From Prochlorothrix hollandica PCC 9006 = CALU 1027 (lineage in GTDB: Bacteria; Cyanobacteriota; Cyanobacteriia; Prochlorotrichales; Prochlorotrichaceae): a stretch of DNA of 38,387 nucleotides. Position 1 is the stretch's first letter, and each line of letters starts with the position of its first letter. Below, piece by piece: positions 1 through 38,387 of this stretch. Under the pieces are notes generated by a model. It did no database searches and was not told where the DNA came from. It saw nothing but the letters and a program-made list of their open reading frames with translations. Position numbers and translations under genes: made by a program. The stretch spans positions 120,299 to 158,685 of the forward strand of contig NZ_KB235942.1 in NCBI RefSeq assembly GCF_000332315.1. The letters run 5' to 3'.

Positions 1-638
1 AGAACCTCAAGGATATTACTATTATCCTCAAAATCACATTAGAGCAATCAGAGGCATTGATTTACCTTACAAGAATCAAACAGGGCGGTTTATTTTTAGC
101 GACGAATCATCTTGACCCGGAAATGTTGTCTCCGTTTCAAGCTTTATCCTTTTATAAAGAGCAACAAGGAACAGAAAGAGGGTTTCGGTTTATCAAAGAC
201 CCTTTGTTTTTTGCTTCTAGTGTTTTTCTCAAAAGTACGAGTCGAATAATGGCTCTGGCTTTTATTATGGCTCTGTCTTTACTGGTATATTCGTTGGGAC
301 AACGAAAGCTTCGCATGGCACTACAACAAGCTGAAGCTTCTGTGCCCAATCAAAAAGGGAAGCCGACTGCTCGACCGACTTTACGATGGATTTTTCAGGG
401 TTTTCAATCGATTCATGTAGTCTTGATAGATGGGGTCAAGTCTTTGATTAAATTGACTGAATTTCAACGTCTAGTCTTGAGATTTTTGGGAAGCCACTGT
501 CAAAAATACTATTGCTTGAGTTGAGCATCCTGCTCTCTCAAGGGAGGAACAGCTCTATCCCCTTGATCTTGCTCTATCCCCCTCTGGCTCTGGGTTCCCT
601 TAATTTTCTGTTTATCTTAGAAACCTGCTGAATGTGGG
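1..638 (+). mobile_element. 3' part of an IS1634-like insertion sequence
   Basis: The element enters from the left edge; only its right part is visible. It carries the C-terminal part of a transposase (3-524) and about 110 bp of non-coding right end. I place the right boundary near 638, after the motif AAACCTGCTGAATGTGGG, because from 639 the sequence reads as the start of a transporter reading frame. The left inverted repeat lies outside the window, so neither the terminal repeat nor the target duplication can be confirmed. Confidence 0.6.
3..524 (+). CDS. IS1634-family (IS4-like DDE) transposase, C-terminal part
   Basis: The frame is open from base 3, so the true start is upstream of the window. 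Visible are GGLFLATNHLD, then a YKEQQ...ERGFRFIKDPLFF block. This matches the Y-R-E-K signature region of IS4-superfamily DDE transposases, in which the glutamate of ERGFRF is the third catalytic acid. The MALAFIMALSLLVYSLGQRKLR segment and RPTLRWIFQGFQ motif that follow are typical of the C-terminus of IS1634-type transposases common in cyanobacteria. The visible stretch has no internal stop and ends at a normal TGA. Whether the element is complete depends on sequence to the left. Base composition is more AT-rich than the neighbouring genes, as expected for a mobile element. Confidence 0.75.
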   Translation, partial: NLKDITIILKITLEQSEALIYLTRIKQGGLFLATNHLDPEMLSPFQALSFYKEQQGTERGFRFIKDPLFFASSVFLKSTSRIMALAFIMALSLLVYSLGQRKLRMALQQAEASVPNQKGKPTARPTLRWIFQGFQSIHVVLIDGVKSLIKLTEFQRLVLRFLGSHCQKYYCLS

Positions 639-1231
639 TTATTAGCCTCTCTTTTCTTCTGTGTCCAAAATGTTATTGTGCGGGTGTTGTTCACCCCTGT
701 TGTTTTAGGGGGGGTGCTGACGACGGGGGGATTTGTGGATCCCAGCGGGGAAGCCAAGGGCTGGGGGTGGGGGCTGGGGTGACCTATGCTTTGTATACGG
801 TCAATGCCCAGTCCTGTTTCGATCGCCTCCATCCCGTACCCTTTACCTGGGTTAGCTTTGGGGTAACGCTCGTTCTGTCTGGCCTGAGTTTGGTGCTGGG
901 ACCGTGGTTAATTCCCCAGTGGGGCGCGAGTCCTGGCCTGATCCCTGAACCGGGGGCGATCGCCGCTGGGGCTTGGACTCCCCTCTGGATCGGGGCGCTG
1001 CTGTCCTCTCTGTGTACCGTAACAGCCCATCTGCTCACCAACCTGGGGATTCGGGCCATTGGAGCCACCACTGCGGCCATGGTCTCCGCCACCAATCCCA
1101 CCCTGACGGTGCTGCTGGCGTGGTTGCTGTTACAGGAACAGTTGGGGGGGGTGCAGTTGCTGGGGGTGGCGATCGTCACCGTCAGTGTGGCCCTCCTCAG
1201 CCGGGAGCATCAATCCCCAGATCGGGCCTAA
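639..1231 (+). pseudogene. DMT/EamA-type transporter remnant, 5'-truncated, internally deleted and frameshifted
   Basis: Two frames carry transporter-like sequence. From 639 to about 780 one frame reads LLASLFFCVQNVIVRVLF and on to GGFVDPSGEAKGWGWGLG, then stops at a TGA. This looks like the first membrane helix of cyanobacterial DMT-family permeases. From about 778 a second frame reads VTYALYTVNAQSCFDRLHP and continues with hydrophobic helices (GIRAIGATTAAMVSATNPTLTVLLAWLLLQEQL) to the stop at 1231, which is the C-terminal half of an EamA domain. The middle helices are missing and the frames do not join. The left end coincides with the IS edge, so the start codon was probably lost to the insertion. 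A sequencing error in the G-rich tract could explain the frame change but not the missing helices. The family assignment is from memory of the fold. Confidence 0.65.
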
Positions 1232-1645
1232 TGGGGGGGAGTGGGGTTTTGGCTGGAGTCGATCGGATCATGCCAAGGTCGGATCATGCCAAGGTCAGGG
1301 CAGGGGGCGATCGCCTTATCCTGACCACGGGTTCTATTCCTGAAGTAAGGGACAGTTCTCCAGTCACTCGCCTCCCCCTAGCATTCTACAAACCCCAGTC
1401 TTTAATCTAGACCTACAGCAGTCCGATATGGGTTGTGTGGTGTGCCCCCTCCGGGCGCACACCACACCAAGGGTTTCAGCCATCGAGATCCTTACAACTG
1501 ATTTAGGATTGCTGTATGGAGATTTCTGTTGCGATCGTCCCAGCCTTCTATTCACCGATTTCCCCTGAACCCCGATCGCAAATATACGGTGGACGGATAG
1601 TCCATTCCCTCAGTAAGCTCAACAGTAACCCCTCAATTTCGTCCT
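1232..1645. other. Intergenic, no gene; contains a family A repeat
   Basis: No convincing reading frame. It holds a direct repeat of GGATCATGCCAAGGTC near 1263-1292 and the family A hairpin element at 1413-1516. Nothing else recognised. Confidence 0.6.
1413..1516 (+). repeat. Family A hairpin repeat, copy 1
   Basis: A MITE-like element of about 104 bp. It begins CTACAGCAGTCC, has a central hairpin GTGTGGTGTGC...GCACACCACAC with a TCC loop, then CAAGGGTTTCAGCCATCGAGAT, and ends AACTGATTTAGGATTGCTGTA. The outer ends are imperfect inverted repeats (TACAGCAGTCC against TACAGCAATCC on the other strand). Four more copies lie at 1909, 14737, 25506 and 25784. Confidence 0.85.
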
Positions 1646-1903
1646 ATGTTTATTCTGCACCGCCAGGATGTTGAGGTTGCTAAACTCCCCCATCCTACGA
1701 ACTCAGATCAGACTATCTTTGTCCTTCGCTACAACGGACTCCTGTTTCAGCTCCTCAAAACCTTTGAGCCTCATCAAGACACAGAGGCCCGCGCTTTTTG
1801 GCGAGAGATTAATGACCAACACGATCGCCCCTGCGTCCTGTTGGAAGAACCCAAACGCTTTAGTGTTTGGGGGCAAATGTCCCAACCGTTGCCAGTGTCT
1901 TAA
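1646..1903 (+). CDS. Small conserved-looking hypothetical protein
   Basis: An 85-residue acidic protein starting MFILHRQDVEVAKL and containing EARAFWREIND and RPCVLLEEPKRFSVWGQM. It resembles small proteins of unknown function that I recall from many cyanobacteria, but I cannot name the family with confidence. There is no signal peptide or membrane segment. No clear Shine-Dalgarno precedes the ATG, which is common in cyanobacteria. It lies between two family A repeat copies and has no operon partner. No function is proposed. Confidence 0.6.
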   Translation: MFILHRQDVEVAKLPHPTNSDQTIFVLRYNGLLFQLLKTFEPHQDTEARAFWREINDQHDRPCVLLEEPKRFSVWGQMSQPLPVS

Positions 1904-1908
1904 GGTAT

Positions 1909-2012
1909 CTAAAGCAGTCCTAAATGGGTCGTGGGGTGTGCCCCCTCCGGGTGTACACCACACCAAGGGTTTTAGCCATCGAGATGCCTACAACTGATTT
2001 AGGGTTGCTGTA
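1909..2012 (+). repeat. Family A hairpin repeat, copy 2
   Basis: Same layout as copy 1 (AAGCAGTCCTAAATGGGTCG at the left, CAACTGATTTAGGGTTGCTGTA at the right). The central hairpin is more degraded: GGTGTGCCCCCTCCGGGTGTACACC has several mismatches. A short AGCTGTAGCTGTAGG tract and then a family B element follow it. Confidence 0.8.
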
Positions 2013-2050
2013 TGCGGTTTGTCTATGAAGGGGTAAAAGTAGCTGTAGCT

Positions 2051-2168
2051 GTAGGTTGGGTAGAGGGATGAAACTCAACAAGCAACCTATAACGTGTCCT
2101 GTTGGGTTTCGCCCTTGGAGTTTGTACCCCTGGATCCTGAAGGATTGCCAGATCAACCCAACCTACCG
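2051..2168 (+). repeat. Family B repeat, copy 1
   Basis: Starts GTAGGTTGGGTAGAGG, continues through GTTGGGTTTCGCCC, and ends with CAACCCAACCTACC, the reverse complement of the left end. It is therefore a long inverted repeat. Related copies: 2185, 13352, 14699 (partial), 22530 and 22656. Confidence 0.7.
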
Positions 2169-2184
2169 ATCTATGAGCAAAATC

Positions 2185-2303
2185 GTAGGTTGGGTAGAGG
2201 TATGAAACCCAACCAGCAACCTATAACCTGTCTCCGTTGGGTTTCGCTCCGTGGGGTTGTGACAATGAGCCTAGAATAGTTGCAAGCTCTACCCAACCTA
2301 CGG
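2185..2303 (+). repeat. Family B repeat, copy 2
   Basis: Begins GTAGGTTGGGTAGAGGTATG, contains GTTGGGTTTCGCTCC, and ends CTCTACCCAACCTACGG, giving terminal inverted repeats of about 15 bp. It is in the same orientation as, and directly follows, copy 1. Confidence 0.75.
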
Positions 2304-2426
2304 AAACGACAGAAACATGAGCCTGTCAGAAGTTGTGTCAGTCCAGCAAGGGGCTGGGCTGGGGATCATGTCAGCCGTCGAGGTGACGGGGAAAGAGCGC
2401 TGTTCTCTGCTTTTCCCCCCTCTGGT

Positions 2427-2478
2427 TTCTGATGGGACTTTCTGATGGGACTTTCTGATGGGACTTTCTGATGGGACT
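2427..2478. repeat. 13-bp tandem array, four units, at the cysK stop codon
   Basis: Unit TTCTGATGGGACT is repeated four times without change. The last unit overlaps the first base of the cysK stop triplet (TTA on this strand, 2478-2480). Confidence 0.9.
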
Positions 2479-3413
2479 TATAGATCCTGAAAGAGGGGCG
2501 TGCTGAGGTACCGTTCCCCAAAACTGGGTAAAATAACCACAATTAATTTATCAGCATTCTCTGGACGCTGGCCCACTTGCACCGCTGCCCACAGCGCCGC
2601 CCCACTGGAAATACCCGATAATAGCCCTTCTTCCCGCGCTAGTCGCCGTCCGTAGGCGATCGCATCATCATCGCTCACGGTTACCACTTCATCAATCAAA
2701 TCCTTCCGCAACACCGCCGGGACAAACCCCGCCCCAATGCCCTGGATTTTATGGGGTCCAGGGGATCCTCCCGACAGCACCGGGCTACTGACTGGTTCCA
2801 CAGCGATGGCTTTAAAGCTGGGTTTACGCTGTTTCAGCACCTCCGTAATGCCGGTGATGGTACCGCCGGTGCCCACCCCCGATACCACCATATCCACCAG
2901 GCCATCGGTATCGTTCCAGATTTCCTCAGCGGTGGTCTGGCGATGAATGGCCGGGTTCGCGGGGTTCTGGAACTGTTGCAACATATAGGCATCTTCTAGC
3001 CCTTCCACCAAGCTTTGGGCGCGGCGAATACAGCCCGACATGCCTTCCGGTCCAGGGGTGAGTTCCAGTTCTGCCCCATAGGCCCGCAACATGGCGCGGC
3101 GTTCCAGGCTCATGGTTTCCGGCATGGTCAAAATCAACCGGTAGCCCTTGGCAGCAGCGGCCATGGCGAGGGCAATGCCCGTGTTGCCGGAGGTAGGTTC
3201 GACTAAAACGGTTTTGCCGGGGGTAATTAAGCCCTCTTTCTCAGCGGTTTCGATCATGCTGATGCCAATGCGATCCTTGACCGATGAGGAGGGGTTCATG
3301 CTCTCTAATTTGACCAAAATCTGAGCCACGCAACCCTCGGCCTGGGGGATGCGGTTGAGCTGAACGAGGGGAGTATGGCCAATGAGTTGGGTGACATCTG
3401 TGGCGATGCGCAT
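2478..3413 (-). CDS. cysK: Cysteine synthase A (O-acetylserine sulfhydrylase)
   Basis: A cytosolic PLP enzyme that makes L-cysteine from O-acetylserine and sulfide, the last step of sulfate assimilation. The motifs are in the usual order: [11 protein letters not shown] with the PLP lysine (K46 from the chosen start), the substrate loop TSGNTG (about 74-79), the phosphate-binding GTGGT (about 181-185) and GISSGAA near 267. Length is 311 residues, normal for CysK. I chose the ATG at 3413 ([20 protein letters not shown]) over the frame opening at 3443, because AGGA lies upstream of it and family members start just before the IGxTPL motif. It is monocistronic, and a 13-bp tandem array begins at its stop. 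CysM is a less likely alternative. Confidence 0.93.
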
Positions 3414-3518
3414 GGCGGGTTCCTGGTAAGGGTGATGGACCAACGATGCCCCCGCAGCGGTATCGTCGTCAACCCTTCTGGGCGGACTGGTGCGGGTGAT
3501 GTTCCTGGGGTCGATCGT

Positions 3519-4394
3519 CTAAGGGCTGGCGGGTTGGCGGGGTTCTGGGGACAGGGCGGGGGGATCGGTGTTTAGGGGGCTGGGATCAGGGGAATCAGTG
3601 TTGGGATCGGCGGGATCGATGCTGGAACCAGCCGTGGAACCAGCGTTGGGATCGGCGGGATCAGCCGTGGGATCAGCCGTGGGATCGATGCTGGGATCAG
3701 CAGGGCTAACGATCGCGTCAGTGTCACCATGGAGGATGCGACCGACCCGGTTGATCATGATGTGGCAGCGATCGGAATTCAAGACAGAACCCGATTCTCC
3801 CCCCACCCCGGCATCCCCCTCCAGGATCCCCGGATCTGAGCTAACCAGTTCCTGCTTCGCACAGGTGTAGGCTCCCAGGAATTCCCCCCGCAAGTTAAAG
3901 ACGCGGGTGTTGTACCCGGCGCGGCTGGCTTCGCCCCCAAAGGCTTGGATAAATTCATAGCGGTTGAAGTAGTCCATGATGCTCCAGCGCTGGAGGTTGA
4001 CCACCAGATCGACTCGACCTTGGCGATCGTCCTGGGGCAAATAGGTCAGCCAGGTGCTGACCAGCTTTTTATATTGGGAGGACTGGGCTTCAAATTGCTC
4101 CTGCATCCACCAGAGGCTGGGGGGGGTGAGGCCGTTTTGACAGATGGTTTCTGGGGTCAGGATCAGGTTGCTGGCCAGTTGGAGGGCGCTGTCGGGACAG
4201 GTGGCCACTTTGCGGTTGGGATCCTGAATAAAGTTGAGGTTGAGGGGGGAAAGGTTGGGTCCGGGAATGGCAGGAACTGGATCGGGTTCGGCTATCTCCG
4301 GGGCGATCGTCGGGGACTGGGCCAGACTGGCTAGGGGGACCATCAGGAGGGTTGCCAAGGCCAAGGGCAGCAAGGACAGGGAGCGATGAACCAT
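3519..4394 (-). CDS. Secreted hypothetical protein with D/P-rich C-terminal tail
   Basis: A 291-residue protein with a clear signal peptide (hydrophobic core LLPLALATLLMVPLASLA, probable cleavage near residue 25 before QS). It should therefore be exported to the periplasm or beyond. The central part (about 50-215) is folded-looking, with several cysteines, and contains WWMQEQFEAQSSQY and LVVNLQRWSIMDYFNRYEFIQAFG. From about residue 230 to the end it is low-complexity and repetitive in DP, ADP and TD motifs (SIDPTADPTADPADP), and probably disordered. I do not recognise the family. The gap of 105 bp to cysK and the shared strand allow, but do not prove, co-transcription. Confidence 0.75.
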   Translation of the reverse strand: MVHRSLSLLPLALATLLMVPLASLAQSPTIAPEIAEPDPVPAIPGPNLSPLNLNFIQDPNRKVATCPDSALQLASNLILTPETICQNGLTPPSLWWMQEQFEAQSSQYKKLVSTWLTYLPQDDRQGRVDLVVNLQRWSIMDYFNRYEFIQAFGGEASRAGYNTRVFNLRGEFLGAYTCAKQELVSSDPGILEGDAGVGGESGSVLNSDRCHIMINRVGRILHGDTDAIVSPADPSIDPTADPTADPADPNAGSTAGSSIDPADPNTDSPDPSPLNTDPPALSPEPRQPASP

Positions 4395-4806
4395 GGTGCA
4401 GGGGGGGCAGAGGGGGGGTTAAGGGCAGTTGAAGTCTGGGGGAGGGTATTTGTTCCGGGTTGTAATTCTAGATTATGGTTCTGGGTTGCGATTCTGGGCT
4501 GTAATTCTAGGGTATGGTTCTGGGTTGCGATTCCAGGAACCGATCGGGGGGCTGAACTTTAAGCTAATGCTCCATAAAACTGACGTTAGATAAAACTAAG
4601 GCTAAGGAGACTAGGAAAACGAAACTGAGTTAGTCAGGACTGAAGTCCTCACTACGAACTGATTGCGCTGGGTGTCGATGGGTTTGCTGGGTTAGTCTGG
4701 GTTACTGATATCAGACTAAGGCTACGCAAAACCTAAGGCTACACAAAATCTAAGGCTACACAAAACCTCAAGCTATACAAAACTTCAGGCTATACAAAAC
4801 CTCAGG
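4395..4806. other. Intergenic region between pAgo and the secreted protein gene
   Basis: No gene. It holds two copies of a 39-bp unit starting GTAATTCTAG (4462 and 4501), a short GGACTGAAGTCC palindromic motif near 4638 related to the 11.7-kb repeats, and a 17-bp tandem array running into the Argonaute stop codon. Confidence 0.6.
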
Positions 4807-4817
4807 CTATACAAAGT
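4718..4817. repeat. 17-bp tandem array, about six units, spanning the Argonaute stop codon
   Basis: Units such as AAGGCTACGCAAAACCT and CAGGCTATACAAAACCT repeat from 4718. The last unit (4803 onward) contains the Argonaute stop codon (CTA on this strand, 4807-4809) and its final codons. The array therefore looks as if it grew outward from the gene end. Confidence 0.9.
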
Positions 4818-7035
4818 ATAGGCAGTGTTCCCGCTGCACATCGGGGGGTAGGAGACCCTGGAGGGTGACCTCGGCGATGCGATCGGCGTAGTAGGTGGTA
4901 ATGGGTAGGCGAATGGTTTGACTGCTGCCCCCATGGATTTTGCTGAGCCAATAGACCTGTTCCGCCAGCACCAGGAGATCAGTATCACCCTGGCGGCGAC
5001 GGATGAGGAGGGGCTTAGGGGAAGCATGGCGGCTAATTTTGGTTTCGTTTTTTCCTGTGGTCAAAACAATGGCTTCCTGGGGGCTATGTTCCCAGCCCCA
5101 ACCCCGATGGGGATTGTCCCAGGTCGTCGTGCCGTTCTTTTCAACCCTCTGCGCCGCCCGCACTAGATGCTGTTTGACCACCTCCACCAGATCCAGGCGT
5201 TGGAGACCCTGAGTCCGCAGTTCTGCTTCTAGGGCTTTGAGGGTGGCCAGTTCCCTAGTCTTGAAAGTGCCATCACGGTGAATCACCAAGTGTTCTAGGG
5301 GATTGCCGGTTCTTAGCTCAAATTCCTGGAATAAGCCCCGGAGGATTTGGCGTAAACTGTCATCACTAAAGGTTTCCCCCGTTTGCAAGGATACACTCGA
5401 CCAGCCGATGACCTGTCCGTGGGCATCCACCACAAAGGCCGAAGCCCCCACGGTGCGCCCCTCCTTAGTGCCCAAGTCCAAACCGACAAAGGCTTGGGCC
5501 GTTCCGGGCATCGATCGCAACTGCCAGGGCAAATACCCCAATTTGACCAGAATCCCAAAGACGACATTTTGATCTCGCCCTGAGTTTCCCGGCTGGTTCA
5601 TGGTGTCTTGAGTCACCATTTGGGACGGCAATTTAGCCCGGTGCAACTGGCGCTTGAAGGTTTTGTAGGGATCAATGTGGGGGTTGTAGCTACGATCGCG
5701 GCTATCGGGCACAAAGGCAAAAACCAACTGGCAAGCATCGGGCAAACCTTGGCAAACCCGCTGTAAACCCATGGCATCCTGGGGATTATAAGCCCTAGAC
5801 TCTCCCGCTGGGCTTAAGTCAATGCCAAACTTCAAAAAGGTCTCCCTTAACTTCTGCATATAGCGCTTCATACGCGGTTCCCAGGCTTCGGGGTAGAGCA
5901 CTTGAGTCCGAATGCGATCGGGTTTCTGCAATAGGTGCTGGTCGTTCCATCCTTGCCAGGGTTCTGCATAATACCGGTGCTGAGGGTTGGTTGCGCAATC
6001 TACGCCAAAGTCTAAGTTGCGCTGGCGATCGCCCTGGACAAAGGTGGTTAGGCGGGGGGGGTGGCGCAGGCTGGGTTCAAAGTAGAGGCGATCGCCGCAG
6101 TAAAACCCTTTAGCATTGACTGCGGCGATGGCTTTTTGGGCCTTTTCAATTTTTTGCGTCAGGGAACAGATGAGAGTATCGAGGGTTTTCTTGTTAAGGT
6201 CACTGCGATCGTACAGGGGTTGGAGCAGTTGGGGTAAGTGTAAAATTTCCTTGGTTTGGTTAAAGTAGCGGATTTTTACCGCTCGTTGCTGGGGATCTAG
6301 GCGATCGGGGTTAATATTCTTCAGGTAGCCCTTTTCCTGGTGATAGTCTAACAGACTCCGGTTCCCCAGTTCTGCTACCCGCTCGCCAATGGTGATGTCT
6401 GCCATTCCCACCCACTCGCAGCCTTTATGGTCATAGGTTTGACTCAGGCGATGACGGGGCTTGAGGTTCCCTAAGCCCCATCGATCCAAGGACTGCCGCG
6501 ATCGATATTCATGGGCAAAGTCCATCACTAGAATTAAATGCCCCTCTCGATCGCGGTTAAAATCAAAGGTCATGTAAAGCAGAGCTTCCGCACTGTTATC
6601 TATGATTTTGGGAGGATCTAAAGAATAAATGCGCTTTCGAGCTTCTAAGACATGACTAGACCGCATAGCTTTGAAAATACCGTTGAATTGGTAATTGCAA
6701 AACTTAAACAAGAGGGAACTCCGGATCGGGTCTGCCAGATCGATGGGTTCCGTGTCTAACCGTTCCACCACCGCTTGGGATGCCTGGGAGCGATACCCCC
6801 GCGCCATAGATCCGGCGATCCGGTCCCAGGCTAGATGGGGCGGATAAACTAGGGCTGCCCTGGAGGTGTCGATCTCCAGCCAGTGTTTGAGGTGATATCT
6901 GGCCTGACTCGCCAGTCGTCGCAGATCTTGGATGGGATCCCCGTCGCTGGGGGTTAAGGGGCGCAGGCGATCGCACGACATGGCAACCGCCCCAAGGGGT
7001 TGAGTACTTCTGAAGCTGAGTTCGTAGATGGACAT
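4807..7035 (-). CDS. ago: Long prokaryotic Argonaute with intact catalytic tetrad
   Basis: Predicted guide-directed nuclease of 742 residues, the usual length for long-A pAgos. By position the order is N and L1 (about 1-220), PAZ-like (about 228-280, LLDYHQEKGYL...LPQLLQPLY), L2, MID (about 380-515) and PIWI (about 515-742). The MID 5'-phosphate pocket is visible as Y457, K461, Q472 and K498, in the spacing seen in AfPiwi and TtAgo. The PIWI tetrad is D520 (VGLDLGT), glutamate finger E554 (QTGETF), D588 (HRDG) and D718 (YYADRIAEV), so DEDD. The C-terminus ends LYFV, the hydrophobic end normal for Argonautes. SeAgo and LrAgo are known cyanobacterial long-A proteins using DNA guides against DNA; by inference this one does the same. 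No nuclease, helicase or SIR2/TIR partner adjoins it. The ATG at 7035 lacks an obvious ribosome site; M19 is a possible alternative. Confidence 0.92.
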   Translation of the reverse strand: MSIYELSFRSTQPLGAVAMSCDRLRPLTPSDGDPIQDLRRLASQARYHLKHWLEIDTSRAALVYPPHLAWDRIAGSMARGYRSQASQAVVERLDTEPIDLADPIRSSLLFKFCNYQFNGIFKAMRSSHVLEARKRIYSLDPPKIIDNSAEALLYMTFDFNRDREGHLILVMDFAHEYRSRQSLDRWGLGNLKPRHRLSQTYDHKGCEWVGMADITIGERVAELGNRSLLDYHQEKGYLKNINPDRLDPQQRAVKIRYFNQTKEILHLPQLLQPLYDRSDLNKKTLDTLICSLTQKIEKAQKAIAAVNAKGFYCGDRLYFEPSLRHPPRLTTFVQGDRQRNLDFGVDCATNPQHRYYAEPWQGWNDQHLLQKPDRIRTQVLYPEAWEPRMKRYMQKLRETFLKFGIDLSPAGESRAYNPQDAMGLQRVCQGLPDACQLVFAFVPDSRDRSYNPHIDPYKTFKRQLHRAKLPSQMVTQDTMNQPGNSGRDQNVVFGILVKLGYLPWQLRSMPGTAQAFVGLDLGTKEGRTVGASAFVVDAHGQVIGWSSVSLQTGETFSDDSLRQILRGLFQEFELRTGNPLEHLVIHRDGTFKTRELATLKALEAELRTQGLQRLDLVEVVKQHLVRAAQRVEKNGTTTWDNPHRGWGWEHSPQEAIVLTTGKNETKISRHASPKPLLIRRRQGDTDLLVLAEQVYWLSKIHGGSSQTIRLPITTYYADRIAEVTLQGLLPPDVQREHCLYFV

Positions 7036-7152
7036 CGGAAGGGGGAGGCTAGGGTTAATAAACGGGGAGGGTCAGGTCGCGATCGCAACCCTATCCTAGG
7101 CACTGAGATTCCGATCCTATCAAGGAACCGCCTAAGGGAACCGATAGACTAA
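7036..7152. promoter_or_regulatory. Divergent intergenic region of Argonaute and ABC exporter
   Basis: The 117 bp between two divergent starts must hold both promoters unless transcription enters from further away. I see no clear operator palindrome or strong -10/-35 pair. The region contains one CGCGATCGC (HIP1-type) site near 7078. Confidence 0.4.
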
Positions 7153-8961
7153 ATGGGTTCCCCTAGGGCCATACCCGTGTCTACCTCCCATCCCCTATCC
7201 CGTCTGTTGCACTACAGCCGCGCCCATCGGCGCACCACGATCGTTGCCTCCCTCTGTTCCGTCCTCAACAAAATCTTCGACCTGGCTCCCCCCCTCCTCA
7301 TCGGCATGGCCGTGGACGTAGTGGTACAGCAGCAGGATTCCCTCGTCGCTACCTGGGGAATTCCCAGTATTCGGGGACAATTAGCGGTTTTATCTCTGTT
7401 AACCCTGATCGTCTGGGGACTGGAATCCGTCTTTGAGTATGCCTATGACTGCCTCTGGCGCAACCTGGCCCAAACCCTGCAACACGAACTGCGCCTCCAT
7501 GCCTATGGCCACCTCCAAGACCTGGAAATGGGTTTCTTTGAAGACCGCAGCACCGGCAACCTCTTGGCTATCCTCAATGATGATGTCAACCAGTTAGAGC
7601 GATTTCTCGATCGCGGAGCCACAGAAATCCTCCATGTCATCACCACCGTCATCGTCGTGGGGGGCGGCTTTTTCATCTTGGCCCCCGGTGTGGCCTGGAT
7701 GGCCATGTTACCCATGCCCTTTATCCTCTGGGGTTCCTTCGCTTTCCAGGATAAACTCGCGCCCCATTACGCCGAAGTGCGGGAAAAGTCGGGCTTTATT
7801 AATATGCGGCTGGCCAATAACCTTACGGGAATTGCGACCATTAAAAGCTTTGCAGCGGAAGCCTACGAACGCGATCGCGTCAGTGGCGACAGTGAAGCCT
7901 ACCGCCGCAGCAACCGCCGCGCCATCCGCCTCAGCGCTGCCTTTATTCCCCTGATCCGCATTTTCATTTTGGTGGGATTCACCGCTACCCTCTATTTTGG
8001 CGGGGTAGCCGCCGTGGAAGGAACCCTGGCCGTGGGCACCTACAGCGTGTTAGTCTTCATCACCCAGCGCCTCCTCTGGCCCCTGACCCGCCTGGGGGAA
8101 ACCTTGGATCAATACCAGCGGGCCATGGCCTCCACCCGCCGCATTCTCGACCTCCTGGATACCCCCATTGCCATCCGTCCCGGCACCACGCCCCTGATTC
8201 CAGCCCAGGTGCAGGGGGCGGTGCGGTTCCAGGATATTACCTTTGCCTACCGCGATCGGGACCCCGTGGTGCAAGCCCTCAGTTTAGAGATTCCCCCTGG
8301 CCAAACCATTGGGGTCGTGGGATCCACGGGTTCCGGCAAAAGTACCCTGGTTAAGCTGTTGTTGCGGTTCTATGAGGTGCAACAGGGGCTGATCACTCTG
8401 GATGGTCAAGATATCCGGGATCTGAATCTGGGGGATCTGCGGCGCTGCATTGGTTGGGTCAGCCAGGATGTGTTTCTGTTCCATGGCACCGTGGCGGAAA
8501 ACATTCGCTATGGCAGCTTTGAGGCCACCGATGCGGCGGTGATGGAGGCGGCTCAACAGGCGGAGGCCCATGATTTTATCCAAGGCTTACCCCAGGGTTA
8601 CGACACCATCGTTGGTGAGCGGGGCCAGAAACTGTCGGGGGGACAGCGGCAACGGTTGGCCATCGCCCGCGCCCTGCTCAAGGATCCCCCGATTTTGATT
8701 TTGGATGAGGCCACCTCCGCCGTAGACAACGAAACCGAAGCGGCAATTCAGCGATCCCTGGAGCATATCACCGTAAACCGCACCACTATCGCCATTGCCC
8801 ATCGTTTATCCACCATTCGCAACGCCGATCGCATCTATGTCATGGAATTTGGTCGCCTGGTGGAACAGGGCACCCATGAGGATCTGCTGGCCCTGGATGG
8901 GGTGTATGCCAGTCTCTGGCGGGTTCAGTCCGGCCTGCGATCGGGGCAACTGGTGCATTAA
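7153..8961 (+). CDS. ABC exporter, fused membrane and ATPase domains (MsbA/MDR type)
   Basis: A 602-residue half-transporter expected to work as a homodimer in the cytoplasmic membrane, exporting lipids or drugs. An N-terminal six-helix ABC membrane domain (about 25-330) includes the [25 protein letters not shown] coupling-helix region. The ATPase domain (about 355-590) has Walker [10 protein letters not shown] (about 390-398), Q-loop region [18 protein letters not shown], signature [16 protein letters not shown] (about 493), Walker [13 protein letters not shown] (about 515-526) and H-loop IAHRLST. All ATPase residues look intact. Substrate cannot be told from sequence. It is divergent from the Argonaute gene and appears monocistronic. 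Confidence 0.92.
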
Positions 8962-9078
8962 ATCCGCCCCCGGCTTGGCTCCCCTCTGGCTAGAAAGGGT
9001 CTGCATCCATCATCCCCCTGGAACCTCCCGAGGCCATGGGCTAGAATTGTGGTGACTGCCCTGCCTGGACGCTGCCCC

Positions 9079-9981
9079 ATGACACCGCTCTCCCCTGTTC
9101 CTGGGGCGATCGCCTCGCCCCGCCGCCGAGACTACCGAGGTCTCCGGCCCGATCTGCCCACCATGTATGACCTTCCTAGCGAGAACCCGGAGGATCCCGG
9201 ATTGCCCGATGAATTCCATGATTTCCAGCCGGAACTGCTGCGGCGCACCTTCCGGCCCCCTGCTTACTGGCCCGATCGTTGCTTTAGTGGCAGTGATTTA
9301 AACATCTATTACGACCTAGACCATCTCAACTGGTACAAACGCCCCGACTGGTTTGGGGTGGTGGATGTGGATTGCTTCTATGGGGGTGATGACCTGCGCC
9401 AAAGTTATGTGCGCTGGCAAGAGGGAGCCGATCCCACGGTGGTGGTGGAACTGTTGTCCCCCGGTACAGAGCCGGAGGATTTGGGCCAAACCCAACGCCG
9501 CCGCCCCCAGCAACCCCCCACCAAATGGGAGGTGTATGAGCAAATTTTGCGGGTGCCCTATTATGTGGTCTTCGATCGGGACAGCCTCACGCTCCAAGCC
9601 TTTGCCCATGATGGTCAACGCTTGCGTCCCCTGACCTTAACGGAGCCTCGCCTGTGGATACCGACCCTGGAGTTGGGGTTGGGTCTGTGGCGGGGGACCT
9701 ATAGCACGGGCAGGGCGAGGGTGTCCGGTCAATGGCTGCGGTGGTACGATGCTCAAGGCCAATGGCTACCCACCGACACCGAAGCCGCCCAACAGGAAGC
9801 CCAATTAGCCCAACAGGAAGCCCAATTAGCCCAACAGGAAGTCCAATTAGCCCAACAGGAAGTCCAATTAGCCCAAGAACGGGCCATGTTTGCTGAAGAA
9901 CGGGCGCGGTTAGCGGAAGACCAGGCAGCGCGGTTAGCGGCCAAACTGCGGGAACTCAACATCGACCCCGATGCCCTGTAA
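9079..9981 (+). CDS. Uma2 family (DUF820) PD-(D/E)XK nuclease-like protein with coiled-coil tail
   Basis: A 300-residue member of the Uma2 restriction-endonuclease-like family, which is greatly expanded in cyanobacteria and has unknown cellular role. The core shows RPDWFGVVDVDC (catalytic-Asp strand), VVVELLSPGTE, then KWEVYEQILRVPYYVVFDR and LRLWIP-type strands ending GLGLWRG. From about residue 237 there are four near-perfect heptads AQQEAQL/AQQEVQL, then AQERAMFAEERARLAEDQAARLAAKLRELNI, forming a long coiled coil. The heptads come from a 21-bp DNA tandem repeat. The ATG at 9079 (MTPLSPVPG) is preferred over a GTG at 9049, because relatives start just upstream of the RRDYRGLRPDLP motif. A remnant of another Uma2 gene lies just downstream. 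Confidence 0.85.
   Translation: MTPLSPVPGAIASPRRRDYRGLRPDLPTMYDLPSENPEDPGLPDEFHDFQPELLRRTFRPPAYWPDRCFSGSDLNIYYDLDHLNWYKRPDWFGVVDVDCFYGGDDLRQSYVRWQEGADPTVVVELLSPGTEPEDLGQTQRRRPQQPPTKWEVYEQILRVPYYVVFDRDSLTLQAFAHDGQRLRPLTLTEPRLWIPTLELGLGLWRGTYSTGRARVSGQWLRWYDAQGQWLPTDTEAAQQEAQLAQQEAQLAQQEVQLAQQEVQLAQERAMFAEERARLAEDQAARLAAKLRELNIDPDAL
9787..9870 (+). repeat. 21-bp in-frame tandem repeat inside the Uma2 gene
   Basis: Four consecutive copies of GCCCAACAGGAAGCCCAATT plus A, with one C/T difference in the last two. Each codes for one heptad (AQQEAQL or AQQEVQL). Copy-number change would lengthen or shorten the coiled coil without shifting frame. Confidence 0.95.
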
Positions 9982-10104
9982 TCTGACCTACTAGTAGGTA
10001 GGTAATCTCTGAGGTTGTCAATGGTAAACGGCAAATCAGTAAAAACCAGGCTAAAAAACTGGGAGAGTTTTTCTCTGTTTCCCCAGTGCTTTTTATTTGA
10101 TAAT

Positions 10105-10126
10105 AGGGCACCTCGAAAAATCCAAA
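10105..10126 (+). repeat. Left end of a family C element
   Basis: AGGGCACCTCGAAAAATCCA plus AA is identical to the left end of the complete family C element at 24265-24362. No right end follows; the sequence instead runs into the Uma2 remnant. Confidence 0.7.
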
Positions 10127-10146
10127 CCGAGCAATTTCGCTGAATC

Positions 10147-10347
10147 GTCACCCTCCAAGGTGGTCTTGATGCCCTCTTCCAAGACGATCCCAACATCTTT
10201 GTCGCCGGAGACCTCCTCTGGTATTCCGTCCAAGGCAACAACAAACTCCACATTGCCCCCGATGCCATGGTGATCTTCGGACGGCCCAAGGGCAAACGGG
10301 GATCCTACCTCCAGTGGAAAGAAGACAACATCACCCCCAAGAACTGA
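10147..10347 (+). pseudogene. Fragment of a second Uma2 family gene
   Basis: A 66-codon open stretch without a start codon reads VTLQGGLDALFQDDPNIFV, then AGDLLWYSVQGNNK and APDAMVIFGRPKGKRGSY, and ends at a TGA. This is the N-terminal third of the Uma2 fold (LLWYPVEG and APDAMVVFGRPKG are hallmarks). It lacks the catalytic E-x-K part. An in-frame stop lies immediately upstream (10141-10143), so both ends of the gene are gone. The subfamily differs from that of the intact Uma2 gene upstream. Confidence 0.75.
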
Positions 10348-10349
10348 CC

Positions 10350-10578
10350 GAAAATGCTGCCTTGGGCGCGAAAACTGCGCTCCTGCCGGGAAATTAGGGT
10401 TTGGGGGGGGCCGTAGGTGATATTAACCGTCCCGCCGCTAATGTCGCTCAAAAACCGTTTGGCGCAACTGGTTCAGCTTCTCCAGCCCCGCCTCCGTCAG
10501 CTTTTCCGTGGTCTTTTCCAATGCTGTATTCAAAATCAGGGAGACGATCGCCCCCACCGTCAACGTCACTGGATCCAT
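10350..10578 (-). pseudogene. Remnant of a small cyanobacterial protein gene
   Basis: From ATG at 10578 a frame of 46 residues reads MDPVTLTVGAIVSLILNTALEKTTEKLTEAGLEKLNQL and stops at 10438. In the next frame the sequence continues SDISGGTVNITYGPPQT. Small cyanobacterial proteins with an MDP-type hydrophobic N-terminus and a GD/VNI glycine-rich motif near the end are familiar to me. I therefore read this as one gene with an internal deletion and frameshift. It could instead be a short intact gene ending at 10438. Confidence 0.4.
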
Positions 10579-10776
10579 AGCCCTGTTGGCTCCCCCTAAG
10601 TTGCTTTGTCCCATGGGTCATAGTCTAAGTTTTGTTTTACTGCAAAACCGCAGCCCAGACAACCGAAATTCCCCCTTTCGTTCCCCTTGGCGTATTCTGG
10701 AAACCATGGGCGGCGCGTCCTCAGTCCACCGACCCGCCTTCCAGCCCCACCGTTCACCCCACCCCATCCCCCCACT

Positions 10777-11298
10777 ATGACTTCCCCCCGCGTCATTTGG
10801 TACCAAGACACCGATAGCCCCACCGCCGCCAGCGACTTTGCCCAGATGCAACAGTGGTGGGCTGGACTCCAGGGCAAAGAAATCCTCTGGCAACAGCGCA
10901 TGGCCACCGGCACCACCGACTGGACCACCCTCGACTGGAGTTCCCAGCGGTTTGACGAGCGCTACTGCATCAAAAACCCAGAAATTCGCGGCATTACCCT
11001 GTTTTGGGCCAAAGTCAACGACCCCGATCGCCAGCAAAGCACCACCCCCCACCGTCTAGAGTGGGATCCGTCCCAACAGTGCCTCTACATCCTGCCCCGG
11101 TCCCAGCAGGGCTTAGTCTTGCGGGTCAGCCTGCCCCAGGTGGACTATCGCACCTTCAGCCTCCAGAACCCCACCATCGACCAGGTGATTAGCCAGGGCA
11201 GCTTAATCCTCACCCTCAAAGATCCCCAGCAGCAATTGGCAGTCCAGGTCACCCTCAACGCCGAAACCCTATTAACTCTGAAACGCCTCTTACCCTAG
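10777..11298 (+). CDS. Hypothetical protein, all-beta looking
   Basis: A 173-residue soluble protein starting MTSPRVIWYQDTDSP. It contains QMQQWWAGLQGKEILWQQRM, YCIKNPEIRGITLFWAKVND, and a C-terminal series of alternating hydrophobic strands (GLVLRVSLPQVDYRTFSLQ, SLILTLKDPQQQLAVQVTL). There is no signal peptide or membrane helix. The ATG at 10777 is preferred to an upstream in-frame ATG at 10687, because the upstream extension is low-complexity and overlaps repeat-like sequence. I do not recognise the family. Codon use and HIP1-like GATCG content fit the genome, which supports a real gene. Confidence 0.65.
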   Translation: MTSPRVIWYQDTDSPTAASDFAQMQQWWAGLQGKEILWQQRMATGTTDWTTLDWSSQRFDERYCIKNPEIRGITLFWAKVNDPDRQQSTTPHRLEWDPSQQCLYILPRSQQGLVLRVSLPQVDYRTFSLQNPTIDQVISQGSLILTLKDPQQQLAVQVTLNAETLLTLKRLLP

Positions 11299-11311
11299 GG
11301 CGCGGATTATC

Positions 11312-11518
11312 CTAGTTCACCGCCCGCAAACGGCCCTCCGCCAATCCTTTCCAGACCCGATCGATCAGCACCTGTTCGTCGGGGCAGATTTTGCCGTCTT
11401 CCATCACAATATCCATCAGTTGGGTTTGTTCCTCGCGGGTGATGGTGCGGGTGCGGAAAATTTGCTCAACCAACTGTTCTAAACGCTCCATGGAGGAACT
11501 TACAGCTTCTTCAGTCAT
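11312..11518 (-). CDS. Small hypothetical helical protein
   Basis: A 68-residue acidic, helical protein (MERLEQLVEQIFRTRTITRE, then EEQTQLMDIVMEDGKICPDE, then QVLIDRVWKGLAEGRLRAV). It resembles short cyanobacterial proteins of unknown function that have an ITR...Q..LM...L.....L...E..LI.RV pattern. It converges with the hypothetical gene at 10777-11298, with 13 bp between the two stops. No function is proposed. Confidence 0.65.
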   Translation of the reverse strand: MTEEAVSSSMERLEQLVEQIFRTRTITREEQTQLMDIVMEDGKICPDEQVLIDRVWKGLAEGRLRAVN

Positions 11519-11722
11519 GGCAGTTTGGGGGAATAGAGGGGTTAAAATAGGGGATAGGATGGAGAAATCAAGGGCTAGACTGCCTTAATCAGCTTGAAAT
11601 TTCTAGAATAGGCAGACGTTGAAGCTTTTGGAGTCTCTAGGGCGAGTGGGCTACAGTCAGCGACCTCAATTCAGCGACCTCAATTCAGCGACCCAAATTC
11701 GGCAGCAACCGTCCCAGGCTCA

Positions 11723-11860
11723 GGTTTGTAGTAGCGACTTCAGTCGCTCTGGTTTGTAGTAGCGACTGAAGTCGCTCTGGTTTGTAGTAGCGACTGAAGT
11801 CGCTCTGGTTTGTAGCTTCCTGGAGGGGAACGACTGAAGTCGTTATTACGAACGTAACCG
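11723..11860. repeat. 28-bp tandem array with CGACTGAAGTCG core
   Basis: Three 28-bp units GGTTTGTAGTAGCGACTGAA (then GTCGCTCT) plus a diverged fourth ending GAACGACTGAAGTCGTTATT. The first unit has the inverted core CGACTTCAGTCG. The same ACTGAAGT core also occurs near 4640 and 38185. Confidence 0.85.
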
Positions 11861-12155
11861 TACCAGGTATTTAACGAAGATTGATCGTTTCAGCCTGAAA
11901 TAGCTGAAACCTTTTAAATTCATTTGCTACCAACCTCAATCGGAGTCTCTGGGACGGTTACTTCGGCGAGTGGGCTAAATTCAGCGACCTAAATTCAGCG
12001 ACCTGAACTCAGATCACGCCATGGGATCCGTTCCCTGCTATCCCGGTGCAGCGGCCCTGGGGGAGGGGTGCAACGGGGCAAGGATCCAGCCATCCGAGGC
12101 ACGGGTGAACCCTGGGGCTGATGGGAAGCAGCGGGCGATCGGTAAATCTGTAGAT

Positions 12156-12258
12156 CCTGATGCACGAAACCTGATGAACGAAACCTGATGCACGAAACCT
12201 GACACATCAAGCCTGATGAACGAAACCTGATGCACGAAACCTGACACATCAAGCCTGA
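12156..12258. repeat. 14-bp tandem array organised in 42-bp higher-order units
   Basis: Monomers CCTGATGAACGAAA, CCTGATGCACGAAA and CCTGACACATCAAG form a 42-bp trimer. The trimer is repeated twice (12170-12211, 12212-12253) after one leading monomer. Confidence 0.85.
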
Positions 12259-12474
12259 TCAGTTAAAAACCGTGAACCCTAGGCGTGAACCCTAGACGTG
12301 AACCTTAGGTATGATGCAGTGCAACGATCGAGGGGAGAACCCAAATGGAGGAACTGGGCTAGGGATTATCATAGCCGGTCTGGGGGGCCATCCAGGGGAC
12401 AAACGGAACCCAGACCTTTATAAAATAGACTTCCACCCCCTGTTTAAGGGCCACTTCGTACCCCAGGAGATTCC

Positions 12475-13350
12475 ATGGCTGGCACCTGCATCACCGGCAC
12501 CACCAAAGTTTTAGCTGTCATTGGTGATCCCGTCAAACATTCCCTGTCGCCCCTGATGCACAATGCCGCCCTAGCTGCCCTGGGGCTGGACTATGTTTAC
12601 TTAGCGTTCCCCATTCGGGGCGAAAATCTAGGGACGGCCCTGGCAGGGTTTGCGGCCATCGATCTAGTGGGCTTCAACATCACCATTCCCCATAAACAGG
12701 CCATTATGCCCCTGCTCCAGGACATTACCCCCCTAGCCCAAGCCGTGGGAGCCGTCAACACCGTTTGGCGCACCGATCGGGGCTGGGCCGGCACTAACAC
12801 CGATGTGCTGGGGTTTTTGGCTCCGTTGCGCCGCCTCGATCGCCCCTGGGCTGACCTGCCCGCCGTGGTGTTGGGCAATGGGGGGGCGGCGCGGGCTGTG
12901 GTGGCGGGGTTGCTGGAGTTGGGCTGTCCCCGGATCCAGGTGGTGGGTCGGGATGGTCAACGGTTGCGCCAGTTCCAGGCCAGTTGGCCGGAGGAGTTCA
13001 GGGGCGATCGGATCCACACCCACCACTGGGACGATCTGCCCCACCTGCTGCCCACTGCCGGTCTTCTGGTCAATACCACTCCCCTGGGTATGGCTCCCCA
13101 GGTCGATCGTACTCCCCTCGGCCCTGGGGATCTCGATCGCCTTCCCCCCACGGCCCTGGTCTATGACCTGATCTATACCCCCAATCCCACCCAGTTGTTA
13201 GCCCTGGCCCAGGAACGGGGCTTGGGGGCGATCGATGGTCTGGAGATGTTGGTGCAACAGGGGGCGGAAGCGCTGCGGTTGTGGACCCAAGCCGAGGTGC
13301 CGGTGGAGATTATGGGCCAAACCCTGCGCAACCATTTGGGTTTGGCCTAG
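12475..13350 (+). CDS. aroE: Shikimate 5-dehydrogenase
   Basis: NADP-dependent reduction of 3-dehydroshikimate to shikimate, fourth step of the aromatic pathway, cytosolic. 291 residues, normal length. The substrate site motif SLSPLMHN is at 23-30, the catalytic lysine K74 in FNITIPHK, and the aspartate D110 in AGTNTDVLGF. The nucleotide-binding GNGGAARAV follows near 134. NTTPLGM and the C-terminal DGLEMLVQQGAEALRLWTQ are also typical. An AGGAG about 6 bases upstream supports the ATG at 12475. It is isolated from other aromatic genes here. Confidence 0.95.
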   Translation: MAGTCITGTTKVLAVIGDPVKHSLSPLMHNAALAALGLDYVYLAFPIRGENLGTALAGFAAIDLVGFNITIPHKQAIMPLLQDITPLAQAVGAVNTVWRTDRGWAGTNTDVLGFLAPLRRLDRPWADLPAVVLGNGGAARAVVAGLLELGCPRIQVVGRDGQRLRQFQASWPEEFRGDRIHTHHWDDLPHLLPTAGLLVNTTPLGMAPQVDRTPLGPGDLDRLPPTALVYDLIYTPNPTQLLALAQERGLGAIDGLEMLVQQGAEALRLWTQAEVPVEIMGQTLRNHLGLA

Positions 13351-13351
13351 G

Positions 13352-13462
13352 GACACCGCCCCAACCTCACGGGCGAAACCCAACGAGTCATTGAGCGATC
13401 GCCCCAATCTCTGCCTATTGCAAGGTTTATTGCTGGGTTTCGTTCCTCTACCCAACCTACGA
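13352..13462 (-). repeat. Family B repeat, copy 3
   Basis: On the minus strand it begins CGTAGGTTGGGTAGAGGAAC, followed by GAAACCCAGC and a CTTGCAATAG block also seen in the copies at 22530 and 22656. It lies directly after the aroE stop and may act as its 3' hairpin. Confidence 0.7.
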
Positions 13463-13573
13463 TCGACGATCGGCCTCAGTTCGTCATCAGAACTTCAGTC
13501 CTTAAAGCCAGAAGAAAATGGATACCATAACCCAATCACCAGTATCTAGCTTGATTTTAAGAGATTTTCAACC

Positions 13574-14683
13574 ATGAATCTGGATCAAACCGCTGCCATC
13601 GTCGGATCCCTCTGGGGGACTGCCGTAGGGGATGCCCTGGGTTTACCCTGGGAAGGACTATCCCCCCGCAGCCAACGGCAACGCATTCCCCAAGTCCAGG
13701 GCCATCACCTGATCCTGGGGCGGGGCATGATGTCCGACGACACCGAGCAGAGTTGTCTAGTGGCCCAAGCCTTGATCCTGTCCGGGGGGGAGAGTGGCCG
13801 CTTCAGTGCGGCCCTAGCCCTGCGACTGAAACTCTGGTTCCTGGGGTTGCCCGCCGGGGTGGGTAAAGCTACAGCTTTGGGTTGTTTCAGGTTATGGCTA
13901 GGGTTTAATCCCGATTGCAGTGGGGTTTTTTCAGCCGGGAATGGCCCTGCCATGCGTAGCCCAATTTTAGGGGTTTGTTATGGCCATAATCTAGATCAGT
14001 TGCGGGATCTGGTGCGCCGATCGACCCGCCTCACCCACACCGATCCCCAGGCAGAATGGGGAGCCTTGGCGGTGGCGATCGCGGCCCATCTGGCAGCAAG
14101 CCAACCCCAGGCCACGGCTCCCCAACTATGGCAGCAGTTGCAGCAGTTATTGCAGCAAGCTTTGGCCAGTACCGCCCCCAGTGCAACGCTGAATCAGTTT
14201 TGGCAGTTATTGGATCGCCTTCCCCTTGCCCTCAGCCAAGATCTCACCCCTAGGCAATTCGCCGCTGATCTAGGTCTAAGCCGAGGTGTCAGTGGCTATA
14301 TTAACCACACCCTGCCCCTAGCCCTCTATAGCTGGCTCTGTTATCCCCAGGATTATGCCCAGGCGGTGACTACGGTGATTCATTTGGGGGGGGACACCGA
14401 CACCACAGCGGCGATCGTTGGGGGCATTGTCGGGGCAGCGGTGGGGGTGGAGGGAATCCCGGAACCCTGGCGATCGGGGTTATGGGAGTGGCCGCGATCG
14501 GGATCCTGGATCACCCGCCTAGGTCACCGCCTGGGCCGTTCCCTAGCCACTAACAGCCCCCTAGCCCCAGAACCCCTCTTTTGGCCTGCTTTAATCCCCC
14601 GCAACCTCATTTTTCTGGTCATAGTCCTGGCCCATGGCTTTTTACGCTTAGGCTGGTGGCTAGTACACTGCCTACCTCGCTGA
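13574..14683 (+). CDS. ADP-ribosylglycohydrolase family protein with hydrophobic C-terminal tail
   Basis: A 369-residue DraG/ARH-family protein predicted to remove ADP-ribose from modified targets using two Mg ions. The family motifs are present: GSLWGTAVGDALGLPWEG near the N-terminus, MMSDDTEQS near residue 55 (metal-binding S-D-D-T), and HLGGDTDTTAAIVGGIVGA near 275-295 (G-D-T-D-T metal site). About residues 340-365 form a hydrophobic segment (NLIFLVIVLAHGFLRLGWWL) that is not part of the usual fold and could anchor the protein in a membrane. Substrate is unknown. Single gene between family B repeats. Confidence 0.88.
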   Translation: MNLDQTAAIVGSLWGTAVGDALGLPWEGLSPRSQRQRIPQVQGHHLILGRGMMSDDTEQSCLVAQALILSGGESGRFSAALALRLKLWFLGLPAGVGKATALGCFRLWLGFNPDCSGVFSAGNGPAMRSPILGVCYGHNLDQLRDLVRRSTRLTHTDPQAEWGALAVAIAAHLAASQPQATAPQLWQQLQQLLQQALASTAPSATLNQFWQLLDRLPLALSQDLTPRQFAADLGLSRGVSGYINHTLPLALYSWLCYPQDYAQAVTTVIHLGGDTDTTAAIVGGIVGAAVGVEGIPEPWRSGLWEWPRSGSWITRLGHRLGRSLATNSPLAPEPLFWPALIPRNLIFLVIVLAHGFLRLGWWLVHCLPR

Positions 14684-14698
14684 CCCTAAACCGTATGG

Positions 14699-14736
14699 CG
14701 TAGGTTGGGTAGAGGCATGAAACCCAACAAGAGACC
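14699..14736 (+). repeat. Family B repeat, truncated copy abutting family A
   Basis: CGTAGGTTGGGTAGAGGCAT, then GAAACCCAACAAGAGACC, matches the left half of family B. It stops exactly where the family A copy 3 begins. Confidence 0.7.
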
Positions 14737-14839
14737 TACAGCAACCCTAAATCAGTTGTAAGGATCTCGACGGCTGAAACCCTTGGTGTGGTGTACCCCC
14801 TCCGGGGGCACACCACACGACCCATTTAGGACTGCTGTA
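14737..14839 (-). repeat. Family A hairpin repeat, copy 3
   Basis: In minus orientation: TACAGCAACCCTAAATCAGT at the left of the plus strand, hairpin GTGTGGTGTACC...GGGGCACACCACAC with one mismatch, and ACCCATTTAGGACTGCTGTA at the right. A CTACAGCTACAGCTAACC tract follows, the mirror of the tract after copy 2. Confidence 0.85.
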
Positions 14840-14887
14840 CAAATGGCTACAGCTACAGCTAACCGGAGATGGTTGGTTGGGTCGCGG

Positions 14888-17800
14888 TTACTTTTTGCCC
14901 AAGAGCCAATAGCTGACCATCCAGCCTTTGCCCTTCACCCACACAAGTCTCCGTTTTTGGAACCGGTAGCGGTCCTTCAGGCGTTGATAGGTGGTTTCAG
15001 ACACCTGGATCCGATCGGGCTTGCCGGAAGACTCCATGCGGGAGGCCACATTGACCGCATCGCCCCAGAGATCATAGATAAACTTACGAATACCGATGAC
15101 CCCGGCCACCGCCGCCCCCGTGTTGATGCCCATGCGCAACTGGAGACGATCGCCCTGGGGAGTGGGATGGTAGGTCATGGCATCCGCCATGGCCAAGGCC
15201 ATATCGGCAATGGTTTCTGCATGATCAGGCCGATATAGGGGTAACCCCGCCGCCACCATGTATTCGTCCCCCACGGTTTTGATTTTCTCTAAGCCAAAGG
15301 ATTCGGCGAGGGTGTCAAAGTGGGAAAAGACCTGATTCAGCCAATGCACCAGATGTTCGGGACTTACTTCCGCCGAGAAAGCAGTGAAGCCTACGATATC
15401 CGCAAAAAGAATGGTCACGTCCGCGAAAGACTCAGCGATCGCCCGTTGATCTTGCTTGAGTTGGTTGGCAATAGCCTGGGGTAAAATATTGAGTAGTAAG
15501 CGTTCCGACTGGACTTTTTCCTGGTGTAACGCCTGTTCCGCCAATTCCCGCGCCTGGGTCATGGCCAACACATCCCCCACCAACTGCAACACCTGGATAT
15601 CCTTGCTCCGCCAGCCCTGTCGCCCTTGGCTGCGGGCTACCCCCAAAAAGCCCACGGTTTGATCCAGATACACCAGGGGCACCAGGGCCAACGATCGCAA
15701 GTGCAAGCACTGTAACAACAGCCGCCCAGGGTTATCCGTCTCTTCCACCTCATGCCAGTGCCACTGTCGCCCCGTCAGGGACTGGCACCCCTCCCACAGA
15801 TGATCCCAGACCATTCCCGGCAAACTGGGGAACAAATCCGCCACGGGCTGCACCAGGGTCTCCGTGGCCCATTCCCCCCGGATCACCAGGGGGTCGCCGG
15901 GGGATCGTAGCCGCCGGGGGTTCAGGGGTTGAACTTCTAAGGTTTGGGGAACCAGGGCACTGGCTGCCGAGAGTCCCTGAGCCAGGGTCTCGGTGTTGGG
16001 GTTCGTGTCCCAGACCAGGGTAGGCATGGGGGATGGGCCTGGGGGGCGGGAGGCGGGGGCAAAAACCGATAGGGCTGTGGGTACAATGGCCCAAAAGCAG
16101 CGATCGCTGTAGGTCAGTGCCCCCAACTGTTGCAACAGGGACGGCAAAACCCGGTCTAGGGATTGGGTCTGATCCAACAAGCGGCGGGATACTTCCAGCA
16201 AGAGGCGATCGCAGCGGCTGTTGTAATCCCGGCTCGCCTCCAGCTTGCGCCGCTCTGTCACATCCTGCCCCATCCACAGCACCCGCCGCTGTCCTTGCAG
16301 TTCAATAATCTCTGCTGAAAATTCCGCTAAGCAGATCTCGCCCCCTTGCATACGCAGTTCCACCTGCTGCTGGGACAGGGATCCTTGGGTTTGCAAAATT
16401 TGGATATACCGCTCCCGGTCTTGGGGATTGCGCCACAGGCCCAACTGCAAACTCGATTGGTGTTTCAAGTCCTGGGGTTCGTACCCCAGCACCTTGGCAA
16501 AACTCAGGTTGGCTTCCAGAAATTCCCCCGTCTCCAGGGTGCTGATGGCCATGGGCACCGGTGCTTTCCAGAACGCCGTGGCAAATTTCTCCTCCGACTG
16601 CTGTAATTCCGTCGTCCGTTTCAGCACCCGCGCTTCCAGGTCCTGATTGCTGAGGGTCAGGGCCGCGTTGGCGGTTTCAAGGGCGGCGTTAGTGGTTTTC
16701 AGATCAGTGAACGATCGCCGCAGTTGTTGGGCCATCTGATTAAAGGAATGGGTCAAAATCCCCAACTCCCGACTTCCCCCCACTGGTACCAAGGTATCTA
16801 GCTGACCCTGGGATAGGCGGTGGCTGGCTTCACTGAGGTGTTGCACCGGGCGGGACATCCAGCGGGCAATGACCACTCCCCCCCCCACCAATCCGCCCAC
16901 GGCCACCAGGGACAGAATCAGGGTCGATCGCACATTCCCGTAAATATGCTCCATAAAATCCGCTTCCGGCACCGCCACCACCACCAGCCAGTCAATGCCC
17001 CGCACTTGGTTTAGGGGGGTGACCTGGAGAAATTGCCGCTGCCCCGCCAGGGTCACATCATACTGGGCAGAGCTTTGGATCTGGTCCCACGCTCCGAAGC
17101 GCTGGAACAGATAGTTAGCAGACTGGCGAATGAGGGGGGTTTCGCTGGCCCGTGCTGAAACCCGCTGGGCCTTGCTGCCCTCAGCATGGGCATTGAAGAC
17201 AAGATCCTGGGCAGAAGTGGCAATGAGGCTGGCCTGGCGATCGAGGATATACACTTCCCCGGTTTTGCCAATGTCCAGGGTTTCTAAAAAACGGCTAATG
17301 TCCAGCAGGGCCAAGGATACGGCCAAGACTCCCCGAAAGTTACCCTGGGCATCATAGGCGCGTTGGACGGCATCAATGGATAACTGGTTATCGGAACCGA
17401 CCCAGGAATAGACCGGACTCCAGGTGGGATTGGCGGCGGCGATCGCCGCTTGATACCAAGGTCGGGTGCGGGTGTCCACTTTGGGGGAAATCTGGGGCGG
17501 GGTGATCAGCTCTCCCTGGGCATCGGTGGCATATTCATAAAACTGATTCTGGGTGGTGGAGTTGGCAATGCCCACAATGAGCTGGTTATCGATGGAGCGG
17601 CGCTCCACTCCCACAATGTCGCCGTCGGGGGTGCCCAGGTAAATGTAGCTCACTGAGGGGAATTGCTGGCTCTGGTGCCAAAAGTGCCGTTGCATGGACC
17701 CAAAGGAGGTGGTGTCCAGTTGCCCCAAGCTCACCGCATCGGCATTGACTTGATTAATAATCTGGGGCAGGGTCAGATAGTTTTCCAGCCGTTCAAGGGT

Positions 17801-17986
17801 GTGGTGGGTGACTTCGGTGCGCAGTTGGCTGGCGAGGTCGGCTACGGCCCGTTGAGCGGTGCGGAAGGAGAGATAGCCGACGATCGCTTCCACTGCCAGA
17901 ATTTGCACCACAATGGGAACGATCAAAACGGTGCGCAGGGGGAAGCGACCTGTGAACTGGGCAAGGCGGGAGAAGGGGCTTAGCAC
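14888..17986 (-). CDS. Membrane-bound class III adenylate cyclase with dCache, HAMP, PAS and GAF domains
   Basis: A 1032-residue sensor cyclase predicted to make cAMP. Order: TM1 (about 17-40), extracytoplasmic dCache sensor (about 45-340, with VDTRTRPWYQAAI and GEVYILDR), TM2 (about 353-375), HAMP (about 376-430), short coiled coil, PAS (about 465-580), GAF (about 590-815) and cyclase domain (about 850-1025). Catalytic residues are visible: metal aspartates D863 (FADIVGF) and D907 (VGDEYM), adenine-selecting K903 (EKIKTVGD) and D972 (YDLWGDAV), and transition-state N979 and R983 (NVASRM). The K/D pair points to ATP rather than GTP as substrate. Monocistronic; a TTG or later start is not excluded, but the ATG gives a sensible N-terminus. 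Confidence 0.92.
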   Translation of the reverse strand: MLSPFSRLAQFTGRFPLRTVLIVPIVVQILAVEAIVGYLSFRTAQRAVADLASQLRTEVTHHTLERLENYLTLPQIINQVNADAVSLGQLDTTSFGSMQRHFWHQSQQFPSVSYIYLGTPDGDIVGVERRSIDNQLIVGIANSTTQNQFYEYATDAQGELITPPQISPKVDTRTRPWYQAAIAAANPTWSPVYSWVGSDNQLSIDAVQRAYDAQGNFRGVLAVSLALLDISRFLETLDIGKTGEVYILDRQASLIATSAQDLVFNAHAEGSKAQRVSARASETPLIRQSANYLFQRFGAWDQIQSSAQYDVTLAGQRQFLQVTPLNQVRGIDWLVVVAVPEADFMEHIYGNVRSTLILSLVAVGGLVGGGVVIARWMSRPVQHLSEASHRLSQGQLDTLVPVGGSRELGILTHSFNQMAQQLRRSFTDLKTTNAALETANAALTLSNQDLEARVLKRTTELQQSEEKFATAFWKAPVPMAISTLETGEFLEANLSFAKVLGYEPQDLKHQSSLQLGLWRNPQDRERYIQILQTQGSLSQQQVELRMQGGEICLAEFSAEIIELQGQRRVLWMGQDVTERRKLEASRDYNSRCDRLLLEVSRRLLDQTQSLDRVLPSLLQQLGALTYSDRCFWAIVPTALSVFAPASRPPGPSPMPTLVWDTNPNTETLAQGLSAASALVPQTLEVQPLNPRRLRSPGDPLVIRGEWATETLVQPVADLFPSLPGMVWDHLWEGCQSLTGRQWHWHEVEETDNPGRLLLQCLHLRSLALVPLVYLDQTVGFLGVARSQGRQGWRSKDIQVLQLVGDVLAMTQARELAEQALHQEKVQSERLLLNILPQAIANQLKQDQRAIAESFADVTILFADIVGFTAFSAEVSPEHLVHWLNQVFSHFDTLAESFGLEKIKTVGDEYMVAAGLPLYRPDHAETIADMALAMADAMTYHPTPQGDRLQLRMGINTGAAVAGVIGIRKFIYDLWGDAVNVASRMESSGKPDRIQVSETTYQRLKDRYRFQKRRLVWVKGKGWMVSYWLLGKK

Positions 17987-18044
17987 GGGTAAGGTAGGAT
18001 TTGGTAGAGCGGCCCGGGGCGGACCTGTGGAGCCTATGGGGCAG

Positions 18045-18158
18045 TATAGCGGATCTCCCAGAAGACCCTCACCCTAAATCCCTATAGCGGATCTCCCAGA
18101 AGACCCTCACCCTAAATCCCTATAGCGGATCTCCCAGAAGACCCTCACCCTAAATCCC
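18045..18158. repeat. 38-bp perfect tandem triplicate
   Basis: Three identical units beginning TATAGCGGATCTCCCAGAAG and ending CACCCTAAATCCC. The ACCCTCACCCTAAATCCCTC part also occurs alone at 27233 and near 18386, so it is a dispersed motif amplified here. Confidence 0.95.
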
Positions 18159-18205
18159 TCTCCCAGGGGGGCGAAGGACTTTGAAACTTTTGAAAATATG
18201 GAGCG

Positions 18206-18355
18206 ACCCACAGCCGGGGCAACCACGGGGGGATTGCCCCTACCCAAATCGGGGAATCTGCCCAGGTGAAATAGACCCTCTCCCATCGCCTCAGGTCTGT
18301 TTTCTGAAGCCTGAAACCCTCATTCTCCCGTGACCCCCTGAATCATTACCCTGTA
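18206..18355 (-). repeat. Family F dispersed repeat, copy 1
   Basis: Its reverse complement matches 23965-24125 closely over about 130-150 bp. Shared blocks include CAGAAAACAGACCTGAGGCG, GGTAGGGGCAATCCCCCCGT and GGTTGCCCCGG. No reading frame runs through both copies. Confidence 0.8.
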
Positions 18356-18532
18356 CGGTTAGGGAAGAGGTTAGGGAAGAGAAGACCCTCACCCTAAATC
18401 TTTCTCCCAAAATCTTTCTCCCAAAATCTTGCTCCCAGGGGGGCGAGGGGCTGGGAGAACTGGGGGGAAAAGATTTGTTAGCTCAGCAGCCGTCTTTACG
18501 TTGAAGGGGTGAGATCGCAGTCAAAATAGAAC

Positions 18533-18648
18533 TGGATAGCTGGACTGGATAGCTGGACTGGATAGCTGGGCTGGAGACCTGGGCTGGATAGCTGGGCTGG
18601 ATAGCTGGGCTGGAGACCTGGGCTGGAGATCTGGAGACCTGGACAAAG
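18533..18648. repeat. 13-bp tandem array (TGGATAGCTGGGC type)
   Basis: About nine units alternating TGGATAGCTGGAC, TGGATAGCTGGGC and TGGAGACCTGGGC, lying upstream of the xisH-like gene. Confidence 0.9.
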
Positions 18649-18689
18649 CAACTAGAGCGATCGAGGGCGTTGACGGATGGGGATCAATC

Positions 18690-18737
18690 ATGGGGGCTAA
18701 CAATCATGGGGGCTAACAATCATGGGAGCTAACAATC
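18690..18737 (+). repeat. 16-bp triplicate carrying three ATG codons in three frames
   Basis: Unit ATGGGGGCTAACAATC occurs at 18690, 18706 and 18722 (the last with one change). Because 16 is not a multiple of 3, each ATG is in a different frame. Only the third opens the xisH-like frame. Confidence 0.9.
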
Positions 18738-19147
18738 AATGGCATGATGCCCTGTGCCATGCCCTGGAACAGGAGGGCTGGGGTATAACGCGGGATCCCC
18801 TGCCCCTGGTGGTGAACCCTGAGGTCAAACGGCATCCGGTTCAGGGGGGGGGTGACAGCGTGGTGGCTGCCGATCGGGGGGACGAACACATTGCCATTGA
18901 AGTTAAAAGTTTTGGGCAAGATTCGGCGATCGTCCGGTTTTATGAAGCCCTGCGTCAATACCTGAGCGATCGCACCCTCCTGCAACACCAATATCCCCAG
19001 TACGTCCTCTATCTAGCGGTGCCCCTGGAGATTTACAACTCCTTTTTTAGTACCCCTTTAGCCCGCGCCATTATGAACAGCGAAGATCTCAATCTCATCG
19101 TCTACAACCCCCACCTGCAACAAATCACCCACTGGATCAATACCTGA
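18722..19147 (+). CDS. XisH-like protein (fdxN element excision controlling factor family)
   Basis: A 141-residue protein of the XisH family, first known from control of fdxN-element excision in Anabaena and now found widely in cyanobacteria. Its fold is related to PD-(D/E)XK nucleases. Features: WHDALCHALEQEGWGITRDPL at the start, AADRGDEHIAIEVKSF (the E-x-K core), then VRFYEALRQYLSDRTLL and the conserved LYLAVPLEIYNSFFSTPLAR and LIVYNP. The internal segment VKRHPVQGGGDSVV departs from the usual DLGAEKLLAAE-type motif. The XisI partner gene normally found next to xisH is absent. The start lies in the last unit of a 16-bp repeat. Confidence 0.82.
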   Translation: MGANNQWHDALCHALEQEGWGITRDPLPLVVNPEVKRHPVQGGGDSVVAADRGDEHIAIEVKSFGQDSAIVRFYEALRQYLSDRTLLQHQYPQYVLYLAVPLEIYNSFFSTPLARAIMNSEDLNLIVYNPHLQQITHWINT

Positions 19148-19423
19148 AGCCAAACCCTGAGGGACTGACAAACCTGGCCAGAACCCCCCACCCCCGGCAG
19201 GGTCAGGAAACCTCACACCGACATCGAGCACAACCGGTTAGGGGCGGGGAGACCTCGCCCAAGGCAGAATCTTGTGTCAGTCAACCAGAGCTAACCCTGA
19301 GGCAAACCCTGAGGCCAAACCTGAGGCCAAACCTTGAGAGGAGCGTGGATTTACCCCGACACCGCCCATCCCATCCAACAGCCATGCCCCCACCTCCGCC
19401 CCCTAACCCTTGAGGTTTGAACC
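19148..19423. other. Intergenic, short 13-bp repeats
   Basis: No gene. About 19297-19336 has three to four diverged AACCCTGAGGCCA units just before the MFS transporter gene. Confidence 0.5.
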
Positions 19424-20752
19424 TTGAACTTTAAACCCTTCACCTGGAACTGGCTGCCCCAGGTGCCGTCCCAGATTTGGATTTTGGCCGGAGGGCGGTT
19501 GCTGTCCCAAATTGGCACCGGCTTTACTCTGTTTTATGCCCCCATTTTCTTTGTGCAAGTGGTGGGGTTATCGGCAACCCAGGTGGGCTTGGCCTTAGGC
19601 AGTGGATCGATCGCCGGAGTCCTGGGGCGCTTCCTCAGTGGCACCCTCTGCGATGCCCCCTGGGCCGGTCGGCGATCGACCCTGCTACTGTCTGCTGCCA
19701 TTTCCGCCCTGGCCGATGGCTGTTTCGTGCTGGCCCAGGATGGCCTGGGGTTGGTGGTGGGTAACCTGCTCATGGGCTTAGGGGTGGGGCTGTATTGGCC
19801 TGCCACAGAAACCATAGTGGCAGATGTCACCACGCCCCAGCAGCGGGGGGAAGCCTTTGCCCTAACGCGGGTTTCTGACAGTGTGGGCCTGGGGTTGGGG
19901 GTCATTGTGGCTGGGTTCTGGCTGCAACTGACCCACAATTACCGCCTCTTGTTTGCGGTGGATGGGGTGTCCTTTGGACTATTCTTCGTGCTGGTGTTTG
20001 TGGCCATTGCCGAAACCCGACCCCCCATCCCGCTGGTGACCTCGCGATCGCGACCGTGGCGCACGGCCTTGGGCGATCGGGCCTTTCAAGTCTTTCTGTT
20101 GGCCAACATTCTCTTCACCACCTACCTGGCCCAAATTCAAAGCACCCTGCCCCTCTATTTCAGCCAAGGCGATCTGTCCAATCTAGCACCGGCAGTTCAG
20201 GCTGCTGGGGTCGCCCCGTCCGGCTTCAGTCCAGCCCTGATCAGTGTGCTGTTTTCCTGGCATGTGGTACTGATGGCGGTGGTGCAGCTCCCCGTGGCTC
20301 GGTGGTTACGCCCCTGGGGCAATGTCCAAGCCTTGCGGCTGTCGGCGGGGTTGTGGGCCTTGGGGTGGGGAGGGGTGGGCTGTTTGGGCTGGGCCATGGC
20401 CCAGGGGGTTGTGCCCCCAGGGGGGGTGTCGGCCCTCAGCCTGGGAGCTTTTGGGGTGTTGGGGATCTTAGCCCTGGCCACCGTTAGCTATCTCCCTGCA
20501 TCTGCGGCCTTGGTGGTGGATTTGGCTCCCCCGTCCCAACGGGGCTTATATTTGGCCTTAAGTTCCCAGTGTTGGGCCATTGGCTACTTTATCGGTCCGC
20601 CCCTGGGGGGATGGGCGCTGGATCAAGACTCTGCCCTACGCCATGGGTTCTGGTTTGCCCTGGCCCTCAGCGTGAGCCTCTGTTGGGGGGCGCTGTCTTG
20701 GCTCCATCAGCGATCGGGACAATCCGAGCGATCGGCCCAATCCGGACAATAA
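19424..20752 (+). CDS. Major facilitator superfamily transporter
   Basis: A 442-residue integral membrane protein with about twelve hydrophobic helices. The first half has the family loop motif (GSGSIAGVLGRFLSGTLCDAPWAGRRSTLLL between helices 2 and 3), GLGVGLYWPATETIVADVTTPQQRGEAFALTR and similar. The second half repeats the pattern (LPASAALVVDLAPPSQRGLYLA, YFIGPPLGGWALD). It resembles drug or sugar efflux MFS proteins; the substrate cannot be deduced. The start is a TTG at 19424 preceded by GAGG, since no suitable ATG precedes the first helix. The 3' end overlaps a convergent DUF760 gene by 46 bp. Confidence 0.85.
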   Translation: MNFKPFTWNWLPQVPSQIWILAGGRLLSQIGTGFTLFYAPIFFVQVVGLSATQVGLALGSGSIAGVLGRFLSGTLCDAPWAGRRSTLLLSAAISALADGCFVLAQDGLGLVVGNLLMGLGVGLYWPATETIVADVTTPQQRGEAFALTRVSDSVGLGLGVIVAGFWLQLTHNYRLLFAVDGVSFGLFFVLVFVAIAETRPPIPLVTSRSRPWRTALGDRAFQVFLLANILFTTYLAQIQSTLPLYFSQGDLSNLAPAVQAAGVAPSGFSPALISVLFSWHVVLMAVVQLPVARWLRPWGNVQALRLSAGLWALGWGGVGCLGWAMAQGVVPPGGVSALSLGAFGVLGILALATVSYLPASAALVVDLAPPSQRGLYLALSSQCWAIGYFIGPPLGGWALDQDSALRHGFWFALALSVSLCWGALSWLHQRSGQSERSAQSGQ

Positions 20753-21123
20753 CCAGATCCATCACTGCCTTCAGCCTTGCTCCGGCTGCTGTCACCGCTG
20801 CCAGAGGCCATGGACCCCATGACGCTTTCCTCTAGCTCTTTGCGCTGTTCCATTTGTCGCAAAAAATAGCCCGTCATCATGGCGGAAGCCAGCAGTCCTG
20901 CCAGGTTCTCGCGGTTTGTGACTACCTGCATATTGAAGTGCTCGGAGGGCAGCACCCCCAGCAGCCCTTGCACGTTCCTAGAAACAAGTTCTTTGACATC
21001 GGGGGTCGCAGACTTGGCAACACGGGAGAGGATCTCCGGTGACTGATCCTGCAAATACTCCAACAGGGGATTACCATTCTGAGCGTCTGAATCGGAGTCA
21101 AAAAAGTCTGGACTAAAAACCAT
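20707..21123 (-). CDS. DUF760 family protein
   Basis: A 138-residue soluble protein of the DUF760 family, found in cyanobacteria and plastids. The domain is visible as NPLLEYLQDQSPEILSRVAK and VKELVSRNVQGLLGVLPSEH, then FNMQVVTNRENLAGLLASAM and MMTGYFLRQMEQRKELE. I chose the ATG at 21123 (MVFSPDFFDSDS), because the upstream part of the longer frame is Arg- and Cys-containing and unlike the family. The Ser/Gly/Asp-rich C-terminus (from about residue 105) is encoded on the strand opposite the end of the MFS gene. The molecular role is unknown. Confidence 0.85.
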   Translation of the reverse strand: MVFSPDFFDSDSDAQNGNPLLEYLQDQSPEILSRVAKSATPDVKELVSRNVQGLLGVLPSEHFNMQVVTNRENLAGLLASAMMTGYFLRQMEQRKELEESVMGSMASGSGDSSRSKAEGSDGSGYCPDWADRSDCPDR

Positions 21124-21562
21124 GGCTAAAGGGAAAAAGTGGGGTGTGCATTGGGCCGATCGGGCGATGACTAAAGCTGCCCGAAACCCAGACATAACCC
21201 CGCTGGGTGTGGGTAACAAGGTTGTTCCGGACAAGCTCCGTGGATTGATCCAAGATGCTGGATTGATCCAAGATACTGGATTGATCCAAGATACTGGTCC
21301 AAGATACTGGATTGATCCAAAACGCTAGATTGATCCAAAACGCTACGGTAATGCCTGCGATCGGGAATTCCGCGCCATCGGCGCAGGAGTCTAGGGGAAG
21401 GAGGGGGCGGAGGGATGCCGGGGGGCACAGGTGAGGCTAGGGGGGTGGGGGTAGTGCCGATCGGTCTGGACCCTAAAAAAACTTGCTTGCTGTCTAGGGT
21501 ACCGTTTTATCTTACCTTTGCCACCTTGAATCCCTGAAGTAGCGGGGAGGGTGCCGGTTTGC
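21124..21562. other. Intergenic, 18-bp tandem repeats
   Basis: No gene. An array of about five GATTGATCCAAGATACTG units, one of them truncated, runs about 21244-21345. The rest, up to the alpha/beta hydrolase stop, holds nothing I recognise. Confidence 0.6.
21244..21345. repeat. 18-bp tandem array
   Basis: Units GATTGATCCAAGATGCTG, GATTGATCCAAGATACTG (twice), a truncated GTCCAAGATACTG, and GATTGATCCAAAACGCTA (twice, first diverged). Confidence 0.85.
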
Positions 21563-22483
21563 TCAGAGGCTGGCGGTGGGGCTGGAAGGGTGGATCGCCG
21601 ATCGCAGCCAAGCCAGTACCGCCGGGGGGCGCTCTAGGTGGGGCAGCATTCCCAGATTGGGCAACCGGGTCAAGGACTGGATCGCCTGGGGATTGAGCTG
21701 GGCAAGGCGTTGGCCAATGGTGACGGGGCTGGCTCTGGCCTGTTCCCCCCACAGCAGCACCGTGGGGACTTGGAGGAGGGGCAGATCCTGGGCCAAGTCA
21801 AAACACAAATCCCCCCGCAGGGTGGCCAAGGCCGCGATCGCCGCGTCGGGTTGGGCGGCGGCGGCACCATAGGCGCGGTGGATTTCAGCGCGATCGTGGG
21901 GACTGAGACCCTGGGGTTGTCCCAAAAGCAGACGATCGACCACCAGGGCAATGGCCCAAGGCTGGCTAGCTAAGCCATAGAGGGCGCGATCGATCCCCGG
22001 CCACTGGGCCATCTTAGCCCCCCCACTGCGGCCATAGGTGGATCCAAAATCCCCATAGCCGGACGGACTGACCAGGGCCAACCCCCGAAACAGGTGGGGC
22101 TGTTGGCAGGCAAGACGGATCGCCAGCCCCCCGGTCAGGGACGCGGCCACGACCCAGGCGGGTTCCTGCACGACGGTTTCCAGGATTTGCTGCATTTGCC
22201 CCCCATAATCCCCCAGGGTATAGCAATGGCGGGGATGGGCCGAGGCTCCCCAGCCCACAAATTCCGGTACAAAAACCCGGTGTTGCGCTGAAAAAGCAGG
22301 GTAAATCTTAGACCATTCAAAGGCAGAAGAACCCGCCCCCAAGCCATGGAAAAACACCAGGGGAGGGCAGTCGGGGGGGGAGGGAAGGGGTCGCTGGGGC
22401 GACTGGTAATAGACCAAAGCACCGAGGGGCGTGGCAAGGGTTTTAGCCCCAAAGCCGGGGGGACGAAACAGGGCTGGAGCCAT
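21563..22483 (-). CDS. Alpha/beta hydrolase fold protein with atypical nucleophile elbow
   Basis: A 306-residue alpha/beta hydrolase. The oxyanion-hole strand is VFFHGLGAGSSAFEW, the cap region is present, and the end has LPNLGMLPHLERPPAVL with the family histidine (H282). The nucleophile elbow reads WVVAASLTGGLAIRLA. Aligned to G-x-S-x-G-G, the nucleophile position is Leu (L116) with Ser one residue earlier, so it is either shifted or inactive. The acid position reads LLWGEQ, with Glu (E247) rather than Asp. I recall a similar ASSLT elbow in cyanobacterial relatives. The start at 22483 (MAPALFRPPGF) is preferred over 22552, whose extra codons run towards a repeat. Confidence 0.8.
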   Translation of the reverse strand: MAPALFRPPGFGAKTLATPLGALVYYQSPQRPLPSPPDCPPLVFFHGLGAGSSAFEWSKIYPAFSAQHRVFVPEFVGWGASAHPRHCYTLGDYGGQMQQILETVVQEPAWVVAASLTGGLAIRLACQQPHLFRGLALVSPSGYGDFGSTYGRSGGAKMAQWPGIDRALYGLASQPWAIALVVDRLLLGQPQGLSPHDRAEIHRAYGAAAAQPDAAIAALATLRGDLCFDLAQDLPLLQVPTVLLWGEQARASPVTIGQRLAQLNPQAIQSLTRLPNLGMLPHLERPPAVLAWLRSAIHPSSPTASL

Positions 22484-22529
22484 AGGGCTGGGGGGTTCGG
22501 GGCGGGTTGACTGACACAAGATGGTCGCT

Positions 22530-22635
22530 GTAGGTTGGGTAGAGGAACGCAACCCAACGAGGGACCTTGCAATACAACGAGGGACCTTGCAATAGATGGT
22601 TGTGTTGGGTTTCGCAAGGCTCTACCCAACCTACG
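22530..22635 (+). repeat. Family B repeat, copy 5
   Basis: GTAGGTTGGGTAGAGGAACG at the left and AAGGCTCTACCCAACCTACG at the right. An internal ACAACGAGGGACCTTGCAAT unit is duplicated in tandem. It overlaps the upstream extension of the alpha/beta hydrolase frame. Confidence 0.85.
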
Positions 22636-22655
22636 GTTGCGAGGTTTCTCATTGT

Positions 22656-22762
22656 GTAGGTTGGGTAGAGGAACGAAACCCAACGAGGGACCTTGCAATA
22701 CAACGAGGGACCTTGCAATAGATGGTTGTGTTGGGTTTCGCAAGGCTCTACCCCACCTACGG
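22656..22762 (+). repeat. Family B repeat, copy 6
   Basis: Almost identical to copy 5, including its duplicated CGAGGGACCTTGCAATA block, and 20 bp after it. This suggests recent tandem duplication of the whole element plus spacer. Confidence 0.85.
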
Positions 22763-22794
22763 AAACATGGGCTTTTCAGACGTTTTCTCCGTAG

Positions 22795-23874
22795 CTAAGC
22801 GGGGGGGCGCTGTTCAGGGTCTAGGGGGTTTAGGGGGTCTAGGCCCAGGGGTGCTGCTGCGGGGTTAGACCCGCCACCAGAGAGGCGATCGCGCTGATTA
22901 ATCAGAACAATGCTGACCAAGGTTAAGAACACCCCCCCCGTTTGGATGGGACTCAGCACCTCATGGAGCAGGAGATTGCCGAACAGGAGGGCGAAAACGG
23001 GGGTGAGAAAGGTGAGGGCGCTGAGGCTGGTGAGACTGCCCTGGGCTGCGAAATAGAAAAAGAGGGCGTAGGCGATCGCCGTCCCAAACACCGTGGCATA
23101 GGCCAAGGCACCGTAGTCTACCCAGGTTAACTGACTGACATCGGGGGTTTCCCAGCCCCACGCCCCCAGGGCCAAGGGGACACTGCCCATAATCATGTGC
23201 CAACCCGTGGCCATCACCGGATCCGCATGGCGGGACACATAGCGGCTGAGGATGGTGCCGATCGCCATGGCCAGAGCCGCCATCAGCATTAACCATTGGC
23301 CATTGTTGACCAGGCTTCCCCACTGGATAGCGGGCCACGTCACCCCCAACGGTGCGGCCAGCACCGGTTCCGATCCCTGGGCCAAGGCCAGCCCCGTCAC
23401 CACCCTGTTGCCCACCTCCTGGGCAGCCGTGGTGATCCACACATCGGGCAACCCCAACAGGCTGATCCCCCCAATACCCAACCCCAACCCCAGCCAGCCC
23501 CACCCCCCAATGCGCTCCCCAAACAGCCACAGGGCCAATAGGGCCACCGCCATGGGCTGGGAATCGATCATCACCGAACCCAACCCCGCCCCGGTGCGAA
23601 ACAGCCCTTCCGCCAAAAAGCCCTGGAAGAGGGTGCCATCCACCAGGGCAAAGGCCGTAATCCACAGCCACGCCCGCCAACCCTGGGGCAGGGCACGACC
23701 CAAGGCCAGGGCCACCGCCACCACCAACAGCCCCGCCGGGAAGAGGCGAAGGGTAGCCAAAAACAGGGGGGTGAGGTGGGGGACGGTCCCCTTCATGGCC
23801 ACCATGGCGGTGCCCCAGAGGAAGAAGGGAGCCAAGAACAGCAGGGAGCGGGAAGTGGTGTTTAAACCGATCAT
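22795..23874 (-). CDS. EamA/DMT-family membrane transporter
   Basis: A 359-residue inner-membrane protein with about ten helices in two EamA repeats. The first begins LLFLAPFFLWGTAMVAMKG and ends GLGLGIGGISLLGL. The second runs from LMLMAALAMAIGTILSRY to FLTLVSIVLINQRD. LTFLTPVFALLFGNLLLHE is the usual motif before the last helices. A loop of about 50 residues between the repeats (VWITTAAQEV...) is longer than usual. The C-terminal 25 residues are Pro/Ala-rich and probably disordered. Substrate unknown; metabolite export is typical of the family. It is unrelated in detail to the broken DMT gene at 639-1231. Confidence 0.88.
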   Translation of the reverse strand: MIGLNTTSRSLLFLAPFFLWGTAMVAMKGTVPHLTPLFLATLRLFPAGLLVVAVALALGRALPQGWRAWLWITAFALVDGTLFQGFLAEGLFRTGAGLGSVMIDSQPMAVALLALWLFGERIGGWGWLGLGLGIGGISLLGLPDVWITTAAQEVGNRVVTGLALAQGSEPVLAAPLGVTWPAIQWGSLVNNGQWLMLMAALAMAIGTILSRYVSRHADPVMATGWHMIMGSVPLALGAWGWETPDVSQLTWVDYGALAYATVFGTAIAYALFFYFAAQGSLTSLSALTFLTPVFALLFGNLLLHEVLSPIQTGGVFLTLVSIVLINQRDRLSGGGSNPAAAPLGLDPLNPLDPEQRPPA

Positions 23875-23964
23875 GGTGGCAGCGGGAGCGGGGTTGGGCG
23901 AGGAAACGATCAGCAGAGAAAAGGCGATCTGTTATTATAGGGTGGGTTCGCGCAGCCCCTCTCT

Positions 23965-24125
23965 CTAGGCAATTATTCAGAGGTCCACAGAAGAATGAGA
24001 GTTTCAGGCTCCAGAAAACAGACCTGAGGCGATGGGAGCGGGTTCATTTCGCGTGGGCAGATTCCCCAATTTTGGCCCGATTTGGGTAGGGGCAATCCCC
24101 CCGTGGTTGCCCCGGTTGTTGGCTA
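23965..24125 (+). repeat. Family F dispersed repeat, copy 2
   Basis: Matches the reverse complement of 18206-18355, with an extra short insertion (TTTTGGCCC) near 24071. Shared blocks are listed under copy 1. Confidence 0.8.
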
Positions 24126-24264
24126 CCAAGAGGGTCGGCACGGGGGCAAGAACCCTACCCGAGGTCGATGGTTCCAAGGTGAAATCCACCCCGTTGATCC
24201 GGCTCTGACCGGCGATCGTGGGGCTGAAACCCTACTCACTTTCCCCCTGAATAGTTACCTCTCT

Positions 24265-24362
24265 AGGGCACCTCGAAAAATCCAAATTCTCGTCCCTGTG
24301 CCAACGCAAGAATAGGGGTTGTGGCGGGCGGCTTCGCCCAACCCAATTAATCGAGGTGCCCT
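24265..24362 (+). repeat. Family C MITE-like element with 12-bp inverted ends
   Basis: Left end AGGGCACCTCGA and right end TCGAGGTGCCCT are perfect inverted repeats around about 74 bp containing GGTTGTGGCGGGCGGCTTCG. The left end is shared with 10105-10126. A diverged relative lies around 25940-26035 (GGGCACCTTGAA ... GGGTTGTAGCGGGCAGC). Confidence 0.8.
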
Positions 24363-24424
24363 CTAGCCTCCGACGGTTAGACGGCTAACCGCCCTCTAAT
24401 TAATCGTTATGCTGACAGCATTTC

Positions 24425-25483
24425 CTACTCAATTTTTTGTACAAGGTCTCGTATATTCGGTACTTGTTTGTCTAGTTGAGATTGATTAACAGAAATGCTT
24501 TTACCAGCTACAGTTTTTTGACCAGCAGTTAAAGATGCTATTGGAATGCCCAATGCACCCGAAACAACTGAGGCAGTATTGGCATCATTGACTTCGTATT
24601 GAAACATATCTCTAAAAGCTCTTTGACTAACTGGTGTCGAGGCACTATAAGGGTGAATACAGAAAAACTGAGGAGTTGTTCTCCAAACATCCCATATTTC
24701 TTGACCGATTTCACTGACTACAGTTCTGAAAGCAGACGCAGACGAACTATTCATCTGTGTGAGTCTATTACCCACATACATATATATCGCGGGTTGAGCC
24801 ATACGATACCGTGCTGTCTCTAAGAAGAATTCGGATTGAGTGTCCCCAGTATGTCTTTGGATACCGTAAACCAGTGCTAACACTGTCTTAACTGCTCTTT
24901 TTGAAGAACCATCAGCAGAAAAAGGAATTATCAACCGTTCAGAAGCCGTTAGTGCTAACTCCGTATAAATGGAGAAACTTGGATTACAATCAATAAAAAC
25001 ACAGTTGTCTTCATTGTTCCAAGAGTTTTGAATATCTACGATCAGATCTCTTATCCACAGATGGACAATACGCCAAGCATCTTGTGGACCTGGACTTGTA
25101 GCATTAGACACTCTTGAAGATTGTATTTCAAGTTGTTCATCTCCAACCACCAGATACACATTGGTTGGTACTGCGTTGTTGTAATGCGAAACCTGTGTAA
25201 TATACCCAGCGCCTGAATTTGGAGATACATATGGACTCAGAATTCGATCTTCAATATATCCAGAAACTGTGCATCTTGGTGGCTGTGTATGGATTTGAGT
25301 AAGTTTTTCCTCTCCCTGATCCATACCGCCTAAAAGCATAGACGATGAGTTGGCTTGTGGGCATAGGTCAACCACTAAAACTTTCTTGTGCGGATTCTGA
25401 CGTGCATATTCTGAAGCTAGTTGAAAAGTTAGGTAGCTTTTCCCAACACCACCTTTGTTGTTCCATATCGCGTAGATTGCCAT
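24425..25483 (-). CDS. ParA-like P-loop ATPase, AT-rich
   Basis: A 352-residue ATPase of the ParA/MinD group. The deviant Walker A is KGGVGKSY, with signature lysine K10 and P-loop lysine K15. It is followed by VLVVDLCPQANSS at 35-47, where D-x-D-P-Q of ParA is D-L-C-P-Q. The Walker B-like strand is CVFIDCNPSF (about 165), and LIIPFSADGSSKRAVKTVL follows. The C-terminal third resembles partition ATPases on plasmids but carries no DNA-binding helix at the N-terminus and has no ParB neighbour. The gene is visibly more AT-rich than everything around it and lacks HIP1 sites, which suggests transfer. A family A repeat starts 22 bp upstream of its ATG and may contain or block its promoter. The role is unknown: plasmid remnant, mobile element or defence component. 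Confidence 0.85.
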   Translation of the reverse strand: MAIYAIWNNKGGVGKSYLTFQLASEYARQNPHKKVLVVDLCPQANSSSMLLGGMDQGEEKLTQIHTQPPRCTVSGYIEDRILSPYVSPNSGAGYITQVSHYNNAVPTNVYLVVGDEQLEIQSSRVSNATSPGPQDAWRIVHLWIRDLIVDIQNSWNNEDNCVFIDCNPSFSIYTELALTASERLIIPFSADGSSKRAVKTVLALVYGIQRHTGDTQSEFFLETARYRMAQPAIYMYVGNRLTQMNSSSASAFRTVVSEIGQEIWDVWRTTPQFFCIHPYSASTPVSQRAFRDMFQYEVNDANTASVVSGALGIPIASLTAGQKTVAGKSISVNQSQLDKQVPNIRDLVQKIE

Positions 25484-25505
25484 TTATCCGAAAATCCTAT
25501 TGAGC

Positions 25506-25608
25506 TACAGCAGTCCGAAATGGGTCATGTGGTGTGTGCCCGGAGGGCACACACCACCCAAAGGGTTTCAGCAATCGAAATTCCTACAACTGATTTAGGA
25601 TTGCTGTA
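25506..25608 (+). repeat. Family A hairpin repeat, copy 4
   Basis: The hairpin is perfect here: arms GTGGTGTGTGCCC and GGGCACACACCAC around a GGA loop. Ends are TACAGCAGTCCGAAATGGGT and AACTGATTTAGGATTGCTGT. It lies 22 bp upstream of the ParA-like gene. Confidence 0.9.
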
Positions 25609-25783
25609 AGTAGGTCAGGATAATTAATCCGAGGTAGAGATGAGGACAGAGTAAGGGTTTCAGCCACTTCTAATCCTGTTTATTTTACCGAGCCTACTTA
25701 GTTACTTACTTACTTCAGACAAGTCTAGACGAGTTAAGTCTATTACTGTTACTACAGTTTTTTTAAACTTTTACAACGATTAC

Positions 25784-25886
25784 TACAGCAACCCTAAATC
25801 AGTTGTAGGGATCTCGATCTCTGAAACCCCTTGGGTGGTGCGCGCCCGGAGGGCGCGCACCACACGACCCATTTAGGACTGCTGTA
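25784..25886 (-). repeat. Family A hairpin repeat, copy 5
   Basis: The hairpin is perfect: arms GTGGTGCGCGCCC and GGGCGCGCACCAC around GGA. It differs from copy 4 at two stem positions, with both partners changed. Orientation is opposite to copy 4. Confidence 0.9.
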
Positions 25887-26150
25887 GCTATACAAATAAA
25901 ATCATGGTAAGCAGCCAATGCTCTCCTTGAGATGCCCTAACGGGCACCTTGAATCAGTCCCAGTGTTGCCCAGGTGCCAACCTGAGAATCAGGGTTGTAG
26001 CGGGCAGCGGCGCAGCCTCCCCCCATGAATCGAGGGACTTAAGGGTAGCTGACGGACACAAGTCCCTGAAACAACGCAAACTCGTCACGAAATTCCAAGG
26101 ATGTCAGGAGATCTGTCAGTCCACCAGGGCTAAGGGTCTATCACGGGACA

Positions 26151-26207
26151 GTGGGGCTACAGACGGTGGGGCTACAGACGGTGGGGCTACAGACGGTGGG
26201 GCTACAT
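26151..26207. repeat. 15-bp tandem array at the cobH stop codon
   Basis: Three full GTGGGGCTACAGACG units (26151, 26166, 26181) and a partial fourth (26196-26207) that contains the cobH stop (CTA, 26202-26204). Confidence 0.9.
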
Positions 26208-26861
26208 AATGACATTGGTTTCCTGGCCATAGGCTTGCCATGCCAACTCCGCCAACCCCGACATAATGGCCGCTGCCACTACTGCACTGCCTTTGCGGCC
26301 CTGGGTGCCAATGTGGGGCACCATGGAATCCCGTAGCCGTTCCTTGGCCACATCCACATCCACAAACCCCGCTGGGGTACCCACCACCAGGGCCGGACGA
26401 ATAATATCCGCTTCAATGAGATCCGACAGGGTGGTTAGGGCCGTTTGGGATTGGCCCACCACAAAAATACCTTCGGGATAGCGCCGCGCTAAGGTTTCCA
26501 TCCCCCACGCCGCTTTGGTGCGTTCCTTCTGGGGACGGGTCAGGGCTTCGGTGCTGCAATAGACCGGATTGGCAAAGGTGCCTTGAATAATGGGCATGAT
26601 GGCCACCTGCACCATGGGGACATCCACAATGATGGTGCTGCGAGCCGCCAGGGCCGCTGCCCCAGACTGCAACGCCTGCTCCGAAAATGTTATGAGGGAT
26701 TTATACTCAAAATCTGCTGTGGCGTAGATCACACGCCGTACCAATTCATATTCCGAGGGGGAAAAGACACAAGGCCCGATCTCTTGATCAATGATGGCCA
26801 GACTCTGGGCATCTGTAATATGCCATTCCATAGAGATAACCTGGGGCAGTGTAGAGGTCAT
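26202..26861 (-). CDS. cobH: Precorrin-8X methylmutase
   Basis: Moves the C-11 methyl group to C-12 in corrin ring synthesis (precorrin-8X to hydrogenobyrinate; CobH/CbiC), cytosolic, cobalamin pathway. 219 residues. Family blocks are present: ALAARSTIIVDVPMVQVAI, the basic RPQKERTKAAWGMETL (RTR-like motif of the active site), GIFVVGQSQTALTTLSDLIE, RPALVVGTPAGFVDVDVAKERL and GRKGSAVVAAAIMSGLAELAW. The catalytic His of CobH falls by my alignment at Y46 (VIYATADFEY). The ATG at 26861 is used; M11 (MEWHITDA, 26831) is a likely alternative start. No other cob genes adjoin it and I saw no cobalamin riboswitch. Confidence 0.92.
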   Translation of the reverse strand: MTSTLPQVISMEWHITDAQSLAIIDQEIGPCVFSPSEYELVRRVIYATADFEYKSLITFSEQALQSGAAALAARSTIIVDVPMVQVAIMPIIQGTFANPVYCSTEALTRPQKERTKAAWGMETLARRYPEGIFVVGQSQTALTTLSDLIEADIIRPALVVGTPAGFVDVDVAKERLRDSMVPHIGTQGRKGSAVVAAAIMSGLAELAWQAYGQETNVIM

Positions 26862-27542
26862 ACTCCAGCTTATCAGGTCTCAGCCAGGGGCGATCGGCGA
26901 TCGTGGCCCGGTCTCAGCCCAGGTTACGCCATCGACCCGGAAATACTGCTCAACCATCCCCCAGAGCAACCCAGGAATCCCCAATCCAGCCACAGCCCCC
27001 AGGCTGGTTGACCGACAGATCTCCTGAAACCCTTGAGATCTCGTTACCAGTTTGCGTCGCATCAAGGACTTGGGTCAGTCAGTCAGGACCCCAGGAAGAC
27101 GCTGGGGCGATCAACTTAAGCCGGGACAGTGTTCCCGTTAATCTTGTCCCGCTTGGGGCGGTAAGCCGACTCTGAGAGACAGGGGAGCATAATGGAGAGG
27201 CATAATAATCTGATGTGCGACCTTCCCGAAGACCCTCACCCTAAATCCCTCTCCCAGAGCGGGAGAGGGACTTTGAAGAATTCTTGCTCCCTTTCTCCCC
27301 TGGTGGGAGAAGGGGCTGGGGGATGAGGGTTTCCCGTAAGTTGCCGATCGCGTTAATAAGGGGGAATCATGGAGGGGCAAGGTACCGCCCCTTGCGGGGA
27401 ACCCTGAAAGCATTGTCTCCTTTGCTCCCATCCCCCTTGGGGCACCTCGACGGTCCCCTTCTTGGGGCACCTTGACGGTCCCCTTCTTGGGGCACCTTGA
27501 CGGTCCCCTTGTTGTTGTTGTCATAAGTTGTCATAGATTGCC
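26862..27542. other. Intergenic, repeats
   Basis: No gene. It holds a block at 27228-27330 related to the 38-bp repeat of 18045 (CCCTCACCCTAAATCCCTCT), with a GGAGAAGGGGCTGGGGGATG partner, and a 28-bp triplicate at 27434-27511 just before the TgpA-like gene. Confidence 0.6.
27434..27511. repeat. 28-bp tandem triplicate
   Basis: Units CTTGGGGCACCTTGACGGTC plus CCCTTCTT (first with CACCTCGA) repeat three times. The GGGCACCTCGA core recalls the family C end. Confidence 0.85.
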
Positions 27543-29972
27543 ATGGTTGCCACCCCGCCGCCCCCATTTCTCACAGATCCCTCTGCCCCGGCTTCCCCCC
27601 CGGCGGTGCGCCGATCGCGGCCCCCCGTGGAAAACTCCATTTTGTTTCGGATCTTGGTGCAACTGCTGGTGATCGTGGGGATTACGGCCACAGCGGTGGC
27701 GGCGGTGGATGTGGCGGAACCCATCACCAGTATCTACGGAGCCATTCCCCTCAGCATTGCCGGATCGATCTGGAGCTATCGCCAGCGGCGCAAACGCAAC
27801 ATTGGCTTTAAGTTCCTCATTGCCCTGGGGATGCTCTGGGCCTTAGCCACCTTTTTCATAGCCCTGGCTAACCGCTCCAACGATACCCGCTTGGTGTTGG
27901 CAGAGCTGCTGATTCAACTGCAAGCCCTCCACTGTTTCGACTTACCTCGGCGCAAGGATTTGGGCTATTCCATCGTCATTGGTTTGATTTTGATGGGGGT
28001 GGCGGCGAACCTGAGCCAAACCCTGCGCCTTGCCCCCTTTATCCTGGTGTTTCTAGCCATTGCCTTGCCGGTGATGGTGTTGGACTATCGATCGCGCCTG
28101 GGCTTGGGGGAACCCGCCCCCCGATCGCCAGGGAACCCCGGCGCAACCGTCAGCCCCTGGCAATGGCCCGCTGAACTGCACCCCCGGCGATTGGGGATTT
28201 TGCTGCTGGTGTCCGGTAGTTTGGGGTTGTTGATTTTTGCGGCCCTGCCCCGGCTCCCCGGCTACCAACTGCGCAACTATCCCGTCAGCACGCCCCTCAC
28301 GGATTTACCAGAATTTAGCAACAACCAACTGATCCGCAACCCCGCCTATCGCGACTCCGGGGAAGACCCCACGGACAGCGACGGGGATGGGGTGCCCGAT
28401 GATCCCAGCGCCGTTAGAGGGGGAGCCGGTAGCCCCACCACCGGGCCGGGAGAATTGGATCAAAAGTATTACTACGGCTTCAACACCACCATTAACCAGA
28501 ATCTGCGCAGCAGCCTTAGCCAACCCATGGAGCCAGAGGTGGTGATGCGGGTGCGGTCCCAGGGGGAGGGGTTTTGGCGGGTGATGGCCTTTGATCACTA
28601 CACGGGCCAGGGGTGGGACATCTCCCGCAATGACAAGACCCAAACCTTGGTGCGATCGCCCTATTCCTACCGCTTCTTTATCCCCCGCCCCGATCCCTTG
28701 CCTAAGTCCCGCGAAGTGGTGCAAACCTACACCATTGTCGGGGATCTGCCCAATCTGGTGCCCAGCCTCAGCCAGGTGCGGGAGCTGTATTTCCCCACCA
28801 CGGAAATCGCCGTGGACTCGGAAGGGGGCATCCGGGCACCCATGGAGCTGACGGACGGCACCACCTACACCGCCATTTCCGATGTGCCCTTCCGCGATCG
28901 CACTGCCCTGGGTCAAACCGGCAGCGAGTACCCCCCCTTAATCCGGGACTATTACCTGGCCCTGCCCCCGGATCCCATCCTCCAACTCAAGATTCGCCAA
29001 ACCGCTGAGGAACTCCTGGCCACCTCCCCCAAGCCCCTCACGTCCCCCTACGAAAAAACCCTGTACCTGGCCCAACAAATTAAGCAGCGCTACCGGGTAC
29101 AACCCGACTTGCGCTTTCTTGGCGAGGGAGAAGATTTGGTGGAAGCCTTTTTATTTAAGGATGGGGGGGGCTATCCAGACCACTTCTCCACGGTGCTGAC
29201 CATCATGGTGCGATCCCTGGGGATTCCCGCCCGCCTGGTGGCCGGCTTCGCGCCGGGGGAATTTAACCCTTTCACGGGGCTGTATTTGGTGCGCAACACC
29301 GATGCCTATGTGATGACGGAGGTCTATTTCCCCAACTTTGGCTGGTTTGCCTTCGATCCCATCCCCGGCCACCCCCTGATTCCCCCGTCCCTGGAAGAAA
29401 GTTTTGCCTTTAGCACCTTGAAAAAACTGTGGCTGTGGGTGGCGGGGTGGCTGCCGTCCCCGGTGCGGGGGGTGTTCAGCACTGTTTTCCTGTGGCTGAC
29501 AACCCTGGTGACCAATGCCCTGGTGGGGCTGGTGCGGCTGTTTTCCCAAGGTATTGTGGGGGCGATTTTGGGGACGATCGCCGTCACGGCCCTGGGGTTT
29601 GTGGGGTGGTTGGGCTGGAGCAGTTGGAGCCGCTGGCGAGAGCAACGGCGGCTGGCCCGGTTGGAACCGGTGGATCGCTACTATCACCAACTGTTGCGCT
29701 GCCTGGACCAACAGGATTTAGGGAAAAAAGCCACGGAAACCCCCCTGGAATATCAACAGCGCTTGGCTAGCACCCAGACCTGTCCCCCCGCTGTGGAGGG
29801 GGCGATCGCCGCTATTTTGACGGCCTATGGCAACTGGCGCTATGGGCGGTTAGTGACAGAGGGGGGGGTGCTCGATCGCCACTGGCACGACATTCAACAG
29901 CACTACCAGCGCTCCCTCCCCCAAACCCTCCAGAACGCCCGCCAGCGCTCCCGCCGCCGCCCCGGTCTCTGA
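27543..29972 (+). CDS. TgpA/DUF3488-type transglutaminase-like membrane protein lacking catalytic Cys and His
   Basis: An 809-residue protein. After a cytosolic leader come about five or six N-terminal helices (about 35-250), then a large extracytoplasmic part with GFWRVMAFDHYTGQGWDISR. The transglutaminase-like domain (about 490-620) follows, then a C-terminal helix pair (about 635-705) and a cytosolic DUF4129-like tail (EFYQQRLA-type EYQQRL). In active members the core reads G-Y-C-E-H-F-A, H-A-W and D-P-T-P. Here it reads GYPDHFS (Pro545), DAYVMTEVYF (Tyr589) and FDPIP (Asp605). Cys and His are both replaced while the scaffold LGIPARLVAGFAPGEFNPF is kept. A role in binding rather than catalysis is inferred. 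I recall the same GYPDHFS motif in cyanobacterial relatives, so this looks like a lineage trait, not decay. Confidence 0.87.
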   Translation: MVATPPPPFLTDPSAPASPPAVRRSRPPVENSILFRILVQLLVIVGITATAVAAVDVAEPITSIYGAIPLSIAGSIWSYRQRRKRNIGFKFLIALGMLWALATFFIALANRSNDTRLVLAELLIQLQALHCFDLPRRKDLGYSIVIGLILMGVAANLSQTLRLAPFILVFLAIALPVMVLDYRSRLGLGEPAPRSPGNPGATVSPWQWPAELHPRRLGILLLVSGSLGLLIFAALPRLPGYQLRNYPVSTPLTDLPEFSNNQLIRNPAYRDSGEDPTDSDGDGVPDDPSAVRGGAGSPTTGPGELDQKYYYGFNTTINQNLRSSLSQPMEPEVVMRVRSQGEGFWRVMAFDHYTGQGWDISRNDKTQTLVRSPYSYRFFIPRPDPLPKSREVVQTYTIVGDLPNLVPSLSQVRELYFPTTEIAVDSEGGIRAPMELTDGTTYTAISDVPFRDRTALGQTGSEYPPLIRDYYLALPPDPILQLKIRQTAEELLATSPKPLTSPYEKTLYLAQQIKQRYRVQPDLRFLGEGEDLVEAFLFKDGGGYPDHFSTVLTIMVRSLGIPARLVAGFAPGEFNPFTGLYLVRNTDAYVMTEVYFPNFGWFAFDPIPGHPLIPPSLEESFAFSTLKKLWLWVAGWLPSPVRGVFSTVFLWLTTLVTNALVGLVRLFSQGIVGAILGTIAVTALGFVGWLGWSSWSRWREQRRLARLEPVDRYYHQLLRCLDQQDLGKKATETPLEYQQRLASTQTCPPAVEGAIAAILTAYGNWRYGRLVTEGGVLDRHWHDIQQHYQRSLPQTLQNARQRSRRRPGL

Positions 29973-30000
29973 TCCCTGGGTTAGGTGCTACCGGGAGGGG

Positions 30001-30040
30001 TTCTGGGGGTGGGTCAACCTCTGCCACCCCCAGAATTGTT
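30001..30040 (+). terminator. Probable intrinsic terminator of the TgpA-like gene
   Basis: A perfect 12-bp stem, TTCTGGGGGTGG and CCACCCCCAGAA, with an 11-base loop, followed by TTGTT. It lies 28 bp after the stop of the TgpA-like gene. The following T run is short, so strength is uncertain. Confidence 0.6.
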
Positions 30041-30124
30041 AATGTTCTGCGGTGAGTCGGTTAAATCCACCCCTAGCCTCTCCCAGGAGGGGAACAAGAG
30101 CGAATCTAATTTGGTGATCAACCC

Positions 30125-31441
30125 ATGGTGACTGACCTGCGATCGATCTGGCTCCGTGCCCACAGCCTGTTGGTGTATAGCGATATTTTCGAGGATGCCG
30201 TGGGTCAGGGCTGGCTGGCGGTGGTGCGATCGCTATTGACCCCCGAACCCGATCCCGTGACCTGCCTCCAGCACTACGGCCAGTGGTTTCGGGCCTTGGC
30301 CCACCAGAACCGAACCTGGGAAGAGTGGCTGATTACGGCCATTTTAGAGTCCGATAATCCCTGGACGCGATCGGCCCAACACCAGCCCCCCGACCAGTTA
30401 CCCCCGGCCCTGGTGCAAGCCGCTGCCCAGGATCTCGCCCTGCTGCAAACCATTGCCCCCTGGAACCCTGCCCGCCTCTGTTCTGGGGTGCAGGCCATGG
30501 TGCCGGGATCCCAGCCCCCCCTGCCCTGGGATCGGGATCCCCAACCCCTACCCCCCGCCGGGGAACGGTTGCGCCCCTCGGACAACTGGTCGGCCCACCT
30601 AGGGGATCTAGCGGATCACTACCGCCGCCAGGGGGTGGGGCAATGGGGGCGCTTTTGGGCCTTTCGCTGGGCCGGGAACCCCCAAAATCCGGCCCAATGG
30701 CAGGGGGTGGCCCATCCCGATCCGGTGCAGTTGGAGGATTTGGTGGGCTATGGGGAAGCCAAGGCCCAATTAGTGCAAAATACGGAGTTTCTCTTGGCGG
30801 GTCACCCCGCCCTCAATGTCTTGCTCTATGGGAGCCGGGGCACGGGCAAATCCTCCCTCGTCAAGGCGTTGCTGTCCCAGTATGGATCCCAGGGGTTACG
30901 GCTCCTGGAGGTGCGCCCGGAGGGACTGCGCTATCTGCCCCAGATGGTGGAGCCGCTGCGATCGCTGCCCCAGACGTTCATTGTGTTTGTCGATGATCTG
31001 TCCTTTGAGGAGGATGACGAAGCCTTTAAAGCCCTGAAGGTGGTGCTGGAGGGGAATGTGGTGGCCCGTCCCGCCAATGTGGTGGTCTATGCCACCTCGA
31101 ACCGCCGCCATTTGGTGCGGGAGTCCTTTAGCGATCGCCCTCGGCCCCAGGATGCCGATGAGATTCATAGCTGGGACACGGTGCAGGAAAAGCTGTCCTT
31201 TAGCGATCGCTTTGGCTTGACCTTGACCTTTGAACCGCCAGATCAGGACTCCTATTTGGCCATGGTGCGCCACCGGGCCGAGCGAGCGGGTTTAACCCTA
31301 GCCCCCGCCCTGCTGGAGTTTCGGGCCAAACAATGGGCCACCCGCCACAATGGGCGATCGGGCCGCACGGCCCAGCAGTTGGTGGACTGGCTCCAAGCCG
31401 AGCAAGCCCAGGGGCTAGACCCGGTTCCCCCCATGGCCTAG
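30125..31441 (+). CDS. DUF815 AAA-type ATPase
   Basis: A 438-residue cytosolic ATPase of the DUF815 family. The N-terminal part (about 1-190) is helical and variable (MVTDLRSIWLRAHSLLVYSD). The AAA domain begins near PVQLEDLVGYGEAKAQLVQNTEFLLAG, with Walker A LLYGSRGTGKSSLVKALL (about 233-250), Walker B TFIVFVDDLSFEEDDEAFKALK (about 283-303) and sensor 1 VVVYATSNRRHLVRESF. The sensor 2 region holds FSDRFGLTLTFEPPDQDSYLAMV and RSGRTAQQLVDWL. Length and motifs match the family, which is widespread in bacteria and has no established function. It follows the TgpA-like gene after a probable terminator. Confidence 0.88.
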   Translation: MVTDLRSIWLRAHSLLVYSDIFEDAVGQGWLAVVRSLLTPEPDPVTCLQHYGQWFRALAHQNRTWEEWLITAILESDNPWTRSAQHQPPDQLPPALVQAAAQDLALLQTIAPWNPARLCSGVQAMVPGSQPPLPWDRDPQPLPPAGERLRPSDNWSAHLGDLADHYRRQGVGQWGRFWAFRWAGNPQNPAQWQGVAHPDPVQLEDLVGYGEAKAQLVQNTEFLLAGHPALNVLLYGSRGTGKSSLVKALLSQYGSQGLRLLEVRPEGLRYLPQMVEPLRSLPQTFIVFVDDLSFEEDDEAFKALKVVLEGNVVARPANVVVYATSNRRHLVRESFSDRPRPQDADEIHSWDTVQEKLSFSDRFGLTLTFEPPDQDSYLAMVRHRAERAGLTLAPALLEFRAKQWATRHNGRSGRTAQQLVDWLQAEQAQGLDPVPPMA

Positions 31442-31934
31442 GACAGATCCCCAGCCCCCAGCATTAGGGGCGATCGCGCCTCAGGGGGGTGGGGTTGCTT
31501 GTCATTCCTGGGGGGAGACTATAGATTTAAACTGTCTGGGTCAGGTATCTGGGTTAGATGTCTGGGTTAGGTGTCTAGGTTAGATGTCTGGGTTAGGTGT
31601 TTGGGTTAGGTGTCTGGGTCAAATACCTGGGTTAAATACCTGGGTTAAATACCTGGGTTAAATACCTGGGTCATGCCAAGGTGCCTAGACCCGGAATGAT
31701 CAGGAGATGCCCCCCATGCCAGGGGTAATCCTTCAGGCTTAGGGTTACACCAGTCCAGCGCCCGTTATCGATCCTGGTTTAGCGTTCACTCCGACTCCCT
31801 GGCCAACGCCAACCCCAATCCAGGGTTCAACCCCCGGAACACTCCAAGCATCCAAACGGGGATCCGTTCCTGGGGGGCGCTCCCCCGATCCAGATGGCGA
31901 TCGATCCCCATTACAGCATCACCATAAGGGACAG
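31442..31934. other. Intergenic, 13-bp repeats upstream of tamB
   Basis: No gene. A long 13-bp array occupies about 31532-31674. The remaining 260 bp before tamB contains no feature I can name. Confidence 0.6.
31532..31674. repeat. 13-bp tandem array (GTCTGGGTTAGGT / ACCTGGGTTAAAT)
   Basis: About eleven units. The left half is GTCTGGGTTAGGT-like and the right half is ACCTGGGTTAAAT-like, showing two successive waves of amplification. Confidence 0.9.
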
Positions 31935-34900
31935 ATGGTTAACTCCTCCAAGGGTACAAACCAAGGGACCGATCAGTCCCAACCACCCAGAAAATCCAGG
32001 CGATCGCGGTGGCTAAAAATTGGCCTCGGCACCGGAGCCGTTGTCCTCGTCGCAGCGGCGGGGGGAGCCTGGTGGCTGTCCCGGTATGTGCGCCAAGAAC
32101 TGGCCCCCCTGGTGTCAAAACAACTAACAGAGATCCTGCAACGGCCTGTGGAGGTGGGGGAAATCACGGGGTTCGGCTTGTCCCAACTGCGTTTTGGGGA
32201 ATCCCGCATTCCCGCCACCCCCACCGATAGCGATCGGGTCACCATCCCCGCCCTGGTGGTGCGCTTCCATCCCTGGCAAGCCCTCCAGGAGCGGACCCTC
32301 AGCCTCCAGATCACCGCCATTGATGCCCAGGTGTACCTGGAACAGGATGCCGATGGCACCTGGCTGGCCACCAGCCTCAACCTGGCGGAACCCTCCGGTC
32401 CCCTCACCATCGAAGTGGCCGAAGTGCGCCTCGATAACGGCACTGTAACCGTCGTGCCCCGCAGCCCTGAAGGCTTGGTGGGATCCCCCGTCGAATTGTC
32501 CCAGATCCAGGCCCATGCCCAGCTTCAGCAGGACCAGTCCACCTTTACAGCGGATCTCCAGGGCCAACTGGGAGCCGATGCCAGCCTCAACCTGACCGCC
32601 AGCGGTGACTTCCAGTTGCAAGAGGCCACCGCCCAAGTCCAGGGCCAAAACCTACCCCTGCCCCTGCTCCTGGGCCTGGTGGCCAATCCCACCCCCTTGC
32701 CCTTCGCCCTCACTAGCGGCAGCAGCAACGTTGATCTCAGCCTGGGGGTCACCGCTGGCCAACTGACCAGTCTCCAGGGCAACCTTAACCTGGACAACCT
32801 CAGTGCCCAGTTGCCCGATCGCCCCCTGCCCCTCAGCCTGGATACTGCCCAACTGACCCTGAAAACAGCGGAACTGAGCGGGGGGCAACTCACCGCCCTC
32901 CAGGGCAACCTGAAGCTGAACAACCTCAGTGCCCCCTTCGCCGACTCGTCCACGCCCCTGACCCTAGCCTCGGCCCAGGTCAATCTGGATAACCTGACCC
33001 TAAGCGACGGTGACCTCAACAGCCTCACCCTCCTGGGCAACCTCAGCCTGGACAACCTCAGTGCCCCGATTCCGACCCTGCCCGCCCCCCTCACCGTGGC
33101 CCGGGGGCAGATGAGTTTTAAGGACGATCGCCTGATCGTCGATGATCTCAAGGCCCAACTGGCCAACCTGACCGCTGTGACCACGGGATCCGTCAACTGG
33201 CGCAACCAAACCCTGGATTTGGTCACCACGATCGCCGCTGTCGATCTAGGGGAAATCCTCACAACCTTAGCCCTGAAGCCACCGGTAGCCGTGGGGGGAA
33301 CAGTGGACACCCGGCTCAGCCTGGGGGGCACCTTTGCCCAGCCCACCCTGGAGGGGGAGATCGAAACCGTGGGGGGGTTGCAAGTCGATCGCCTGGGGCT
33401 ACGGTCAGCTAGCACCCGCTTTGGGATCAACAACGTCCTGGCCTTAATCCCCACGGCCAACCCGGCCCCCGATATCATCCCCACCCTCAGCCTCCAGGGC
33501 ACCCGACTAGTGGCGGAACTGGTGGGAGTGGTGCAGGGGGGAGGCAGCATCACCTTAACCCCCGATCTCGGTTTAGCCTTGGATTTCTTCGCCGAAGCCC
33601 TGCCCCTGGAAGCCTTGGCCCAAGCCTATGGATCGACGGTACCCGTGGCCCTGGGCAACCTCTCGGCCCAAACCCAAATCCGGGGAACCCTGGCCAATCC
33701 CCAAGTAGTGGCCCAGTTCCAAGCCCTAGAAGCCGCCTACCCCCTCCAGGGCCAGGTGCAACTGCTGGGGGATGTGCTGGTCTTGGATAATGCGGTGATC
33801 AGCGTGGCCGGGGGCACCCTCCGCGCCCAGGGTCGGCAAGCTGGCGATCGCTGGCTACTGGCGGTCAACGCTTCCCAAGTCCAGCCCAGCCTCCTGGACC
33901 TCCCCGTTGAGGGGATCGTCGATGGCATCTTCAACCTCAGCGGACCCCGCAACAGCTTTACCCCCCAGGACATCCGTGCCCAGGGAGATGTGACCCTGTC
34001 CCAAGGCATATCCTTAATTCGATCGCCCCTCACCGCCACCTGGGCCTGGAACGGCAAAGACTTAGCCATCCTCGAAGCCCGTGCCACCGGCTTCCAAGGT
34101 CGCGGCACCATCGCCGTCGCCCTACCGGGAGACTCCCCCACACCGGGGATCACCGGTCTCGACTTAGCCGTGCAACTGACGGACTATGGGCTAGCCGCCC
34201 TGCCCCTGGCCCTACCGCCCCAACTGGATCTCCAGGGCCAAGCCAGTTTCAACGGCACCCTCCAGGGAACCCCCACCGCCCCCCGGATCCAAGGCACCGT
34301 GGCCGTGGCCAACTTAGCCGTGAACCAAACCCCCTTCGATACCCAACTGGCGGGGAACATCACCCAAACAGCCCAAGGTCTGGCCCTCACCTTGGCGGGG
34401 GACAATGATCAGTTGCAACTCAACCTGGATGCCGACTACCAACCCCAATATGCCTTTATCCAGCGGGACCAAGGCACGGTTCAAGCCCGTCGCCAAGATC
34501 AGCAATTTAACATAAATATTCAGCAGTTTCCCCTATCTACCCTGGGTCTAAAGGCGGAACTGCCCCAACTGGGGGAGCAGGTGGTGGCGGGGCTGGTGTC
34601 GGGGCAAGTCAATCTCGATCTGGAGTCCCTGGTGGCGGTGGGGGGCATCACCGTCAGCCAACCCAATTGGGGAACCCTCCAGGCTGACTATGCCCAAACC
34701 CAATTCCGCTTTGCCAACAATGCCCTGGATCTGTTCAACGGGGTCTTTGCCCTGGGGGATAGTCGCTTTAGCCTAGAGGGCCGAGGGGTGTTGGCTGAGG
34801 ATCCCCAGTTTAAACTGGCCATTGCCGTGGAACAGGGGCAAGTGCGGGACTTCCTCACGGCCCTGCAATGGTTTGATCTGGTGGATGTGGGCCGGGGACT

Positions 34901-37082
34901 GTTGCCCCCCAGCTACGACACCGCCGGGGAGTTGGGCAGTTTATCGGTGGGCATTGCCCAAGCCCCCGTGGGACAGCAGCTACAGCGCTTCTCAGAAATT
35001 AAGGCTAGGGTCTCCCGTACCCTGGTGGAACGCCAGGAACAGCGGAAAATCCCCCCCCTTCGGGAACTGGAGGGAGCCTTTGGGGGCAGCATCACCGTGG
35101 CGGGGTCACGGGATCAGGGTATTCAGGCCCAGTTCAACCTGGGGGGCGAAGATTGGTCTTGGGGGGACTACCATGCCAACCGGGTGGCCCTCACGGGGGA
35201 GTTTGCCGATAATCAGTTCACCCTGCAACCGGTGTTGCTGGAGTCCGATACCATGGAGGTGCGCTTTGCGGGCACCTTGGGCGGAGAACGGCAAACGGGG
35301 CAGCTCACCATCCAGGAGTTACCGGTGGGTTTAGTGCGGCAGTTCATTGACGTGCCCGTGGATGTGGAGGGGCAGTTTAATCTGCAAGCAACCCTGGGGG
35401 GTAGTGTGGCGGATCCCCAAATTTTGGGGGATCTCAGCTTGGTGAATGGCACCTTAAACCAGGTGTCCTTGGTGACCCGGGAAACGGGCTTTAGTTACCT
35501 CAATGGACGGCTCCAGTTTGGGGGGGTGTTGGAGCTGGATCGTAATGCCGCGACACCGGTGCTCCTCAATGGGGATATCCCCTATGCCTTGCCCTTCAGC
35601 ACGGTCCAACCCGACAGCAATGCCATTGACATTAGCCTCAAGGTGCAGGATGAGGGCTTAGCCCTGGTCAGTTTGATCAGCCAAGATAACTTAACCTGGC
35701 TGGGGGGCAAGGGGGAAGTGACCCTCAAGGTGGGGGGGACCGTGCAGGAACCCATTGCCGAAGGGGAAGTGGTGTTGAGGGGGGCCAGTGTCAGTGCTAA
35801 GGCGCTGCCGGAGGGGGAAATTATTACGGATTTGGTGGGCACGATTCGCTTTGTGCGCGATCGCCTCCAGGTGGACCAGCTCGTGGGCCAGTTCAGCGAA
35901 GGCCAGGTGACGGCGGTGGGGATTTTACCCTTGGCGGTGCCCTTTGCCGACGACGATCGCGATCGCGCCACCCCCCTCGCCGTGAACTTCCAAAACCTCA
36001 ACCTCAACTTGCCCGGTCTCTATAACGGGGGAGCCGGGGGGGATGTGCGGGTCATTGGCAGCGCCCTCAATCCCCGCATCACGGGTACGGTGCAACTCCA
36101 GGATGGGGATGTCCTCATCCCCGACCCCGCCACCGTGGCCCTGCAACAATTGCGCCGTCTGCGCCAGGGAGACAATCCCCCCGCCGCCAATGCCTTGGCC
36201 ATTAGTCCCATTACCTTCGATAACCTGACCCTGCAACTGGCGGATCAGGTCAATGTCACCTCCCAACCCCTCTTTAGTTTCCGGGCGGTGGGGGATTTAA
36301 TCATCAATGGCGGCTTGGGCGATCTGCGGCCTGAAGGCACCATCAACGTGACCCGTGGCCAAGTCAACCTCTTCACCACCAGTTTTATCCTGGCGCGGCG
36401 GCGGGAGAATGTGGCTATTTTCCGCCCCGAAAATGGTCTCGACCCCGACTTGGATGTGGAACTGCAAGCTTCGGTCACGGAGATTTCCAACCAGATTCCC
36501 AGCGCTGGACCCATTGCCCAGTCGGAAATCCTGGATAGTCCGGTGTCTAGCCTTAATGAGCTGCAAACCATTCGCATTCGGGCTTCGGTGGTGGGTCCGG
36601 CCAGTAAGCTGTTGCAAAACCTGAGCCTCAGCAGTCGCCCCGCCCGCAGCCAATCGGAACTCTATGCCCTGGTGGGGGGCGGCTTTGTCAACACCCTGGG
36701 CCAGGGGGGAGACAGCACTTTGGCCTTGGCCAACTTAGCGGGATCGGCCCTGATCAATAATCTGCAAAGCGCCATCAATAATGTCCTGTCGGGTCCGGTG
36801 GATTTCCGACTGTTCCCCACCATTGTTGATTCCAACCGCAGCAAAGAACAGGCGGATAATGATGCCACCCCCGATCAGGTGTCTAATACCCTAGCCCTGG
36901 GGGCAGAATTGGGGATTAACCTCACCAATAGTATGTCGTTCTCCGTGTTACGGCTGCTGACCCTGGATCTGCCCACCCGCTTTAATTTGCGCTACCAGTT
37001 GAATGATAACTTGCAGTTACGGGGAGCTTCAGACTTCCAGGGGGATAACCGTTTTGTGGTGGAGTATGAGCGGCGGTTTTAG
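31935..37082 (+). CDS. tamB: TamB-type translocation and assembly module protein (DUF490)
   Basis: A 1715-residue envelope protein expected to span the periplasm as a long beta-groove that moves lipids or helps outer-membrane assembly. It has a short basic cytosolic N-terminus, one helix (about 27-48, WLKIGLGTGAVVLVAAAGGAWWL), a long series of beta repeats, and the C-terminal DUF490 domain (about 1290-1715). The latter carries GDLIINGGLGDLRPEGTINVTRGQVNLF, LSSRPARSQSELYALVGGGF and the terminal FNLRYQLNDNLQLRGASDFQGDN...VVEYERRF. The final Phe is typical of proteins meeting the outer membrane. About residues 276-400 contain three near-identical modules of about 43 residues. The usual TamA/Omp85 partner is not in the window. 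Confidence 0.92.
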   Translation: MVNSSKGTNQGTDQSQPPRKSRRSRWLKIGLGTGAVVLVAAAGGAWWLSRYVRQELAPLVSKQLTEILQRPVEVGEITGFGLSQLRFGESRIPATPTDSDRVTIPALVVRFHPWQALQERTLSLQITAIDAQVYLEQDADGTWLATSLNLAEPSGPLTIEVAEVRLDNGTVTVVPRSPEGLVGSPVELSQIQAHAQLQQDQSTFTADLQGQLGADASLNLTASGDFQLQEATAQVQGQNLPLPLLLGLVANPTPLPFALTSGSSNVDLSLGVTAGQLTSLQGNLNLDNLSAQLPDRPLPLSLDTAQLTLKTAELSGGQLTALQGNLKLNNLSAPFADSSTPLTLASAQVNLDNLTLSDGDLNSLTLLGNLSLDNLSAPIPTLPAPLTVARGQMSFKDDRLIVDDLKAQLANLTAVTTGSVNWRNQTLDLVTTIAAVDLGEILTTLALKPPVAVGGTVDTRLSLGGTFAQPTLEGEIETVGGLQVDRLGLRSASTRFGINNVLALIPTANPAPDIIPTLSLQGTRLVAELVGVVQGGGSITLTPDLGLALDFFAEALPLEALAQAYGSTVPVALGNLSAQTQIRGTLANPQVVAQFQALEAAYPLQGQVQLLGDVLVLDNAVISVAGGTLRAQGRQAGDRWLLAVNASQVQPSLLDLPVEGIVDGIFNLSGPRNSFTPQDIRAQGDVTLSQGISLIRSPLTATWAWNGKDLAILEARATGFQGRGTIAVALPGDSPTPGITGLDLAVQLTDYGLAALPLALPPQLDLQGQASFNGTLQGTPTAPRIQGTVAVANLAVNQTPFDTQLAGNITQTAQGLALTLAGDNDQLQLNLDADYQPQYAFIQRDQGTVQARRQDQQFNINIQQFPLSTLGLKAELPQLGEQVVAGLVSGQVNLDLESLVAVGGITVSQPNWGTLQADYAQTQFRFANNALDLFNGVFALGDSRFSLEGRGVLAEDPQFKLAIAVEQGQVRDFLTALQWFDLVDVGRGLLPPSYDTAGELGSLSVGIAQAPVGQQLQRFSEIKARVSRTLVERQEQRKIPPLRELEGAFGGSITVAGSRDQGIQAQFNLGGEDWSWGDYHANRVALTGEFADNQFTLQPVLLESDTMEVRFAGTLGGERQTGQLTIQELPVGLVRQFIDVPVDVEGQFNLQATLGGSVADPQILGDLSLVNGTLNQVSLVTRETGFSYLNGRLQFGGVLELDRNAATPVLLNGDIPYALPFSTVQPDSNAIDISLKVQDEGLALVSLISQDNLTWLGGKGEVTLKVGGTVQEPIAEGEVVLRGASVSAKALPEGEIITDLVGTIRFVRDRLQVDQLVGQFSEGQVTAVGILPLAVPFADDDRDRATPLAVNFQNLNLNLPGLYNGGAGGDVRVIGSALNPRITGTVQLQDGDVLIPDPATVALQQLRRLRQGDNPPAANALAISPITFDNLTLQLADQVNVTSQPLFSFRAVGDLIINGGLGDLRPEGTINVTRGQVNLFTTSFILARRRENVAIFRPENGLDPDLDVELQASVTEISNQIPSAGPIAQSEILDSPVSSLNELQTIRIRASVVGPASKLLQNLSLSSRPARSQSELYALVGGGFVNTLGQGGDSTLALANLAGSALINNLQSAINNVLSGPVDFRLFPTIVDSNRSKEQADNDATPDQVSNTLALGAELGINLTNSMSFSVLRLLTLDLPTRFNLRYQLNDNLQLRGASDFQGDNRFVVEYERRF

Positions 37083-37087
37083 GGGGG

Positions 37088-38089
37088 TTAAGCCGGGGAG
37101 GGTTTGGCGGCGATGAGGGTGCGGTGGCGGGGTCCGGTGGCGGCGATCGTCGCGGGTTCAAATCCAGCCCCTTGCACCGCTTCGGCTAAATCTAGGCTGA
37201 AATAGTCATCTAAATAGGGTTCTGTGCTTTTGAGCAGGGTCAGCACGTAGGGGGGCAGCTTTTGGACAAATTCACAACTGGGGTTCATGTCCATCAAGGC
37301 GAAATGTCCCCCCGGTGCCAGGAGGCGATGGGCTTCCCCCAGTAGGGCCAGGGTGGCGGATTGGGGCAGTTCATGGACCACCAGAAAAATCGACACCAGA
37401 TCAAAACTCTGATCCGGCAGGCCGGTGGTTTCCGCAGCGCCATGGAGCCAGCGGATGGGGTTCGGGGCGGGGTGGGCTGGGGGTTCTGGCGATCGCAGTT
37501 GCTGCGATAAAGCTTGCTGCGATCGATACTGGGCCACTGCCAAGAAATAGGGGGACAGGTCCAATCCGGTGATGGCCGCCTCAGGATAGCGATCGCCCAG
37601 GGCAAAGGTGCTGAGACCAGCCCCACAGCCCAGATCCAAAATGCGCCGGGGTGCCTGGGGCAGGGCGGCGTGGAGGCTGTCGTGGTAGAGGGATCGCAGA
37701 TGGGCATCCCCCGCTGCCCCCAGGTCTGGCCACAGTTTGGCATGAACCGATCGGGAGGCGGATTCCACTTCCATGGCCGGTAGCCAGCCTAAGTTGCCTT
37801 CGTCGTAGCCATGGAAGGAGATGATGTAATAGGGGGGATAGGTGAGGCTGGGGTTGGTGAGGTGGGCGAGATCCTGATCCCAGGTGCGATCGAAGTCTAC
37901 TGCTTCAGACCCTTTGGAACGCAGGGCTTGGGTATTGTCCCGCCAGGGCACTCCAATGGACTCCGATCGCGTAATCATCATTTGCCGAGCCTTTTGTTTG
38001 GCCAGATGGGCCAGGGGCTTAATGGCCAACAGCAGACTAACCACGCGGGACAAAAAGGTTGGGGGAGCAGCAGACAAACTGGAGTTCAT
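37088..38089 (-). CDS. Class I SAM-dependent methyltransferase
   Basis: A protein of 333 residues from the chosen start. A helical N-terminal region (SRVVSLLLAIKPLAHLAKQKARQMMITRSESIGVPWRDN) is followed by NPSLTYPPYYIISFHGYDEGNLGWLPAMEVESAS. A standard Rossmann methyltransferase domain then carries motif I ILDLGCGAGLSTFALG, the acidic residue after strand 2 (ITGLDLSPYFLAVA), SFDLVSIFLVVHELP and HRLLAPGGHFALMDMNP. The ATG at 38089 (MNSSLSAAPP) is preferred over 38170, because the upstream part is unlike the family, but no ribosome site decides it. Converges on tamB with only 5 bp between the stops. Substrate unknown; ubiquinone/menaquinone-like or small-molecule methylation is possible. Confidence 0.85.
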   Translation of the reverse strand: MNSSLSAAPPTFLSRVVSLLLAIKPLAHLAKQKARQMMITRSESIGVPWRDNTQALRSKGSEAVDFDRTWDQDLAHLTNPSLTYPPYYIISFHGYDEGNLGWLPAMEVESASRSVHAKLWPDLGAAGDAHLRSLYHDSLHAALPQAPRRILDLGCGAGLSTFALGDRYPEAAITGLDLSPYFLAVAQYRSQQALSQQLRSPEPPAHPAPNPIRWLHGAAETTGLPDQSFDLVSIFLVVHELPQSATLALLGEAHRLLAPGGHFALMDMNPSCEFVQKLPPYVLTLLKSTEPYLDDYFSLDLAEAVQGAGFEPATIAATGPRHRTLIAAKPSPA

Positions 38090-38367
38090 GGGGCGTTGCC
38101 ACGGAGGATCGGGGATTATTTGATCGGGAACCATTTTATAAAAAAATGGGAAGAATCCAGCGTTTCCCAATGTCAGCGGCTAAGGACTGAAGTCTTGCCT
38201 ATGGAACTAGCACGGTAACCGTTCAGGGGGTAACGAGACAATCGGGGCGGGCGCATCTCGTCATTGGGGGGGCAGGATCGGATTGAAATCAGGGGAGGTC
38301 AATGCCCCGATTTTGGAGAGTTTCAATCAGATAATGATGAGCTAAAATAGATTACGGAGTTTAGCGT

Positions 38368-38374
38368 AAAGGAG
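38368..38374 (+). promoter_or_regulatory. Shine-Dalgarno of the gene leaving the window
   Basis: AAAGGAG lies 6 bases before an ATG at 38381, one of the best ribosome sites in the window. This indicates a real gene start. Confidence 0.65.
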
Positions 38375-38380
38375 AGTCTC

Positions 38381-38387
38381 ATGCCTA
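38381..38387 (+). CDS. Start of a gene running out of the window
   Basis: Only ATG CCT A is present, so nothing can be said about the product. The call rests on the ATG position after a good AAAGGAG. Confidence 0.45.

Follow-up and report, generated by a model that had tools for sequence, protein, structure and literature searches.

A complete long-A Argonaute of Prochlorothrix hollandica in an apparently new branch of cyanobacterial Argonautes

Among cyanobacteria, 20 of the 160 long-A Argonaute homologues covered by a published survey look active, and every predicted active prokaryotic Argonaute (pAgo) in its tree clusters with TtAgo (PMC10653904). For the filamentous cyanobacteria, the active pAgos of that survey are two metagenome sequences, which were excluded from the tree (PMC10653904). 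Here, we analyzed an Argonaute gene of Prochlorothrix hollandica PCC 9006 = CALU 1027, located in a window of 38,387 nucleotides (contig NZ_KB235942.1, positions 120,299 to 158,685 of the forward strand; the positions below are those of the window), and compared its product with the described systems.

The Prochlorothrix Argonaute shares the YKQK guide pocket, the DEDD catalytic centre and the full domain set with CbAgo and CpAgo, its top PDB matches by both sequence (CpAgo, 4e-32) and structure; however, its identity to them in the MID-PIWI half is about 31-33%, and they belong to another clade in the trees. The haloarchaeal APAP-type pAgos have 34-38% MID-PIWI identity (35.0% for NpAgo), a pocket that also starts with YK and a DEDD centre, whereas many of them have a longer N-terminus and several are encoded beside a PLD gene. 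The NpAgo-type proteins differ further by a glycine in the column of K498, the last lysine of the MID pocket (L025, L030, L042 and L045), and the Prochlorothrix genome lacks their PLD partner AgaP. NpAgo is reportedly functional notwithstanding that glycine. The Prochlorothrix protein is not an APAP member, as this type combines an AgaP partner with an Argonaute of the haloarchaeal clade.

The SeAgo/TtAgo clade has in common with the Prochlorothrix Argonaute a full PAZ domain with a TtAgo-like R3 helix and the DEDD centre; TtAgo is likewise encoded by a stand-alone gene, and SeAgo has a cyanobacterial host. Nevertheless, the MID-PIWI identity to TtAgo and to L008, which was identified as the SeAgo candidate, is 26-28%, and the pocket starts with KR in SeAgo-type proteins and RK in TtAgo, in contrast to YK in Prochlorothrix. 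CtAgo (PDB 9iad) is also cyanobacterial, with a DEDD centre and the long Argonaute fold (Z 31.8), but it is 28.5% identical to the Prochlorothrix protein, and its subgroup of cyanobacterial Argonautes has a YY pocket and a PAZ alignment without the residues that match R3. The published MID-PIWI identities to TtAgo are 25.8% for LrAgo and 35.7% for SeAgo (PMC10269773); here, they were 25.8% for the CtAgo-type L016 and L018 and 37.5% for the SeAgo candidate. Because L016 and L018 have the same identity as that reported for LrAgo, LrAgo probably sits in the CtAgo-type clade, a placement based on the published figure. L028 (MT835890.1), a phage-labelled contig from human faeces, also encodes (2951-5185) an Argonaute of the CbAgo type that is full-length, has the YKQK and DEDD residues and shares about 60% MID-PIWI identity with CpAgo.

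The Argonaute gene occupies 4807-7035 on the minus strand, exactly the open reading frame delimited by the initial annotation. It begins with an ATG at the 7035 end, ends with codons for LYFV and a stop codon at 4807-4809, and encodes a long-A Argonaute of 742 aa, as supported by the translation, Pfam, the AlphaFold model and its superposition on CbAgo. As the N-terminus is collinear with those of the relatives, the annotated start is correct. Pfam matched Piwi (residues 453-724; 3.2e-18) and PAZ_3 (8.8e-6), the latter with 26.6 bits, 0.4 bit below the cut-off of 27. The protein matched 23 PADLOC families, almost all of them pAgo models, with E-values down to 7e-98. Taken together, these matches lie well outside what chance would give. 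No other gene of the 5.65 Mb Prochlorothrix genome (13 contigs) encodes a Piwi domain. The gene is real, intact and well defined, and its protein is of an ordinary kind. It is somewhat AT-rich, with a GC content of 53.9% against 57-63% in the adjoining genes. The gene contains three HIP1 octamers, with about two expected, at a density at least equal to the genome background. As judged by these octamers, the gene probably did not arrive very recently from a genome devoid of HIP1. Just 3' of the gene, a 17-bp tandem repeat, CTAAGGCTACACAAAAC, is present in about six copies at 4716-4815, and the array overlaps the final codons (4807-4815).

The residue register was established with an alignment of 59 Argonautes. 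The MID-PIWI half (residues 432-742; 4810-5742, minus strand, as are all features of the gene), which was used for the tree, contains the Pfam Piwi match. The four residues proposed as the 5'-phosphate pattern of the MID domain, Y457 and K461 (5653-5667), Q472 (5620-5622) and K498 (5542-5544), spaced by 4/11/26, fell on the R/K/Q/K columns of TtAgo and the Y/K/Q/K columns of CbAgo, CpAgo and AaAgo, in agreement with the Y/R-K-Q-K pocket of long-A proteins. Likewise, D520 (5476-5478), E554 (5374-5376), D588 (5272-5274) and D718 (4882-4884), spaced by 34/34/130, fell on the tetrad columns of TtAgo and form the DEDX tetrad of long-A proteins. The two alanine columns of the catalytically dead CbAgo (PDB 6qzk) coincide exactly with D520, the first, and D588, the second. 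Q472, D520 and D588 are invariant in group A3. None of the eight residues was shifted in the 59-sequence alignment, a shift being the outcome that the initial annotation had named as refuting it. The C-terminal LYFV (4810-4821) is intact and corresponds to LFFV in TtAgo and to LYFV or LYFI in the nearest relatives. Alignment, Pfam and model therefore agree with the earlier statement that all core parts of a cutting Argonaute are present.

All eight MID and catalytic residues are kept in the 12 of 12 clade members that cover these columns; the thirteenth, a Hormoscilla fragment of a broken gene, has a glutamate at the D718 column. Close pairs are under purifying selection, with dN/dS of 0.11 for the Limnothrix pair and 0.17 for the Pseudanabaena pair. 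We consider it very likely that the Prochlorothrix Argonaute is catalytically competent, a prediction made from these residues.

The PAZ domain had been described as short. This was not borne out, as it aligns along the PAZ of TtAgo, including the R3 helix. The PAZ core (residues 197-273; 6217-6447) was delimited by the PF18309 match, and residues 227-236 (6328-6357), SLLDYHQEKG, aligned to SLLDYHASKG of TtAgo. The AlphaFold model, built from an alignment of 33 sequences (mean pLDDT 88.3, pTM 0.87), has a helix at residues 228-234, inside this R3 region, which is the mark of a two-subdomain PAZ (PMC6299218). Prochlorothrix therefore has the two-subdomain PAZ, a feature common but not universal in long-A proteins.

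In the PDB, the model best matched a CbAgo complex containing guide and target DNA, with 682 residues aligned at an rmsd of 4.9 and Z 39.1; the structural check proposed earlier thus gave a full-length superposition, of residues 1-742 on CbAgo 2-748, with N, PAZ, MID and PIWI in a single chain. CpAgo, KmAgo and TtAgo followed. The closest structures to the model are guide-DNA/target-DNA complexes, and the best matches by structure and sequence, CbAgo, CpAgo and TtAgo, target DNA; together with the canonical YKQK pocket, they speak against RNA as the target, that is, DNA- or RNA-guided RNA silencing. We consider RNA silencing very unlikely, although the type of guide and target is not readable from the sequence or the visible residues, a solved structure of KmAgo with an RNA target exists among the fold matches, and RNA is the target of the DNA-guided PliAgo (PMC9360449).

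The nearest relatives, with about 50% full-length identity, were found in Limnothrix sp. CACIAM 69d (L003/L039), a second Limnothrix genome (L004) and an Oscillatoriales metagenome-assembled genome (MAG; L031). Relatives at 33-42% came from Paraprochloron, two Pseudanabaena genomes, a Crocosphaera MAG, Chroococcidiopsidaceae, Hormoscilla and a MAG labelled Tatlockia. This type of Argonaute was present in 3 of 386 sampled genomes of the phylum. A first scan of genome contigs with the single Argonaute protein as query gave no match, and the scan of viral contigs gave no relative. The Hormoscilla copies (L040, L064 and L075) are broken or remnants, and the reading frames of clade Argonautes are split in L032, L037 and L041, where sequencing error is possible; together, these copies indicate that the function of the Argonaute is dispensable.

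In the MID-PIWI tree, 13 members formed one clade (100/100), with the Prochlorothrix Argonaute nested inside (100/99), and the full-length tree recovered the same cyanobacterial clade (100/100). The Prochlorothrix Argonaute fell outside the SeAgo+TtAgo clade, which stood apart in both trees (100/99 for MID-PIWI and 100/100 for full length), as did the CtAgo-type clade (97/90 and 100/100); the haloarchaeal clade of the full-length tree (99/99) also excluded it. The earlier long-A designation thus stood, for a full-length protein, which belongs to neither the SeAgo/TtAgo nor the CtAgo-type clade. The full-length tree united three groups, namely the new clade, the haloarchaea and SeAgo+TtAgo (91/91). 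As sister of the new clade, the haloarchaea had a support of 76/85 and an AU p of 0.198, and SeAgo+TtAgo as a whole had a p of 0.08; either may be the sister group. The AU test rejected a grouping of the new clade with the SeAgo type minus TtAgo (p = 1.4e-4) and weakly rejected a joint clade with CbAgo/CpAgo (p 0.027); union with the CtAgo-type clade gave p 1.4e-4 with the full set versus 0.28 with the reduced set.

Close kinship to SeAgo is excluded by the trees and the AU test, and close kinship to LrAgo is improbable, as the CtAgo-type clade, its probable home, is separate. This weakens the appeal made to these two proteins in the initial annotation; DNA-guided DNA cleavage therefore rests on conservation across long-A proteins as a whole and not on near relationship. 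By this analogy, we regard it as likely that the Prochlorothrix Argonaute cuts DNA with DNA guides. It is quite improbable that the clade is functionally distinct, with another choice of guide or target than SeAgo and LrAgo/CtAgo, or with a loosely linked Uma2 partner. PADLOC scored the other clades at 880-1170 bits with their own models and this clade at 296-342 bits with a generic model. PprPIWI was discarded as a named PADLOC subfamily for the clade, as SeAgo-type proteins and IbAgo score higher with it (621-695 versus 296-342 bits). The literature search found no biochemical study of any clade member, and this branch of cyanobacterial Argonautes is apparently new, well separated and uncharacterised.

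As had been noted, the genes directly adjoining the Argonaute gene encode no nuclease, helicase or toxin. Upstream and divergent, 117 bp apart, lies an ABC transporter gene (7153-8961, plus strand). Downstream, at 412 bp, a gene on the minus strand (3519-4394) encodes a 291-aa protein that belongs to no known family and whose start resembles a signal peptide, followed by a gene for a PALP-family enzyme (2478-3443). Pfam detected no defence gene among the flanking genes, nor did PADLOC where it was applied. Farther away, a 1032-aa sensor-type protein (14888-17986, minus strand) matches PAS, and its C-terminal part matches adenylate cyclases, weakly also the PADLOC PycC models; it looks like a regulatory cyclase and not a defence protein.

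The sole nuclease-like gene nearby encodes a Uma2 protein (9049-9981, plus strand), 2.0 kb from the Argonaute start. The Argonaute could need a nuclease partner whose gene is unlinked or loosely linked, comparable to NpAgo, which needs the PLD protein AgaP against plasmids, and Uma2, a putative restriction endonuclease, would be the candidate. Haloarchaeal pAgos at a similar distance adjoin PLD nucleases (PMC11442185), and Uma2 lies within 2.1 kb of the Argonaute in Prochlorothrix, L031, L039/L023 and L035; in L031, its frame (9224-9964) begins at the Argonaute stop, abutting it (TAGATG). However, the other clade loci have no Uma2, and its orientation and sequence type vary between loci. Moreover, Uma2 forms an unusually large family in the Prochlorothrix genome, with 107 matches or one per 53 kb (39-63 matches in the relatives), which gives a chance of roughly 10% per locus of a Uma2 gene this near. 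As such proximity is expected by chance at about one in ten loci, Uma2 was not counted as a partner; it was also rejected as a conserved partner, since besides the closest relatives it is shared with L035 alone, and Uma2 genes are dense enough for a coincidence to be plausible. No AgaP homologue was found in the Prochlorothrix genome (best E 0.1) or in the genomes of five relatives, although the same query found AgaP in three of four haloarchaea as a positive control. No PLD gene occurred among the scanned Argonaute neighbours, and the nine PLDc_2 matches in the genome were dismissed as pointing to a partner because the domain is also present in 12 of 14 control genomes. We therefore consider a required nuclease partner unlikely. 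An upstream pair conserved in L031, L039 and L023 was likewise rejected as a partner. It encodes a pterin-binding enzyme of about 321 aa and a pentapeptide/HHH protein of about 733 aa, is not beside the Prochlorothrix Argonaute and was taken as shared local gene order. No neighbour was conserved across the clade loci beyond closely related genomes. Without a clade-wide neighbour or a PLD partner of the haloarchaeal type, the description of the gene as stand-alone is supported.

Our preferred reading, to which we give a good probability, is that the protein is a 5'-phosphate-guided and probably DNA-guided DNA endonuclease that acts alone against multicopy or invading DNA. The 5'-phosphate of the guide would be bound in the MID pocket by Y457, K461, Q472 and K498 with the C-terminal carboxylate and a metal ion, the full two-lobed PAZ would hold the 3' end, and the D520/E554/D588/D718 centre would cut one strand of the complementary target. 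Replicating or broken DNA would most likely be chopped into the short DNAs used as guides, and this origin of the guides would lead to preferential cutting of multicopy and invading DNA. Having no dedicated operon partner, the protein would depend on helicases and nucleases of the host's general machinery.

We somewhat favour action against foreign DNA as the main role. The alternative that an active guided nuclease serves mainly in housekeeping, for example in finishing replication or resolving chromosome ends, with plasmid and phage defence secondary, is possible but less probable. TtAgo reportedly has a housekeeping role of this kind, and the Prochlorothrix gene is a stand-alone gene of chromosomal type with no adjoining defence genes. 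In E. coli, SeAgo and LrAgo load DNA of the replication terminus and ease topoisomerase stress (PMC10269773). On the other hand, the patchy distribution (3 of 386 genomes) and the decayed copies speak against an essential role.

What we describe is a new branch of an ordinary kind of protein and not a new mechanism. The clade is catalytically complete yet lies outside the SeAgo/TtAgo cluster, and it includes two Pseudanabaena and Limnothrix-type genomes. The two metagenomic sequences of the survey may be L031 and L039, which are both metagenomic. Together with the SeAgo/TtAgo cluster and the CtAgo type, this clade brings the catalytically complete Argonautes of cyanobacteria to at least three separate lineages. 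Removal of SeAgo improves transformation (PMC10653904), and the Prochlorothrix Argonaute could serve cyanobacterial genetics as a candidate mesophilic guided nuclease.
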